DNA of 64,000 nt from NCBI RefSeq assembly GCF_000378605.1, contig NZ_KB905155.1, positions 62,001 to 126,000 of the forward strand, in the 5' to 3' direction. Source of the DNA: Thioalkalivibrio sp. ALJ21. GTDB lineage: Bacteria > Pseudomonadota > Gammaproteobacteria > Ectothiorhodospirales > Ectothiorhodospiraceae. The first letter of the stretch is position 1, and every line of letters starts with the position of its first letter. Under the pieces are notes generated by a model. It saw nothing but the letters and a program-made list of their open reading frames with translations. It did no database searches and had not been told where the DNA came from. Of the stretch, positions 1-64,000 are shown in pieces. The position numbers and the translations under genes are program-made.

Positions 1-48
1 CAGGGGGCCCGTGAGGCCGTTCAGTCGATAGGCGGGGGCGACGATCAT
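1..48 (-). CDS. N-terminal fragment of an unidentified gene, putatively Zur-regulated
   Basis: A minus-strand ATG at 46-48 opens a frame (MIVAPAYRLNGLTGPL) that runs off the left edge. Only 16 codons are visible, so no family can be assigned. A perfect Zur-type palindrome lies two bases upstream of the ATG, so the promoter -10 (TATAGT or TATAAC inside the palindrome) is very close to the start. This would mean a near-leaderless message or a start further downstream. It is on the same strand as the DUF1007 gene, whose stop lies about 90 nt away. A zinc or metal uptake role is inferred from the operator only. Confidence 0.35.
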   Translation of the reverse strand, partial: MIVAPAYRLNGLTGPL

Positions 49-50
49 AT

Positions 51-65
51 CGTTATACTATAACG
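51..65. promoter_or_regulatory. Zur-box-like operator
   Basis: CGTTATACTATAACG is a perfect inverted repeat around one central base. Its core GTTATA-N-TATAAC matches the known gammaproteobacterial Zur operator (GTTATANTATAAC inside a longer palindrome). It lies just upstream of the leftmost minus-strand start and downstream of the DUF1007 stop, so it most likely controls the truncated gene to the left. The match is seen in the sequence; regulation by zinc is inferred from the family consensus. Confidence 0.75.
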
Positions 66-137
66 CTGTCCTGCGGGTGCATCGACCGGTTTTTCGTTCG
101 AATCCTGTGCGAGCGTGCACATCGATCAGTGCTTCGC

Positions 138-794
138 CTAGTCCGAGGTGTTCCGGCATTGCAGGGTGGCGGTCTCGGCAAAGTAGCGTCCGAGATTGTC
201 GACCGGGCTGCGGTCCTGACGTTCCAGGGTGGCGGCATAGCGCATTAACTGCGGGTCCGGGCGCGCCTCTTCGATCTGCACCTCGCAGCCCTGGCGATTT
301 TCGATATGGACCACGTCGTCCGCGTCATGCAGGACTTCAATCCAGTAGGTCGGGTCGAATACGCGATATGTGAAGCCGTTAGCATTGTCGAGGTCATGTT
401 CGGCCAGTGGCAGGTCGAAGCGCAGATAAAGCCGCCGATCCTCCAGCGATAGCCGGGCGTTTTCCGCCCGGGGTACCGCAAGCTCCGCGTCGTCGTGGCG
501 CAGTTCGGTGAAGTAGTTATAGGCGGCCAGATTTTCCAGCATGCGCTCCGCGACCCGATCCAGCGCCTCGTCGATGCCGATATCGCCGTCCAGGTCCCGG
601 GTCATCTCTTCCAGCAGCATGTGGCTGTAGGTCGGATCGATCAGCCAGGCCTGCTGCATGCGCTCCAGCTGGCCGTTGTCATCGAACACGAGCCCCACGC
701 GCAGGTCGATCCAGGCGTGGGGGTGTGCCAGCGCGAGGCCAGGGATCAGCAACGCCAGGCCCAGCAGGAGTCGCTGGATGAGGCGTCGGGCCAT
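138..794 (-). CDS. DUF1007 family periplasmic protein
   Basis: A 218-residue protein with an N-terminal signal peptide (MARRLIQRLLLGLALLIPGLALA) and a mature N-terminus starting HPHAWIDL. An early HPH motif is the hallmark of the DUF1007 family. That family is often encoded beside NicO/RcnA-type nickel-cobalt permeases or zinc uptake genes, so a periplasmic metal-related role is likely, but the biochemical function is not established. The ATG at 794 was chosen because it gives a proper signal peptide and begins 2 nt after the cysS stop, which suggests co-transcription with hisI and cysS. The upstream in-frame extension overlaps cysS and is a shadow. Confidence 0.8.
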   Translation of the reverse strand: MARRLIQRLLLGLALLIPGLALAHPHAWIDLRVGLVFDDNGQLERMQQAWLIDPTYSHMLLEEMTRDLDGDIGIDEALDRVAERMLENLAAYNYFTELRHDDAELAVPRAENARLSLEDRRLYLRFDLPLAEHDLDNANGFTYRVFDPTYWIEVLHDADDVVHIENRQGCEVQIEEARPDPQLMRYAATLERQDRSPVDNLGRYFAETATLQCRNTSD

Positions 795-796
795 GT

Positions 797-2217
<1,421 letters not shown>

Positions 2218-2221
<4 letters not shown>

Positions 2222-2700
2222 TGCGGGTCGTCCTTGTGGCCGTACAGGGTCTCGGGGGCGATCTCCGGATCGCTGGTGATCACGGCCTCGTCGTTGTCGA
2301 TCTGCACGTAGAAGCAGCTGCGCCGGCCGGTATGGCAGGCGGGGCCGGTCTGATCGACCTTCAGCAGGATGGTGTCGCCGTCGCAGTCCAGGTGCAGGGA
2401 CTGCAGCTGCTGCACCTGACCCGACTGCTCGCCCTTGCGCCACAGCGCCTGGCGCGAGCGCGAGTAGTAGCACACGCGCCCGGTGCGCAGGGTCTCGTCC
2501 AGCGCCTCGCGGTTCATCCAGGCCATCATCAGGACCTCGCCGCTGTCGAACTGCTGGGCGATCGCGGGGATCAGGCCGTCCGGATTGAGCTTGAGTTTTT
2601 CCAGCACCTCGGCGGCTGGCTGGCGGGTGTTGCGCGAGGCTTTTTCCAGTGTCTTGAACATGTACGCCGGCATAGCGGAAACCAGCGCCAAGGGTACCAT
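2218..2700 (-). CDS. hisI: phosphoribosyl-AMP cyclohydrolase (HisI)
   Basis: Catalyses ring opening of phosphoribosyl-AMP in histidine biosynthesis. The HisI core is clear: [17 protein letters not shown], then [27 protein letters not shown], which supplies the zinc and magnesium ligands. It is a stand-alone HisI without the HisE pyrophosphohydrolase domain, and it lies outside any his operon in this window. Some 35 residues precede the core. Starts at 2700, 2673 or 2661 are all possible and none has a strong ribosome site. The stop overlaps the cysS start (ATGA). Confidence 0.93.
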
Positions 2701-2710
2701 CCCGCGCTCG

Positions 2711-2749
2711 TGATGAGCAGATCAATACGCGCGGTGAGAGTGCTCATCA
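2711..2749. repeat. inverted repeat upstream of hisI
   Basis: TGATGAGCA at 2711-2719 is exactly complementary to TGCTCATCA at 2741-2749, with a 21-nt loop. It lies 11 bp upstream of the longest hisI start, in the region divergent from the histidine kinase gene. It could be an operator or a leader hairpin. No terminator T-run follows. Confidence 0.4.
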
Positions 2750-2850
2750 GGCGCGCGCGTCGATAGTTCTTGCAACCCCGGTGCGGGTGGTCGATTCTCA
2801 GACTAAAGTAGCAATACACAAGCGGGTTTCCGCGCGGGCAGGGGAATGGG

Positions 2851-5016
2851 TTGGAGCGCGAGGCACGGGATAGGGGCCCATCCACCGGCAAGGCGTTCAG
2901 CGCCTGGCGCACGGCCAGCTGGGTGGCGCTGGTCTACCTGGCGGTCGGACTGCTCTGGATCGGGCTATCCGATCAGGCGTTGTTGTGGCTGGTGGATGAT
3001 GTCCAGGTGCTGGGCTGGCTGCAGACGGTCAAGGGTTTTCTTTATGTCAGCGTGACCGCGGTCGTGCTGTTCCTGCTGCTGTACTGGGTGCTCGCGGCCC
3101 GTGACCGGGCCTCGGCCGAAGCGCGCTATCTGACCGAGGTGGTCAATCGCTCGCCGGTGGTCACCATCGAGTGGGCCGCGCGTCCGGGCTGGCCCGTGGT
3201 GTATGTCTCCCCGAACGTGCGGCGCTGGGGGATAGAGCCGGAGGCGCTATTGTCCGGTGCGGCCGACTATTCCCAGAGGATTCATCCCGAAGACCGCGAG
3301 GCCATCGTCGAGGACGTGTCCCGGCACATGGAGCGCGGGCCGGACGAGTATCTGCAGTACTACCGCCTGGATGTGGGGGGTGGGCGCTGGATCTGGGTCG
3401 AGGACCGGACCTGGCTGGAGCGCGGCCGCGCGGGAGAGGTTCGCCGCTTTCACGGCCTGCTGATGGACGTGACCGAACGGGTGCAGGCCGAGCGCAATCT
3501 GCGTGACAGCGAGAAGCGCTTTCGCGCCATCTTCGATAATGTGCAGGAGGGTATCCTGCTGCAGGACTTCGAGACGGGCGCCTTTGTCGGGGCGAATGCC
3601 GCGGCGCTGGCCATGTATGGCTACGAGCGCGAGGAGATCCTGCGCTGCACCGTCACGGATCTCAGCGCGCGCGAGCCCGGATACGAGGTCGAGCGCCAGC
3701 AGGTCCTGATTGACCGCGCCCGGCGGGGCGAGCAGATCGTGTTTGAATGGCGCGCGCGCCACCGCGACGGCCACGTCTTCTGGGTGGAGGCGAACCTGCA
3801 GGCGACCGAGATCGCCGACGAGCGCCTGCTGCTGGTGACCCTGCGCAACATCGAGCCGCGCAAGAAGGCCGAGCAGGCCCTGAACCGGCAGATGGACCGC
3901 CTGACCCATGCCGAGCGCCATGCGGGCCTGGGTTCCTGGGAATACGTCATCGAGACCGGGCAGCTGTGGTGGTCCGATCATCTGTACGAATTGATGGGCC
4001 TCGAACCGCAACGCTATGCGCCCGGCCTGGGCGATGTCTGGGAGGTGCAGTTCGACCCGGATGCGGGCGACGCGGAACAGTTGAAGGAAGTGCTGCAACA
4101 GCTTTCCCCGGGCCATGAAGGTATCGGCCGGCGGTTTCGGCTGCTGCGCCACCCGTCACGCGGTACCGAACGCTGGTTCAGCCTGACGGTGGATTCCGTG
4201 GCGGAGCGCGACGACGGGCTGCATGCGGTTCAGGGGACCATGCTGGATATTACGGACCTGCAGCAGGCGGAGAGTGAGCTACGTCAATTCAACGCCGAAC
4301 TGGAGGAGCGGGTGCGCGAGCGTACGGCGGCCCTGGAGGCAGCGAACCAGGAACTGGAATCGTTTTCCTACGCCGTCTCGCACGACCTCAAGGCGCCCTT
4401 GCGAGGGATCGACGGTTACAGCCAGCTGCTGGAGGCGGATTACGTCGATTTGCTGGACGCGGAAGGCCAGATGTTCATCCGCAACATCCGGGCCGGGGTC
4501 GCGCAGATGAACGAGCTGATCGGTGACCTGCTCGACTACTCGAGGATGGAACGCCGTCCCCTGGAACAACGCGGCGTGCGTCTGCAACCGCTGATCGAGG
4601 AGGTGCTCGACGGCCTTGATCCCGCGCTGCGTGAACGTGCCGAGGTGGCCGTCAATATGCCACCGGATCTCGAACTGCAGACCGACCCGGACGGGCTGGG
4701 CCTGGCCCTGCGCAACCTGCTCGACAATGCCCTGAAGTTCAGCGCACCGCGCGAAAAGCCGCGCATTGCGGTGACGGCCGAACCTCGGGGCGAGACCCTC
4801 CACCTGGCCGTGAGCGACAACGGGATTGGATTCGACATGGCATTCCAGGAACGCATCTTCGAGATCTTCCAGCGCCTGAATCGTGCCGAAGACTATCCGG
4901 GTACCGGGGTCGGTCTGGCACTAGTGCGCCGGGCATTGCAGCGTCTTGGGGGCCGCATCGAGTGCGAAGGGCGCCCCGATGCCGGCGCCACCTTCCGACT
5001 GGAGCTTCCCCTATGA
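2851..5016 (+). CDS. membrane-bound PAS sensor histidine kinase
   Basis: A 721-residue kinase. Two transmembrane helices (about 23-41 and 62-82) bracket only a short periplasmic loop, so sensing is probably by the cytosolic PAS domains: three PAS/PAC repeats at about 93-214, 222-345 and 355-470. A coiled coil leads into HisKA with phospho-accepting H511 in SHDLKAP. The ATPase domain shows the N box (NLLDNALKF, about 621), DNGIGFD and GTGVGLAL. The start is TTG at 2851 after a GGGCAGGGGA ribosome site; the nearby ATG at 2846 is out of frame. The stop overlaps the response regulator start (ATGA). The signal sensed is unknown. Confidence 0.93.
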   Translation: MEREARDRGPSTGKAFSAWRTASWVALVYLAVGLLWIGLSDQALLWLVDDVQVLGWLQTVKGFLYVSVTAVVLFLLLYWVLAARDRASAEARYLTEVVNRSPVVTIEWAARPGWPVVYVSPNVRRWGIEPEALLSGAADYSQRIHPEDREAIVEDVSRHMERGPDEYLQYYRLDVGGGRWIWVEDRTWLERGRAGEVRRFHGLLMDVTERVQAERNLRDSEKRFRAIFDNVQEGILLQDFETGAFVGANAAALAMYGYEREEILRCTVTDLSAREPGYEVERQQVLIDRARRGEQIVFEWRARHRDGHVFWVEANLQATEIADERLLLVTLRNIEPRKKAEQALNRQMDRLTHAERHAGLGSWEYVIETGQLWWSDHLYELMGLEPQRYAPGLGDVWEVQFDPDAGDAEQLKEVLQQLSPGHEGIGRRFRLLRHPSRGTERWFSLTVDSVAERDDGLHAVQGTMLDITDLQQAESELRQFNAELEERVRERTAALEAANQELESFSYAVSHDLKAPLRGIDGYSQLLEADYVDLLDAEGQMFIRNIRAGVAQMNELIGDLLDYSRMERRPLEQRGVRLQPLIEEVLDGLDPALRERAEVAVNMPPDLELQTDPDGLGLALRNLLDNALKFSAPREKPRIAVTAEPRGETLHLAVSDNGIGFDMAFQERIFEIFQRLNRAEDYPGTGVGLALVRRALQRLGGRIECEGRPDAGATFRLELPL

Positions 5017-5447
5017 GTCCGAACGCGCGTCAGCCGGCCATCCTGGTGGTCGAAGACAACCCCGTGGACATCGACCTGATGCAACGGGCCTTTGACCGCC
5101 GGAACCTGGCCAATCCGCTGGAGATCGCCCGCGACGGCGAGGAGGCCTTGGCTTGTCTGCAGCGCTGGGAGTCCGGCGAGCAGGAACCACCCGCCGTGAT
5201 ACTGCTGGATATCAAGCTCCCGAAGATCAGTGGCCTGGAGGTATTGCGCGCGGTGCGATCGCACCCGGAGTTCGGGCGTATCCCGGTGGTGATGCTGACC
5301 TCGTCCAGCGAGGATCGCGATATCCATACCGCCTACGATGCCGGGGCCAACTCCTACATCGTGAAGCCGGTCGACTTCACGAAGTTCATGGAGGTCGCCG
5401 AACACGTCGAACTGTACTGGTGTCTGCTGAACCAGCACCCACGCTGA
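5013..5447 (+). CDS. single-domain response regulator (Rcp1-like)
   Basis: A 144-residue stand-alone receiver. VVEDNPVDIDLMQRAF gives the acidic pair, ILLDIKLP carries phospho-acceptor D66, MLTSSSEDRD the switch Thr/Ser, and IVKPVDF the conserved K118. The DNPVDIDL signature and the lack of an output domain resemble Rcp1-type regulators that pair with PAS or phytochrome kinases. The ATG overlaps the kinase stop (ATGA), so it is almost certainly the cognate partner. It may relay phosphate or act by protein contact, possibly on the downstream GGDEF/EAL protein (inference). Confidence 0.94.
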   Translation: MSPNARQPAILVVEDNPVDIDLMQRAFDRRNLANPLEIARDGEEALACLQRWESGEQEPPAVILLDIKLPKISGLEVLRAVRSHPEFGRIPVVMLTSSSEDRDIHTAYDAGANSYIVKPVDFTKFMEVAEHVELYWCLLNQHPR

Positions 5448-5468
5448 CGCCCTGACGGAATCCCCCCT

Positions 5469-8400
5469 ATGCATGTACTCGTGGTCGAAGACCAGGCTGC
5501 CGATGCCGATCTGCAGCGCCGTTCCATCGAGCGCGGCGTCCCTTCGGCTCAGGTCGTCGTGGCGGACACCCTCGCAGGGGCGCGCGAAGCACTGGCAGAC
5601 CAGACGTTCGATTGTGCGCTGGTGGACCTGCGTCTGCCGGATGGCAACGGGCTGGATCTGGTGGCCGAGCTGCGCGACCAGGGGCGCCCCGAGGCGGTGA
5701 TCGTCCTGACCGGGCATGGCGAGCAGGAGACCGTGATCGCTGCCTTTCGCTCCGGGGCGGACGACTACCTGACCAAGGCCGAAGGCTATCTCGAGCGACT
5801 GCCCACGCGCATCGTCGATGCGCGCTCGCACCGTGATCTGCGCGTGGCGGACCCGCGCGAGCCGCTGGCAGTCCTGTATGTCGAACACAACGAGTTCGAT
5901 ATCGGCCTGGCGCGTCGCGAGCTGGCGCGGCGCGCCCCGAATATCCACCTCACGGTGCAACGTACGGCGGAGGCCGCCCTGGAGGTCCTGCCGAGTTCGC
6001 CGGAGGAACCACTGGCGCTGGACCTGCTGCTGGTCGACTATCGTCTGCCCGCGATGGACGGTCTGGAGCTGGCGCGTATCGTCCGCCATGAACGCGGACT
6101 GGATCTGCCCGTCGTGCTGCTGACCGGGCAGGGCACCGAGGAACTGGCCGCCCGGGCCCTGCGTATGGGCGTCGACGATTACGTGCTGAAAAGCGAGGGG
6201 TACCTCAAGGGCCTGCCCGCCGTACTCGACCAGGTCCATGTGCACGCCCGCCTGCGCCGCGAGCGTGCCGCCCTGGCCGCGAGTGAGCGGCGCTACCGCG
6301 AGGTGATTGATCAGGCGGGCAATGTCTTTTTTCATCTGGACCAGCAGGGGCGCTGGGTCTTTGTCAATCCCGCCTGGTCCGAGATCACCGGGTTTGTGCT
6401 GGAACAGACCCTGGGGCGGCCGCTGGTCGATTTCGTGGTGGCGGAAGACCGGGGGCGCGTCGGCGAGCTTGTTCGCGAGGTATTGGAGACCGGCGAGACA
6501 CGCGGCATCGGCGATGTGCGTCTGCAAAGTCGTGAAGGTGGCATTCGCTGGTGCGAACTGCGACTGCGCGCTCGGCAGTCCGAGCGGGACGAGCGGCCAT
6601 TCACCGGCACGCTGATCGACGTCACCGAACGCGTGCGCAACCAGCGTATTCAGGAGATCCGGGCGAACATCCTGGACCGGATCGCCACGGGCGAGCGTGA
6701 TCCCGCACTGCTGGAGGATCTGGTGCTGGGGCTGGAGTCCCTGAATCCGGACCTGCACGGCTGTGTGATGCTGCTGGATGCGGATGGGGACCAGCTGGTC
6801 GGCGCGGCTGGTCCGCGCATACCCGAGAGCCTGCGGTCGGTGACCAGCCCCATCCCGGTGGCGGATGGGGTCGGGTCCTGCGGCACCGCGGCCTGGTCCG
6901 GCGAGCCGGTGCTGGTCGAGGATACGCAGTCGCACCCCTACTGGGCCGGGCTGGAAGAGGCGACGGCGCAGGCCGGGTTTCGAGCCTGCTGGTCGTTTCC
7001 CTTTCGCGACGCCGATGGCTACGTACTGGGGACGTTTGCGGTCTACCTGGCCGATGCGCGACTGCCGCGTCCGGAGGAACGCGATCAGCTCGAGGAGTTT
7101 GCGCGTCTGGCCGCGCTGGCGGTGCAGAAGCTGCGCGCCTGGCAAGCGCTGGAACAGCGCGAGCGGTCACTGGAGGCTGCTGCGGGCCTGAGCCTGAACC
7201 TGCTGCGCAATGAAAACCCGTCGGTCGTGATGAGCCGCCTGCTGGGCGAGCTGGGCCGGGTTACGGGCGCTGATCGTACCTACGTGATGATGGATGCCGG
7301 CTCCGATTCCGAGCGCGAGACCCTGGAGCAGCATCGGTTCTTCTGGGTGAACCCCGAGGGGGAGCCTCCGATCCGTCCACCCAGCCTGCGCCACCTGAGC
7401 CTCGAGTCCGTGCTGCCTCAGTGGGACGAGCGTCTGCGGGCCGGGGAGATTATTCAGGCCCGGATCGTTGACCTGCCGGATGGCGAGCGGGAACTGTTCG
7501 AATCGGTTCAGACCCGGGCATTGCTCCTGGCGCCGTTGTTTGTGCGCGGGGAGTATCGGGGGTTCGTCGGTCTGGACCGTGTACGCCAGGGGCGAATCTG
7601 GGGCGCCGCCGACGAGCACATGGTCCGTATCGTCGCCGCGAACCTCGGGGCCGCCCTGGAGCGTCGTCGCGCGCTGACCGGGCTGCGCCGGCTGGCGGCC
7701 GTGTTCCAGAGTACCCGCGACGGGATCCTGATCACCGACCTGTCGGCCCGCATCGTCGCGGTCAACCCGGCCTTTAGCGAGATTACGGGGTTTTCCGAGC
7801 ACGACGCCCTGGGCCGAAATCCCCGCTTTCTGAAGTCGGGGCGGCACGACGCCGAGTTCTACCAGGAGATGTGGGCGAGCCTGGTGGCCACCGGGCACTG
7901 GCAGGGCGAGGTCTGGAACCGCCGTTCCACCGGCGAGACCGACCCGCAGTGGCTGAGCCTGGATGTGGTGCGCGACGAGGGCGGTGAGCCGCAGTACTAC
8001 GCAGGGGTACTGACCGACCTCTCCGCGCTCAAGCGCTCCCAGAACGAACTGGAATATCTCGCCCAGCATGACTCGCTGACCGACCTGCCCAACCGCAGCC
8101 AGTTGCAGACATTGCTGGGGCGCGCACTCGAGCGGGCGCGCGCGGAGCGGCGCGGTCTGGCCGTTCTCTGCCTGGACCTGGACCGGTTCAAGACGCTGAA
8201 CGACAGCCTCGGGCATTCGGTCGGCGATCGGGTGTTGCTGGAGGTCGCGCGGCGCCTGGCCGATGTGCTGGAAAGCCCGGACCTGCTCGGACGACTGGGT
8301 GGGGACGAGTTCCTTGCGGTCCTCGAGTCCGCCGACACGCACGAACTGGCAGAGGAAAGAGCCCGGGCACTGCTCGAGGTGCTGCAGCGCCCGTTCGTGC

Positions 8401-9374
8401 TGGACGACGGGCAGGTGGTCTACGTCAACGCCAGCATCGGTGTCAGCCGCTTCCCGGGAGATGGCGATACGGTGGTGGACCTGATGCAACATGCCGACGC
8501 GGCGATGTACCAGGCCAAGGCGCTGGGACGCGAGACCTGGAGCTTTTATACCGAGGACCTGACCCAGGCGGCCGCCGAGCGGCTGGATCTGGAGAATCGC
8601 CTGCGTCATGCCCTGAACGAGGAGAATGACGGGCTGGCGGTGCATTTTCAGCCGCAGGTCCGGCTGGTCGATGGCCGGGTTACGGGGGTGGAGGCCCTGG
8701 TGCGCTGGCGTACCGGGTCGGGCGAGAGTATCCGTCCGGATCGCTTTATTCCGATCGCGGAGGAGACTGGGCTGGTGGTCCCGCTTGGCGAATGGGTGCT
8801 GCGCGAGGCCTGCCGCCAGGGTCGCCGGTTGCTCGACGAGGTGAGCCCGGACCTGGTGATGTCGGTCAATCTGTCCCCGGTGCAGCTGCGGCGTGGCAAC
8901 CTGGTGGAGCAGGTCGCCATGATCCTGGAGGAAACGGGATTTCCCGCCCGTCAGTTGGAGTTCGAGATTACCGAGACTGGTCTGATGCAGCAGGGGGATC
9001 AGGCCGTCACGCGACTCAAGGCATTGAAATCGCTGGGCGTGCGGGTGGCCATCGATGACTTTGGTACCGGGTATTCGTCGCTCGCCGTGCTGCAGACCTT
9101 CCCGCTGGATGTGCTGAAGATCGACCGCAGCTTCGTTGACGGTGTGGATCGGATGGACGAAGAGGGGACCGATCGGCTGATCGCATCGACCATCATCGCG
9201 ATGGCGCGCAACCTGCAGCTGGAGGTCGTCGCTGAAGGCGTGGAGAACGAGGCGCAGGCCCGCTTTCTGATCGAGCATGGCTGCGAGTTCGGCCAGGGCT
9301 ACCTGTACAGCCCCGCACTGCCGCCCAAGCAACTGCTGGAGTGGGCCGCACGGCGAGTGACCTCGCCCGTTTGA
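5469..9374 (+). CDS. REC-REC-PAS-GAF-GAF-PAS-GGDEF-EAL cyclic-di-GMP protein
   Basis: A 1301-residue soluble protein. Domains in order: receiver 1 (1-120, D53 in ALVDLRLP), receiver 2 (about 137-258, D190 in LLVDYRLP), PAS (about 275-395), two GAF-like domains (about 405-560 and 575-735), PAS (about 740-860), diguanylate cyclase with intact GGDEF at 944-948, and phosphodiesterase with EAL at 1075-1077 plus NLSPVQL, DDFGTGYSSL and EGVEN. Receiver 2 has VEHNEFD where two acidic residues are usual. The inhibitory RxxD site before GGDEF reads ESPD, so product inhibition is probably lost. It starts 21 nt after the response regulator, in the same transcription unit. Both catalytic domains look competent, so net activity cannot be predicted. 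Confidence 0.93.
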   Translation: MHVLVVEDQAADADLQRRSIERGVPSAQVVVADTLAGAREALADQTFDCALVDLRLPDGNGLDLVAELRDQGRPEAVIVLTGHGEQETVIAAFRSGADDYLTKAEGYLERLPTRIVDARSHRDLRVADPREPLAVLYVEHNEFDIGLARRELARRAPNIHLTVQRTAEAALEVLPSSPEEPLALDLLLVDYRLPAMDGLELARIVRHERGLDLPVVLLTGQGTEELAARALRMGVDDYVLKSEGYLKGLPAVLDQVHVHARLRRERAALAASERRYREVIDQAGNVFFHLDQQGRWVFVNPAWSEITGFVLEQTLGRPLVDFVVAEDRGRVGELVREVLETGETRGIGDVRLQSREGGIRWCELRLRARQSERDERPFTGTLIDVTERVRNQRIQEIRANILDRIATGERDPALLEDLVLGLESLNPDLHGCVMLLDADGDQLVGAAGPRIPESLRSVTSPIPVADGVGSCGTAAWSGEPVLVEDTQSHPYWAGLEEATAQAGFRACWSFPFRDADGYVLGTFAVYLADARLPRPEERDQLEEFARLAALAVQKLRAWQALEQRERSLEAAAGLSLNLLRNENPSVVMSRLLGELGRVTGADRTYVMMDAGSDSERETLEQHRFFWVNPEGEPPIRPPSLRHLSLESVLPQWDERLRAGEIIQARIVDLPDGERELFESVQTRALLLAPLFVRGEYRGFVGLDRVRQGRIWGAADEHMVRIVAANLGAALERRRALTGLRRLAAVFQSTRDGILITDLSARIVAVNPAFSEITGFSEHDALGRNPRFLKSGRHDAEFYQEMWASLVATGHWQGEVWNRRSTGETDPQWLSLDVVRDEGGEPQYYAGVLTDLSALKRSQNELEYLAQHDSLTDLPNRSQLQTLLGRALERARAERRGLAVLCLDLDRFKTLNDSLGHSVGDRVLLEVARRLADVLESPDLLGRLGGDEFLAVLESADTHELAEERARALLEVLQRPFVLDDGQVVYVNASIGVSRFPGDGDTVVDLMQHADAAMYQAKALGRETWSFYTEDLTQAAAERLDLENRLRHALNEENDGLAVHFQPQVRLVDGRVTGVEALVRWRTGSGESIRPDRFIPIAEETGLVVPLGEWVLREACRQGRRLLDEVSPDLVMSVNLSPVQLRRGNLVEQVAMILEETGFPARQLEFEITETGLMQQGDQAVTRLKALKSLGVRVAIDDFGTGYSSLAVLQTFPLDVLKIDRSFVDGVDRMDEEGTDRLIASTIIAMARNLQLEVVAEGVENEAQARFLIEHGCEFGQGYLYSPALPPKQLLEWAARRVTSPV

Positions 9375-9450
9375 GGCGACGTCAGGCTCGCGCTCGCGGG
9401 TTGCGTGCGTACAATGGCGGGCTGTTTACCCGTTCGCCGGAGCTGTCGTT

Positions 9451-10431
9451 ATGTCGTCCCAGCCGCATCCTACCGCCATGCGTTCCCTGATCTTCCACGG
9501 CCTGACCCCGGGGCCGCGGCTGATCGTGCTGGGGGCGGTGCATGGCAACGAGACCTGCGGCACGCAGGCGGCCGAGCGGCTGCATGACGAGCTGGAGCGC
9601 GGCGAGCGGCGCCTGCAGTGCGGGACGCTGACGCTGGTCCCGCGCACGAATCCGCTGGCCTACCAGCTGGGGCAGCGCATGGGCGAGCGCAACCTGAACC
9701 GCAACCTGCGCGTGACCGAGGACCCGCAGGACTTCGAGGACCGCATCGCCAACGTACTGTGCCCGCTGCTGGCGGCGCACGACGTCCTGCTGGATCTGCA
9801 CTCGTTTCATACCGGCGGCCAGCCGTTCATCATGCTTGGCCCGCGGAACAACGAGGGCGGGCTGGAGGGCTTTACCCGTGCCCGCGAGGAAGAGGCCCTG
9901 GCCGCCTGTCTGGGCCCGAGGCGCATGGTCGAGGGCTGGCTGGATACCTACGCGCGTGGGGTCGCCCGGCGCATGAAAAACCCGAACGCCAGCCACCGCG
10001 CGCAGATGCTCTCCACCGACCCCAGCTACGGCATCGGCACCACCGAGTACATGCGCTCGCAGGGCGGCTACGGGGTGACGCTGGAATGCGGCCAGCACGA
10101 CGACCCGCAGGCCCCGGTGGTCGCCTACAACGCGATCCTCAATACCCTGGCCCACCTCGGCATGATCGAGGCCCCGGCCACGCCCGGGCAGGATGATCCG
10201 GAGGTCCTGCGCCTGGTCGAGGTGATCGACCGCGACCACCCCGATGACCGGTTCGTGCGCGAGTGGAAGAGCTTCGATCCCCTGCACGAGGGTGACGTGA
10301 TCGGTGTTCGCGCGGACGGGACCGAAGTGAAGGCCCCGGCCGACGGTTTCATTGTGTTCCCCAACCCCAACTCGCTGCCGGGCAACGAATGGTTTTATCG
10401 CGCCGAGTTCAGTGATCGCCGCGTGATCTGA
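9451..10431 (+). CDS. succinylglutamate desuccinylase/aspartoacylase family metalloprotein
   Basis: A 326-residue member of the AstE/AspA group of zinc M14-like hydrolases. The zinc site is readable: GAVHGNETCG (H31, E34) and LLDLHSFH (H117). ERNLNRNLR supplies substrate-binding arginines and TLECGQHDD the general-base glutamate. The C-terminal beta domain (about 245-326) has the ADGFIVFPN pattern of the family. GGAGCTG about 9 nt upstream serves as the ribosome site. The substrate is unknown, and no arginine-succinyltransferase genes are nearby, so calling it astE is not justified. The TSUP gene starts 6 nt after its stop. Confidence 0.85.
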   Translation: MSSQPHPTAMRSLIFHGLTPGPRLIVLGAVHGNETCGTQAAERLHDELERGERRLQCGTLTLVPRTNPLAYQLGQRMGERNLNRNLRVTEDPQDFEDRIANVLCPLLAAHDVLLDLHSFHTGGQPFIMLGPRNNEGGLEGFTRAREEEALAACLGPRRMVEGWLDTYARGVARRMKNPNASHRAQMLSTDPSYGIGTTEYMRSQGGYGVTLECGQHDDPQAPVVAYNAILNTLAHLGMIEAPATPGQDDPEVLRLVEVIDRDHPDDRFVREWKSFDPLHEGDVIGVRADGTEVKAPADGFIVFPNPNSLPGNEWFYRAEFSDRRVI

Positions 10432-10437
10432 CCTCCC

Positions 10438-11217
10438 GTGGAGTTCGTCTTCTCCGGCGTTGCCGCGCTACTTTTTGCGGCCGGGTTTTTCGCCGGTGCC
10501 TTGAATGCCCTGGCCGGGGGCGGCAGTTTTCTGACCCTGCCGGCCCTGATGGCCGTGGGTGTCCCGCCGGTGGCGGCCAACGCCACCGGGACCGCCGCAT
10601 TGCTGCCCGGGTATGCGGCCAGCCTGCTCGTCGATCACCGTCGTCTGCGCATCCTGGGGCGGGATCTGGGCATGCGCCTGCTGGCGCTGTTCCTGGTCGT
10701 GGGGGCGCTGGGCGGGGCGCTGGGCGCGGCCCTGCTCCTGCTGACGGGGGACGCGCGTTTTCGGGCCTTCATCCCCTGGTTGCTGTTGCTGGCGACACTG
10801 CTGTTTGCGCTGGGCCCGTGGCTGCAGCGCCGCGCGGCCCATGCGGCCCGTCCGGCACTGGCCCGGGTGGCAGGCGCGGGGCTTGGCTGTGTCTACGGTG
10901 GCTATTTCAACGGCGGGGTCGGCATCCTGCTGCTGGCGATTCTGCTGGGACAGGGCATGGTCGACCTGGCACAGGCCAATGCCTTGAAGAACCTGCTCTC
11001 CACGGTGCTGACGCTGATTGCCGTCGTGGTGTTTGTAGCGGGCGGGCAGGTGGTCGCGACCGGGCTGCTGGCCGTCGGGGCCGGGGCCATTCTCGGCGCC
11101 CGGGTCGGGATTGGGCTACTGGGGGTTCTGCCCGAACCGTGGTACCGGCATCTGGTCACGCTGGTGGGTGCCGGCACCACGGTGCTTTTCTTCGTCGATC
11201 CGGTCTGGCTGGGGTAG
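10438..11217 (+). CDS. TSUP family (TauE/SafE) membrane permease
   Basis: A 259-residue integral membrane protein with about eight hydrophobic segments in two homologous halves. The first half has AGFFAGALNALAGGGSFLTLP and the second GCVYGGYFNGGVGILLLAILL, the paired glycine-rich signatures of the sulfite/sulfonate exporter superfamily. GTG start 6 nt after the preceding stop. The family exports or imports sulfite, sulfoacetate or other small organic anions. With the sulfite dehydrogenase 4 kb away a sulfur anion is attractive, but the specificity is inference. Confidence 0.85.
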   Translation: MEFVFSGVAALLFAAGFFAGALNALAGGGSFLTLPALMAVGVPPVAANATGTAALLPGYAASLLVDHRRLRILGRDLGMRLLALFLVVGALGGALGAALLLLTGDARFRAFIPWLLLLATLLFALGPWLQRRAAHAARPALARVAGAGLGCVYGGYFNGGVGILLLAILLGQGMVDLAQANALKNLLSTVLTLIAVVVFVAGGQVVATGLLAVGAGAILGARVGIGLLGVLPEPWYRHLVTLVGAGTTVLFFVDPVWLG

Positions 11218-11234
11218 TTCTCTGGCGTTGGGTT

Positions 11235-11319
11235 GATGCAATTCGCGGTGCTCATTGCATCCTGCGGTCATCCGTGAACCGCAAGACACAAGGATGCGAT
11301 GAGCGCAGCGAATCGCATC
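11235..11319. repeat. REP-like extragenic palindrome
   Basis: Arms at 11235-11262 (starts GATGCAATTCGCGG) and 11292-11319 (ends GCGAATCGCATC) are complementary over about 28 bp with roughly five mismatches. An inner stem TGCGGT/ACCGCA sits in the loop. The GGATGCGATGAGCGCAGCGA-type core resembles dispersed palindromic repeats of beta- and gammaproteobacteria. It sits between convergent genes and may act as a bidirectional transcript end. Confidence 0.6.
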
Positions 11320-11343
11320 GGTTGCCCGGGCCATCCCCGAGGC

Positions 11344-12399
11344 TTATGGCGTGGTGTGCTGAGCGTCGGTTTGAGCCTGTTGCAGCGCGTGGTCGAAGGT
11401 GTCCAGTGCCCGGGCGTCGGTCTCTGGCAGGATGGCCTCGATGCGGGGGCGGGTGCCGGTGGGGGGCGCTTCCATGGCCTCGAGACCGCCGTCGCCGTCC
11501 ACGCGGTTGATGCGCTGCCACCCCTGATCGGTCCGCACGAGGCCCTTGAGGCGTTCTCCGGTAAAGCCGCTCACCAGCGCCTCAAGCGCCGCGTGATCGA
11601 GCGCCTGTGCCTCGGGCAGCAGCCAGCTGCGGCCTAGATAACCATCGCCACGGGTGTCGATGGTGACCGGCTCGTCCCCGTGTTCGTGTGGCGCATGATC
11701 GTGCTCATGGTCGTGATCGTGGGCATGATCGTGCGCGTGGTCGCCGGCGGACAGAAAGGCCCGGGCCTCCGGGAACAGGGCCCCGCCGCGTTCCAGCCGG
11801 GGGCGGTCCAGCCACCCCGATTCCACGCGCCCCTGGGTCGTCTCGACCACCAGCGGGCGTGGTGGCGGCATGGCAGCGACAAACGCCTGCAGGGCCTCGC
11901 GGTCCGCCTCGCTGTAGAGGTCGGCCTTGTTGGCCAGCAGGATATCGGCCAGTGCGATCTGGTCGTTCCAGTTTGGATGTTCGCGGTGGCGTGGCGAGGA
12001 CAGGTGGCGGGCGTCCATGACCGTGATTGTCGCGCGCAGGTCCAGCACGCCGTCGTAGGGGGGCTGGGTGAGGGTGCGGATGATCTCGGCCGGGTGCCCG
12101 AGCCCGGTGGGCTCGATCAGGATGCGGTCCGGGTGCTGCGAGCGGATCAGCCGGTTCAGGCCGACGGTGAACATTTGCGCGGAGACGCAGCAAAGGCAGC
12201 CGCCTGGGATCTCCTCCAGCGCAACGCCCGTGTCCGCGAGCAGGCCGCCGTCCACCCCGATCTCGCCGAACTCGTTGACCAGCACAGCCCAGTGCTCGCC
12301 CTCGGGGCGCAGCGCGAGCAGCTGGCGGATGGTGGTCGTCTTGCCTACCCCCAGAAAGCCGGTAACCAGGTGGGTGGGGATGTCGTGGTGGGTGGTCAT
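11344..12399 (-). CDS. COG0523 (CobW/ZnuG-type) G3E GTPase metallochaperone
   Basis: A 351-residue GTPase. The P-loop GFLGVGKT lies at 14-21, the metal-binding CLCC at 68-71 and the guanine-recognition NKAD in the middle. A very His/Asp-rich loop (about residues 218-241, HAHDHAHDHDHEHDH) is typical of zinc-handling members. The C-terminal CobW domain closes the protein. Start ATG 12399 (MTTHHD) was preferred over an upstream GTG at 12447, which lies beyond the hairpin. The probable role is insertion or buffering of zinc (possibly cobalt or nickel) in the cytoplasm. No Zur box was found upstream. Confidence 0.88.
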   Translation of the reverse strand: MTTHHDIPTHLVTGFLGVGKTTTIRQLLALRPEGEHWAVLVNEFGEIGVDGGLLADTGVALEEIPGGCLCCVSAQMFTVGLNRLIRSQHPDRILIEPTGLGHPAEIIRTLTQPPYDGVLDLRATITVMDARHLSSPRHREHPNWNDQIALADILLANKADLYSEADREALQAFVAAMPPPRPLVVETTQGRVESGWLDRPRLERGGALFPEARAFLSAGDHAHDHAHDHDHEHDHAPHEHGDEPVTIDTRGDGYLGRSWLLPEAQALDHAALEALVSGFTGERLKGLVRTDQGWQRINRVDGDGGLEAMEAPPTGTRPRIEAILPETDARALDTFDHALQQAQTDAQHTTP

Positions 12400-12420
12400 G
12401 TGGTGTTGGCCAGGTTGGCG

Positions 12421-12445
12421 GGCGGACCTGGGCAGCGGGTCCGCC
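12421..12445 (-). terminator. hairpin between S10 peptidase and COG0523 genes
   Basis: GGCGGACC (12421-12428) pairs perfectly with GGTCCGCC (12438-12445) over a 9-nt loop. It lies 18 bases after the S10 peptidase stop in the direction of transcription. There is no T-run, so it may attenuate or protect the transcript rather than terminate it strongly. Confidence 0.5.
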
Positions 12446-12462
12446 ACGCGATTGGTTTCGGT

Positions 12463-14004
12463 TCAGTCGTCGGCGCGCAGTTCGCCCCGATAGAACGCCG
12501 CGGCGTCGTTGAACAGAGCCTCGTTGGTGTCTGCCCGCATGTACAGCATGTGCCCGCCCGGGTAGGCGCGCGGGATGATGCGCGAGTCGGCCTCGTCGCC
12601 GGCGGCGAACGCGATCTGGCCCAGCAGCCACTCGGTGGTGAAGTAGGGCGTGATCAGGTCCGCCTCGCCGTGCACGCTGAAGATGCGGAAGTCGCGGTTA
12701 AGCGAGAGGGCGGTGGCCAGCTCGTCCATCGCGGTGAAGTACCCCTCGCGGCCGCTGGCCTCCCAGTCCCAGGCGCGGAACACGTCGCGGCTGAGCAGGC
12801 GGTACTGGTGCCCGTGTTCCCAGTCCAGGGTGTTGCGCAGGTGGTCCAGCATCGCGGTGGAAAGCGGGGCGGTCAGGCCATCGAGGATGGCGTCCGCCTG
12901 TGGCTGCAGGTGTGTGGGCACCGGGTCGAGGTTGTCGATGCCGCCGTCGTACAGGCTGACCAGCCGACCTTCGTCCATCAGCAGGCCGCGCTGGGTCATA
13001 TCCAGCGTGATGCGCCCGCGCGTGGCCTTCAGGCGGTCGCGCGACAGGCCGGTAAAGCGGGCGACCTCGTCGATCCAGTCGTCGTCGATCTGCCCGGGGT
13101 GGATCAAGCCCTGCAGGTAATCGCCCAGCGCGAAGGCCTCGGCCTCTTCCAGACTGGGCGGATCGTCGCCCAGACGACCTTGGGCCTTCGCGGCGGCCGT
13201 GATCGCCGGCAGGCTCAGGGCCCAGCCGATCGGGCGGGCGGTACCGTGTTCCAGCATGCCGTAGTCCAGCGCGGGCGAGATCAGCACCGTGCCGCTCAGG
13301 CTGATACCGGAGCCCTTGGCGATGCGTGCCGGCAGCGCCGCGGCGCGGTAGCCCCCGTAGCTCTCACCTGCCAGGTACACCGCGTTGCCGCGCCGGCCGT
13401 GTTCGTCGAGCCAGCGCTCGAGTGTCTCCTCCATTGCGGCCAGGTCGCCGTCGCGGGAGTAGTACTGATCGGCTTCGCCACCCATCACGCGCGAGAAGCC
13501 GGTCCCGACCGGGTCGATAAAGACCAGATCGGTAAACGCCAGCCAGGTCTTGGGATTGTCGACCAGCCGGGGCGGGGTGGAGGAAGCCAGACCCTTGTCG
13601 TCGGTCTCCAGCACCCGCGGGCCCAGGCCGCCCACGTTCAGGTAGGCCGAGGCTGCGCCCGGGCCGCCGTTGACCATGAAGGTCACCGGGCGGTCTTCAT
13701 CGCTGTCCACCGTGTAGCTGACGGTAAAGACCCGTGCATCGGGTTCGTCCATCGACTCGCCCAGCGGGACATAGCCGACCGTGGCCTGGTACTCCAGCAT
13801 CTTGCCGTCGAGCAGTTCCAGCGAGTGCTCGGTGGTGACGGGGTCGGGCAGAGGCGGCGTCGGTTCGGATTCGTTCGCCAGCAGGGGGGCGGACATCCCG
13901 GGACCGATCAGCAGGCCGAGCGCCAGCCCGTAGAGCGGGCTGGCGGCGGTACGTGATGCAGTTGCGGGTTTGAGCGGGCGTCGTGGCGGCGCCGTTATCA
14001 GCAT
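12463..14004 (-). CDS. secreted S10 family serine carboxypeptidase-like protein
   Basis: A 513-residue protein with a long signal peptide (hydrophobic core about 24-38). Catalytic elements of the S10 alpha/beta hydrolase family are visible: oxyanion region MVNGGPGAASAY, nucleophile S215 in GESYGGYR, D449 in HGEADLITPY and H485 in YPGGHMLY. The length is typical of bacterial S10 members. It is expected to remove C-terminal residues from peptides in the periplasm or outside the cell. The ATG has a strong GAGGAG site 8 nt upstream and overlaps the stop of the FKBP-rhodanese gene by 7 nt, so the two are co-expressed. Confidence 0.9.
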   Translation of the reverse strand: MLITAPPRRPLKPATASRTAASPLYGLALGLLIGPGMSAPLLANESEPTPPLPDPVTTEHSLELLDGKMLEYQATVGYVPLGESMDEPDARVFTVSYTVDSDEDRPVTFMVNGGPGAASAYLNVGGLGPRVLETDDKGLASSTPPRLVDNPKTWLAFTDLVFIDPVGTGFSRVMGGEADQYYSRDGDLAAMEETLERWLDEHGRRGNAVYLAGESYGGYRAAALPARIAKGSGISLSGTVLISPALDYGMLEHGTARPIGWALSLPAITAAAKAQGRLGDDPPSLEEAEAFALGDYLQGLIHPGQIDDDWIDEVARFTGLSRDRLKATRGRITLDMTQRGLLMDEGRLVSLYDGGIDNLDPVPTHLQPQADAILDGLTAPLSTAMLDHLRNTLDWEHGHQYRLLSRDVFRAWDWEASGREGYFTAMDELATALSLNRDFRIFSVHGEADLITPYFTTEWLLGQIAFAAGDEADSRIIPRAYPGGHMLYMRADTNEALFNDAAAFYRGELRADD

Positions 14005-14756
14005 TGAGCGGTCTCCTCGTGATCGGGGCAGTCATGGCGTACGACACGGTCATCGTCCAGCCATTCCATGATCCCGTCGGTCACGTTGTAGATCTTGTCG
14101 TAGCCGAGTCCCTCCGACAGGGCCTGGGCGAGCGCGCTGGTGCGGTTACCGACGCGGCAGATCAGGATCACCTCGTCGTCGGAGTCGACCAGCGCGGTGA
14201 ACTGGCGGCCGAACTCCGGGTTGAGGCTGCCGTCTTCCTCGAACGCGGTGATGCGGTGGCTGCCTTCCACCACGCCCGTCTCGGCCCACTCGTCCGGGCG
14301 GCGGATATCGACGATGGTAACCCCCTCGTCGAGCTTCTCGGCCAGTTCCTCGTTGTCCAGGCCGGTGAACGGGGCGCGCTGGACCTCGACGACCTCCAGT
14401 TCAAAACGCAGCGTGGCGTTCGGCGGGATGATGTTGCCGGCACCGCGCTCGCCGTAGGCCAGCTCCGGCGGGATGATCGCCTCGCGCTTGCCGCCCTCGC
14501 GCATACCTTTGACCGCCTGTTCGAAGCCGGGGATCGTCTGGCCGGAGCCGATGGTCACGGACAGGGGCTGGCCGCCGCGGCTGGAGTCGAATTCGGAGCC
14601 GTCTTCCTCGAGCCGCCCGACGTAGTGGACCAGGGCCGTGTCGTGCCGTACGAGTTCGGGGCCCTCGCCCTCCTCGATGTCGCGAATCTCGAGGCTGTCG
14701 GCCAGTGCGAAGGCCGGGGTCAGGAACAGGGCGAACAGAAACCAGGCTTTCATCAT
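13998..14756 (-). CDS. periplasmic FKBP-type peptidyl-prolyl isomerase fused to a rhodanese domain
   Basis: About 252 residues. A signal peptide (MMKAWFLFALFLTPAFALA) is followed by an FKBP domain (about 22-125) with VHYVGRLEEDG, FDSS, IPGFEQAV and PPELAYGERG. A rhodanese domain (about 140-240) has TIVDIRRPDEW and the active-site loop C200-RVGNRTS. Both catalytic centres look complete. The fusion suggests protein folding coupled to sulfur or persulfide handling in the periplasm (inference). The second ATG (14753) has the better-spaced AAGGA. It overlaps the S10 peptidase start by 7 nt and is divergent from the sulfite dehydrogenase gene. Confidence 0.9.
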   Translation of the reverse strand: MMKAWFLFALFLTPAFALADSLEIRDIEEGEGPELVRHDTALVHYVGRLEEDGSEFDSSRGGQPLSVTIGSGQTIPGFEQAVKGMREGGKREAIIPPELAYGERGAGNIIPPNATLRFELEVVEVQRAPFTGLDNEELAEKLDEGVTIVDIRRPDEWAETGVVEGSHRITAFEEDGSLNPEFGRQFTALVDSDDEVILICRVGNRTSALAQALSEGLGYDKIYNVTDGIMEWLDDDRVVRHDCPDHEETAQC

Positions 14757-14796
14757 TTTATCCTTATAAAGTGCAAGTTTTTGTTTTACTGAGGGG

Positions 14797-14825
14797 CTTT
14801 TACAGGACCAGAAATTTCCTTCCAA
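14797..14825 (-). promoter_or_regulatory. candidate promoter of the FKBP-rhodanese/S10 operon
   Basis: On the minus strand, TTGGAA (14820-14825) and TAAAAG (14797-14802) are separated by 17 bp in an AT-rich stretch about 40 bp upstream of the start. The -35 matches consensus moderately and the -10 at four of six positions. Confidence 0.4.
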
Positions 14826-14843
14826 AATTCCCCAAAAAACGCT

Positions 14844-14872
14844 TTGAAATGTATTTGAACTTGGTCTAAAAG
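14844..14872 (+). promoter_or_regulatory. candidate promoter of the sulfite dehydrogenase gene
   Basis: TTGAAA (14844-14849), a 17-bp spacer and TAAAAG (14867-14872) lie about 76 bp upstream of the ATG. The same -10 hexamer occurs in the divergent promoter, so both may answer to the same factor. Confidence 0.45.
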
Positions 14873-14948
14873 GGTCATGGATCCCGATTCGACAAGGCCT
14901 TGTTGAAGGGATCTTAACCGCAAGGATCCGTGCGACGGAGGAGCAATA

Positions 14949-16310
14949 ATGACCAAGAAACAAGAAAACCAGTTCTGGGACCGACTGCGGGGCGTAACGG
15001 AAGACGCCGGGGCGGACCCTCAGACCCTCGAGATCTTTGACGAAGCTGTCTCCCGGCGTCGTTTCATGGGCCGCATGGGCGTGGGCGGCGCTGCCCTGAC
15101 GCTGTTCGGCTTTGGTGCCGGCACCGACGCCGCGATGCGCGGCCTGTTCGGGCGTGGCCTGATCCCGGCCGCCTGGGCGGACGAGGCGAATGGCCTCGAG
15201 GACGAGCAGGCGAAGTCCGCGATGTCCGACGCCGGCAAGGAGGACGGCCTGATCGTCCATAACGATCGCCCGTTGAACGTCGAGACCCCGCCGCACCTGC
15301 TGGAAGACGAGGTTACCCCGGCCAGCCGTCATTTCATCCGCAACAACGACCTGATCCCGCAGCAGGCGCTGGATCGCGACCCGAATGGCTGGTCGCTGAA
15401 GATCGACGGCGAGGTGCATGAAGAGCTCGAGATCGGCCTCGACGACCTGAAGAGCATGGACAGCAAGGAACTGGTCCTGCACATCGAGTGCGGTGGTAAC
15501 GGGCGCGCCAACTTCGACCCGCAGCCGCGCGGCAACCCCTGGGACCGCGGTGCGGTGGGTAACGCCAGGTGGACCGGCGTACCGCTGAAGGACATCCTCG
15601 AGCGGGCCGGCGTGAAGGACAGCGCTGTGTACACCGCGCATGAGGGCTACGAGCCGATCCTGGGCGATCGCGGTCCATTCTCCCGTGGCGTGCCGATCGA
15701 CAAGGCGATGGAAGAGCACACCATCGTGGCGTACCAGATGAACGGCGAAGACATCCCGGCTGCCCATGGTTTCCCGGTGCGTCTGGTCGTGCCGGGCTGG
15801 TACGGCTCCTGCTCGCACAAGTGGCTGACCAACATCACCCTGCGTGATCAGGAACACGACGGTCGTGGCATGACCGGCTACTCCTACCGCATGCCGAAGT
15901 ACCCGGTGGCCCCGGGCGAGCGCCCGCCGGAAGAGGACATGAAGGTCGGCGGCCCGTGGCTGATCAAGTCCGTGATTACCGGTCCGAAGAAAGACACCGG
16001 TCTGGAGCGTGGCGAGACCGTCAAAGTCACCGGCCATGCCTGGGCGGGCGAGGACGAAGTCGCGGAAGTCTGGATCTCCACCGACTTTGGTCTCAATTGG
16101 GAAAAGGCCGATCTCAAGGGCGACCCGGTCAACAAGTACGCCTGGGTGCATTTCGAGAAGGAGCTGTCCTTCGAGAATCGCGGTTACTACGAGATCTGGG
16201 CCCGCGCCGTGGACGACAAGGGCAATACCCAGCCCATCGTCCAGCCGTGGAACCCGCGTGGCTACGACGGCAACATCGTCCACAAGATCCCGGTCACGGT
16301 CGCTGCGTGA
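14949..16310 (+). CDS. molybdenum sulfite dehydrogenase, SorA/SoxC family
   Basis: A 453-residue sulfite-oxidase-fold enzyme. A Tat signal (SRRRFM at 35-40 followed by a hydrophobic stretch) exports the folded molybdopterin enzyme. C181 in HIECGGNGR is the molybdenum ligand. GWYGSCSHKWL and the C-terminal dimerisation domain (about 330-453) complete the fold. It should oxidise sulfite (SorA) or protein-bound sulfane sulfur (SoxC) in the periplasm. The small monohaem cytochrome next door and the absence of soxY, soxZ, soxA or soxX in the window favour a SorAB-like sulfite dehydrogenase. A GGAGGAG ribosome site sits 6 nt upstream. Confidence 0.88.
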   Translation: MTKKQENQFWDRLRGVTEDAGADPQTLEIFDEAVSRRRFMGRMGVGGAALTLFGFGAGTDAAMRGLFGRGLIPAAWADEANGLEDEQAKSAMSDAGKEDGLIVHNDRPLNVETPPHLLEDEVTPASRHFIRNNDLIPQQALDRDPNGWSLKIDGEVHEELEIGLDDLKSMDSKELVLHIECGGNGRANFDPQPRGNPWDRGAVGNARWTGVPLKDILERAGVKDSAVYTAHEGYEPILGDRGPFSRGVPIDKAMEEHTIVAYQMNGEDIPAAHGFPVRLVVPGWYGSCSHKWLTNITLRDQEHDGRGMTGYSYRMPKYPVAPGERPPEEDMKVGGPWLIKSVITGPKKDTGLERGETVKVTGHAWAGEDEVAEVWISTDFGLNWEKADLKGDPVNKYAWVHFEKELSFENRGYYEIWARAVDDKGNTQPIVQPWNPRGYDGNIVHKIPVTVAA

Positions 16311-16322
16311 CAAACCTTTATG

Positions 16323-16355
16323 CCCGGGGCATCATTCGCCCCGGGTTTCTTTTTG
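16323..16355 (+). terminator. rho-independent terminator after the sulfite dehydrogenase gene
   Basis: CCCGGGGC (16323-16330) pairs with GCCCCGGG (16338-16345) and is followed by TTTCTTTTT. It lies before the cytochrome gene, so it would set a lower or independent level for the cytochrome subunit. Confidence 0.85.
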
Positions 16356-16372
16356 ATTAGAACGGAGTACGC

Positions 16373-16696
16373 ATGAAGCGTTTTGTAATGCTTTCGCTGC
16401 TGGGGTTGGCGTTCGCGGCCCTGGCTTCGCCCGTTGTTGCCGACGAAGCGATATCAGAGGAAGAACAACAAGCCCAGGAAGAGAAGGCCGAAGAGGTCTC
16501 GGCGACAAAGGAACTGTTCGAGCAGACTTGTTCTGCCTGCCACGGCATCCGTCAGGCCACCAACCAGAACCTGAATCGTGCTGACTGGAACTGGGTTATG
16601 GACGACATGGAAGACTACGGCATGACCTGGCTCACCGACGAGCAGCGTGATGACATCGTGGACTTCCTGGTGGAGAACTACGGTTACGGTGACTAA
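16373..16696 (+). CDS. monohaem cytochrome c, probable SorB-like electron acceptor
   Basis: A 107-residue exported cytochrome. A signal peptide (1-23) is followed by a strongly acidic stretch (24-43, EEEQQAQEEKAEE). The haem site is C53-SAC56-H57, with M84 in YGMTW as the likely axial ligand. The size and the place directly after the molybdenum subunit match SorB-type partners rather than the larger dihaem SoxD. It should pass electrons from sulfite oxidation to the respiratory chain. GGAG lies 9 nt before the ATG. The strong terminator between the two genes is unusual for a two-subunit enzyme. Confidence 0.87.
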   Translation: MKRFVMLSLLGLAFAALASPVVADEAISEEEQQAQEEKAEEVSATKELFEQTCSACHGIRQATNQNLNRADWNWVMDDMEDYGMTWLTDEQRDDIVDFLVENYGYGD

Positions 16697-16736
16697 GCCG
16701 TACAGGACCGCTCCGCTGTCAGGAGCAGTATTTCCA

Positions 16737-16760
16737 GGCGCCCCTCGGGGCGCCTTTTTT
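16737..16760 (+). terminator. rho-independent terminator after the cytochrome c gene
   Basis: GGCGCCCC (16737-16744), a TC loop and GGGGCGCC (16747-16754) are followed by six T. It ends the sulfite dehydrogenase unit. No second terminator with a T-run was seen for rlmL, which converges from the right. Confidence 0.9.
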
Positions 16761-16853
16761 GTGTGTTGGGTTGTGCGCTGCGATCCGTGGCCCGCTCCTT
16801 TGCACTGATCAGCAGCCCGTGCTGGCTGCGGTGTCCTTTTGGGTTTCGTGGCC

Positions 16854-19058
16854 TCAATCCGTTGCGTGCGAGATGGCCCAGCAGCGATGGGGTGGCGGCG
16901 GTCGGCGGAAGTCTTCGTCCAGCGTATCGCGCGTGATGTCGCGTACTTCCAGCCCTGCAAGTGCCTCGGTATCCAGCTCGAAACGGCGGCGGTTGGTCGA
17001 GAAGTACAGGATGCCGTCCTCGGTCAACAGGCGCGCGGCATCCCGGATCAGTTCGACATGGTCGCGTTGCACCTCGAAGTCCGCCTCGGTGCGTTTCGAG
17101 TTCGAGAAGGTCGGGGGATCGAGGAAGATCCGCTCGAAGCGCAGCGCCGGGTCGTCGGCGGCCTCCCGCACCCAGGTGATGCAGTCGGCGCGCAGCAGGG
17201 CGTGGGGATCCGGTCGGCGCCGACTGCGCCCGTCGCGCACGGTGGCCTCGAAACCGTTGGCCGCGAGGTTGTCGGCGGCCCAGTCGAGGTAGGTATTGGA
17301 CAGGTCCACCGAGACGGTCTGGCGGGCACCCCCCGCGGCGGCATGGGCACTGACCGCGGCGGTGTAGCAGAACAGGTTCAGCAATCGTAGCCCGCGGCAT
17401 TCTTCCTGCAGGCGGCGCCGCATCGGGCGGTGATCCAGGAACAGGCCGCTGTCCAGGTAGGCATCCAGCTCCACCTTGAGCCGGCAGCCATGTTCCTCAA
17501 CCCAGAAGGGGGCGGGTTGTGCGGTCTCGGCACGCTGATACTGCGAGCGACCTTTCTGGGCGCGCCGCTGCTTGTAGTGCAGGTGGGCGGGCGGGACGCC
17601 GGTGACTTCCACGGTCGCGGCCAGCGCCCCGCGCAGGCGCGCCTCGGCACGCGCGGGTTCGACCGACGCCGGAGCCGCGAACTCCTGCAGGTGCAGGTGC
17701 ACGGAGCCATCGGTGGCCTGGTAGCGGTCGATCAGTAGTGGGTATTCGTCCAGGTCCGCACTGTAGATGCGGTAGCAGGTCACGCCCTGGCGCCGCGCCC
17801 AGCGGTCCAGGTGCTTCAGGTTCTTGCGCAGGCGGTTGGCGAACTCGGGTGCCGGGGGTGTCGCCTCGGCCTGCCCCTCGCGGGCATGGATGTCGAACTC
17901 CAGCAGCTGGCAGTCGATCGGGCCGTTGTGCACGCGGTATTTGCGCGTGGCCCGCAGCCCGAGGCGGCGGGAGTCGGTAGTGTCCGCGACCAGCAGGGCC
18001 ACCTGCCAGCCGCCAAAGGCCTGTTTCAGGTGTTCGCCCAGCAGGCTGTAGAGCTTGATCAGTTCAGGCTGGTCGCCGATGCGCTCGCCGTAGGGCGGGT
18101 TGCTGATCAGGAGCCCGTTCGGTGCGGGGGGCGTGAGGGTCAGCACGTCGGCGACCTCGAAGCGGGTGCAGGCGGCGACCCCGGCCGTCCGGGCCGCCTG
18201 GCGAGCGGCTTGCACCGCGCGCGGGTCGCGATCCGACCCCCGCAGCGCCGGGCCTTGCCAGGGGCGAACCGCCGCCCGGGCGGTGTCCACACAGCGCTGC
18301 CACAGGGCGGCGTCGTGCCCGGCCCAGCCCTGCGGGCGGAAGTCGTGGCGCAGCAGTCCGGGCGCGGTCCGCGTGGCGATCAGGGCGGCCTCGATCACCA
18401 GGGTGCCGCTGCCGCAGAACGGGTCCAGCAGCTGCGCCTGTTCCGGGTCGTCCTCGACGCGTGCGGGCCAGCCGGCACGGGCCAGCAGGGCCGCGGCGAG
18501 GTTCTCGCGCAGTGGGGCGGCCCCGCCGGCGCCGCGGTAGCCGCGCCGGTGCAGGCCGCCATTGCCGATATCCACGGAGAGGCGGGCGTGATCGCCCTGC
18601 AGTTGCAGCAGGATGCGCACGTCCGGGCGTTTCGGATCCACGTCCGGGCGGGCGCCGGTCGCCTCGCGGAAGGCGTCGGCCACCGCGTCCTTGATGCGCA
18701 CTCCGGCGAAGTGGGTATGGCGGATGTGGCGGCTCTTCCCGCCGACCTCGACCGCGAAGGTCGCGCCGGGGTCCAGCAGCGCGGGCCAGTCGATCGCGCG
18801 GGCGGCGGTGTAGCAGCCATCCCCGTCCGGCTGCTCGAAGCGCGCCAGTGGCAGCAGGATACGGCTGGCGATGCGGCTGCCCAGCAGTACGCGGTACAGC
18901 GTCTCGAGATCGGCCGAGAAGTGCACCGCGCCGCCCTCCTCGCGCACGTCGGCGGCGCCGAGGGTAACCAGTTCCTCGGCCAGCAGGGGGCCGAGCCCGC
19001 GGGCGACTGTGGCGCGGTATTCCTGCGGGGTACTGGGATCGTTCTCGGGCGTGGCCAT
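16854..19058 (-). CDS. rlmL: 23S rRNA methyltransferase RlmKL (m2G2445/m7G2069)
   Basis: A 734-residue bifunctional enzyme made of two methyltransferases. An N-terminal THUMP region is followed by the RlmL half with DPFCGSGTLVIEAAL and the catalytic NPPYGER (about 318). The RlmK half has LLNLFCYTAAVSAHAA (about 555) and FLDPPTFSNSK. The full length matches the fused form known from Escherichia coli. AGGAAG 7 nt before the ATG supports the start at 19058. It follows the ABC permease gene by 50 nt on the same strand and could be the last gene of that unit. Confidence 0.96.
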   Translation of the reverse strand: MATPENDPSTPQEYRATVARGLGPLLAEELVTLGAADVREEGGAVHFSADLETLYRVLLGSRIASRILLPLARFEQPDGDGCYTAARAIDWPALLDPGATFAVEVGGKSRHIRHTHFAGVRIKDAVADAFREATGARPDVDPKRPDVRILLQLQGDHARLSVDIGNGGLHRRGYRGAGGAAPLRENLAAALLARAGWPARVEDDPEQAQLLDPFCGSGTLVIEAALIATRTAPGLLRHDFRPQGWAGHDAALWQRCVDTARAAVRPWQGPALRGSDRDPRAVQAARQAARTAGVAACTRFEVADVLTLTPPAPNGLLISNPPYGERIGDQPELIKLYSLLGEHLKQAFGGWQVALLVADTTDSRRLGLRATRKYRVHNGPIDCQLLEFDIHAREGQAEATPPAPEFANRLRKNLKHLDRWARRQGVTCYRIYSADLDEYPLLIDRYQATDGSVHLHLQEFAAPASVEPARAEARLRGALAATVEVTGVPPAHLHYKQRRAQKGRSQYQRAETAQPAPFWVEEHGCRLKVELDAYLDSGLFLDHRPMRRRLQEECRGLRLLNLFCYTAAVSAHAAAGGARQTVSVDLSNTYLDWAADNLAANGFEATVRDGRSRRRPDPHALLRADCITWVREAADDPALRFERIFLDPPTFSNSKRTEADFEVQRDHVELIRDAARLLTEDGILYFSTNRRRFELDTEALAGLEVRDITRDTLDEDFRRPPPPHRCWAISHATD

Positions 19059-19108
19059 GCGGTGTCTTCCTGGGACGGGGGCCTATCTTGCCACAGCCGC
19101 CGTTGGGG

Positions 19109-19897
19109 TCAGCGCAGCAGGCGGCGTCGGATCAGCGCGGTCGCCAGGATGATAGCCGCCGCGCCGTAGCCCACGATCACCGCCAGGTGCGGCCAGACGC
19201 TGGCGGGCCAGCTGCCGGTCATCAGCGGACGCACGATCTCGACCACGTGCGCCAGCGGCAGGGCCAGCGCCAGGGTCTGCACCCAGTTGGGCAGCTCCTG
19301 TAGCGGGAAGAACACTCCGGAGAGCAGGAGCATCGGGGTCACCGCCAGGGTGAAGTAGTACAGGAAGAAGTCGTAGCTGCGCGCCAGCGCGGTGATGACC
19401 AGGGCCAGCGCGCCGAAGGTGAACGCGGCGAGGAAGATCACCGGCAGGGCGAGCAGGGCGCGAGCGTCGCTCACCAGCCCCAGGACTGCGGCGACGACGA
19501 GGATGGTGGTGGCACTGATCAGGCCCTTGCTCGCGGCCCAGATCGCCTCGGCGAAAACGATGTCGTCCAGCGTCAGCGGTGTGGCCAGCATCCCGAGCCA
19601 GGTGTTCTGCTCCGCCATGCGCGTGTAGGCGGAATACATGCCCTCGAAGCTGGCGGTGAACATCGCCGAGGAGCAGATGATCCCGGAGGCGATGAACACC
19701 ATGTAGCTCATGCCGTCGAGGTCGCCCACCAGACGGCCGAAGCCGTAGCCGAACGCGAGCAAGTAGAGGATGGGTTCGCCGAAGTTGCCGAGCATCGATG
19801 GCACCAGCAGCTTGCGCCAGACCAGCAGGTTGCGCCGCCAGACCGCGATAAAGCGCAGGCTGGGGCGGGGGAGCCAGGTCGAGGTCGGCTCGGGCAT
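19109..19897 (-). CDS. ABC-2 type transporter permease (NodJ-like)
   Basis: A 262-residue membrane protein with six hydrophobic segments and the ABC-2 pattern. VIFLAAFTFGALALVI and LLSGVFFPLQELPNWVQ near the C-terminus correspond to the conserved export-permease signature, and the closest familiar group is NodJ/ABC-2. Its ATG overlaps the ATPase stop by one base (TGATG), so the two form a coupled exporter. The substrate is unknown; drugs, polysaccharides or lipids are all exported by this family. Confidence 0.9.
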   Translation of the reverse strand: MPEPTSTWLPRPSLRFIAVWRRNLLVWRKLLVPSMLGNFGEPILYLLAFGYGFGRLVGDLDGMSYMVFIASGIICSSAMFTASFEGMYSAYTRMAEQNTWLGMLATPLTLDDIVFAEAIWAASKGLISATTILVVAAVLGLVSDARALLALPVIFLAAFTFGALALVITALARSYDFFLYYFTLAVTPMLLLSGVFFPLQELPNWVQTLALALPLAHVVEIVRPLMTGSWPASVWPHLAVIVGYGAAAIILATALIRRRLLR

Positions 19898-20835
19898 CAG
19901 TCGCGCAGCTCGTGGCCGGTGAGTTTCAGGAACACGTCTTCCAGGTCCGCCTCGCGCAGCGTGGGTTCGAGGCCCCGTGCGCGCAGGCGTTCGCGCAGCC
20001 GGTCCGGCTCGGCCGTGTACACCAGCCAGGTATCTGCCACCTGATGGGCGCGATCCCGGGCGCCGATTTCCTGCTCGATCGCGGTGCCGGCCTCGGAACC
20101 ACCGACGGTGACTACCCAGGGTTCGATGTGTTCGGCAATCAGGCGGCTGGGTCGGTCACAGGCGATGATGCGGCCGTGGTCGATGATCGCGATGCGATCG
20201 CACAGCTCCTGGGCCTCTTCCATGTAATGCGTGGTCAGCACCAGGGTGACGCCGGAGGCGCGCAGCTGCCGGAGTTGGCGCCAGAGGTGGTGGCGCGCCT
20301 GTGGGTCCAGCCCGGTGGTCGGCTCGTCCAGCACCACGACCTCGGGTTCGTTGATCAGGGCGCGTGCGAGGGTCAGCCGGCGCTTCATGCCGCCGGACAG
20401 GGCATTGATGCGCGCGCCGCGCTTGTCGTTCAGGTTGACCTGCTCCAGCAGGTGATCGATGCGCGCCTGGACCGTTGCGCCGGAGAGACCAAAATAGGCG
20501 GCATAGGTGCGCATGTTCTCGATAACGGTGAAGTCCGGGTCCAGGGTGTCGAATTGCGGCACGATGCCCAGGCGCTTGCGCACCTCACGCTCGCCCTCCG
20601 GCATCGGCAGGCCCAGTACCTCCACCTGCCCGCCGTCGATCGGGGTCAGTCCCAGCAACATGCGCAGGGTCGTCGTCTTGCCCGCGCCGTTGGGCCCAAG
20701 CAGCCCGAAGAACTCGCCGGTGGCGATCTCGAGGTCCACGCCGTCGACCACCGCGATCCCGTCGTACGTCTTGCACAGTTGCTGAATGCGGATGGCGGAC
20801 AATGGCGGTCCCGGGGTTTGAGGGATGCCTACCAT
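19897..20835 (-). CDS. ABC transporter ATP-binding protein (NodI/DrrA-like)
   Basis: A 312-residue ATPase. Walker A GPNGAGKT lies at 47-54, the signature is LSGGMKRRLTLARAL, Walker B is VVLDEPTTGLDP, and the H-loop is TTHYMEEA. A C-terminal accessory domain of about 90 residues is typical of DrrA/NodI. The start at 20835 follows GGGGAAAGGGT. A longer frame to 20907 was rejected because it begins inside the terminator of the upstream gene. It pairs with the downstream permease. Confidence 0.93.
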   Translation of the reverse strand: MVGIPQTPGPPLSAIRIQQLCKTYDGIAVVDGVDLEIATGEFFGLLGPNGAGKTTTLRMLLGLTPIDGGQVEVLGLPMPEGEREVRKRLGIVPQFDTLDPDFTVIENMRTYAAYFGLSGATVQARIDHLLEQVNLNDKRGARINALSGGMKRRLTLARALINEPEVVVLDEPTTGLDPQARHHLWRQLRQLRASGVTLVLTTHYMEEAQELCDRIAIIDHGRIIACDRPSRLIAEHIEPWVVTVGGSEAGTAIEQEIGARDRAHQVADTWLVYTAEPDRLRERLRARGLEPTLREADLEDVFLKLTGHELRD

Positions 20836-20877
20836 ACCCTTTCCCCGAGTCTTCCCCAATGGCCGAGCCATGGCCAT

Positions 20878-20905
20878 AAAAAAGCCCGGGCCTGCTGGCC
20901 CGGGC
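20878..20905 (-). terminator. terminator of the first DsrE-like gene
   Basis: Reading leftward, GCCCGGGCC (20897-20905) pairs with GGCCCGGGC (20884-20892) over a 4-nt loop, followed by a T-run (A-run at 20878-20883 on the plus strand). It separates the DsrE gene from the ABC operon. Confidence 0.9.
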
Positions 20906-20931
20906 ATCCCCGTGTGATGACGGAGTGTGGC

Positions 20932-21375
20932 TTACGGCTTGCTGTAGGTGAAGCCGTTGTGCTGCAGGTAGGAGATGTGCGCGACGCCGCTGGGGATCAC
21001 ATCATCCTCAGAGGCGTCATAGAGGTCGTTGTGCAGGTCGATGTTCCGACCGGCCAGCGTATTCGCGCAGACCATGAATTCGACGTTCTGCATCTTCAGG
21101 TTGTCGATGCGGGCCTTCAGGTCTTCATTGTCCTTCGCGCGCTGCAGCAGGCCCAGGCCGTCGCCGTGCATCACAACCTTGATCTCCATGTTCTCGGCGC
21201 CCACGGCATTGATGTGGTTCTGGATGTTGCCCGTGGCGGCCATGTAACGGCGCTCGTCGTCATAGTTCACGTGGTAAACGACCTTGTGGGTGCCGTAGTC
21301 AAAAGCAGATGCCATGCCCGGTACGCTCAGGGCGAGGGCAATCAGACTCAGGGCGACAAGCTTCATTGCTTTCAT
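20932..21375 (-). CDS. periplasmic DsrE-like protein, copy 1
   Basis: A 147-residue protein. A signal peptide (1-24) precedes a DsrE/DsrF-fold domain with HKVVYHVNYDD, NHINAVG, KVVMHGDGLGLL and a single conserved cysteine C103 (MVCANTL), the position used for persulfide chemistry in active DsrE-like proteins. Export to the periplasm separates it from the cytoplasmic DsrEFH sulfur relay. It ends in a strong terminator. It is very similar to the protein encoded at 21677-22126, so the pair looks like a tandem duplication. A role in periplasmic sulfur transfer is inferred, not shown. Confidence 0.88.
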   Translation of the reverse strand: MKAMKLVALSLIALALSVPGMASAFDYGTHKVVYHVNYDDERRYMAATGNIQNHINAVGAENMEIKVVMHGDGLGLLQRAKDNEDLKARIDNLKMQNVEFMVCANTLAGRNIDLHNDLYDASEDDVIPSGVAHISYLQHNGFTYSKP

Positions 21376-21480
21376 CGTTCCGTTTCCTCTTCGTTCCGTA
21401 AAGGTCCGTCCGGCAGTGTGCCGTGCGGTCTTTTGCGCTAGGGGCGCGCCGGTCAGGCCTCCTTTTGGAGGAGTGGCCAG

Positions 21481-21490
21481 CTACTAAATA
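21481..21490. promoter_or_regulatory. shared decamer upstream of DsrE copy 1
   Basis: CTACTAAATA (TATTTAGTAG on the coding strand), about 105 bp upstream of the start. An identical decamer lies upstream of copy 2. A CCTCC-TTTT-GGAGG hairpin is close by. It could be an operator or upstream promoter element kept after duplication. Confidence 0.35.
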
Positions 21491-21593
21491 AGACGGAGGT
21501 AAGTTCCCTTTATTCCGCACTTGAGACGGATCTTTGGCAATAAAAATCACAAAGGATCGTTGGAGTTTTGGCTCCTTTGGAGATACTCCGGTG

Positions 21594-21625
21594 CCAAGAA
21601 AAAGGGCCCGGGAATACTGGGCCCT
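21594..21625 (-). terminator. terminator of the second DsrE-like gene
   Basis: Reading leftward, AGGGCCC (21619-21625) pairs with GGGCCCT (21603-21609) and is followed by TTTTTCTT. It makes the two DsrE-like genes separate transcription units. Confidence 0.85.
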
Positions 21626-21676
21626 AAAGCATCGCCGGGAGAACGCGGCGATGCGGAGGTCTTGTCGCCCCCGGGG

Positions 21677-22126
21677 TTACGGCTTGCTGTAGGTGAACCC
21701 CTTGTCCTGCAGGTAGGAGATATGAGCAACGCCACTGGGGATGACATCGTCCTCGGAGGCGTCGTAGAGGTCTTCGTGCAGATCGATGTCACGGCCCGCG
21801 AGTGTGTTCGCGCAGACCTGGAAATCAACGTCTTGCATCTTCAGGTTGTCCACCCGGGCCCGCAGGTCGTCGTGTTCCTTGGCGGTGCTGAGGAGTCCCA
21901 GGCCATCGCCATGCATCACGACCTTGATCTCCATGTTCTCGGCGCCCACGGCATTGATGTGGTTCTGGATGTTGCCCATAGCGGCCATGTAGCGGGCGGT
22001 GTCGTCATAGTTTACGTGGTACACAACCTTGTGTTCGCCATAGTCGAAGTCGGTCGCGGCGGCGGTCCCCGGAAGGACGAAGGCGGCGGCGGTCAGGGCG
22101 ATCGGCAGGATAAAGGATTTTTTCAT
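21677..22126 (-). CDS. periplasmic DsrE-like protein, copy 2
   Basis: A 149-residue paralogue of the neighbouring DsrE-like protein, with its own signal peptide (1-24) and C105 in QVCANTL. Differences concentrate in the signal peptide and in the helix around residues 80-90 (STAKEHDDLRA against QRAKDNEDLKA); the C-terminal third is almost identical. GAGGAG 7 nt before the ATG at 22126 fixes the start, and the longer frame to 22198 has no ribosome site. It has its own terminator and a long AT-rich upstream region, so it may be expressed under different conditions from copy 1. Confidence 0.88.
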   Translation of the reverse strand: MKKSFILPIALTAAAFVLPGTAAATDFDYGEHKVVYHVNYDDTARYMAAMGNIQNHINAVGAENMEIKVVMHGDGLGLLSTAKEHDDLRARVDNLKMQDVDFQVCANTLAGRDIDLHEDLYDASEDDVIPSGVAHISYLQDKGFTYSKP

Positions 22127-22198
22127 GTCTTGGCTCCTCGCGGTTTTCCCGTTCTTTGAAATATGCGGTATGGCGTATGCCGCGCTTCCAGGAAGCAC

Positions 22199-22619
22199 AC
22201 TGGACTCTTTTGCTTCCGTGGCTTTTTGAATCCAGTTGGGGGTAGGACGGGAACGCAGGGTAATTATTCCGATCTAAATAAAGATAAATGAACTACTAAA
22301 TACGGTAAATAATAAAATTATGATCAACTGGATTGATTGCTTTCGGTGGGGCCATATACCGGGGATTTTCGTTTCTGGGAGGTCGCAGCGGTGTGGCGGA
22401 GGTAGGGCGCAAAGACGAGGAGGAGTGCGGTCGATGTGAGTCTGCTGGGCAAGGGCGAGAGCCCGCTATGACGCTGATAGCGCCAGGAGCGAGCCGATCC
22501 GGCGGGCATTTGCGATCGGTCGCGTCCCCACCCTCCATCGGTGTGGGTTGCTAGAGTGTGAGGTTTTCAAATCAACGGGACGGATGCTCGACGGCCGTCC
22601 CTCGCCAGGAGCCCTCGCC
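22199..22619. other. AT-rich intergenic region upstream of DsrE copy 2
   Basis: About 420 bp without convincing genes. The stretch 22261-22330 is far richer in A and T than its surroundings. It carries the shared decamer at 22293-22302 and is enclosed by a 10-bp perfect inverted repeat, AATCCAGTTG (22229-22238) and CAACTGGATT (22325-22334). It probably contains the promoter of copy 2 (a possible -10 AATAAT on the minus strand) and the leader of the dehydrogenase gene to the right. Confidence 0.55.
22293..22302. promoter_or_regulatory. shared decamer upstream of DsrE copy 2
   Basis: CTACTAAATA, identical to the decamer at 21481-21490 and in the same orientation relative to its gene, about 167 bp upstream of the start. 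Confidence 0.35.
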
Positions 22620-23537
22620 ATGACTACTGCATCCAGCCTCCCCGAAGCACTGCAGCCGATCGGCTGCGTGGGCCTGGGTATCATGGGGGCCCCGATGACC
22701 CGCAATCTGCTGCGTGCCGGGGCGGATATCCGGGTCTGGGCACGTCGGCCGGAAGCGGCCGAGGCCCTGGTGGCGGAGGGTGCCGGGGCCGCCTCCAGTC
22801 TGGTGGAGTTGGTCCCCGGCCTGCGCGTGCTGATACTCAACGTCTCCGACACCCCCGATGTGGAGCAACTGATGCTGGGCGCGGATGGGGTGCTCGAGCA
22901 TGCCCGTCCGGGGCTGCTGGTGGTCGACCACAGCACGATCGACCCGATCCGCACCCGCGCGATTGCGCAGGCGGCAGCGGAGCGGGAGGTGACGTTCGTG
23001 GATGCGCCCGTTTCCGGCGGCGAGCCGGGCGCACGCAACGGCACGCTCAGCCTGATGGTTGGTGGCCCGGAGGAGGCAGTCGATCGGCTGCGGCCGATCT
23101 TCGACATCGTGGGTTCGAAGCTGACGCATGTCGGGGCCAGTGGGGCCGGTCAGATCACCAAGGCCTGTAACCAGCTGGTGGTGGGCGAGACGCTGGTCGC
23201 CATTGGCGAAGCCTTCGCGCTGGCGGAGCAGACCGGGGTTGATCCGGCGCGGCTGCGCGAGGCGCTGATGGGTGGCTTCGCCGCCTCGCGTATCCTGGAG
23301 GTGCACGGTCAACGCCTGCTGGACGGCGACTTCGAGCCCGGTTTTCAGACCGGGCTCTACCACAAGGATCTGGGCATCGTGGCCGGTCTGGGCGAGCAGG
23401 TGGGCCTCAGCCTGGACGGGCTGGAGCCGGTGCGGCACGCGGTGGGCAAGGCGCTGGAGGCCGGGCAGGCCGACCACGATGTCGCGATCCTGGCGCGTTT
23501 CTGCCTGCATGCGCGTGGCGAGGGCACCAGGGATTGA
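22620..23537 (+). CDS. NAD(P)-dependent beta-hydroxyacid dehydrogenase (GlxR/HIBADH family)
   Basis: A 305-residue dehydrogenase. The Rossmann motif GCVGLGIMGAPM starts near residue 16. The substrate-binding signature is FVDAPVSGGEPGARNGTL and the catalytic lysine is K181 in GAGQITKACNQ. Family members reduce tartronate semialdehyde, oxidise 3-hydroxyisobutyrate, or reduce glyoxylate or succinic semialdehyde. The sequence alone does not decide between these. ATG 22620 follows AGGAG with 8 nt spacing; the in-frame extension to 22548 is unlikely. It converges with the Nramp-like gene, whose stop is 10 nt away. Confidence 0.92.
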   Translation: MTTASSLPEALQPIGCVGLGIMGAPMTRNLLRAGADIRVWARRPEAAEALVAEGAGAASSLVELVPGLRVLILNVSDTPDVEQLMLGADGVLEHARPGLLVVDHSTIDPIRTRAIAQAAAEREVTFVDAPVSGGEPGARNGTLSLMVGGPEEAVDRLRPIFDIVGSKLTHVGASGAGQITKACNQLVVGETLVAIGEAFALAEQTGVDPARLREALMGGFAASRILEVHGQRLLDGDFEPGFQTGLYHKDLGIVAGLGEQVGLSLDGLEPVRHAVGKALEAGQADHDVAILARFCLHARGEGTRD

Positions 23538-23546
23538 CGCGCGAGG

Positions 23547-24848
23547 TCAGCCGAACAGTCGCCAGAGGATGTACAGCAGCGAAAAGATCAGGCTGAACGC
23601 GATACCGGACCAGGCCAGACCGCGCAGGCCACGCCCCGGGCGCGCCGCCTCCGGCATGTCCGGCGACATGACCACCTTGAAGGTGATCCATGCCAGCACC
23701 GGGGCGGAGAGGAAGGACAGCAGCGTGGCGATATCCACCAGCCGCGTGAAGTGCTCACCGGCCTGCGAGATCAGCAGCAGCGCGCCACTGGCGACGGCCA
23801 GCAGCGCGATGCGGTAGCCCCACCACTCCAGTCCACGCTCGCCCTTGCGCGACGGGTCCATGGTCTGCGGCGCGTGGCCGTCCTCGCGCAGGGTACGGAT
23901 GATCGCCACGATCACGCGGGGGTAGGCATCGGTGACCGCCAGGGTGGTCGAGAACATTGTGGTCAGGGCCGCCACGGCAATCAGGGTGCGGCTCCATTCG
24001 CCCAGGCTCTGGGCGTACAGGTCCACCAGCTGGGCCGAGAACGCGGCGGCCCCGGCGGCAAAGCCAATGCCGCTGCCGTACATCAGGACCGCGCCCAGCA
24101 GCATGAACGCCACGGCAATGACTACGGCCCCGAGATACCCCAGGCGGAAGTCGAAGATCGCCTCGCGCACGGTCGGGGCGTGCCCGGTCTGGCGGGCGCG
24201 CTCCTGGGTCCAGATCGAGTGCCAGGCGGCCACGTCCAGCGGGATGGGCATCCAGCCAAGCAAGGCGAGGATGAAGGCGAATCCGGCCAGGGTCCAGAGA
24301 TTCGACCACTCCTGGGCACCGGAGAGGGTGGCTAGGTCCGGGGCCTCGCGAAAGGCCAGAGCGACCGCGGCCACGGTGGATACGCTCAGCGCCGCCATGA
24401 TGATCTTCATGCCCAGGTCCAGGCCACGGTAGGCGCCGATCATCAGGAAGGCGATGCAGGCGGCGAGCACCAGCGCCGAGACCAGCGTAACCGAGAGATC
24501 CAGGTCGAACACCAGCGTGACCAGCCCGGCGGTGGTCAGTGTGACCACCGCCTGTATGGTGAACAGCGTGCCTACGGTCACCGCGATGTACAGGCCCAGT
24601 GCCCAGTTGCCGAGGCGGTGGTAGCCGGTCAGCAGGTGATGCCCGGTGGCGGCGGCATAGCGCGGGCCGAACTCCAGAAACGGGTACTTGAACAGGCAGG
24701 CCAGTAGCACGATCGGGATCAGCAGAAGCCCGTACTCCGCGCCGCCCCGGGTGGCCTGGACCAGATGCGAGACCCCCACGGCCGCACCGGCCATCAGCAG
24801 CCCCGGGCCAATGGCGGCCCGCAGCGAGGCGCGAGTGGACGGACTCAT
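23547..24848 (-). CDS. Nramp-superfamily membrane transporter lacking the DPGN motif
   Basis: A 433-residue protein with about eleven transmembrane helices. The N-terminus (GPGLLMAGAAVGVSHLVQ) and overall length fit the Nramp (SLC11) fold. In canonical Nramp metal transporters helix 1 carries DPGN and helix 6 a metal-binding Met/His; here the corresponding stretches read VGVSHLVQATRGG and LLGWMPIPLDVAAW. Manganese or iron transport therefore cannot be assumed. It may belong to an Nramp-related clade with another substrate. Start ATG 24848 follows AAGGA with good spacing; the ATG at 24863 is weaker. Confidence 0.88.
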   Translation of the reverse strand: MSPSTRASLRAAIGPGLLMAGAAVGVSHLVQATRGGAEYGLLLIPIVLLACLFKYPFLEFGPRYAAATGHHLLTGYHRLGNWALGLYIAVTVGTLFTIQAVVTLTTAGLVTLVFDLDLSVTLVSALVLAACIAFLMIGAYRGLDLGMKIIMAALSVSTVAAVALAFREAPDLATLSGAQEWSNLWTLAGFAFILALLGWMPIPLDVAAWHSIWTQERARQTGHAPTVREAIFDFRLGYLGAVVIAVAFMLLGAVLMYGSGIGFAAGAAAFSAQLVDLYAQSLGEWSRTLIAVAALTTMFSTTLAVTDAYPRVIVAIIRTLREDGHAPQTMDPSRKGERGLEWWGYRIALLAVASGALLLISQAGEHFTRLVDIATLLSFLSAPVLAWITFKVVMSPDMPEAARPGRGLRGLAWSGIAFSLIFSLLYILWRLFG

Positions 24849-24880
24849 CCAGGTTCCTTTCATCGGGAATTCGGCCCGCG

Positions 24881-24909
24881 ATTATAGGGGAATAGCCCGC
24901 GACCGCCAT
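24881..24909 (-). promoter_or_regulatory. candidate promoter of the Nramp-like gene
   Basis: A perfect TATAAT -10 reads on the minus strand at 24881-24886, about 33 bp upstream of the start. The -35 region (ATGGCG at 24904-24909) is poor, so an activator may be needed. Confidence 0.4.
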
Positions 24910-24947
24910 CCGGCAGCGGCCATGGCCGTGAGCCCGCTGTTACGTCG

Positions 24948-26519
24948 TTACAGCGCCAGCGGGGTGCGGCGGTAGAGTTCGGGGGCGGGCGGCTTGAGCT
25001 CGTCGGATTCCGGGAAGCGCTGCACCAGCTTGTCGTAGTAACTGCGGATGTTCCGCACATAGTGGACCGGCTCCCAACCGCGGGCGTAGCCGTAGCGGGT
25101 CTGTTCGTACCATTCGGACTGGGCCAGACGCGGCAGCCATTGCATCACATCCAGCCAGCGATCCGGGTCGTCGCCGTTGGCGGCTGCCAGGCGCCGGGCG
25201 TCGTGGAGGTGCCCCAGCCCCACGTTGTAGGCGGCCAGTGTCATCCAGGTGCGGTCGGGCTCGGAGATCGACTCCGGCAGCCGCTCGCGCAGGTCGATCA
25301 GGTACCGCGTGCCACCGTCGACGCTCGCGGCCGGGTCGGTGCGGTCCTCGACGCCCAGCCCCTCGGCGGTGACCTGGGTCAGCATCATCAGTCCACGCAC
25401 GCCGGTGGGAGAAACCGCATCGGGATTCCAGTGTGATTCCTGGTAGGCCACCGCGGCGATGAAACGCCAGTCGAGATCGTAGGTCTCTCCGGCCTCCTCG
25501 AACAGCGGGCGGAACTGTTCCAGGCGATGTTCGACGCGGCGCGCGAAGGTCAGGGCATCGACCAGATCGTGGGTCTCCAGATGGCCGAGGTAGCGATCGA
25601 GCAGTAACTCCAGCTCGCGGTTGTCACGCAGCCGCGCGATATACGCTTCCGCTGCGTCAATCAGGCTGCGATCAAAGCCTGCCGGGAAGAGCCAGCGGAC
25701 CTCGGCGCTGCGTTCCAGCTCGTGTGCCTGGCGCAGGTTCGGGTGCATGCGCCGCAGGCGACGGTACTCCAGGGAATTCATCACTGCGTAGTCGATCTCG
25801 CCACGCTCCAGGGCCTCGCGCAGGGCCTCGGCGTTGGTGTAGGGGATGAGTTCGCCATTGTTCGGGTCCGGTTCGGCTTCGCGGCCCGGGGGTGTCGAAA
25901 TCAGGTCGACCGGCCCCTCCTCGGGCGCTGGCTCGGGCTCGGTTGCCGCATCCGGTGGGGTGTCCGGTTCCATGCTGACCTCGGCCAGCAAGGGCTGGCT
26001 CAGGCTTTCGGGTACGGGAGCCTGAGCGGTCATGCCGACGCGCGCCCCGGCCGGTACGTCGGTCAGCGAGAGCAGCGGAGATGCCCGCTCGTTTTCGTTC
26101 CAGAAGACCAAGACGTGCTTCACGTTCAGGATTTCCGGACCGGCTTCAATCAACGGGTCGTGTGGCGGTACGAGCAGGCCGGCGGCGATGTCGATGCGGC
26201 GTTGGCGCAGAAGGCGATGAGCGGTGGCGGCATCGTCCACGCGGGTCACGCGCAGGCGCGTGCCGAGTTCCTCGGCCAGACCGTGCAGCAACTCCAGCTC
26301 GAGTTGGTCTTGCCCCGCAGTGGAGGCGAGCTCGGAGCGGCCCAGGGGGCTCTCGACCAGGGCCACTCGCAACTCGTCACGGAAGGTGAGTTGTTCCAGC
26401 GCCGCTGGCGGGTTGTAGTACACCCGCAGCACGATGGCGGTCAGCAGCACGATGAAGAGCCCCAGTTCGATCTGGCGCCAGGTGCTGCTTGGGGGGCGGA
26501 GTTTCAGATGCGTGCCCAT
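24948..26519 (-). CDS. mltF: membrane-bound lytic murein transglycosylase F
   Basis: A 523-residue peptidoglycan lyase. One N-terminal membrane anchor (about 18-36) is followed by a solute-binding-protein-like domain (about 45-325) and a C-terminal SLT domain with catalytic E361 in AYQESHWNP, then SPTGVRGLMML and AAYNVGLGHLHDA. It acts in the periplasm on glycan strands. The binding-like domain contains an acidic, proline-rich insertion (about 190-225, PDTPPDAATEPEPAPEE). The start at 26519 lies 44 bp from the MITE-like element. Confidence 0.93.
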   Translation of the reverse strand: MGTHLKLRPPSSTWRQIELGLFIVLLTAIVLRVYYNPPAALEQLTFRDELRVALVESPLGRSELASTAGQDQLELELLHGLAEELGTRLRVTRVDDAATAHRLLRQRRIDIAAGLLVPPHDPLIEAGPEILNVKHVLVFWNENERASPLLSLTDVPAGARVGMTAQAPVPESLSQPLLAEVSMEPDTPPDAATEPEPAPEEGPVDLISTPPGREAEPDPNNGELIPYTNAEALREALERGEIDYAVMNSLEYRRLRRMHPNLRQAHELERSAEVRWLFPAGFDRSLIDAAEAYIARLRDNRELELLLDRYLGHLETHDLVDALTFARRVEHRLEQFRPLFEEAGETYDLDWRFIAAVAYQESHWNPDAVSPTGVRGLMMLTQVTAEGLGVEDRTDPAASVDGGTRYLIDLRERLPESISEPDRTWMTLAAYNVGLGHLHDARRLAAANGDDPDRWLDVMQWLPRLAQSEWYEQTRYGYARGWEPVHYVRNIRSYYDKLVQRFPESDELKPPAPELYRRTPLAL

Positions 26520-26563
26520 GGCACTGGATCATACCCAATTGCCCCGATGGTCACCGGGGATGG

Positions 26564-26849
26564 TAGGGAAACACGGATGAATGTACACACGCGCGTTGGT
26601 ACCCCAGGTTTTCCGAGACAAGGCGCGTCGTGCAGCGGGTAGAGGTTCTACCTGCAAGCGGCGCAACGCAGGATCGGGGAACCTGGGGTGCCAACCCCAC
26701 AACTTAATGAACGAAGGGGCTCGACCGCTTTTGCATGCGCACAGCATTGCGGCTCCCTTGTGCAGAATGACTGCACGGCAGTCACCGCGCCTTGTTCGCA
26801 CGCAAAAGCGACTCGAGCGCGAGCGTGTAGATTCATCCGTGTTTCCCTA
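26564..26849. mobile_element. MITE-like element with TA target duplication (IS630/mariner type)
   Basis: The ends are inverted repeats: 19 bp perfect (TAGGGAAACACGGATGAAT), one mismatch, then five more matches. TA at both outer edges (26564-26565 and 26848-26849) fits the TA target duplication of IS630/Tc1-mariner elements. Inside are two more large palindromes (26595-26614 with 26676-26695; 26720-26742 with 26794-26817) and a small perfect hairpin GACTGC-ACG-GCAGTC (26769-26783). It has no transposase, so any movement would be in trans. It occupies nearly all of the 327-bp gap between mltF and the diiron gene. Confidence 0.75.
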
Positions 26850-27707
26850 GCGCCAGTTCAGCACCAGACCCTGGTCGCGCAGGATCTTGAGCGCGGGGTC
26901 GACGCAGGTGTCGATGAAGGAGGCACGGCGCGGGTTTTCGCGGGCGATGCGGCGATAGTCCGGCCCCTTGGGCAGGCCGGCCAGTTCGTAGATGTCGCGG
27001 GTGGGGTAGTAGAACGCATGCACGAACTGGCGGAATACGCGCCGCATCAGCGGGCGATAGGCCCATTTCTGCCAGGACGGGAGCGTATCCAGATAGGACT
27101 CCAGCGTGTCGCGGGCATGCGCCATGTGGCGTGCCTCGTCGATCATGTGCCGCGTCACGATGTCGTCTACCGTCGGGCTGATCGAGTCCTTGTGCTGGCG
27201 GATCAGCCGGTTCATGCGGTCCGGGACCTCCTCGCCGATCATCACCGCGATCCAGAAGATCGAAGATTCGAACGGCGAGAAACGCCCGACCAGGGTGGCC
27301 AGCTTCGGCTTCGGGAAACGGCGTTCCGGCAGGGGTAGCCCGCTGCGGCGCATGAACTCGATAAACATCAGGCTGTGGCCGGCTTCCTCGCGCAGCTCGT
27401 GCAGGCGATAATTCAGCCGGTCCAGGCGACCGGTCGAGTGCATGGAGATCCGCGAGATGCGCTCCATGAACAGGCCTTCCAGCCACAGCGCCCCACTGAT
27501 GAAATACAGAAACTCGTATTGCGACAGACGCCGTTTGCGGGCATCGTCCAGCGCCGAGTATTCCGGGGTGCCGAAGAGCGATACGGCCTCCTCCGGGATC
27601 CAGAAATCGTCCAGCGACAGCGCATCCCAGCGCACGTGAGTGAGCGGGTCCTCGTACGGCTGGCTGTTGCGGCTCAAGTGATCGAGCAGCTCCTGCGAGG
27701 AATTCAT
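26847..27707 (-). CDS. diiron (AurF/ferritin-like) oxygenase-type protein
   Basis: A 286-residue mostly helical protein. Glutamate and histidine motifs on successive helices, LWLEGLFMERIS, LREEAGHSLMF, MIGEEVPDRM and MIDEARHMAHA, match the diiron ligand pattern of the AurF-like N-oxygenase/metal-dependent hydrolase group. The substrate is unknown and no biosynthetic cluster surrounds it. The final codon is CGC (Arg), and its TAG stop is formed by the TA duplication plus the first G of the MITE-like element, so the original C-terminus may have been different. A minus-strand promoter lies 40-70 bp upstream. Confidence 0.75.
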   Translation of the reverse strand: MNSSQELLDHLSRNSQPYEDPLTHVRWDALSLDDFWIPEEAVSLFGTPEYSALDDARKRRLSQYEFLYFISGALWLEGLFMERISRISMHSTGRLDRLNYRLHELREEAGHSLMFIEFMRRSGLPLPERRFPKPKLATLVGRFSPFESSIFWIAVMIGEEVPDRMNRLIRQHKDSISPTVDDIVTRHMIDEARHMAHARDTLESYLDTLPSWQKWAYRPLMRRVFRQFVHAFYYPTRDIYELAGLPKGPDYRRIARENPRRASFIDTCVDPALKILRDQGLVLNWR

Positions 27708-27746
27708 CGAAGGCGTACCGAAGGCGCTGGGCGGTTAAACGATCGA

Positions 27747-27775
27747 ATCATACCGGCATTGTCGGTCTGGACCAA
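27747..27775 (-). promoter_or_regulatory. candidate promoter of the diiron gene
   Basis: On the minus strand, TTGGTC (27770-27775), a 17-bp spacer and TATGAT (27747-27752). The -10 matches consensus at five of six positions. The transcript would start about 33 bp before the ATG. Confidence 0.5.
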
Positions 27776-27811
27776 CGCCAACCCGTTGCAATCTGCGGTT
27801 GCTACCCCAAT

Positions 27812-28168
27812 ATGAGTCAAGTGAATATGCCCACCACACGCTATCGCGTCAGCTTCCTCAACCAGGGCAAGGTCTACGAGATCTTTGCCCGTGAGGTCTA
27901 TCAGGACGAGCTCTACGGCTTTGTCACCGTCGAGGATCTGTTGTTTGGCGAGCGCTCGCAGGTCGTTGTCGACCCCTCCGAGGAGCGCCTGCGCACCGAG
28001 TTCGAGGGGGTCGAGCGCTTCCATGTGCCGATGCACGCGCTGATCCGGATTGACGAGGTCGCGGCCGTCGGTACGCCCCGTATCCGGGATGCCAGCCAGG
28101 ACAGTGGCAATGTCCACGCCTTCCCGTCGCTGCCGAGTCGCGGTCCGGGCAAGCCCTCGGACGGTTGA
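27812..28168 (+). CDS. DUF1820 family protein
   Basis: A 118-residue soluble protein. The core YRVSFLNQGKVYEIFAREV, GFVTVEDLLFGE and HALIRIDEV match the small DUF1820 family of gammaproteobacteria, whose function is unknown. The C-terminal 25 residues (Ser/Pro/Gly-rich) look disordered. ATG starts at 27812 and 27827 are both possible, since neither has a clear ribosome site. It is divergent from the diiron gene and immediately upstream of tRNA-Ser. Confidence 0.82.
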   Translation: MSQVNMPTTRYRVSFLNQGKVYEIFAREVYQDELYGFVTVEDLLFGERSQVVVDPSEERLRTEFEGVERFHVPMHALIRIDEVAAVGTPRIRDASQDSGNVHAFPSLPSRGPGKPSDG

Positions 28169-28261
28169 TGGTGCCCGTGGCGGCGGTCTGCATTGCTAAC
28201 CGACCGCCGCTGGTTTACCCTTTCGCGCTTCGCGTAGGCCAGTGCCTTCGCGGGACAAACC

Positions 28262-28352
28262 GGAGAGGTGGCCGAGCGGTCGAAGGCGCACGCCTGGAAA
28301 GTGTGTATACGGTAACCCCGTATCGAGGGTTCGAATCCCTCCCTCTCCGCCA
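28262..28352 (+). tRNA. tRNA-Ser(GGA)
   Basis: A class II tRNA with a long variable arm. The acceptor stem GGAGAGG (28262-28268) pairs with CCTCTCC (28342-28348), followed by discriminator G and an encoded CCA. The anticodon stem CACGC/GTGTG encloses CTGGAAA with GGA at 28296-28298. It reads UCC and UCU codons. Its 3' end is duplicated 186 bp downstream. Confidence 0.97.
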
Positions 28353-28399
28353 GATTCAAGCAAAGGGGTCCAAGTGGCCCCTTTCGCATGTCTGGCCCC
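28334..28399 (+). repeat. 66-bp direct repeat, copy A (tRNA-Ser 3' end plus terminator hairpin)
   Basis: Begins in the T-arm of tRNA-Ser and runs through CCA into a hairpin AAAGGGG.../...CCCCTTT (28362-28384), which probably ends the tRNA transcript. It is identical to 28520-28585 except at two positions in the hairpin loop region. Confidence 0.9.
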
Positions 28400-28519
28400 T
28401 GACGTATCGGGATTCGAACCCTCGATACATGAGAAAGCCGGGTTCGACGGGTGACGCACAGCGGCACCCGAACGTTGCCGCAGGCGACGACCCGGAGGGC
28501 GAGGCGCGCAGCGCCGCGT
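28400..28519. other. 120-bp segment between the repeats with an inverted tRNA T-arm copy
   Basis: Positions 28409-28428 are the exact reverse complement of tRNA-Ser positions 28320-28339 (the variable-arm end and T-arm). The surrounding GTATCG...CGATAC (28404-28428) can also fold on itself. The rest is GC-rich without a credible gene. Confidence 0.75.
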
Positions 28520-28585
28520 AATCCCTCCCTCTCCGCCAGATTCAAGCAAAGGGGCCCGAGTGGCCCCTTTCGCATGTCTGGCCCC
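28520..28585 (+). repeat. 66-bp direct repeat, copy B (tRNA-Ser 3' fragment plus terminator hairpin)
   Basis: Contains the last 19 nt of the tRNA including CCA, then the same spacer and hairpin (stem arms at about 28548-28556 and 28562-28570). The 5' part of the tRNA is missing, so this is a tRNA remnant of the kind left by integration, excision or unequal recombination at a tRNA gene. Confidence 0.9.
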
Positions 28586-28859
28586 GGAGTGCTGTGATCT
28601 GATCCTCCCCGGCGGGGCCGCATTTGAAGGCGTTCCACGAGGGCGCAGCGGCTATTCTCGTTGGACGTCGTGCGCGGCGCTCGCGTACACTTGCAGGCGT
28701 AACCGCACCCGTCACTCAGCCGCCGAACCGTTGTCCGAACGCGGGGTCCAGCCCCGGTAGACGGTGCGGGCGAGGTCGGGTCAAAGATCCCGAATGCATC
28801 GCAGTATCGCCGCCGGCAAATGGCCTGGCGGCCTCGACCCAGACCATCCGGAGGTCCCC
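28586..28859 (+). other. carA upstream region
   Basis: 274 bp without a gene. A possible promoter is TTGGAC (28661-28666) and TACACT (28686-28691), but the 19-bp spacing is long. No pyrimidine or arginine attenuator with a terminator T-run was seen. Confidence 0.4.
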
Positions 28860-29993
28860 GTGTCCGCGCCCGCTCTGCTCGTCCTGGAAGATGGCACTGT
28901 GTTTCATGGTCAGGCGATTGGCGCCCTGGGCCAGACGGTTGGCGAGGTGGTGTTCAACACCGCGATGACCGGTTATCAGGAGATCCTGACGGATCCCTCC
29001 TACCACCGGCAGATGGTCACGCTGACCTATCCGCATATCGGCAACACCGGCACCAACCCGGAGGACGACGAGTCCGCCCGCGCCCATGCGGCCGGGCTGA
29101 TCATCCGCGACCTGCCGCCGCTGGTGTCGAACTGGCGCTCGCGCGAATCGCTGCCGGATTACCTGCTGCGCCATGGCATTGTGGCGATCAGCGGGATCGA
29201 CACCCGCAAGCTGACGCGCATCCTGCGCGAGAAGGGCGCACTGAACGGTTGCATCCAGGCCGGCGATGTGGACGAGGCCGCGGCCCTGGCGGCCGCGCGC
29301 GAGTTCCCCGGTATCAAGGGCATGGACCTGGCGCGCGAGGTCACCACGCGCAGCCGCTACGAATGGCTGGAGGGCACCTGGCAGCTCGGCGAGGAGCCGG
29401 CCCGGGTGGACCCGGAGCAGGCCGAATTTCATGTGGTGGCCTACGACTTCGGCATGAAGCAGAACATCCTGCGCAAGCTGGCGGACCGGGGCTGTCGCGT
29501 GACCGTGGTGCCGGCCGAGACACCGGTGGACGAGGTGATGGAGCTGAAGCCCGACGGCGTGTTCCTGTCCAACGGCCCGGGCGACCCCGAACCCTGCACG
29601 TACGCGATCGACGCGATCCGCGACATCTGCGAGCGCAAGCTGCCGCTGTTCGGCATCTGCCTCGGACATCAGCTGCTGGGCATCGCCAGCGGCGGCAAGA
29701 GCGTGAAGATGAAGTTCGGCCATCACGGGGCGAACCACCCGATCCGCCACGAGGAAAGCGGGCGGGTGATGATCTCGTCGCAGAACCACGGTTTTGCGAT
29801 CGACGAGGACAACCTGCCCGATACGCTGACGCCGACCTACCGGTCGCTGTTTGACGGCACGCTGCAGGGTATTGCCCGCACCGACTGCCCGGCCTTCAGC
29901 CTGCAGGGACACCCCGAGGCCAGCCCGGGCCCGCACGACGTGTCCCCGGCGTTCGACGACTTCGTCGAGATGATGCGCGCAGCGCGCCGCTAA
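28860..29993 (+). CDS. carA: carbamoyl-phosphate synthase small subunit
   Basis: A 377-residue glutaminase subunit that feeds ammonia to CarB for arginine and pyrimidine synthesis. The N-terminal CPSase domain ([14 protein letters not shown]) is followed by the class I amidotransferase domain with LSNGPGDP, nucleophile cysteine in [10 protein letters not shown] and the catalytic pair in [14 protein letters not shown] 28860 after GGAGG gives the usual length; the frame extends further upstream without a ribosome site. carB follows after 49 nt. Confidence 0.97.
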
Positions 29994-30042
29994 AGCTCCT
30001 CCTCCCGAATTTCCGATATCGACAGCCTGCGAGAGCCGTCAC

Positions 30043-33000
30043 ATGCCCAAGCGTACCGACATCCAGAGCATCCTGATCCTCGGGGCCGGCCCGATCGTGA
30101 TCGGTCAGGCCTGCGAGTTCGACTACTCCGGCGCCCAGGCCTGCAAGGCCCTGCGCGAGGAGGGTTACCGGGTGATCCTGGTGAACTCCAATCCGGCGAC
30201 CATCATGACCGATCCGGAGATGGCGGATGCGACCTACATCGAGCCGGTGGAGTGGGAGACGGTCGCCAAGATCATCGAGAAGGAGCGCCCGGACGCCGTG
30301 CTGCCGACCATGGGCGGTCAGACCGCGCTGAACTGCGCGCTGGACCTGTCGAAGGAAGGCGTGCTCGAGAAGTTCGGGGTGGAGATGATCGGCGCCAACG
30401 AGGCGGCGATCGACATGGCCGAGGACCGCGACCACTTCAAGGCGGCGATGGCCGATATCGGCCTGGATACCCCGACCGCGATGCTCGCGCACTCCTGGGA
30501 AGAGGCGCAGGAGATCCAGCCGAAGATTGGCTTTCCGGTGATCATCCGGCCGTCGTTCACCCTCGGCGGCTCGGGCGGCGGTATCGCCTACAACCGCGAG
30601 GAGTTCGAGTACATCGTCAAGAATGGGCTCGACCTCTCGCCGGTGAACCAGGTGCTGCTGGAGGAGTCCGCGCTCGGCTGGAAGGAGTTCGAGATGGAGG
30701 TGGTCCGCGACAAGGCGGACAACTGCATCATCATCTGCTCCATCGAGAATCTCGACCCGATGGGCATCCACACCGGGGACTCGATCACTGTGGCCCCGGC
30801 GCAGACCCTGACCGACAAGGAATACCAGATCATGCGCGACGCCTCGCTGGCGGTGCTGCGCAAGATCGGCGTGGAGACCGGTGGCTCCAACGTGCAGTTC
30901 GCGATCAACCCCGAGAACGGGCGCATGATCGTGATCGAGATGAACCCGCGGGTGTCGCGTTCCTCCGCGCTGGCCTCCAAGGCGACCGGCTTCCCGATCG
31001 CCAAGGTCGCGGCCAAGCTGGCGGTGGGCTACACCCTCGACGAGCTGAAAAACGAGATCACCGGCGGGCTGACCCCGGCCTCGTTCGAACCGTCAATCGA
31101 CTATGTGGTCACCAAGATCCCGCGTTTCACCTTCGAGAAATTCCCGCAGGCCGAGGCGCGGCTGACCACGCAGATGAAGGCGGTGGGCGAGGCGATGGCG
31201 ATCGGCCGCACCTTCCAGGAGTCGTTCCAGAAGGCGCTGCGATCGATGGAGACCGACATGGACGGCCTCGACGAGCGGATTGACCTGGCGGCCGACGACG
31301 TCGTCGACCAGCTGCGCACGAAGCTCGCCAACCCCAGCCCCGACCAGGTGCTGTACGTAGCCGATGCCTTCCGCGCCGGCTTCTCGATCAAGGACATCTT
31401 CGACCTGACCGCGATCGACCCCTGGTTCCTGGCGCAGATCCAGGAGCTGGTGGATGTCGAGAAGGGCCTGAAGGATCGCATCCTGGGCGACATCACCGCC
31501 GAGGAGATGTATCGCCTGAAGCAGCGTGGCTTCTCTGACCTGCGCCTGGCGAAGCTTCTCAACGAGACCGAGAAGGCCGTGCGCAAGCACCGCCACAAGC
31601 TGGGCGTGCGCCCGGTGTACAAGCGGGTGGATACCTGCGCGGCCGAGTTCGCGACCACCACCGCCTATATGTATTCCTCCTACGAGGAGGAGAACGAGGC
31701 GGAACCGACCGACAAGCAGAAGATCATGGTCCTGGGCGGCGGGCCGAACCGTATCGGCCAGGGTATCGAGTTCGACTACTGCTGTGTGCATGCCGCCCTC
31801 GCGATGCGCGAGGACGGGTACGAGACCATCATGGTCAACTGCAACCCGGAGACCGTCTCCACCGACTACGACACCTCCGACCGGCTGTACTTCGAGCCGC
31901 TGACTCTGGAGGACGTGCTGGAGGTCGTGGCGACCGAGCAGCCGGCCGGCGTGATCGTGCAGTACGGCGGGCAGACCCCGCTGAAGCTCGCGCGGGATCT
32001 CGAGGCGGCCGGGGTACCGATCATCGGCACCAGCCCGGATTCGATCGACCTGGCCGAGGACCGCGAGCGCTTCCAGGCCCTGCTGAACAAGCTGGGGCTC
32101 AAGCAGCCGCCGAACCGCACCGCGCGCAGCGAGGAAGAGGCGGAGAAGCTGGCCGACGAGATTGGTTACCCGCTGGTGGTGCGCCCGTCCTACGTGCTGG
32201 GTGGCCGCGCGATGGAGATCGTGCGCGACCGTGAGGACCTGCGCAGCTACATGCAGAACGCGGTGTCTGTTTCCAACGATGCCCCGGTGCTGCTCGACCG
32301 CTTCCTGGATGACGCGATCGAGGTTGATGTGGATGCCATCTGTGATGGCGAGAGCGTGATCATCGGCGGGATCATGGAACACATCGAACAGGCCGGCGTG
32401 CACTCGGGCGACTCGGCCTGCTCGCTGCCACCATTCTCGCTGTCTCTGGAGCTGCAGGACGAGATGGTCGAGCAGGTGCGCAAGATGGCGCTGGGGCTGA
32501 AGGTCGTGGGCCTGATGAACACCCAGTTCGCAATCAAGGGCGACGACATCTACGTGCTGGAGGTGAATCCGCGCGCCTCGCGCACCGTGCCGTACGTGTC
32601 CAAGGCCGTCGGACGGCCGCTGGCCAAGATCGCCGCACGCTGCATGGCCGGTCAGACCCTGCACGAACAGGGCGTGGGTGATGCGGTGTATCCCGAGTAC
32701 TACTCGGTGAAGGAATCGGTCTTTCCGTTCGCCAAGTTCCAGGGCGTGGACCCGATCCTGGGGCCGGAGATGAAGTCCACCGGCGAGGTGATGGGCGTCG
32801 GCCGCAGTTTCGCCGAGGCCTTCGCCAAGAGCCAGCTGGGGGCGGGCGTGCTGCTGCCGTCCACCGGCAAGGCCTTCGTGTCGGTGCGCGAGATCGACAA
32901 GCCGCATGTGGCCGAGGTGGCCCGGCGCCTGGTCGAGCTGGGCTTCGAGGTCCTGGCGACGCGCGGTACGGCGAAGATCCTGGAGGAGGCCGACATCGCC

Positions 33001-33276
33001 GTGACGCGTGTGAACAAGGTGACCGAGGGTCGCCCGCACATCGTCGACATGATCAAGAACGACGAGATTAGCTTCATTATCAACACGGTGGAGGGCAAGC
33101 AGTCGACCTCCGACTCCTACACCATTCGCCGCGAGGCGCTGATGCACAAGGTGGGGTACACCACGACCATCGCCGGCGCCCGTGCCACGGTGCAGGCCCT
33201 GGATCACCTGGGGGCGAACGACGTGTTCCGGCTGCAGGACCTCCACCAGGAGAATCTCGGAGGGAAAAGCGCATGA
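30043..33276 (+). CDS. carB: carbamoyl-phosphate synthase large subunit
   Basis: A 1077-residue enzyme with two ATP-grasp halves. The first begins [21 protein letters not shown] and has [13 protein letters not shown]. The second begins [19 protein letters not shown] and has [12 protein letters not shown]. The C-terminal MGS-like domain (about 940-1077) is the site of allosteric control by UMP, IMP or ornithine in characterised homologues. Length and motifs are standard. Its TGA overlaps the greA ATG. Confidence 0.98.
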
Positions 33277-33752
33277 ACAAGACCCCGCTGACCGTAACCG
33301 GCGCCGAGAAGATGAAGGCGGAGCTGAAGAAGCTGAAAGGCGAGGATCGCCCGCGGGTGGTGAATGCGATCGCCGAGGCGCGCGAACACGGCGACCTGAA
33401 GGAAAACGCCGAATACCACGCCGCGCGCGAGCAGCAGAGCTTTATCGAGGGGCGCATCCGCGAGCTGGAGGGCAAGCTCTCCAACGCCCAGATCATCGAC
33501 GTCACGGCCCTGCCGCAGACGGGCAAGGTCGTGTTCGGTGTGACCGTGGTGCTCGAGGCGACCGAAGACGGGCGCCAGGTGACCTACAAGATCGTGGGCG
33601 AGGACGAGGCCGACATCAAGCAGAACATGATCTCGGTGTCCTCGCCGATTGCGCGCGCGCTGATTGGCAAGGAAGAGGGCGATGTCGTGACCGTCCAGGC
33701 GCCGGGTGGCGAGACGGAATACGAGATCCTCGAGGTGCGCTACGTCAACTGA
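33273..33752 (+). CDS. greA: transcription elongation factor GreA
   Basis: A 159-residue factor that rescues backtracked RNA polymerase by stimulating transcript cleavage. The N-terminal coiled coil (about 1-75) carries the acidic tip in [20 protein letters not shown]. The C-terminal FKBP-like domain includes [16 protein letters not shown]. The ATGA overlap with carB indicates translational coupling, an arrangement common in gammaproteobacteria. Confidence 0.98.
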
Positions 33753-33773
33753 CGTAGCGGCCTGCGGCTGGGA

Positions 33774-34073
33774 TCAGGCCGGGTCGAGGGTAACCTTGGG
33801 CTCGTCCGGATTGCGCCGGAACAGGGTCGCCACGTAGCCGATTCGCTGGACCAGGGCCGCACCCGTGCGTTCGCACAGGTCCTCGACCGTACCATTGCGA
33901 ACCTCGCGGTCGCCGATATTGACCTTGATCTTGACCAGTTCGTGATGTGCCAGTGCCTGTTCCAGCTCCTTGACCACGGCGTCCGTCAGGCCATTGCGGC
34001 CGATGGTCACGATGGGCTTGCGCGGGTGGGCGAGGCTGCGCAGGTGGCGGCGTTGCGCGTCGGTCAGATTCAC
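33774..34073 (-). CDS. yhbY: YhbY/CRS1 family RNA-binding protein
   Basis: A 99-residue single CRM domain. LTDAQRRHLRSLAH leads into the family core PIVTIGRNGLTDAVVKELEQAL and the C-terminal RIGYVATLFR. Homologues associate with the large ribosomal subunit during assembly. The GTG at 34073 gives the normal length; the in-frame extension to 34154 overlaps the rlmE leader. It is divergent from rlmE, as in Escherichia coli. A TACAAT hexamer near 34106 on the minus strand may be its -10. Confidence 0.93.
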   Translation of the reverse strand: MNLTDAQRRHLRSLAHPRKPIVTIGRNGLTDAVVKELEQALAHHELVKIKVNIGDREVRNGTVEDLCERTGAALVQRIGYVATLFRRNPDEPKVTLDPA

Positions 34074-34146
34074 GTGGGATTTGATTCGGTATTGGAACAC
34101 GCAAATTGTAGCACGCGGATCGCGTGCCTGAGCCAGGAGAACCACG

Positions 34147-34773
34147 GTGCCCAAGCGTAGCCGTTCCAGTCAGCGCTGGCTGAAGGAGCACTTTGACGAC
34201 CCGTACGTGCAGCGGGCGCAGCAGGAGGGCTATCGCGGTCGCGCCGTGTACAAGTTGCAGGAGATCGACGAACGTGACCGACTGCTCAAACCGGGCATGC
34301 GCGTGGTGGACCTGGGGGCCGCGCCGGGTGGCTGGACGCAGTACGCCGCACAGAAGATCGGTCGCAAGGGGGTGCTCGTGGCCTCCGACATCCTGCCGAT
34401 GGATCCCGTGCCCGGTGCCACGATCATTACCGGTGACTTTCGCGAGGATGCAGTCCTGCAGGCGATCCTGGAGGCGCTGGACGGGCAGCGCGCCGACCTT
34501 GTGCTTTCCGATATGGCCCCCAACCTTACGGGTACGGATGCCATCGATCAGCCGCGCTCGATCCATTTGTGCGAGCTGGCGCTGGAGCTGGCCTGCGATG
34601 TGCTGAACCCTCGGGGTGCGATGCTGGTCAAGTTGTTTCAGGGCGAGGGATCGGACGCCTACCTGGCCGAGGTACGGCGCCGGTTCGAGAAGGTGCAGGT
34701 GCGCAAACCGCAAGCCTCGCGCCCACGGTCACGCGAAGTGTACGTATTGGCGCGTGGCCCTCGGGATGTGTAA
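34147..34773 (+). CDS. rlmE: 23S rRNA 2'-O-ribose U2552 methyltransferase
   Basis: A 208-residue enzyme of the FtsJ/RrmJ family that methylates U2552 in the late 50S subunit. The SAM site is [13 protein letters not shown]. The catalytic tetrad residues are recognisable in the first helix ([10 protein letters not shown]), SDMAPN, VKLFQG and the C-terminal [13 protein letters not shown] start after AGGAG at 7 nt. It sits directly upstream of ftsH, an order conserved in gammaproteobacteria. Confidence 0.97.
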
Positions 34774-34818
34774 AGCTCGCGAGAATCCACGTAGGTAAAA
34801 GTTTTTCGAGGTGGCGTT

Positions 34819-36771
34819 TTGAACGGTCTGGCCAAGAATTTGATCATCTGGGCGGTTATCGCGATCGTCCTGATGTCGGTATTCAATAACTTCAGCCCGC
34901 AACAGCAGCAGGATGTGCGGAGTATTACCTATTCCGAGTTCATCCGGGATGTGCAGGGCGGTCGGATCGACAGCGTCACCATCGAGGGCGACAAGATCCG
35001 CGGCCAGACCCTCGAGGGTCAGCGCTTCACCACGGTCAATCCCAATGACACCGGCCTGATCGGTGATCTGCTGCAGAACAATGTAGAGATTAATGCGCAG
35101 GAGGATGCCGAGCGCTCGCTGCTGATGAGCATCCTGATCTCCTGGTTCCCGATGCTGCTGCTGATCGCCGTGTGGATCTATTTCATGCGTCAGATGCAGG
35201 GTGGCGGTGGTGCCGGCCGCGGGGCGATGTCTTTCGGCAAGTCCAAGGCCAAGCTGATGTCCGAGGACCAGGTAAAGGTCACCTTCGGCGACGTTGCCGG
35301 CTGCGACGAGGCGAAGGAAGAGGTCTCCGAGCTGGTCGACTTCCTGCGCGACCCGTCCAAGTTCCAGAAGCTGGGTGGCCAGATCCCGCGTGGCGTACTG
35401 ATGGTCGGCTCGCCGGGTACCGGGAAGACCCTGCTGGCCAAGGCTATTGCTGGCGAGGCCAAGGTCCCGTTCTTCAGCATCTCCGGTTCCGACTTTGTGG
35501 AGATGTTCGTGGGCGTGGGCGCCTCGCGTGTGCGTGACATGTTCTCCGAGGCCAAGAAGCACGCCCCCTGCATCATCTTTATCGACGAGATCGACGCGGT
35601 TGGGCGCCAGCGTGGCGCCGGCATGGGCGGCGGTCACGACGAACGCGAGCAGACCCTGAACCAGCTGCTGGTCGAGATGGACGGCTTCGAGGGCACGGAG
35701 GGCATCATCGTGATCGCCGCGACCAACCGCCCGGACGTGCTCGACCCGGCGCTGCTGCGTCCGGGCCGTTTTGACCGCCAGGTGGTGGTCCCGCCGCCAG
35801 ACGTGCGTGGCCGCGAGCAGATCCTCAAGGTCCACATGAAGAAGACGCCGATCGCCGACGACGTGCGTCCGGACCTGATCGCGCGCGGCACGCCGGGCTT
35901 CTCCGGTGCCGACCTGGCGAACCTGGTCAACGAGGCGGCCCTGTTTGCGGCCCGGGCCGGCAAGCGCCTGGTCGACATGAGCGACTTCGAGCGCGCCAAG
36001 GACAAGATCATGATGGGCGCCGAGCGCAAGTCCATGGTGATGTCCGAGGACGAGAAGAAGCTGACGGCCTACCACGAGGCGGGGCACGCGATCGTCGGGC
36101 TCACGGTCCCCGAGCACGACCCGGTCTACAAGGTCAGCATCATCCCGCGTGGACGGGCCCTGGGCGTGACCATGTTCCTGCCCGAGGAAGATCGCTACAG
36201 CCACTCCAAGACCCGGCTGGAGAGCCAGTTGGCGAGCCTGTTTGGGGGGCGTCTGGCGGAAGAAATCATCTTCGGTGACGACAAGGTGACCACTGGCGCC
36301 TCCAACGACATCGAGCGTGCCACCCAGATCGCTCGCAACATGGTGACCAAGTGGGGTCTTTCCGAGAAGCTGGGTCCGCTGGACTATGGCGAAGAGGAAG
36401 GGCACCCGTTCCTCGGCGGGCAGATGGGCGCGAAGTCCAAGCCGATGTCCGACGAGACCGCGCGCCAGATCGACGCCGAGGTGCGCCGGATTATCGACAC
36501 GAACTACCAGCACGCAAAGCAGATCCTGCTGGACAACCTCGACAAGCTGCACGCGATGGCCAAGGCGCTGATGAAGTACGAGACCATCGACGACAAGCAG
36601 ATCGAGGACATCATGGCCGGGCGCGAGCCCCGCGAACCGGCGGACTGGGACAGCGACAGCGGTTCCGGTGGATCGGCGCAGGCGAGCGACGAGCCTGCCG
36701 CCGATTCCGACGACGGCCGCGAGGACGACGACAGCAAGGGTGTTGTCGGCGGGCCTGCCCCGCAGTCCTGA
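34819..36771 (+). CDS. ftsH: ATP-dependent zinc metalloprotease FtsH
   Basis: A 650-residue inner-membrane AAA+ protease. Helices lie near 6-22 and 98-118 with a periplasmic domain between them. The AAA module has Walker A GSPGTGKT (197-204, Ser where Pro is usual), [15 protein letters not shown] and the [11 protein letters not shown] pore region. The protease domain has the zinc site HEAGH (H419, E420, H423) with the distal acid in ASNDIERAT. The C-terminal tail is acidic and Ser-rich. The start is TTG after GAGGTGG. It degrades unassembled membrane proteins and regulators such as LpxC in homologues. Confidence 0.98.
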
Positions 36772-36808
36772 CCGGGGGATCTCAACAGGGTGGCAACAGG
36801 CCGCTATG

Positions 36809-36840
36809 GGCCGCCAGGGTTTCTCTGGCGGCCTTTTCAT
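36809..36840 (+). terminator. terminator between ftsH and folP
   Basis: GGCCGCCAG (36809-36817) pairs with CTGGCGGCC (36825-36833) and is followed by TTTTCATTT. It suggests that folP-glmM has its own promoter or depends on read-through. Confidence 0.8.
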
Positions 36841-36859
36841 TTGGCGGGGAGGACAAGAC

Positions 36860-37753
36860 ATGGGCATGGATACGGAAGGCGCGACAGCGGTCCTGCACTG
36901 CGGAAGGCACCGGCTGGCGCTGGATCGCCCGCGGATCATGGGCATTCTGAATGTCACGCCGGACTCGTTCTCCGATGGCGGAGAACATCAGCGCGTGGAG
37001 CAGGCGCTGGAGCACGCCCGCAGGATGGTGGAGCAGGGCGCCGACCTGATCGATATCGGGGGCGAGTCGACGCGTCCGGGGGCTGAGCCAGTCGCACTGG
37101 AGGAGGAACAGCGGCGGGTGTTGCCCGTGATCGAGGCCCTTGCCACGGAACTGGATGTCCCGCTGTCGGTGGACACGATGAAGCCCGAACTGATGCGCGA
37201 GGCCGTGGTGGCGGGGGCCGCGCTGCTGAACGACGTCAACGGGTTTCGCGCCGAGGGGGCCTGGGAGGCCGCCGTCACTACCGCCCGCGAGCAGGGTGTG
37301 GCCCTGTGCGCGATGCACATGCAGGGGGGGCCGCAGTCCATGCAGCAGGCCCCGCACTACGACGACGTCGCACGGGAGGTGGGCGCGTTCCTGCGTGATC
37401 GGCGCGAGGCGTTTGCGCGCGAAGGCGTGCCAGCCGAGCAGTTGCTGCTGGACCCGGGCTTCGGATTCGGCAAGACGCTGGAGCACAACCTGGCACTTTT
37501 CCATGCGCTGCCAGCGCTGGCCGATCTGGGGTCGCCGCTGCTGGTGGGGGTCTCGCGCAAGTCGATGATCGGTGCCCTGCTGGGGGATCGCCCGGTCCAG
37601 GAACGTGACGCCGGTTCCGCGATTGCGGCGTTACTGGCGGTGCAGGCCGGCGCGCGTGTCCTGCGTGTGCACGATGTCGCAGGGACACACGATGCGCTGG
37701 CGCTATACTCCGCACTGACACCACAGGCGTGGCGGGGATCCCGCCGGCCGTGA
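36860..37753 (+). CDS. folP: dihydropteroate synthase
   Basis: A 297-residue TIM-barrel enzyme joining p-aminobenzoate to the pterin diphosphate in folate synthesis. Signatures are MGILNVTPDSFSDGG, IDIGGESTRPG, NDVNGF, CAMHMQGGPQSMQ, DPGFGFGK and GVSRKSMIG. ATG 36860 follows GGGGAGGAC; a second ATG lies two codons later. glmM starts 33 nt downstream, the usual pair. Confidence 0.97.
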   Translation: MGMDTEGATAVLHCGRHRLALDRPRIMGILNVTPDSFSDGGEHQRVEQALEHARRMVEQGADLIDIGGESTRPGAEPVALEEEQRRVLPVIEALATELDVPLSVDTMKPELMREAVVAGAALLNDVNGFRAEGAWEAAVTTAREQGVALCAMHMQGGPQSMQQAPHYDDVAREVGAFLRDRREAFAREGVPAEQLLLDPGFGFGKTLEHNLALFHALPALADLGSPLLVGVSRKSMIGALLGDRPVQERDAGSAIAALLAVQAGARVLRVHDVAGTHDALALYSALTPQAWRGSRRP

Positions 37754-37786
37754 TCCGTTTTCAGTATTAAGGGAGAAGCAAGCGGC

Positions 37787-39127
37787 ATGGGGCGTTATTT
37801 CGGCACCGACGGGATTCGTGGGCGTACAGGCGACTGGCCGATGACGCCCGAGTTCGCGCTGCGTCTGGGTTATGCGGTGGGCGAGGTGCTGGGCGCGCGG
37901 GCCAAGCGTCAGGGTCCGGTGCTCGTGGGGAAGGACACTCGGGTCTCGGGCTACATGTTCGAGTCGGCGTTGCAGGCCGGGTTGTCGGCCGCAGGCCTGG
38001 ATGTGGCCCTGCTGGGGCCGATGCCGACGCCCGCGGTGGCCTATCTCACGCGGACGTTCCGTGCGACCGCCGGCGTGGTGATCAGTGCCTCGCACAACCC
38101 GTTCCACGATAACGGCTTCAAGTTCTTCACCCCGGAGGGCGACAAACTCGCGGATGCAGTGGAAGAGGCCATCGAGGCGCGTCTGGAAGAGCCGCAGCGT
38201 TCGGTGGACGGAGCGCACTTGGGCAAGGCCGTGCGTATCGCCGATGCCGCCGGCCGTTATATCGAGTTCTGCAAGAGCGCGATCCCGGCGCGCTCCGAGT
38301 TGCGCGGCCTGCGCGTCGTGGTCGATTGCGCCCACGGTGCGACCTACAACGTCGCCCCGCCGGTATTCGAGGAGCTGGGGGCCGAGGTGGAGGTTCTGGG
38401 TGCCCGCCCGGATGGCTACAACATCAACGCCGGCGTGGGTGCGCTGTACCCGGAGGTCGTGGCCGAGCAGGTGAAGGCCTCCGGGGCCGACCTCGGGGTC
38501 GCCCTTGATGGTGACGGCGACCGCGTGATCCTGGCTGATGCGCATGGAAATGTGGTCGATGGTGACCAGATCCTCGGGATTCTCGCCCTTGATCGCCAGC
38601 AGTCGGGTCTGCTCCGGGGGGGCGTGGTCGGTACCCTGATGACCAACCTTGGGCTCGAGAATGCCCTGGGTGAGTACGGGATCCCGTTCGTGCGGGCGAA
38701 GGTCGGCGACCGCTATGTCCTCGAGGAGCTGCGCCAGCGCGACTGGATGCTGGGCGGAGAAGGATCCGGGCATATCGTCTGCCTGGAGCACACGACGACC
38801 GGCGACGGGACCGTTGCGGCACTGCAGGTCGCCCACCTGATGCATCGCACAGGCTGCTCGCTCGCGGAGCTCGCGGCGAAGATCCCGAAGCTGCCGCAGT
38901 GCCTCGTGAACGTCCCGATCTCGGGCAAGGCCAATGGCTGTCTGGAGGCACCTGCCGTGCGCTCCGAGGTCGCCGCGGTCGAGGCCGAGCTGGGTGCGCA
39001 CGGACGTGTCCTGCTACGTCCGTCCGGTACCGAGCCCCTGGTGCGCGTGATGGTCGAGGCCGAGGACGAAGTCATTACCCGCCAGGCCGCCGAGCGCATC
39101 GCCGACAGCATCCGCGCGGCTGTTTGA
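37787..39127 (+). CDS. glmM: phosphoglucosamine mutase
   Basis: A 446-residue enzyme converting glucosamine-6-phosphate to glucosamine-1-phosphate for peptidoglycan and lipopolysaccharide precursors. The start [12 protein letters not shown], phosphoserine loop [13 protein letters not shown], metal loop DGDGDRV, sugar-binding loop GGEGSGH and phosphate loop [12 protein letters not shown] are all present. Length and position after folP are canonical. GGGAGAAG provides the ribosome site. Confidence 0.98.
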
Positions 39128-39205
39128 TCCCGGTCTGCGGGCGATCCCGGCCCGTTGGTCGTTCCTCAGGGGACTGGTCGCCCGTTTGTCCAGTGCCGGA
39201 CTCGG

Positions 39206-39234
39206 TTGATTTGCACCGGGTGCGCCGGTAACAT
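39206..39234 (+). promoter_or_regulatory. candidate promoter of tpiA-secG-tRNA-Leu
   Basis: TTGATT (39206-39211), a 17-bp spacer and TAACAT (39229-39234), about 76 bp upstream of tpiA. Confidence 0.5.
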
Positions 39235-39310
39235 CCCGCCGCTCTAATCATCATGATCGGACTCCGTGTATCCGCGCGGATCCGACCGTTCTCGCAGGAG
39301 GAAGATCCGC

Positions 39311-40078
39311 ATGCGCAAGCCGCTGGTCGCCGGTAACTGGAAGATGAACGGTTCGCGGGAAGCGAACCGCGCCCTCCTGTCGGCCCTGAAGGGCAGTCTG
39401 GGCGACCTGCAGGATGTCGACGTTGCGGTGTGTCCGCCCGCCGTCTACCTGTCCGAGATCGCCGAGACCCTGTCGGGCAGCGTGATCGAGGTCGGTGCGC
39501 AGGATTGCTCGGACCAGGAAAAGGGCGCCTATACCGGCGAACTGGCCGGCTCCATGCTGGCCGAGGCGGGCTGCCGTTACGTGATCGTTGGCCATTCCGA
39601 GCGTCGCGAGCGCCAGAATGAGTCAAGCGAGTGGGTGGCAGCCAAGTTCATCGCCGCCCAGGCCGCCGGGCTGACGCCGATCCTGTGTGTCGGCGAGCAG
39701 AAGAGTGACCGCGAAGGCGGACGCACCGAATCCGTGGTGGCCGAGCAGCTGGATGCGGTACTGGATGCCGCCGGCGTCGAGGCCTTCGATCGCGCCGTGA
39801 TCGCCTACGAGCCCGTCTGGGCGATCGGCACCGGCCTGACCGCCACGCCCGAGCAGGCGCAGGAAGTGCATGCCTTTATCCGCAACCGGGTGGCGGGTCG
39901 TGATCCGCGCGTCGCTGCGGATCTGCGCATCCTCTACGGCGGCAGCATGAAGGCGGACAACGCCGCAGGCCTGCTGGCGCTGGAAGACATCGACGGCGGG
40001 CTGATCGGTGGCGCCTCGCTGGACGCCGATGCCTTTACCGCGATCGCCCGTGCGGCGGCCGAGCGGGTTGCGGCATGA
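39311..40078 (+). CDS. tpiA: triosephosphate isomerase
   Basis: A 255-residue glycolytic and Calvin-cycle enzyme. The catalytic lysine lies in GNWKMNGS, the catalytic histidine in VGHSERR and the base glutamate in AYEPVWAIGTG; the phosphate loop is LYGGSMKADN. AGGAGGAAG upstream supports ATG 39311. The stop overlaps the secG start (ATGA), the common Pseudomonas-type arrangement. Confidence 0.98.
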   Translation: MRKPLVAGNWKMNGSREANRALLSALKGSLGDLQDVDVAVCPPAVYLSEIAETLSGSVIEVGAQDCSDQEKGAYTGELAGSMLAEAGCRYVIVGHSERRERQNESSEWVAAKFIAAQAAGLTPILCVGEQKSDREGGRTESVVAEQLDAVLDAAGVEAFDRAVIAYEPVWAIGTGLTATPEQAQEVHAFIRNRVAGRDPRVAADLRILYGGSMKADNAAGLLALEDIDGGLIGGASLDADAFTAIARAAAERVAA

Positions 40079-40455
40079 TCTACGGGTTGCTCCTGGTCGT
40101 TCAGGTCGCGGTCTCGATCGCCCTGATCGCCCTCGTGCTGATGCAGCATGGCAAGGGCGCCGACGCGGGTGCGGCCTTTGGCAGTGGTGCGTCCGCGACC
40201 GTGTTCGGTGCGCGCGGGTCAGCCAACTTTCTGAGCCGCTCGACCGCGTTTCTGGCTGTGGTGTTCTTCGTGAACAGCCTGACGCTGGCCTATCTCGCCT
40301 CCTCGACGCCCCAGGCCGAAAGCCTGATGGATCAGCTCGAGGCGGAAGAGATGCGCGAGGAGGGCGATATTCCGGAAGGCATTCCCGGTACAGTACCCCG
40401 GGACGACGAATCGGATGCCCCGGCCTCGGATCGCCCGGCCGACGTACCCGAATAG
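40075..40455 (+). CDS. secG: preprotein translocase subunit SecG
   Basis: A 126-residue inner-membrane subunit of the SecYEG channel. Two transmembrane helices (about 4-24 and 52-72) flank the conserved LMQHGKGADAGAAFGSGASATVFGARGSANFLSR-type loop (only part is quoted by family habit; it spans residues 22-55). The C-terminal 45 residues are acidic and Pro-rich. It is coupled to tpiA by ATGA and followed 26 nt later by tRNA-Leu, as in many proteobacteria. Confidence 0.96.
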   Translation: MIYGLLLVVQVAVSIALIALVLMQHGKGADAGAAFGSGASATVFGARGSANFLSRSTAFLAVVFFVNSLTLAYLASSTPQAESLMDQLEAEEMREEGDIPEGIPGTVPRDDESDAPASDRPADVPE

Positions 40456-40481
40456 GCCGGCGACCGCGGCCTCCTAGACAG

Positions 40482-40566
40482 GCAGATGTGGTGGAATTGG
40501 TAGACACGCTATCTTGAGGGGGTAGTGGCGAAAGCCGTGTGGGTTCGAGTCCCACCATCTGCACCA
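40482..40566 (+). tRNA. leuU: tRNA-Leu(GAG)
   Basis: The acceptor stem GCAGATG (40482-40488) pairs with CATCTGC (40556-40562), followed by A and an encoded CCA. The anticodon stem CTATC/GGTAG encloses TTGAGGG with GAG at 40516-40518. It has the long variable arm of leucine tRNAs. Its position after secG matches leuU of Escherichia coli. Confidence 0.97.
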
Positions 40567-40650
40567 TTTCAAAGGCCCCTGGCGACGTTCGAGAATCGGC
40601 GCTTGGGGTCAAAACAAAATAAAATCAGTAACTTATAAAATTACAAAGAC

Positions 40651-40680
40651 TTGACACCGTTTTCACGGTTCACCTAGACT
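40651..40680 (+). promoter_or_regulatory. sigma-70 promoter of the nuo operon
   Basis: TTGACA (40651-40656) is a perfect -35, spaced 18 bp from TAGACT (40675-40680). Directly upstream, 40608-40650 is very AT-rich, like an UP element. The leader to nuoA is about 145 nt. A weak hairpin at about 40571-40607 may end the tRNA-Leu transcript. Confidence 0.75.
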
Positions 40681-40830
40681 CCGTGCCCGGTATGCGCCCC
40701 GGCCTCGTCCATCGAGGTGGCCACCAACCGGTGCATTCAACCAGCAACGCTAGAACGGCTCGCGGACGCGCCGGATCCACGCGGCACCCTGCGAACCGAC
40801 CCGCCCGAGGGCGGTGTACGGGAGAGAGAC

Positions 40831-41187
40831 ATGCTGGAAGGTTATCTACCCATCCTGCTGTTCATCGCAGTGGGGATCGTGATTGGCATCGTGCCGCTGG
40901 TGGTCGGGATGGCCGTCGGGCCGCGCAAGCCCGACGCCGCGAAGAACTCGCCCTACGAGTGTGGCTTTGAGGCCTTTGAGGACTCGCGGCTGAAGTTCGA
41001 TGTGCGCTTCTACCTGGTTGCGATCCTCTTCATCATCTTCGATCTCGAGATCGCATTTCTATTCCCGTGGGCGGTATCGCTGGATGCCATTGGCCTGTTC
41101 GGGCTTCTTGCGATGGCCGTGTTTTTGCTCATTCTGGTCGTCGGATTCATTTATGAGTGGAAGAAGGGGGCGCTGGAATGGGAATAG
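40831..41187 (+). CDS. nuoA: NADH-quinone oxidoreductase subunit A
   Basis: A 118-residue membrane subunit of complex I with three helices. The conserved loop [20 protein letters not shown] joins helices 1 and 2 and contains the exposed cysteine studied in homologues. GGAGAGAG precedes the ATG. It overlaps nuoB by 10 nt and is the first gene of a complete nuoA-N operon. Confidence 0.97.
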
Positions 41188-41654
41188 AAGGCGTTCTTGA
41201 AAAGGGCTTCGTCACCACCTCGGCTGACAAGCTCATCAACTGGGCCCGTACTGGCTCGTTGTGGCCGATGACCTTCGGTCTGGCCTGCTGCGCGGTGGAG
41301 ATGATGCACGCCGGTGCCGCGCGCTATGACCTCGACCGCTTCGGGATCATCTTCCGGCCCAGCCCGCGTCAGTCCGACGTGATGATCGTGGCCGGCACGC
41401 TGGTCAACAAGATGGCGCCGGCGCTGCGCAAGGTGTACGACCAGATGCCCGAGCCGCGCTGGGTGATCTCCATGGGCTCCTGCGCCAACGGCGGCGGCTA
41501 CTACCACTACTCCTATGCCGTGGTGCGCGGGTGTGACCGCATCGTGCCGGTGGATGTCTACGTGCCGGGCTGTCCGCCCACGGCCGAGGCACTGCTCTAC
41601 GGCATCATCCAGCTGCAGAACAAGATCCGGCGCACGAACACCATCGCGCGCTAA
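41178..41654 (+). CDS. nuoB: NADH-quinone oxidoreductase subunit B
   Basis: A 158-residue subunit that holds cluster N2, the last iron-sulfur centre before quinone. All four ligand cysteines are visible: the tandem pair in [10 protein letters not shown], then GSCANGG and [10 protein letters not shown]. The start ATG lies inside the end of nuoA. Confidence 0.98.
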
Positions 41655-41671
41655 CGCACCCGGGGTTTCAG

Positions 41672-42391
41672 ATGGCTGAACAAGACAACTGGATCGACGC
41701 CCTGCGGGCGGAACTGGGCGACGCCCTGGAGACGGTCACCGAGGCCTATGACGAGGTCACGGTCGATATCCGGCCGGAGTCGTGGCGCGAGTCCGCCGAG
41801 AAACTGCGTGACGCGTTCGGCTTCGAGATGCTGATCGACCTGTGTGGGGTGGACTATCTCGAATACGGCCAGGACGAGTGGGGCACGGAGTCCGCGACCA
41901 ACACGGGTTTCTCCCGCGGGGTCGAGCCGGCCACCTCCGGGCGATTCACCTTCGATGACGCCCCGGAAGACAGCCTCTGGGACGGGCCGCGCTTTACCGT
42001 GGCTGTGCAGCTGCTGTCGATCCAGCACAATCGCCGTCTGCGCATGCGTGCCTGGCTGGCGGATGACGAATTCCCCGAGATCGAGTCGCTGGTGGAGGTC
42101 TGGGCCTCGGCCAACTGGTTCGAGCGAGAGGCCTTCGACCTGTTCGGGATCCTGTTCTCCGGACATCCGGACCTGCGCCGCATCCTGACCGACTACGGCT
42201 TTGTCGGTCACCCGTTCCGCAAGGATTTCCCGCTGATTGGCCATGTCGAGATGCGTTACGACGCCGAGCAGGCGCGTGTGGTGTACCAGCCGGTGACCAT
42301 CGAGCCGCGCGTGCTGGTGCCCAAGGTGATCCGCGACGACCATCGCTACAGCGAGGGCGAGAAGCCGGGCGAAGGAGCCGAGAATGCCTGA
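41672..42391 (+). CDS. nuoC: NADH-quinone oxidoreductase subunit C
   Basis: A 239-residue hydrophilic 30-kDa subunit of the connecting module. The family signature reads [24 protein letters not shown], followed by FRKDFPLIG. nuoC and nuoD are separate genes, unlike the fused nuoCD of Escherichia coli. Its end overlaps nuoD by 8 nt. Confidence 0.97.
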
Positions 42392-43637
42392 GATTCGCAA
42401 CTTCACCCTGAACTTCGGGCCGCAGCATCCGTCCGCCCACGGCGTGCTGCGTCTGGTGCTGGAGATGGACGGCGAGGTCGTGCAGCGCGCCGACCCGCAT
42501 ATCGGCCTGCTGCACCGCGGCACCGAGAAGCTCGCCGAGAGCAAGCCCTACAACCAGTCCATCGGCTACATGGACCGCCTCGACTACGTGTCGATGATGG
42601 CCAACGAGCACGGCTACGTGCTCGCGATGGAAAAGCTGCTCCAGATCGAGGCCCCGCTGCGGGCACAGTACATCCGGGTGATGTTCGACGAGATTACCCG
42701 CATCCTTAATCACCTGATGTGGCTGGGTGCGCATGCGCTGGATATCGGCGCGATGGCGGTGTTCCTGTATGCCTTCCGCGAGCGCGAGGACCTGATGGAC
42801 TGCTACGAGGCGGTCTCGGGTGCGCGCATGCACGCGACCTATTACCGTCCGGGCGGCGTCGCGCGCGACCTGCCGGGTACGATGCCGCAGTACCAGCCGT
42901 CGTCCTGGAAGTCGCAGGAGGTCGTGGACGACCTGAACAAGGTTCGCCAGGGCTCGCTGCTGGACTTCATCGAGGCCTTTACCGAGCGCTTCCCGGGGTG
43001 CGTGGACGAGTACGAGACCCTGCTGACCGATAACCGTATCTGGAAGCAGCGCACCGTGGGCATTGGCGTGGTCGATCCCGAACGCGCCATGCAGCTGGGC
43101 TTTACCGGCCCGATGCTGCGCGGCTCCGGCATCGAGTGGGACCTGCGCAAGAAGCAGCCCTACGAGGTGTATGACCGTCTCGACTTCGATATCCCGGTGG
43201 GCGTCAACGGCGACTGCTACGACCGCTACCTGGTGCGCATCGAGGAGATGCGCCAGTCCAACCGCATCATCCGTCAGTGCGTGGACTGGCTGCGCCAGAA
43301 CCCGGGCCCGGTGCTGCTGGAGGATCACAAGATCACCCCGCCGAAGCGCGAGGAGATGAAGGCCGACATGGAGGCCCTGATCCACCACTTCAAGCTGTTC
43401 ACCGAGGGCATGTGCCTGCCGGAAGGTGAGGCCTACGCCGCGGTGGAGCATCCGAAGGGCGAGTTCGGGGTGTATCTGGTCTCGGATGGTTCCAACAAGC
43501 CCTATCGCCTGAAGGTCCGTCCGCCGGGCTTTGTGCACCTGTCCGCGCTGGACGAGATGGCGCGTGGCCACATGCTGGCCGATGTGGTCGCCATTATCGG
43601 GACCCAGGACATCGTATTCGGGGAGATCGACCGCTGA
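42384..43637 (+). CDS. nuoD: NADH-quinone oxidoreductase subunit D
   Basis: A 417-residue 49-kDa subunit that forms the quinone-binding cavity with Nuo[14 protein letters not shown] at the start of the mature fold and [12 protein letters not shown] carry the quinone-site histidines. The C-terminus [12 protein letters not shown] is typical. It overlaps nuoE by one base. Confidence 0.98.
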
Positions 43638-44167
43638 TGGCTGCCGAACAGAAAACCGTCGCCTTCCACAAGCCCGCCGGCAAGAAGGTGGAGCTCAGCG
43701 ACCACGAGCGCGAAGAGATCGACGCCTGGCTGGCGCGCTATCCCGACGACCAGAAGCGCTCTGCGGTGCTTGGCGCCCTGCGCGCGGTGCAGCACGAGGA
43801 CGGCTATCTCTCTACCGCGAAGATGGATGCCGTCGCCGAATACCTCGGCCTGCCGGCGATCGCGGTGTACGAGGTGGGCTCGTTCTATTCGATGTACGAG
43901 CTGGAGCCGGTCGGCAAGCACACCATCATGGTGTGCAACAACATCTCCTGCATGCTGCGCGGCTCGGAACAGATCATCGAGCACCTGGAGAACCGTCTCG
44001 GCATCAAGCTCGGCGAGAGCACGCCGGACGGCAAGTTCTACCTGAAGATGGAAGAGGAGTGCCTGGCGGCCTGCTGTGGCGCCCCGATGATGCAGGTGGA
44101 TCACGTCTACTACGAGAATCTCACCCCCGAGAAGGTGGACGAGATTCTCGACGGTCTGGAGAAGTAG
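43637..44167 (+). CDS. nuoE: NADH-quinone oxidoreductase subunit E
   Basis: A 176-residue 24-kDa subunit with the N1a [2Fe-2S] cluster. The ligands are in CNNISC (CxxxxC) and CLAACC (CxxxC). The thioredoxin-like domain follows a helical N-terminus. The first 25 residues are slightly extended. It belongs to the NADH dehydrogenase module with NuoF and NuoG. Confidence 0.97.
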
Positions 44168-44168
44168 C

Positions 44169-45449
44169 ATGGCCAACCAGATCTGCTTTGCGACCCGCTA
44201 CCTGGACGATCCGGCCTCGCTCGAGACCTACAAGAGCGTCGGCGGCTACCAGGCCCTGGAGAAGGTCTACAAGGGCAAGATGGCCCCCGAGGATGTGATC
44301 GAGGAGGTCAAGACCTCCAACCTGCGCGGCCGCGGCGGTGCGGGCTTCCCGACCGGGCTCAAGTGGTCGTTCATGCCGCGCAACACCCCGGGCCAGAAGT
44401 ACATCGTTTGCAATTCGGACGAATCCGAGCCGGGCACCTGCAAGGACCGCGAGATCCTGATGTACAACCCGCATGCCCTGATCGAGGGCATGGCGATCGC
44501 CGGCTACGCGATCGGCGCGACGGTGGGCTACAACTACATGCGCGGCGAGTTCATGGACGAGGTGAACACGCGCTTTACGGCGGCCCTGAAAGAGGCCTAC
44601 GACGCCGGTTATCTCGGCAAGGACATCTTCGGGTCCGGGGTCGATTTCGATCTCTACCCGTCGCTGGGTGCCGGGGCCTACATCTGCGGCGAGGAGACGG
44701 CGCTGTTGGAGTCCCTGGAGGGCAAGAAAGGCCAGCCGCGCTTCAAGCCGCCGTTTCCGGCCAACTACGGTCTGTACGGTAAGCCGACCACGATCAATAA
44801 CACCGAGTCGCTGGCCTCGATCCCGGCCATCATCCGTAACGGCGGGCAGTGGTTCGCCGATCTGGGTGTACCCAAGTCCGGTGGCGAGAAGCTGTTCTCC
44901 GTCTCGGGCCATGTGAACAAGCCGGGGAACTACGAGATTCCGCTGGGCACGCCGTTCAAGGACCTCCTGGAGATGTCGGGTGGCGTACTGAACGGGCGCA
45001 AGCTGAAGGCGGTGATCCCCGGTGGCTCGTCGGTGCCGGTGGTCCCGGGCGACGTGATGCTGAAGGCCAACATGGACTTCGACTCCATCGCCCAGGCCGG
45101 GTCCATGCTGGGCTCCGGCGCGGTGATCGTGATGGACGAGACCGCCGACATGGTCAAGGCCCTGCAGCGCATCTCGCGGTTCTACTTCTCCGAGTCCTGC
45201 GGGCAGTGCACGCCCTGCCGCGAGGGGACCGGCTGGCTCTACCGCATGCTGACCCGCATCGTGGAAGGGCAGGGTCGTCCCGAGGATCTGGAACGCCTGG
45301 ACGACGTGGCCAGCAAGATCGAGGGGCACACCATCTGCGCCCTGGGCGACGCCGCGGCCATGCCAGTGCGCAGCTTCATCAAGCACTTCCGCCACGAATT
45401 CGAATACTACATCCAGCACGGTCGGAGCCCGGTGGCAGACGCCGCCTGA
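44169..45449 (+). CDS. nuoF: NADH-quinone oxidoreductase subunit F
   Basis: A 426-residue subunit that binds NADH and FMN and carries cluster N3. [10 protein letters not shown] is the FMN/NADH glycine-rich loop and [13 protein letters not shown] the second nucleotide motif. [11 protein letters not shown] with a later cysteine in [12 protein letters not shown] ligates the [4Fe-4S] centre. It is the electron entry site of complex I. It starts one base after the nuoE stop. Confidence 0.98.
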
Positions 45450-45481
45450 CGCCCCCCGCGCATCCGCAGCAGGAATCGAGC

Positions 45482-47878
45482 ATGAGTCAGGATCAGAAGC
45501 AGGATCTGGTCAGCATCGAGATTGACGGCCGCACGATCGAGGCGCCCAAGGGCGCGATGTTGATCGACGTGGCGGACGATGCCGATATCCGCATTCCGCG
45601 GTTTTGCTACCACAAGAAGCTGTCGGTGGCGGCGAACTGCCGTATGTGCCTGGTCGAGGTCGAGAAGGCGCCCAAGCCGCTGCCCGCCTGCGCGACCCCG
45701 GTCATGGACGGGATGAAGGTCTACACCCAGTCTCCGCTGGCGCTGCGCGCGCAGAAGGGGACCATGGAGTTCCTGCTGATCAACCACCCGCTGGACTGCC
45801 CGATCTGTGACCAGGGTGGCGAGTGCGAGCTGCAGGACGTGGCCATGGGCTACGGCGACAGTGTCTCCAAGTACACCGAAGCCAAGCGCGTGGTGAAGGA
45901 CAAGGATATCGGTCCGCTGATCGAGACCGAGATGACCCGCTGTATCCACTGCACCCGCTGCGTGCGCTTCGGCGAGGAGATTGCCGGCGTGCGCGAACTG
46001 GGCGCGACCGGGCGCGGCGAGCATATGCGCATCGGCACCTATGTCGAGAAGACTGTGGCCCACGAGCTGTCGGGCAACGTGATCGACCTGTGCCCGGTGG
46101 GCGCACTGACCGCCAAGCCGTCGCGCTACACCGCGCGCGCCTGGGAGCTGTCGCAGGCCGCGACCATCGCCCCGCACGACGCGGTCGGTTCCAACCTCCA
46201 CCTGCATACCCACGATGGGCGCGCGATGCGCGTGGTGCCGCGTGACAACGAGGCAGTCAACGAGACCTGGATCTCCGACCGCGACCGCTTCAGCTACACC
46301 GGCCTGTACGCCGAGGACCGCCTGACCCGCCCGCGCATGAAGGTGGATGGTCGGTGGCAGGATGTCTCCTGGGAGACGGCGCTGAGCTATGCGGTCGAGG
46401 GGCTGAAGGAGACCGCCCCCGAGCGGATCGGCGCGCTGCTGTCGCCGTCGCTGTCGGTGGAAGAGCACTACCTGGCGCAGAAGGTCTTGCGCGGCATGGG
46501 CGTCACCGACATCGATCACCGGCTCGATCAGGTGGACTTCTCCGACGAGGCGGCCGCGCCGCTGTTCCCGTACCTGGGCGCGGCCATCGGCGACCTGGAT
46601 ACGGCCGATGCCGTGCTGCTCGTGGGCTGCAATCCGCGCCGCGAACAGCCGCTGCTCGCCCACCGTCTGCGCAAGGCGGCCTCGCGCGGCGCGCGGGTCA
46701 GCCTGATCAACGACATGCTGCTGGACCTGACTTATCCCGTGCAGGCCCAGCTGGTCGGCCACGAGCGCGATCAGGTGATGGCCCTGGCGGGCGTGGCCGG
46801 GCAACTGGCTGCTGCCGGCAAGTCGCTGCCCAAGAAGCTGGAAAAGATCGTCAAGGCCGCCGAGGCCGATGACGCCGATACGCGGGCCGCGTTCGAACAC
46901 ATTGCGAAGTCGCTGCTGGATGCCGAGCAGGGCCACGTGCTGCTGGGCCAGGTCGCGATCCATGGGCCGGCCTTTGCGACCCTGCGGGCCCTGGCCGGCT
47001 GGATCGCCAAGCACACCGGTGCCCGTCTCGGGTACCTGCCGGCCGGTGCCAGTGCCGCGGGCGCCTGGCTCGCCGGTGTGCTGCCGCACCGCGGCCCGGC
47101 CGGGGCCGAACTGGAGGCTGCTGGCCGGAACGCCGCCGAGATGCTGGCCGAGGGCCGGGACGCCTTCGTGGTCGCCGGCATCGAGCCCGGGCGTGACGGG
47201 GCCGATCCGGTTGCCTTGCGCGCCGCGCTGGAGAAGGCTGGCTTCGTAGTGGCGCTGAGCGCCTATGCCAATGCCGATCTGGAAGCCGTGGCCGATGTAC
47301 TGCTACCGGTCGCCACCAGCTTCGAGAATTCCGGGACCTTCGTGAACGCCGAGGGTCGCTGGCAGAGTTACCGTGCCGCTGCCCGCGCGCCGGAAGACGT
47401 GCGTCCCGGCTGGAAGGTCTGGCGCGTGCTGGGCAACCTGCTGGAACAGCGCGGCATGGACTACCTCGATTCGCGCGCGGTGCGCGACGAACTGAAGGGG
47501 CTGCTGGCGGATGCCAATTTCGATACCGCGGTCAACATGAACAAGGTGCAGATTTCCATTCCGGAGCCGGCGCAGGGCGACCTGTATCGCGTGCAGGCGG
47601 CCGGGCTCTATAGCACGGATGCCATCGTGCGCCGCGCCGAGCCGCTCCAGAGCAGCCCCGAGGGCCAGCTGGCCGAGTGCGTCATCGTGCATCCCGAGTC
47701 CGCGGGCGGGCTTGACACCGGGTCGCGCGTGAAGCTGCGCCAGGCCGGCGCCGAGACCGAGCTGACCCTGATCCTGGACGACGCCGTGCCGGTGGGCCTG
47801 GCGGTGACCTTTGCGGGCTCGACGGCCATGGGCCGGTTGGGCGCCCCGAACGCCACGGTCACGCTCGCGCGTGCCTGA
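45482..47878 (+). CDS. nuoG: NADH-quinone oxidoreductase subunit G
   Basis: A 798-residue 75-kDa iron-sulfur subunit. The N-terminal [2Fe-2S] ferredoxin domain (cysteines in FCYHK, NCRMCL and PACATPV) is followed by the His-ligated cluster region HPLDCPICDQGGECELQD and the CIHCTRC...CPVGAL [4Fe-4S] sites. The large C-terminal part is the molybdopterin-oxidoreductase-like domain without cofactor. ATG 45482 gives the normal N-terminus; a longer frame overlapping nuoF is a shadow. Confidence 0.97.
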   Translation: MSQDQKQDLVSIEIDGRTIEAPKGAMLIDVADDADIRIPRFCYHKKLSVAANCRMCLVEVEKAPKPLPACATPVMDGMKVYTQSPLALRAQKGTMEFLLINHPLDCPICDQGGECELQDVAMGYGDSVSKYTEAKRVVKDKDIGPLIETEMTRCIHCTRCVRFGEEIAGVRELGATGRGEHMRIGTYVEKTVAHELSGNVIDLCPVGALTAKPSRYTARAWELSQAATIAPHDAVGSNLHLHTHDGRAMRVVPRDNEAVNETWISDRDRFSYTGLYAEDRLTRPRMKVDGRWQDVSWETALSYAVEGLKETAPERIGALLSPSLSVEEHYLAQKVLRGMGVTDIDHRLDQVDFSDEAAAPLFPYLGAAIGDLDTADAVLLVGCNPRREQPLLAHRLRKAASRGARVSLINDMLLDLTYPVQAQLVGHERDQVMALAGVAGQLAAAGKSLPKKLEKIVKAAEADDADTRAAFEHIAKSLLDAEQGHVLLGQVAIHGPAFATLRALAGWIAKHTGARLGYLPAGASAAGAWLAGVLPHRGPAGAELEAAGRNAAEMLAEGRDAFVVAGIEPGRDGADPVALRAALEKAGFVVALSAYANADLEAVADVLLPVATSFENSGTFVNAEGRWQSYRAAARAPEDVRPGWKVWRVLGNLLEQRGMDYLDSRAVRDELKGLLADANFDTAVNMNKVQISIPEPAQGDLYRVQAAGLYSTDAIVRRAEPLQSSPEGQLAECVIVHPESAGGLDTGSRVKLRQAGAETELTLILDDAVPVGLAVTFAGSTAMGRLGAPNATVTLARA

Positions 47879-47891
47879 GGGAACGTAAGAC

Positions 47892-48956
47892 ATGTTCGAC
47901 TGGATGATGAACTTCTACAGCAGCCTGCCGACGGTGATGCAGATCCTGATCGGCATTCAGCTGATCGTGATCCCGCTGATGCTGGCCGTGGCCTACACGA
48001 CCTTCGCCGAGCGCAAGGTGATCGGCTATGCGCATGTGCGCGTCGGGCCGAACCGGGTCGGGCCGCGCGGATGGCTGCAGCCGATCGCGGATGCGCTGAA
48101 GCTGCTGACCAAAGAGGTCATCCTCCCGACCAATGCCAACCGCTTCCTGTTCCTCAGTGCCCCGGTGCTGACCATCGCCCCGGCGCTGGCCGCCTGGGCG
48201 GTAATCCCGTTCTTCGAGGGCGGGGCGCTGGCCGATGTGAACGCCGGTCTGCTGTACCTGCTGGCACTCACCTCGCTGGGTGTGTACGGGATCATCATCG
48301 CCGGCTGGGCATCGAACTCGAAGTACGCGCTGCTGGGCTCGTTGCGTTCGGCCGCGCAGCTGGTCTCCTACGAAATCGCGATGGGCTTTGCCCTGGTCGG
48401 CGTGCTGATGGCTGCCGGCACGCTGAACGTGGGCGGCATCATCGAGGCGCAGTCGGGCAGCATGTACCACTGGTTCCTGCTGCCGCTGTTGCCGCTGTTC
48501 TTTGTGTATTTCATCTCCGGGATTGCCGAAACCAACCGCGCGCCGTTCGACGTGGCCGAGGGCGAGTCCGAGATCGTCGCTGGTTTCCACGTCGAGTACT
48601 CGGGCATGGCGTTCGCCGTGTTCTTCCTGGCCGAGTACGCGAACATGATCCTGATCTCGGCCCTGACCGCGATCCTGTTCCTCGGCGGTTGGTTGTCGCC
48701 GTTCCAGGGCATCCTGCCGCAGGCGGCCTTTGACCTGCCGGTCATCGGTGCGTTGCTGGACCACGGCATCCACTGGTTCCTGTTCAAGACGGCGGTGTTC
48801 TTGTTCGCCTTCTTGTGGTTCCGCGCCACCTTCCCGCGCTATCGCTATGACCAGATCATGCGTCTGGGCTGGAAGGTGCTGATCCCGGTGACCATCCTCT
48901 GGCTGTTTGTCGAGGGCGTGCTGGTCGCGTTCAACGTCGGCCCGTGGTTCGCCTGA
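47892..48956 (+). CDS. nuoH: NADH-quinone oxidoreductase subunit H
   Basis: A 354-residue membrane subunit with about eight or nine helices linking the quinone site to the proton pumps. Conserved loops are [41 protein letters not shown] and the acidic patch around it. Length and order (between nuoG and nuoI) are standard. Confidence 0.98.
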
Positions 48957-48966
48957 GGAGTTCGTG

Positions 48967-49455
48967 ATGAAAGCGTTGCGCCGTTATCTGAAGAGTTTTC
49001 TGTTCTTTGAGCTGCTGCTGGGGCTGCGTCTGACGGGGCGCTACCTGCTAAGCCGAAAGTTCACCGTGCAGTATCCGGACGAGAAGACCCCGATGTCGCC
49101 GCGCTTCCGTGGCCTGCATGCGCTGCGTCGCTACCCGAACGGCGAGGAGCGCTGCATCGCCTGCAAGCTGTGTGAGGCGGTCTGCCCGGCGCTGGCGATT
49201 ACGATCGATTCCGAGGAGCGCGCGGACGGTACGCGCCGCACCACGCGCTACGACATCGACCTGTTCAAGTGCATCTTCTGCGGCTTCTGCGAAGAGGCCT
49301 GCCCGGTCGATTCCATCGTCGAGACGCACATCTTCGAGTACCACTTCGAAAACCGGGGCGAGCAGATCATGACCAAGGACAAGCTCCTGGCCATTGGTGA
49401 CCGCTTCGAGAAAGAGATCGCCGAAGCCCGCGCGATCGACGCCCCGTACCGGTAA
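48967..49455 (+). CDS. nuoI: NADH-quinone oxidoreductase subunit I
   Basis: A 162-residue 8Fe ferredoxin-type subunit holding clusters N6a and N6b. The two motifs are [12 protein letters not shown] and [12 protein letters not shown]. An amphipathic N-terminal helix probably lies on the membrane. ATG 48967 follows GAGGAG; the longer frame starting at 48907 lies within nuoH. Confidence 0.98.
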
Positions 49456-49470
49456 CGCAGGGAACGCCCC

Positions 49471-50124
49471 ATGACCTTCGAGTTGATCCTTTTCTATCTC
49501 TTCGGCGCGATCCTGCTGGGCGGCGCCCTGGCGATGATCAGTGTGCGCAACCCGGTGCACGCGGCCCTGTTTCTGGTGCTGTGCTTTGTCGCGGCGGCCG
49601 CGGTCTGGCTGCTGGCGGAGGCCGAGTTCCTCGGCATCGTGCTGGTGCTCGTCTACGTGGGGGCGGTGATGGTGCTGTTCCTGTTCGTGGTGATGATGCT
49701 TGACATCAATCTGGCCAAGCTGCGCGAGGGGTTCACCGAATACCTGCCGGTGGGGATTGTGGTCGCGGTCGCGATGGCCACCGTGCTGGTGGCCGTGATC
49801 ACCCGCTACATCACGATGGATGTGCCGGAGCGTGCGGGGCCGGAATATGCCAACACCGAGGCCCTGGGCGCGATCCTCTACACCGAATATGTCTATCCGT
49901 TCGAGATCGCGGCGGTGATCCTGCTGGTGGCGATCATCGCGGCGATCTCGCTGACCATGCGCAAGCGTCCGGACAACAAGTCGATTGACCCGGGCCAGCA
50001 GATGGCGGTGTCGCGCGAAGGCCGGGTGCGTATGGTCTCCATGGCCTCCGAGAAGAAGAAGTCACCGCGTCGTGGTGCCCAGGGCGGCGATGCGGATGGG
50101 CAGCAGGACGACCCGTCGAAATAG
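49471..50124 (+). CDS. nuoJ: NADH-quinone oxidoreductase subunit J
   Basis: A 217-residue membrane subunit with five helices; EAEFLGIVLVLVYVGAVMVLFLFVVMML-type helix 3 lies at about residues 50-78. The last 45 residues form a charged, Lys/Gly/Asp-rich cytoplasmic tail. A 102-bp gap with a hairpin separates it from nuoK, the largest gap within the operon. Confidence 0.96.
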   Translation: MTFELILFYLFGAILLGGALAMISVRNPVHAALFLVLCFVAAAAVWLLAEAEFLGIVLVLVYVGAVMVLFLFVVMMLDINLAKLREGFTEYLPVGIVVAVAMATVLVAVITRYITMDVPERAGPEYANTEALGAILYTEYVYPFEIAAVILLVAIIAAISLTMRKRPDNKSIDPGQQMAVSREGRVRMVSMASEKKKSPRRGAQGGDADGQQDDPSK

Positions 50125-50186
50125 CAATCCGGAAATAGGCAAACCGAGTAACTAGGCATTCCGGCCAGAGGTCGGGACCCGGACAC

Positions 50187-50206
50187 CGGGGGCGGGTGCG
50201 CCCCCG
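50187..50206 (+). promoter_or_regulatory. intra-operon hairpin between nuoJ and nuoK
   Basis: CGGGGGCG (50187-50194), loop GGTG and CGCCCCCG (50199-50206) form a perfect 8-bp stem. The following GAAAGAAC is not a terminator T-run, so it may be a processing or stabilising element upstream of nuoK. A CCGGAA/TTCCGG pair lies just before it. Confidence 0.5.
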
Positions 50207-50226
50207 AAAGAACTCAGGGCTAGAAC

Positions 50227-50532
50227 ATGATTACGCTAGAGCACTACCTGGTGCTGGCCGCGCTGTTGTTTTCGATCAGTGTGGCCGGGATCTTCCTGAA
50301 CCGGAAAAACGTGATCGTGCTGTTGATGTGCATCGAGCTGATGCTGCTCGCGGTGAACATCAATTTCATTGCCTTTTCGTTCTTCCTTCAGGACCTCGCG
50401 GGCCAGGTGTTCGTGTTCTTCATCCTGACCGTCGCCGCGGCCGAGGCGGCCATCGGCCTCGCCATCCTGGTGTTGCTGTTCCGTAATCGCGGAACCATCA
50501 ACGTCCAGGATCTGGACGCAATGAAGGGATAA
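50227..50532 (+). CDS. nuoK: NADH-quinone oxidoreductase subunit K
   Basis: A 101-residue subunit with three transmembrane helices, homologous to MrpC. The intramembrane glutamates needed for proton translocation sit in [13 protein letters not shown] and [13 protein letters not shown]. It starts after the hairpin-containing gap and is followed 6 nt later by nuoL. Confidence 0.97.
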
Positions 50533-50538
50533 CGGGCC

Positions 50539-52548
50539 ATGGATACGATCTATCTACTTATCGTCCTGGCGCCGCTGTTCGGCGCGATCATCGCCGGCCT
50601 GTTCGGGCGTCAGATCGGCCGTACCGGGGCGCACAGCGTCACCATCCTCGGGGTGGCGGTCTCGTTCATCCTGTCGGTGGTGGTCTTCTGGGCCCACGTC
50701 TTCGGTGATGCCGGGGTCTACAACGAGACCGTCTATACCTGGATGGTCTCCGACGGCATCCAGTTCGAGGTCGGGTTCCTGGTCGACAACCTGACCGCGA
50801 TGATGATGCTGGTCGTCACCTTCGTCTCGCTGATGGTGCACATCTACACCATTGGCTACATGCAGGACGACCCCGGCTACCAGCGTTTCTTCGCCTACAT
50901 CTCGCTGTTCACCTTCTCGATGCTGATGCTGGTGATGGCGAACAACTTCATGCAGTTGTTCTTTGGCTGGGAGGCCGTCGGCCTGGTCTCCTACCTGCTG
51001 ATCGGCTTCTGGTACAAGCGCCCGACCGCGATCTACGCGAACATGAAGGCGTTCATCGTCAACCGGGTGGGAGACTTCGGGTTCCTGATCGGGATCGCCG
51101 CGCTGGTGTTCTACACCGGCAGCCTGAACTACGCCGATGTGTTCGCCGAAGGTCAGTCGATGAGCGAGGCGACCATAACCATCTGGCCGGGCTGGACCTT
51201 CGGCCTGCTGGATCTGGCGCTGATCTTCCTGTTCATCGGCGCCATGGGCAAATCCGCCCAGGTGCCGCTGCACGTTTGGCTCCCGGACTCCATGGAAGGT
51301 CCGACCCCGATCTCCGCGCTGATCCACGCGGCGACCATGGTGACCGCGGGTATTTTCATGGTGGCGCGCATGTCGCCGCTGTACGAGTTCTCCGTCCCGG
51401 CGCTGTCGTTCATCCTGATCATCGGGGCGATCACCGCGTTCTTCATGGGCCTGATCGGGCTCGTCCAGAACGACATCAAGCGGGTGGTGGCGTATTCGAC
51501 GCTGTCGCAGCTGGGCTACATGACCGTGGCGCTGGGCGCCTCCGCCTATGCCGCCGGCCTGTTCCACCTGATGACGCATGCCTTCTTCAAGGCGCTGCTT
51601 TTCCTGGCCGCGGGCTCGGTGATCATCGCGATGCACCACCTGCAGGACATGCGCGCGATGGGCGGGCTGCGCCGGCACATGCCGATCACCTATGCGACCG
51701 CGCTGATCGGCTCGCTGGCGCTGATCGGCTTCCCGTTCTTCTCCGGGTTTTTCTCCAAGGACGCGATCATCGAGGCGGTCGGCTACTCGCAGATCCCGGG
51801 GGCGACATTCGCCTACTGGCTGGTGCTGGCCGGCGTGTTCGTGACCGCGCTGTACACGTTCCGCATGTTCTTCATGGTGTTCCATGGCGAAGAGCGCTAT
51901 GACCAGGCGCACAAGTACATGCCCGACCATGGCGATGAACACGACGACGAGCATGGCGACGACCATCACCACGGACCGCTGCAACCAAAGGAATCGCCGT
52001 GGGTGGTGACCGTGCCACTCATTCTGCTGGCGATCCCGTCGGTCGTGGCCGGCTACTTCATCGGCCCGATGCTGTTCGGCGACTTCTTTGCCGACAGCCT
52101 GTTCGTGCTGCCGGAGCAGGATGTGCTGGCGACCAAGGGCGAGACCTACACCGGCGTGATCGGCTTCGTGCTGCATGGCCTGATGCTGCCCGCGTTCTGG
52201 CTCGCCATGGCCGGTCTGGGCACGGCCTGGTACCTGTACATGAAGCGGCCCGAGCTGCCGGGCGTGATCGCCGAACGCCTGAAGCTGGGTGTGCGCGTCC
52301 TCGAGGACAAGTACGGCTTCGACCGCTTCAACGACTGGTTCTTCGCAGGCGGGACCGTCCGTCTGGGCCGTGCGCTGTGGCGCTATGGTGATGCGCTGAT
52401 CATCGACGGGCTGCTGGTCAATGGCACCGCGCGCTCGGTGGGCTGGATCTCGGCGCGCATCCGCCACATGCAGTCCGGCTTCCTCTACCACTACGCGTTC
52501 GTGATGATCATCGGCCTGCTGGTCCTGATGTTCGCCTTCGTGATCTGA
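50539..52548 (+). CDS. nuoL: NADH-quinone oxidoreductase subunit L
   Basis: A 669-residue antiporter-like proton pump with about 16 helices and the long lateral helix near the C-terminus. GWEAVGLVSYLLIGFW contains the conserved membrane glutamate, HVWLPDSMEGPTPISALIHAATM the key His/Lys region. A His/Asp/Glu-rich loop (about 461-480, HGDEHDDEHGDDHHHG) is a local insertion. It belongs to the distal membrane arm. Confidence 0.97.
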   Translation: MDTIYLLIVLAPLFGAIIAGLFGRQIGRTGAHSVTILGVAVSFILSVVVFWAHVFGDAGVYNETVYTWMVSDGIQFEVGFLVDNLTAMMMLVVTFVSLMVHIYTIGYMQDDPGYQRFFAYISLFTFSMLMLVMANNFMQLFFGWEAVGLVSYLLIGFWYKRPTAIYANMKAFIVNRVGDFGFLIGIAALVFYTGSLNYADVFAEGQSMSEATITIWPGWTFGLLDLALIFLFIGAMGKSAQVPLHVWLPDSMEGPTPISALIHAATMVTAGIFMVARMSPLYEFSVPALSFILIIGAITAFFMGLIGLVQNDIKRVVAYSTLSQLGYMTVALGASAYAAGLFHLMTHAFFKALLFLAAGSVIIAMHHLQDMRAMGGLRRHMPITYATALIGSLALIGFPFFSGFFSKDAIIEAVGYSQIPGATFAYWLVLAGVFVTALYTFRMFFMVFHGEERYDQAHKYMPDHGDEHDDEHGDDHHHGPLQPKESPWVVTVPLILLAIPSVVAGYFIGPMLFGDFFADSLFVLPEQDVLATKGETYTGVIGFVLHGLMLPAFWLAMAGLGTAWYLYMKRPELPGVIAERLKLGVRVLEDKYGFDRFNDWFFAGGTVRLGRALWRYGDALIIDGLLVNGTARSVGWISARIRHMQSGFLYHYAFVMIIGLLVLMFAFVI

Positions 52549-52600
52549 GCGGCTTCGACACCCATGCGCTCGAAGCCCATCGCTGTTTCAAGGAACGACC

Positions 52601-54115
52601 ATGTTTGCTGACTGGCCTATCTTGAGTCTGTTGATTTGGCTGCCGATTCTCGGCGGCTTCCTGGTGCTTGCCGCCGGGCGCGATGCGCCCCATGTGGCGC
52701 GGCGGCTCGGGCTCGCGGTGGCCGTCGCGACCTTTGTGGCCAGTCTGCCGCTGTGGTTCGCGTTCGAACGTGGCACCGCGGAGATGCAGTTCCAGGAACT
52801 GGCCTCGTGGATCCCCGCGTTCAACGTGAACTACCACCTGGGCGTGGACGGCATCTCCATGCCGCTGATCCTGCTGACCACGCTGATCACCGTAATCGTG
52901 ATCATTGCCGCCTGGGAGTCGGTGAAGGATCGGATCGCCTACTACATGTCGGCGATGCTGGTGATGGAAGGCCTGATGATCGGCATGTTTGCGGCGATGG
53001 ACGCGGTGCTGTTCTACGTGTTCTTCGAGGCGATGCTGATTCCGATGTTCCTGGTGATCGGGATCTGGGGCGGGCCGCGGCGCGTCTATGCGACCATCAA
53101 GTTCTTCCTCTATACCTTCCTGGGTTCGGTGTTCATGCTGGTCGCGCTGATCTGGATGTACATCCAGTCCGGCAGCTTCCTGATCCAGGACTTCCATGCC
53201 CTGCAGATCGGCATGACCGCGCAGATATTGATCTTCCTCGCCTTCTTCATGGCGTTCGCGGTGAAGATCCCGATGTTCCCGGTGCATACCTGGCTGCCGG
53301 ATGCGCACGTCGAGGCGCCTACCGGCGGCTCGGTGATCCTGGCCGCGATCATGCTGAAGATTGGCGGCTACGGCTTCCTGCGCTTTTCGCTGCCGATTAC
53401 CCCGGATGCCTCGGCGGTGCTGGATACGCTGATGATCGTGCTGTCGCTGATCGCGATCGTGTACATCGGCCTGGTGGCGCTGATCCAGAGCGACATGAAG
53501 AAGCTGATCGCCTATTCGTCGATCGCGCACATGGGTTTTGTGACCCTGGGCTTCTTCCTCGCGTTCTACATCTACCGCAATACCGGTGACTGGGAAGGCG
53601 CCTCGCTGGGTATCGCCGGCGGCATGGTGCAGATGATCTCGCACGGCTTTATCTCCGCGGCGATGTTCCTTGCGGTCGGTGTGTTGTACGACCGTCTGCA
53701 CAGCCGGCAGATCTCGGACTACGGCGGTGTGGTGAACACCATGCCCTGGTTTGCCGCATTCTTCGTGCTGTTCGCGATGGCGAACACCGGCCTGCCGGGC
53801 ACCTCCGGCTTCGTCGGCGAGTTCATGGTCATCCTCGCCGCGTTCAAGGCGGACTTCTGGATCGCCTTCCTGGCCGCGACCACGCTGATCCTGGCGGCGG
53901 GCTACACCCTGTGGCTGGTCAAGCGCGTGATCTTCGGCGCGGTGGCCAACGACAACGTGGCTGGTCTGTCCGACATGAACCGCCGCGAGTTCTTCCTGAT
54001 GGGCGTGCTGGCCTTCTTTACCCTGCTGCTGGGTGTGTGGCCGGCGCCGCTGCTGGATGTGATGAACGCGACCATCGACCACCTCGTGGCGCATATCGCG
54101 CACTCGAAGCTCTGA
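52601..54115 (+). CDS. nuoM: NADH-quinone oxidoreductase subunit M
   Basis: A 504-residue antiporter-like proton pump with 14 helices. Typical stretches are [33 protein letters not shown] (with the conserved glutamate), [20 protein letters not shown] and GFVGEFMVI. It follows nuoL after 52 nt with AGGAACG as the likely ribosome site. Confidence 0.98.
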
Positions 54116-54128
54116 ACGGACGCCTGAC

Positions 54129-55577
54129 ATGACTTTCGAGATCCCCAACTTCCTCCCCGCCGTGCCCGAGATGTTCGTGCTCGGGATGGCGTGCCTGATC
54201 CTGGTGATCGACGCGTTCCTGCCGGATTCGCGGCGCGACATCACCTACGGCCTGGTGCAGGCGACCCTGGTCGCGGCCGCCGGTCTGACCCTGTGGATGA
54301 TGGGTCCGGAGACGGTGCTGACCTTCTCGGACAGCTTCGTGAAGGATCCGATGGCGGACATCCTGAAGGTGGCGGTCTACGTAACCAGCTTCCTGGTGTT
54401 CCTGTATGCACGTCCGTACCTGATGGAACGCGGGATCCACAAGGGCGAGTTCTACATCCTGGGCCTGTTCGCCGTTCTCGGGATGATGATCATGATCTCC
54501 GGGCACAACCTGCTGACGCTGTACCTGGGGCTGGAGCTGCTGTCGCTGTCGTCCTATGCGCTGGTTGCGTTCTGGCGCGACAACACCCGCGCGACCGAGG
54601 CGGCGATGAAGTACTTCGTGCTGGGCGCGCTGGCCTCCGGTCTGCTGCTCTACGGCATGTCCATGATCTACGGCATGACCGGCTCGCTGGATATCGCGGT
54701 CATTGCCGCCGAGCTGACAGCCGCGGACGAGAGCCTCAACATCCCGCTGGTCTTTGGTCTGGTGTTCCTGGTGGTCGCGATCGCGTTCAAGCTGGGGGCG
54801 GTGCCGTTCCACATGTGGGTGCCGGACGTCTACGACGGCGCCCCGACGGCGGTCACGCTATTCATCGCGACTGCGCCGAAGATCGCCGCATTCGCCTTCC
54901 TGATGCGCCTGCTGGTGGAGGGCATGGGTCCGATGCATGCCGACTGGCAGGGCATGTTCGTGATCCTGGCCGTGCTGTCGCTGGCGGTGGGCAACGTGAT
55001 CGCGATCGCGCAGACCAGCATCAAGCGCATGTTGGCCTACTCGACCATCGCCCATGTTGGTTTCGTGTTCATGGGCATCCTGGCCGGGACCGACAGCGGC
55101 TACGCCTCGGCGATGTTCTACGTGATCGTCTATGCGATCACCGCGGCCGGTGGCTTCGGCATGATCGTGTTCCTGTCGCGCAAGGGCTATGAGGCGGACC
55201 AGATCGATGACTTCAAGGGCCTGGCCAAGCGCAACCCCTGGTTCGCGTTCATCATGCTGCTGCTGCTGTTTTCGATGGCCGGGGTGCCGCCGACGGTCGG
55301 CTTCTACGCGAAGCTCGCGGTGATCCAGGCCGCGGTGGGTGCGGATCTGGTCTGGCTGGCGATTGTTGCCGTGATCTTCTCGATCATTGGAGCCTTCTAC
55401 TACCTGCGCGTGGTCAAGATGATGTTCTTCGACGACCCGCAGGAAGACGCGAAGGAGCCGATTCAGCCTTCTGGCGCGCTTGCCGCCGCGCTCAGCATTA
55501 ACGGGCTGGCAGTGCTGCTTCTTGGAATTTTTCCGGGCCTGCTGTTGTCTGTCACCCACTACGCAATCATGGGCTAA
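54129..55577 (+). CDS. nuoN: NADH-quinone oxidoreductase subunit N
   Basis: A 482-residue antiporter-like proton pump nearest the quinone module. [20 protein letters not shown] carries the conserved glutamate, [18 protein letters not shown] the key loop and [15 protein letters not shown] the late helix. It is the last nuo gene, with DUF2818 following after 3 nt. Confidence 0.98.
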
Positions 55578-55580
55578 GTC

Positions 55581-55925
55581 GTGACACAGTGGATTCCGTT
55601 TGAAGTTCTGGTCTGGGGTTTTGTCGTAGTCGCCTTTATCTCGGCGAACCTGCCCTGGCTCACCGAGCGCATCGGCCTGATGGTCCTGCCGGCCAGTGGC
55701 GTGAAGGGTCCCTGGACCCGTATCTTCGAATGGGCCGGGCTTTATCTGCTGGTGGGCCTGATTGGAAAGGGCCTGGAGTTTCAGGCCACCGGCGGCATCC
55801 ATGCGCAGGGATGGGAGTTCTATGTGATCACCCTGTCGCTGTTCGCGGTCTTCGCGCTGCCCGGGTACATCTGGCGCTATGATCTCCGGCAGCACCTTCG
55901 GACTCGTGCACACCGCTCGCGGTAA
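55581..55925 (+). CDS. DUF2818 family membrane protein
   Basis: A 114-residue protein with three or four hydrophobic segments (about 8-26, 50-66 and 82-100). The DUF2818 family is known from proteobacterial genomes, commonly right after nuoN as here; its function is unknown. An assembly or accessory role for complex I is inferred only from position. GTG start 3 nt after the nuoN stop indicates co-transcription. Confidence 0.85.
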   Translation: MTQWIPFEVLVWGFVVVAFISANLPWLTERIGLMVLPASGVKGPWTRIFEWAGLYLLVGLIGKGLEFQATGGIHAQGWEFYVITLSLFAVFALPGYIWRYDLRQHLRTRAHRSR

Positions 55926-55982
55926 GGGAATCGGCCGGCTGCGCGAGGGGCCTTCGGGTCGGGAAAAATCTCGCGCTTTTCC

Positions 55983-56011
55983 TTGCAGGGCCCAACCCTC
56001 TTTGCTATAGT
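55983..56011 (+). promoter_or_regulatory. promoter of the initiator tRNA / rimP-nusA-infB operon
   Basis: TTGCAG (55983-55988), a 17-bp spacer and TATAGT (56006-56011), 13 bp before the tRNA 5' end. GC-rich sequence follows the -10 (CGCG), as in growth-rate-regulated stable RNA promoters. Confidence 0.7.
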
Positions 56012-56024
56012 TTCGCGTCTCGGA

Positions 56025-56101
56025 TGCGGGGTGGAGCAGTCTGGCAGCTCGTCGGGCTCATAACCCGAAGGTCGCAGGTTCAAATCCTGCCCCCGCTACC
56101 A
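56025..56101 (+). tRNA. metY: initiator tRNA-fMet(CAT)
   Basis: Anticodon CAT at 56059-56061, in a stem with three consecutive G-C pairs next to the loop (TCGGG/CCCGA), the initiator hallmark. The acceptor GCGGGG pairs with CCCCGC, but position 1 is T and position 72 is T, so the 1:72 pair is absent as required for formylation, though as U:U instead of the usual C:A. CCA is encoded. Location just before rimP-nusA-infB matches metY of Escherichia coli. Confidence 0.95.
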
Positions 56102-56111
56102 ATTTTCAGAG

Positions 56112-56133
56112 AGGCCCCATATGGGGCCTTTTT
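56112..56133 (+). terminator. terminator after the initiator tRNA
   Basis: AGGCCCC, loop ATAT and GGGGCCT, followed by TTTTT. Read-through would be needed to transcribe rimP from the tRNA promoter, as known for the metY-nusA operon. Confidence 0.85.
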
Positions 56134-56227
56134 GTTAGGCAGGTCCGTTGTGACGGTCTTGCCGGGCTGCGCTCCCGCGCGCCAAGCAGTCAGTACGACT
56201 GGCTGCGGTCATCGCTGAGGTGTTCGA

Positions 56228-56250
56228 GGGGCGTTTATCGCCCTTTTTTT
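56228..56250 (+). terminator. second hairpin terminator before rimP
   Basis: GGGCG (56229-56233), loop TTTAT and CGCCC (56239-56243), followed by seven T. Two terminators in tandem stand between the tRNA and rimP. Confidence 0.8.
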
Positions 56251-56302
56251 GTTTCCGGACCCCGGAAAGGGCCGGTTCGTCAAACGTTCCGAGTGGAGTC
56301 AC

Positions 56303-56758
56303 GTGGCGGAAAAGCCCGAACAATTGAAGACACTGCTGGCCCCGGTGGTCGAGGGGCAGGGGTTTGTGTTTTGGGGGCTGGAGTACCACCCCGGTTCCAA
56401 GCCCGTGATGCTGCGCATCTACATCGACAGTCCGGAAGGGGTGACGGTGGATGACTGCGCGCTGGTGAGCGAACAGGCCGGTGCGGTGCTCGAGGTCGAA
56501 CAGGCCCTGCGCGGCAATTACACCCTGGAGGTCTCCAGTCCGGGTATCGAGCGGCCGCTGTTCACGCCCGATCAGTACCGGGGCTATATCGGCCACCCGG
56601 TGAAGGTACGCCTGAGCTGGCCGGAACACGGGCGGCGGAACTACCGCGGCACGCTGATTGGCGTGGACGAGGAGATGATCGAAGTCGAGGTCGACGGCAC
56701 GGGCTACGAGTTGCCGTTGAACGCTATCCACAATGCGCGGGTCCTGGAACAGCTGTAG
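56303..56758 (+). CDS. rimP: ribosome maturation factor RimP
   Basis: A 151-residue 30S maturation factor. FWGLEYHPGSKPVMLRIYID, TVDDCALVS and LEVSSPGIERPL are family landmarks; a C-terminal Sm-like domain follows. GTG 56303 with TGGAG just upstream gives the normal start. The frame open to 56249 begins inside the terminator T-run and is rejected. nusA follows after 59 nt. Confidence 0.95.
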   Translation: MAEKPEQLKTLLAPVVEGQGFVFWGLEYHPGSKPVMLRIYIDSPEGVTVDDCALVSEQAGAVLEVEQALRGNYTLEVSSPGIERPLFTPDQYRGYIGHPVKVRLSWPEHGRRNYRGTLIGVDEEMIEVEVDGTGYELPLNAIHNARVLEQL

Positions 56759-56817
56759 ACCGGTGCGCGGTTTTTGTTGAATCGGCGGGTAACCGCCGAG
56801 GTGCGGAGAGACAAGAG

Positions 56818-58305
56818 ATGAACAAGGAGATCCTGCTGGTCGCGGATGCCGTGGCGAACGAGAAGGGTGTCGACAAAGACATTATTTTCGATGCCCTGGA
56901 ATCGGCGTTGGCCATGGCGACCCGCAAGTACCACGGCGGCAAGATGGACGTGCGCGTGAGCATCGACCGTGAGGAAGGTGACTACGAGGCCTTCCGTCGC
57001 TGGACCGTGGTCGATGACGAGGACCCCGAGTTCGAGTCCCCGGAGTACCAGATCCTGCTCTCCTACGCGCAGCAGAAGAACCCCGATGCGCAGGTCGGTG
57101 ACGTGATCGAGGAGCCGGTGGAGGCCGTGGATTTCGGCCGTATCGCCGCGCAGACCGCGAAGCAGGTGATCGTGCAGAAGGTGCGCGAGGCCGAGCGCGC
57201 CAAGGTGGTCGAGGAGTACCAGGACCGCGTGGGAACGCTGGTGATGGGTATCGTCAAGCGCACCGACCGCAACGGCACCTACGTTGATCTTGGCAACAAC
57301 GCCGAGGCCCTGATCCCGCGGGAACACATGATCCCGCGCGAGACCGTGCGCACCAATGACCGCCTGCGCGGCTATCTCAAGGAGATCCGTCCCGACGCGC
57401 GTGGGCCGCAGTTGATCCTGAGCCGTAGCGCGCCGGAGTTCCTGATCGAGCTGTTCAAGCTCGAAGTGCCGGAGGTCGGGCAGGAGATCATCGACATCAT
57501 GGGCGCGGCGCGTGACCCGGGCCAGCGCGCGAAGATCGCGGTGCGCTCCAACGACCCGCGCCTGGACCCGGTCGGTGCCTGCGTCGGCATGCGCGGTTCA
57601 CGTGTGCAGTCGGTGTCCAACGAGCTGGCCGGCGAGCGCATCGATATCATCGTCTGGGACGAGAATCCGGCCCAGTTCGTGATCAACGCGATGTCCCCGG
57701 CCGAGGTCCTGTCGATCGTGGTCGACGAGGACAAGCAGTCGATGGACATCGCAGTCGAGGAGGACAAGCTCTCCCTGGCCATCGGTCGCGGCGGGCAGAA
57801 TATCCGCCTGGCTTCCCAGCTGACCGGCTGGGAGCTGAACGTGATGACCGAGGAGCAGGCGGCCGAGAAAAGCGAGGCCGAGGCCCAGCAGCTGGTGACC
57901 TTCTTCATGGAGGCACTGGATGTGGACGAGGAAGTGGCCGGCATCCTGGTGCAGGAAGGGTTCAGCACGCTGGACGAGGTGGCCTATGTCGACGAGGCCG
58001 AACTGCTGGCGATCGAGGAGTTCGACGAGGACATCGTGGCCGAGCTGCGCAACCGTGCCAGCGACGCCCTGCTGACCCGCGCGATCGCGGGCGGCGAAAA
58101 CTACCAGCCTGCCGAGGATCTGCTGAGCATGGACGGCATGACCCAGGGCGTGGCCAACAAGCTGGCCTCGCATGGTGTCTGCACCATGGAAGACCTCGCG
58201 GAGCAGGCAGCCGACGACGTGGTCGAAATGACCGGATTGAGCACGGAAGAGGCGTCCGAGCTGATTATGACGGCGCGCGCCCCGTGGTTTGAAACCGGGG
58301 AATAA
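56818..58305 (+). CDS. nusA: transcription termination/antitermination protein NusA
   Basis: A 495-residue RNA polymerase-associated factor. An N-terminal domain (1-130) is followed by S1 (about 135-200, GTLVMGIVKRTDRNGTYVDLG), two KH domains (GACVGMRGSRVQSVSNELAG and LAIGRGGQNIRLASQLTG), and two acidic C-terminal repeats as in enterobacterial NusA. AGAGACAAGAG precedes the ATG. It has the standard place between rimP and infB. Confidence 0.98.
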   Translation: MNKEILLVADAVANEKGVDKDIIFDALESALAMATRKYHGGKMDVRVSIDREEGDYEAFRRWTVVDDEDPEFESPEYQILLSYAQQKNPDAQVGDVIEEPVEAVDFGRIAAQTAKQVIVQKVREAERAKVVEEYQDRVGTLVMGIVKRTDRNGTYVDLGNNAEALIPREHMIPRETVRTNDRLRGYLKEIRPDARGPQLILSRSAPEFLIELFKLEVPEVGQEIIDIMGAARDPGQRAKIAVRSNDPRLDPVGACVGMRGSRVQSVSNELAGERIDIIVWDENPAQFVINAMSPAEVLSIVVDEDKQSMDIAVEEDKLSLAIGRGGQNIRLASQLTGWELNVMTEEQAAEKSEAEAQQLVTFFMEALDVDEEVAGILVQEGFSTLDEVAYVDEAELLAIEEFDEDIVAELRNRASDALLTRAIAGGENYQPAEDLLSMDGMTQGVANKLASHGVCTMEDLAEQAADDVVEMTGLSTEEASELIMTARAPWFETGE

Positions 58306-58385
58306 CCCCCGGACGAAGAATCGCGAAGCCCGTGTGACAGGCCGTCGGCTGGCCTGAAAAGAATATGGAATGGAGGTAAGGCGCC

Positions 58386-61118
58386 ATGGCGCAAATGACA
58401 GTGCAGCAATTCGCGGAATCGGTTGGGAAGCCAGTAGACCGCCTCATGGAGCAGCTCAAGGAGGCGGGCGTCGAGGTGGATGGCCCGGAAGCGGCTATCA
58501 CGGATGCCGAGAAGCGCAAGTTGCTCGATCACCTCCGGCAGTCGCACGGGGAGAGTGAGGGCGGCCGGGTGACGCTCAAGCGCCGCGCGCAGGCCCAGAC
58601 CCTGAAGGTGAGCTCGGGTCCCGGACGCTCCAAGACGGTGAATGTGGAGGTGCGCAAGAAGCGCACCATCAAGCGCAAGCCAGCCGAGGAAGCCGTCGAG
58701 GCCCCGGCCGAAGCCCCGCTCGAGGGCGAAGCCGCGCCGACCCCCGAGCCGAGCGCCGAACCGGCCCCGACTCCGAAGGAAGTCCCGGCCGAGCCGGTGG
58801 CCGAGGAGTCCAAGCCGGAGGAACCCGAGGTCGAGGAACCCGCCGCCCCGGAAGTCGAGGCTGCTGCGGAAGAACCCGTTGAGGCGGAGGCCAGCGAAGA
58901 GGCCGAAGCACCCGAGCCCGAGCCCGAAGCCGAGCCCGAGCCGACCCCGGCCAAGCCGAAGCGCCCGCTGAGCCGGACCGAACAACTGGCCTTGCAGGTC
59001 GAGGCCGAACGCGATGCCCAGCGCAAGGCGCTGGAGGCGCGCAAGCAGGAAGAGGTCGAGCGCGGCGAGCGCCAGAAACGCCGCCAGAAGGAACTGGAGG
59101 CCCAGGAGGCCAAGCGCGAGAAAGAAGAACAGGCACGCCTCGAGCGCGAGGCGGCCCAGCGTCAGGCCGCCGCCGAGGCCGAAGCGGGCAAGACCGCGGC
59201 CGGCGCGGGCAAAGGCCGCAAGACGCGCAAGGACGACCGCAAAGAGCTGCATGTCGCTGGGGATCGTCGTGGTCGGCGCAAGAAGGGCGAGGGTCGCAAG
59301 GCGCAGTCCGCCGCCGCGCAGGCCGTTGCCAGCAAACATGGGTTTGCCAAGCCGACCGCGCCGGTTGTCCGCGAGGTCGAGGTGCCGGAGACGATCACGG
59401 TCTCCGAGTTGGCTCAGGCGATGGCGATCAAGGCGCCACAGCTGATCAAGGCCCTGATGGGTATGGGCGTGATGGCGACCATCAACCAGTCGATCGACCA
59501 GGACACCGCGATGCTGGTGGTCGAGGAGATGGGGCATACGCCGGTCGCCGCGAAGGAGACCTCGGTCGAGGACGAGATCGACACCGGTCTGGAGCAGACG
59601 GCCGAGGCCAAACCGCGTCCACCGGTCGTCACCGTGATGGGTCACGTCGACCACGGCAAGACCTCGCTGCTGGACTACATCCGCAAGGAGAAGGTCGCAT
59701 CCGGCGAGGCTGGGGGTATTACTCAGCACATCGGTGCCTACCACGTCGACAACGGCCACGACGGCGTGACCTTCCTGGATACCCCGGGGCATGCGGCGTT
59801 TACCGCGATGCGTGCCCGTGGTGCCCAGTCCACCGACATCGTGATCCTCGTGGTGGCAGCGGATGACGGCGTGATGCCGCAGACGCTGGAGGCGATCCAG
59901 CACGCGAAAGCGGCGGGCGTCCCGATGGTGGTCGCGGTCAACAAGATCGACAAACCGGAGGCCGAACCCGAGCGCGTGATGAACGATCTGGCCCAGCACG
60001 AGGTGATCCCTGAGGCCTGGGGCGGCGATACGCAGTTCATCAATGTCTCTGCGCATACGGGCGAGGGCATCGACCAGTTGCTGGAGGCCCTGGGTCTGCA
60101 GGCCGAGGTGATGGAACTGAAGGCCCCGGACGAGGGCCCTGCCCGCGGGGTGGTGATCGAGTCGCGCCTGGACAAGGGGCGTGGTCCGGTGGCAACCATC
60201 CTGGTCCAGTCCGGCAAGCTGAAGCATGGCGACATCCTGCTCTCGGGCAAGGAATACGGTCGCGTACGAGCGATGTTCGACGACACCGGCAAGTCGGTGA
60301 AGGAGATCGGCCCGTCCATGCCGGTCGAGGTCCTGGGTCTGTCCGGTGTGCCGGAGGCCGGGGACGAGGTGCTGGTGGTTGCGGACGACAAGACCGCCCG
60401 CGAGGTCGCCGAGCACCGCGACGCCAAGCAGCGCGAGCGCAAGCTGGCCGCGCAGCAGGCCGCCAAGCTGGAGAACATCTTTAACCAGATGCAGGAAGGC
60501 GAGATTGCGACCGTAAACATCCTGATCAAGGCGGATGTGCAAGGGTCGGCCGAGGCCCTGCGCGAGTCGCTGATCAAGCTGTCCACCGACGAGGTCCGCG
60601 TGAAGGTGGTCTCCGCCGGTGTCGGCGGAATCTCCGAGTCCGACCTCAACCTGGCGATGGCCTCCGAGGCGATCGTGATCGCGTTCAATGTGCGTGCCGA
60701 TGCGGGTGCCAAGCGCCTGGCCGCCGAGAACGAGATCGACGTGCGCTACTACTCGGTGATCTACGAGGCGATTGACGATGTGAAGCAAGCGCTGTCGGGC
60801 CTGCTGTCGGCCGAGATCCGCGAAGAGGTCGTGGGCCTGGCCGAGGTGCGTGACGTGTTCAAGGCCTCCGGCTTTGGCCAGGTCGCCGGCTGTCTCGTGG
60901 TCGAGGGTGCGGTCAAGCGGGGCAACCCGATCCGCGTGCTGCGCGACAACGTGGTGATCTACGAGGGCGAGCTGGAGAGCCTGCGCCGCTTCAAGGATGA
61001 CGTGAACGAGGTCAAGGCCGGTACCGAGTGCGGTATCGCGGTGAAGAACTACAACGACGTGAAGGCCGGTGACCAGATCGAGGTCTTCCAGCGCGTCGAG
61101 GTGGCTCGGAGCCTCTGA
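58386..61118 (+). CDS. infB: translation initiation factor IF-2
   Basis: A 910-residue GTPase that delivers initiator tRNA to the ribosome. A short N-terminal IF2_N domain (1-55) is followed by a long low-complexity Ala/Glu/Pro-rich and charged linker (about 90-310), then a second IF2_N domain. The G domain has [20 protein letters not shown] and NKIDKPEA; domains II-IV follow. ATG after TGGAGG. Its TGA overlaps the rbfA ATG by one base. Confidence 0.98.
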
Positions 61119-61561
61119 TGCCCGGGAATCGCGACTTCCACCGTTCCGACCGGGTCGGGGATCAGATCCAGCGCGAGCTGGCGGAGCTGATCCGTCTGGA
61201 GGTCAAGGACCCGCGCGTGGGAATGATCACGCTGGCGGATGTCGAGGTCTCGCGGGATCTCGCCCATGCCAAGGTGTTCTTTACCCAGCTGGGTGGCGAG
61301 GAGAAGGGCCGCGAGGCGCAGCAGGGGCTGAATCACGCGGCAGGGTTTCTGCGCCGTGCACTGGGTCAGCGCATGCGGCTGCGCAGCGTTCCCCAGTTGC
61401 GGTTTGTCTACGACGACACGCCGGAGCGCGGGGCCCGCATGTCCTCCCTGATCGACCAGGCCCTGGCCGAGGACCGTGCGCATCACGCCGACTCGGATGG
61501 GCCCGACAGCGGTGATCAGGGCGGGTCCGCGTACCCGAAGGACCCGGGCCGCGAGGCCTGA
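61118..61561 (+). CDS. rbfA: 30S ribosome-binding factor A
   Basis: A 147-residue KH-like cold-shock and assembly factor for the 16S 5' end. RVGDQIQRELAELIRLEVKDPRVGMITLADVEVS-type N-terminal helices and strands (residues 9-42) and LRSVPQLRFVYDD are typical. The C-terminal 25 residues are acidic and probably disordered. Coupled to infB by TGATG. Confidence 0.97.
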   Translation: MPGNRDFHRSDRVGDQIQRELAELIRLEVKDPRVGMITLADVEVSRDLAHAKVFFTQLGGEEKGREAQQGLNHAAGFLRRALGQRMRLRSVPQLRFVYDDTPERGARMSSLIDQALAEDRAHHADSDGPDSGDQGGSAYPKDPGREA

Positions 61562-61579
61562 TCCCGGCCGGTTCCCTTG

Positions 61580-62539
61580 ATGGCGCGCGCACGTCGCGAG
61601 GTCGACGGTATTCTGTTGCTGGACAAGCCCCGCGGGCCGAGTTCTACCCAGGTCCTGGGGCGCGTGAAGTATCTGTTGCAGGCCAAGAAGGCCGGCCACA
61701 CCGGGGCGCTGGACCCGCGTGCGACCGGCCTTTTGCCGTTGTGTTTCGGTCAGGCGACCAAGGTCTCGGGCTGGTTGCTGGACGCTGACAAGCACTATGT
61801 CGCCGAGGCGCAGCTGGGGGTCGAGACCGACAGCGCCGATCTCGATGGCGCGATCATCTGCGAGGCGCCGGTGCCGGCCATCGAGCCGGAGCAGCTGCGG
61901 GCGCTGGAACGGCAGTTTAGCGGGGCGCAGGAGCAGGTGCCGCCGATGGTCTCCGCCCTCAAGCACGATGGCAAGCGACTCTATGAGCTGGCGCGCCGGG
62001 GCGTGGAGGTCGAGCGCCCCCCGCGGCCCGTGCAGATTCATGCCCTGTCCATCGAAGCCATCGCGCCCGACCGGCTGCGCATCGATGTCCACTGCAGCAA
62101 AGGCACCTATGTGCGTTCCCTGGTGGCCGACATGGGGCGTGCGCTCGGCTGCGGGGCGGCGGTCGACAGCCTGCGGCGGATCGGGCACGGCCCGTTCGAG
62201 GCCGCCGCGATGGTGACGATGGAGCAGGTGGAAGCCGCATTCGAGGCGGGGGGGGCGGCCGCGATCGAGGCCATGCTGCAGGCCCCGGAAACGGCACTGG
62301 GGCACTGGCCTGCGGTTTCCCTCAATGCCCAGGCGAGCGCGGCCATGCGCCATGGTCACGCAGCGGGTCACGAGGCGATCGAATCCCGGACCCCGGGTGC
62401 GGAAGGCGCGCCGGTCGAGGCCGAAACCGGCTGGCCGCTGGTGCGGGTGTATGACGCCGAGGGTGGTTTTCTCGCGGTCGGTGCGCGCGAACCGGACGGC
62501 CGGGTGCGGCCCCGCCGGCTGTTTGTCCCGGCGCCCTGA
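61580..62539 (+). CDS. truB: tRNA pseudouridine-55 synthase
   Basis: A 319-residue enzyme making pseudouridine 55 in the T-loop of tRNAs. LLDKPRGPSSTQVLGRVK and the catalytic aspartate in GHTGALDPRATGLLPLCFG are clear, followed by CSKGTYVRSLVADMG. The C-terminal domain is slightly extended with a Gly/Ala-rich insertion (about 215-235). ATG 61580 is preferred over the adjacent TTG at 61577. Confidence 0.97.
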   Translation: MARARREVDGILLLDKPRGPSSTQVLGRVKYLLQAKKAGHTGALDPRATGLLPLCFGQATKVSGWLLDADKHYVAEAQLGVETDSADLDGAIICEAPVPAIEPEQLRALERQFSGAQEQVPPMVSALKHDGKRLYELARRGVEVERPPRPVQIHALSIEAIAPDRLRIDVHCSKGTYVRSLVADMGRALGCGAAVDSLRRIGHGPFEAAAMVTMEQVEAAFEAGGAAAIEAMLQAPETALGHWPAVSLNAQASAAMRHGHAAGHEAIESRTPGAEGAPVEAETGWPLVRVYDAEGGFLAVGAREPDGRVRPRRLFVPAP

Positions 62540-62650
62540 AGGGGCCGGGATTCTTCCTATTCAATGCCTTTGTGTCGTGCTAACATTGCGCGCCTATCGC
62601 CAGCGCCACTGGTCGATTAACGGTCAAGAAATCTCAGGAGTCAGGTTTTC

Positions 62651-62920
62651 ATGTCGCTCACTACCGAAGAAAAATCGGCCATCGTCGAGAAGCACAAGCG
62701 CGATGCCAACGATACCGGTTCGCCGGAAGTACAGGTCGCGCTGCTGACCGCCCGCATCCAGCATCTGATGGGGCATTTCGAAAAGCACAAGCAGGATCAC
62801 CACTCGCGTCGCGGGCTGCTGAAGATGGTCAGTCAGCGGCGCAAGCTGCTGACCTATCTCAAGCGCAATGACCAGGACCGTTATCAGGCCCTGGTTCAGG
62901 AGCTTGGCCTGCGCCGCTAA
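62651..62920 (+). CDS. rpsO: 30S ribosomal protein S15
   Basis: An 89-residue primary 16S rRNA-binding protein. [28 protein letters not shown] and [12 protein letters not shown] are the conserved stretches. CAGGAG 10 nt before the ATG. In Escherichia coli the leader is autoregulated by S15; a pseudoknot was not evaluated here. pnp follows, separated by a long hairpin. Confidence 0.98.
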
Positions 62921-62929
62921 GGCAGGCAC

Positions 62930-62960
62930 AACGGGCCCGCGCCACTGGTGCGGGCCCGTT
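62930..62960 (+). terminator. long hairpin between rpsO and pnp
   Basis: AACGGGCCCGC (62930-62940) pairs perfectly with GCGGGCCCGTT (62950-62960), and the 9-nt loop can pair further. The T-run is weak (CAGTTTC). It corresponds in place to the rpsO terminator of Escherichia coli and could also be part of an RNase III site controlling pnp. Confidence 0.7.
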
Positions 62961-63045
62961 CAGTTTCAGGGGCGGCCACGCAGGGGCGCTGACCGGCCCA
63001 TCGCAAGCAAGACCGATGCACGCATTACGGGAAACGGGATATAAC

Positions 63046-64000
63046 GTGGCACACAAGAAGTCGTTCCAGTACGGAAACCATACCGTCACCTTCGAGACCG
63101 GTGACATCGCCCGCCAGGCCAGTGGCGCCGTCCTCGTCAACATGGCCGAGACCGTGGTCCTGGTGACCGCCGTCGCGCGCAAGGAGGCCGAGCCCGGTCG
63201 CGACTTCTTCCCGCTGACCGTGAACTATCAGGAACGGACTTACGCCGCCGGCAAGATCCCGGGTGGATTCTTCAAGCGCGAAGGGCGTCCGAACGAGAAG
63301 GAAACGCTGACCTCGCGCCTGATCGATCGTCCGATCCGCCCGCTGTTCCCCGAGGGTTTCAAGAACGAGACCCAGATCGTGGCCACGGTCATGTCGATCA
63401 ACCCCGACGTCGATCCCGACATCCCCGCGCTGCTGGGCGCCTCCGCCGCACTGGCGCTGTCCGGTGTCCCGTTCGCGGGCCCGATCGGCGCCGCGCGCGT
63501 CGGCTATCGCGCCGGCGAGTACCTGCTGAACCCGACCTACAGCGCCCTGGAAGACTCCGATCTCGACCTGGTCGTGGCGGGCACCGAGCATGCCGTGCTG
63601 ATGGTCGAATCGGAGGCCAATGAGCTCTCCGAGGAGGCGATGCTGGGGGCGGTGATGTTCGGCCACGAGCAGATGCAGGCCGCGATCCAGGCGATCAAGG
63701 AACTGGCGGCCGAGGCCGGCAAGCCGGCCTGGGACTGGCAGGCGCCGCCGTCCGAGGCGTCGCTGGAAGACCGCGTCAAGGAGGCCGTGGGCAGCGACCT
63801 CGTCGAGGCCTACCAGATCGCCGAGAAGCAGGCGCGCACCCAGCGCATCAGCGAACTGCGCAGCCAGGCCGTCGAGGCGATCGCCAGCGAAGACGAGTCC
63901 GGGCCGAGCGCGGAAGACGTGAAGACGGCGTTCCACGATCTCGAGTACCGCCTGGTGCGCGACCGCATTCTGGATGGCAACCCGCGTATCGACGGGCGCG
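63046..64000 (+). CDS. pnp: polynucleotide phosphorylase (5' part)
   Basis: The first 318 codons of PNPase, a phosphorolytic 3'-5' exoribonuclease of the degradosome; the gene continues past the right edge. The first RNase PH domain is visible: [44 protein letters not shown]-type core (residues 45-75), [15 protein letters not shown]. The all-helical linker follows, and the start of the second RNase PH domain (NPRIDGR) is at the edge. GTG start at 63046 with an ACGGGAT-like site. Confidence 0.97.

Follow-up and report, generated by a model that had tools for sequence, protein, structure and literature searches.

The window analysed here, a stretch of 64,000 nucleotides from Thioalkalivibrio sp. 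ALJ21, carries a strongly folded repeat between two genes of the minus strand, one encoding a diiron protein and the other an mltF-like lytic transglycosylase. The features of the locus, in window coordinates, are as follows:

24948..26519, minus strand: mltF-like lytic transglycosylase gene (SLT domain), its start 44 bp from the element
26563..26566, no strand: left target copy GTAG (read from the sequence; at other sites, 16 of the 20 contiguous alleles fetched overlap by 4 bp)
26564..26595, plus strand: terminal inverted repeat, left arm (including TAG of the target copy)
26567..26846, plus strand: MITE body (GGAAAC...GTTTCC), 280 bp, placed by the alignment of copies and by contiguous alleles at other sites
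26595..26695, plus strand: interior hairpin domain 1 (22-nt stem and apex triloop hairpin)
26726..26810, plus strand: interior hairpin domain 2
26818..26849, minus strand: terminal inverted repeat, right arm (including CTA of the target copy)
26847..26850, no strand: right target copy CTAG (from the sequence and the ORF), containing the stop of the diiron gene
26847..27707, minus strand: diiron gene (AurF family, PF11583), 286 aa, its end unchanged by the element

The terminal inverted repeat is 32 nt long and 91% complementary, with the outer 19 bp perfect, and the interior inverted repeats lie at 26595-26616/26674-26695 and 26726-26743/26793-26810, so that the perfect 19-bp ends and the two interior palindromes described in a first-pass annotation of the letters are confirmed. 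The triloop hairpin that it called perfect is also present, but the 9-bp stem contains one G.T pair; similarly, TA does stand at both edges of the repeat, but the flanks are better described as an imperfect 4-bp copy, GTAG/CTAG, around a body at 26567-26846. Folded as RNA, the element reaches -170.3 kcal/mol, where dinucleotide shuffles give -101.7 (sd 4.8); with a z of -14.3 and none of 200 shuffles as good, its structure is far beyond chance.

The genome of ALJ21 contains at least 40 copies with 80-100% identity besides 20 short arm-versus-arm matches among the 60 matches listed, the copy number being a lower bound as 40 of 82 first-look candidates were scored; the sequence is thus multicopy and not single-copy. 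Matches to the element were found in 16 of 30 genomes of the genus Thioalkalivibrio, and among 274 genomes sampled from the class, with at most two candidates scored per genome, two genomes outside the genus gave only 30- and 53-bp matches. The alignment of copies from the genus comprises 78 rows with inverted ends, including one misaligned row (L067:646-931) that also enters the counts of predicted pairs made with RNAalifold, and the copies are about 270-317 bp long when measured with part of the target copies. The element is therefore short, multicopy and bounded by terminal inverted repeats; its 280-bp body is without a transposase gene, while its ends are shared with an autonomous insertion sequence (IS) of the same tips; and unoccupied alleles with a single target copy, overlapping by exactly 4 bp in 16 of the 20 fetched, exist in relatives. 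On these grounds (copies, unoccupied alleles, IS with matching tips) the element is real and mobile, and the earlier reading of it as a MITE holds.

The target was assessed from the flanks of the copies and from related strains. The flanking 4-mers are identical in 26 of the 77 copies in which they could be measured (one of the 78 rows dropped), where 5000 shuffles gave 14.7 on average and never more than 24, and 64 of the 77 have YTAR on one side or both; in the ALJ21 genome alone, identical 4-mers flank only 12 of 39 copies measured. The joined flanks of the 24 best BLAST matches of the 40 ALJ21 sites were searched in two relatives, of which G013 had 9 sites filled, one scar (the window site) and 14 contiguous alleles as read from coordinates, and G008 had 12 filled, 10 contiguous (one with a tip remnant) and 2 ambiguous. 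Twenty of these 24 contiguous alleles were fetched; in 16 of them the two flanks have exactly 4 bp in common, and only 10 of the 20 have a strict YTAR. The target is thus looser than YTAR, or has decayed. The empty sites that the first-pass annotation had asked for do exist, but their single target copy is of 4 bp and not TA, and the IS630-type TA duplication that it had assumed is not borne out. An IS630/Tc1-type MITE duplicating TA only, to which the TA at both outer edges would point, has a negligible chance of being correct, since 16 of the 20 contiguous alleles overlap by 4 bp rather than 2 and the IS that carries these tips belongs to the IS5 family.

This IS was found with a pattern for MITE tips that do not continue into the MITE interior. 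It is about 1.2 kb long and has the MITE tips and a transposase gene whose product matches NF033581 'IS5 family transposase' (NCBIfam) at 322.8 bits, with a cut-off of 140, and contains the domains PF01609 and PF05598. Matches to the transposase occur in 8 of the 30 genus genomes, all 8 of which are MITE-bearing, and in none of the 14 MITE-free ones; they are near-full-length in five of the genomes, partial in one and weak (32-38% identity) in two. The near-full-length gene is present in nine copies in the five genomes, one of them with two internal stops, and in nine IS copies both tips are recognisable at a distance of about 1.2 kb. In five of the eight IS copies with both flanks visible, the flanking 4-mers are identical (CTAG twice, TTAA, GTAG and TAAG), the other three having unlike flanks; YTAR is the conserved TSD motif of IS5 in the accessible text of PMC10359306. 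Hence the tips of the MITE are common to an IS that encodes an IS5-family transposase, and of the 4-bp YTAR duplication typical of such elements the length agrees in 16 of 20 alleles, the motif being loose. Beyond the tips, BLAST of the MITE against the IS loci gave no interior similarity, other matches having E of 0.1 or worse apart from a neighbouring MITE copy in L120 and, in L123 and L128, pieces resembling the MITE that lie at the edges of the IS or beyond them. The L120 copy (L120:1035-1350, genome G005) stands beside an IS5-family copy (1352-2555) with CTAG at the junction.

Taken together, the anatomy, the alleles and the IS argue, with a probability of about 0.92, for a non-autonomous MITE moved in trans by an IS5-family transposase that would target a YTAR-like site and leave a 4-bp duplication. 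The anatomy suggests that the GGARACRCTGAT tips are what the transposase recognises before it cuts at the YTAR-like site and duplicates 4 bp. In the search of the 30 genus genomes, no match to this transposase was detected in the ALJ21 genome, and therefore the copies there are probably stranded. As partner candidates, a transposase with PF01609 was not found in the ALJ21 genome, and PF13546 and PF13586 matched in 1 and 2 of the 30 genus genomes, respectively, with none in that of ALJ21.

The stop codon of the diiron gene is indeed at the edge of the element, as first annotated: TAG at 26849-26847 on the minus strand, within the right target copy. It had been supposed that the insertion cut off or reset the C-terminus of the diiron protein. 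However, among the 12 named records with an orthologous gene, all of Thioalkalivibrio and the nearest 99% identical, the protein ends at the same residue in all 12 relatives read, ten of which are without the full element; of the other two, one has the full element and one a 20-bp palindromic scar. The strain ALE14 has CGC-TAG at the end of the gene, i.e., an unoccupied CTAG. In ALE31, which is counted among the ten, TAGGGAAACA follows the last diiron codon (L053, after position 3858), possibly a half remnant (half tip) of the element. In the simplest history the insertion would have used the CTAG that contains the diiron stop, with the duplication keeping the stop.

Landing on a stop would not be unusual in this GC-rich genome, where YTAR is rare and some of its sites are stop codons: the window has 42 YTAR sites (window ends left out) against about 474 predicted from base composition. 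Of the 42, 7 coincide with the stop of a called gene, 15 lie within genes and 20 between them. As YTAR is rare and partly coincides with stop codons, landing on TAG is expected. A preference for stop codons as a special property of the element was rejected, since 8 of 40 ALJ21 copies are on called stops against 7 of 42 window YTAR sites, which is no excess; the calls come from our own rough gene caller, which missed at least one likely case (L021, by eye) and was run slightly more strictly in the window. The genes on either side of the copy at L021 apparently run in the same direction, the copy sits on a TAG that by eye resembles a stop, and the G008 allele of this site (L204) keeps a one-sided tip remnant. 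The 4-bp duplication would rebuild the stop, and the comparison of relatives shows the host protein unchanged. More generally, IS5-type elements may be harmless on stop codons in GC-rich genomes, where the target holds TAA or TAG and the duplication rebuilds the stop. At five other sites (L006, L017, L024, L026 and L168) called genes end within the tip of the element after reading 13-18 nt of it, and there the element itself may supply the stop.

A role in the expression of the neighbouring genes was the other suggestion made for this locus. The start of mltF does lie 44 bp from the element, as annotated, but the proposal that the element carries or blocks the mltF promoter finds no support, as a consensus scan of 26400-27000 gave neither a sigma-70-like promoter nor an intrinsic terminator, and 9 of 12 relatives show, as judged by eye, a TATGAT/TATCAT motif 5' of mltF that in the window falls within the 44 bp outside the element. 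Rfam gave no match on the element, and its sole hit in 26000-27800 (E up to 1) is outside it and far below the gathering score. One might still suppose that the element persists because of an RNA function, as a structured RNA, mRNA stabiliser or terminator, with its covariation reflecting selection on the RNA. The fold z-score of -14.3 speaks for this, as do the 37 of 89 predicted pairs with at least one two-sided change (the misaligned row included) and the interior pairs that vary mainly by G.U, such as columns 208/218 (CG 54, UG 22) and 225/253 (CG 53, UG 20); but RNAalifold prefers G.U columns, so these interior counts are not independent evidence. Between genes of the same direction, 23 copies are oriented with transcription and 10 against it (two-sided p about 0.04), by a rough gene caller at a lenient setting on 71 sites (22:9 and 21:9 at stricter settings), after 3 sites close to contig ends and 1 that lacked genes had been set aside; 27 of the 71 are between divergent genes and 7 between convergent genes. 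For the ALJ21 genome the ratio is 15:3 with the first gene caller and 13:5 with the second. The window copy itself, however, is oriented against transcription, 14 of the 24 sites tested in the relative G013 are without the element, and the scan and Rfam results above gave no terminator-like site and no known RNA.

The mismatches of the outer stem also bear on this. On the plus strand and without position 23, the one-sided mismatches are G-T in 15 cases, A-C in 36 and other in 38, which is the reverse of what pairing in a plus-strand transcript would leave, and hence pairing in plus-strand RNA is probably not what maintains the outer stem. The structured RNA of the first-pass annotation, with no Rfam match and with outer-stem mismatches that do not favour G.U on the plus strand, is not supported as far as the outer stem goes, and an RNA function as the reason for keeping the element is, on the whole, improbable. 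The element would rather be selfish DNA tolerated at a harmless site. The case shows how a repeat may resemble a conserved RNA, by its strong fold and its many paired changes, and still be open to a reading as palindromic mobile DNA; a search for RNAs that relied on such changes by themselves could go astray here.

How the two arms match was analysed in 76 copies (2 of 78 rows dropped). Within a copy they differ on average at 0.66 of 10 positions (13-22) against 2.49 with shuffled partners, the minimum in 2000 shuffles being 2.03, and matched departures from the consensus number 85 against 19.5 expected for independent arms. The unmatched arm positions, 118, exceed the 85 matched ones, and for this reason the homogenisation is incomplete. 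Neither the shuffle nor the expectation control allows for shared ancestry; only the number of different symmetric haplotypes does so. At positions 11-20 the arms are symmetric in 41 of the 76 copies, and the haplotypes there fall into 14 symmetric and 30 asymmetric types. The ends of the IS differ from each other at 6-7 of the 10 positions 13-22 in all nine copies; by eye, the common MITE arm (67/76) resembles the right IS end, and the rarer arm (9/76) the left one.

After insertion, the long palindrome appears to evolve as DNA, the arms of one copy being rewritten to match each other. Template switching, described as a mechanism for RNA stems in the available part of PMC8794818, may have produced this matching. 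The paired arms might otherwise come only from the descent of several already symmetric founders, with no rewriting at all, and shared ancestry does explain part of the pattern: some symmetric haplotypes recur in several copies, and the interiors also occur in shared haplotypes. As the whole explanation this is rather doubtful, since several of the 14 symmetric haplotypes at positions 11-20 were seen once, one symmetric tract is unlike all others and yet identical in both arms, and the IS with the same tips is asymmetric at these positions.

The cores would also be exchanged between copies, and the hairpin would at times be lost, leaving a short palindromic scar. The same 20-bp palindrome is present at the window site in ARh2 (L050) and in G013 (L183), where ALJ21 is full, and in both it carries G at the fourth base after the CAC of the GGAAAC tip block, as in the window copy; G in this column occurs in 4 of the 78 alignment rows. 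In G028, a 22-bp palindrome (L102) stands where ALJ21 has a full copy (L168). At the window site, G013 groups with ALJ21 by the downstream flank (42 sites, with 11 and 7 for the alternatives), while the upstream one gives no clear grouping (8, 11 and 11 sites); the scar at this site may have arisen either once or twice. In the comparison of ALJ3 with the window copy the tips are alike and the apex haplotype and the core spacer differ, which suggests that exchange between copies may have taken place. The patterns themselves are observed; template switching, conversion and hairpin deletion would be the processes behind them, the last presumably forming the scars. That the family is a natural record of bacterial palindrome dynamics, with arm rewriting by template switching, exchange of interiors and hairpin-deletion scars, has about an even chance of being right. 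If so, the ends would have been taken from a single side of the asymmetric IS and then made symmetric, and the structure would persist without an RNA function. With full, scar and empty alleles across related strains, palindrome deletion and arm homogenisation become measurable.

Not every short tip palindrome can be taken for a scar. The ALJ21 genome has 12 matches to the tip palindrome, 5 of which are in a second repeat family and 1 (L184) is unlike joined tips; 6 solo tip pairs of 18-28 bp remain, and a reversed control pattern gave 0 matches. The genome G018 has 16 tip-palindrome matches, though it is without the MITE. The second repeat family is roughly 170-200 bp long, apparently of consecutive hairpins, and starts with a 26-bp palindrome of the same IS5-type tips; nine copies, near position 1500 in L173, L178, L139, L145, L177, L179, L181, L142 and L150, were aligned.

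The element belongs to a known kind, the IS5-type MITE, and what stands out is the covarying arms within each copy and the palindromic scars in related strains at two sites that are full here. The closest described element of this kind found is MITEPsy1 of Pseudomonas syringae pv. phaseolicola, which, according to the accessible portion of PMC3189936, is of 100 nt with 18-nt ends, has 5 chromosomal copies and 1 on a plasmid, and was captured in a trap plasmid; the element described here is of about 270-317 bp, with at least 40 copies, a multi-hairpin interior and different ends, and is known from sequence alone. It is like the IS5-family insertion sequences, as these are presented in the text at hand of PMC10359306, in its 4-bp, often YTAR, target and in sharing its tips with an NF033581-encoding IS, and unlike them in having no transposase gene and no similarity inside the IS beyond the tips. 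The Chunjie MITE of Geobacter uraniireducens is likewise a bacterial MITE family, with a full-length copy of 235 bp and with size and sequence variants in the part of PMC10969869 consulted; its host is another, and it is likened here by description, not by sequence or transposase. GTAG/CGTC REP repeats, also palindromic and of the same genus, were reported in two Thioalkalivibrio isolates, as far as the viewed sections of PMC3733652 extend; the REPs are short (20-40 bp) single palindromes, whereas the element combines terminal repeats with an interior and a 4-bp duplication, by which description it is set apart. In literature searches on Thioalkalivibrio MITEs, insertion sequences and repeats, which covered few subscription journals, none of the titles listed was of a paper on the family.

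Two further observations concern the sites. Where a flanking 4-mer departs by one step from an intact partner, the change is CTAG to CCAG next to GG in 12 of 18 cases, and in 5 of 9 when the ALJ21 genome is taken alone. Vsr-type repair would give such a change; a Vsr gene was detected in 6 of the 30 genus genomes and not in that of ALJ21. Another ALJ21 copy (L010, around 1501-1771; G000:C2:492467-492735) lies inside a TPP riboswitch, the halves of which score 24.0 and 29.5 bits on its two sides (gathering score 54.3). The site is also filled in the relative G008, and the contiguous allele in G013 (L188) is an intact TPP riboswitch with 72.9 bits.
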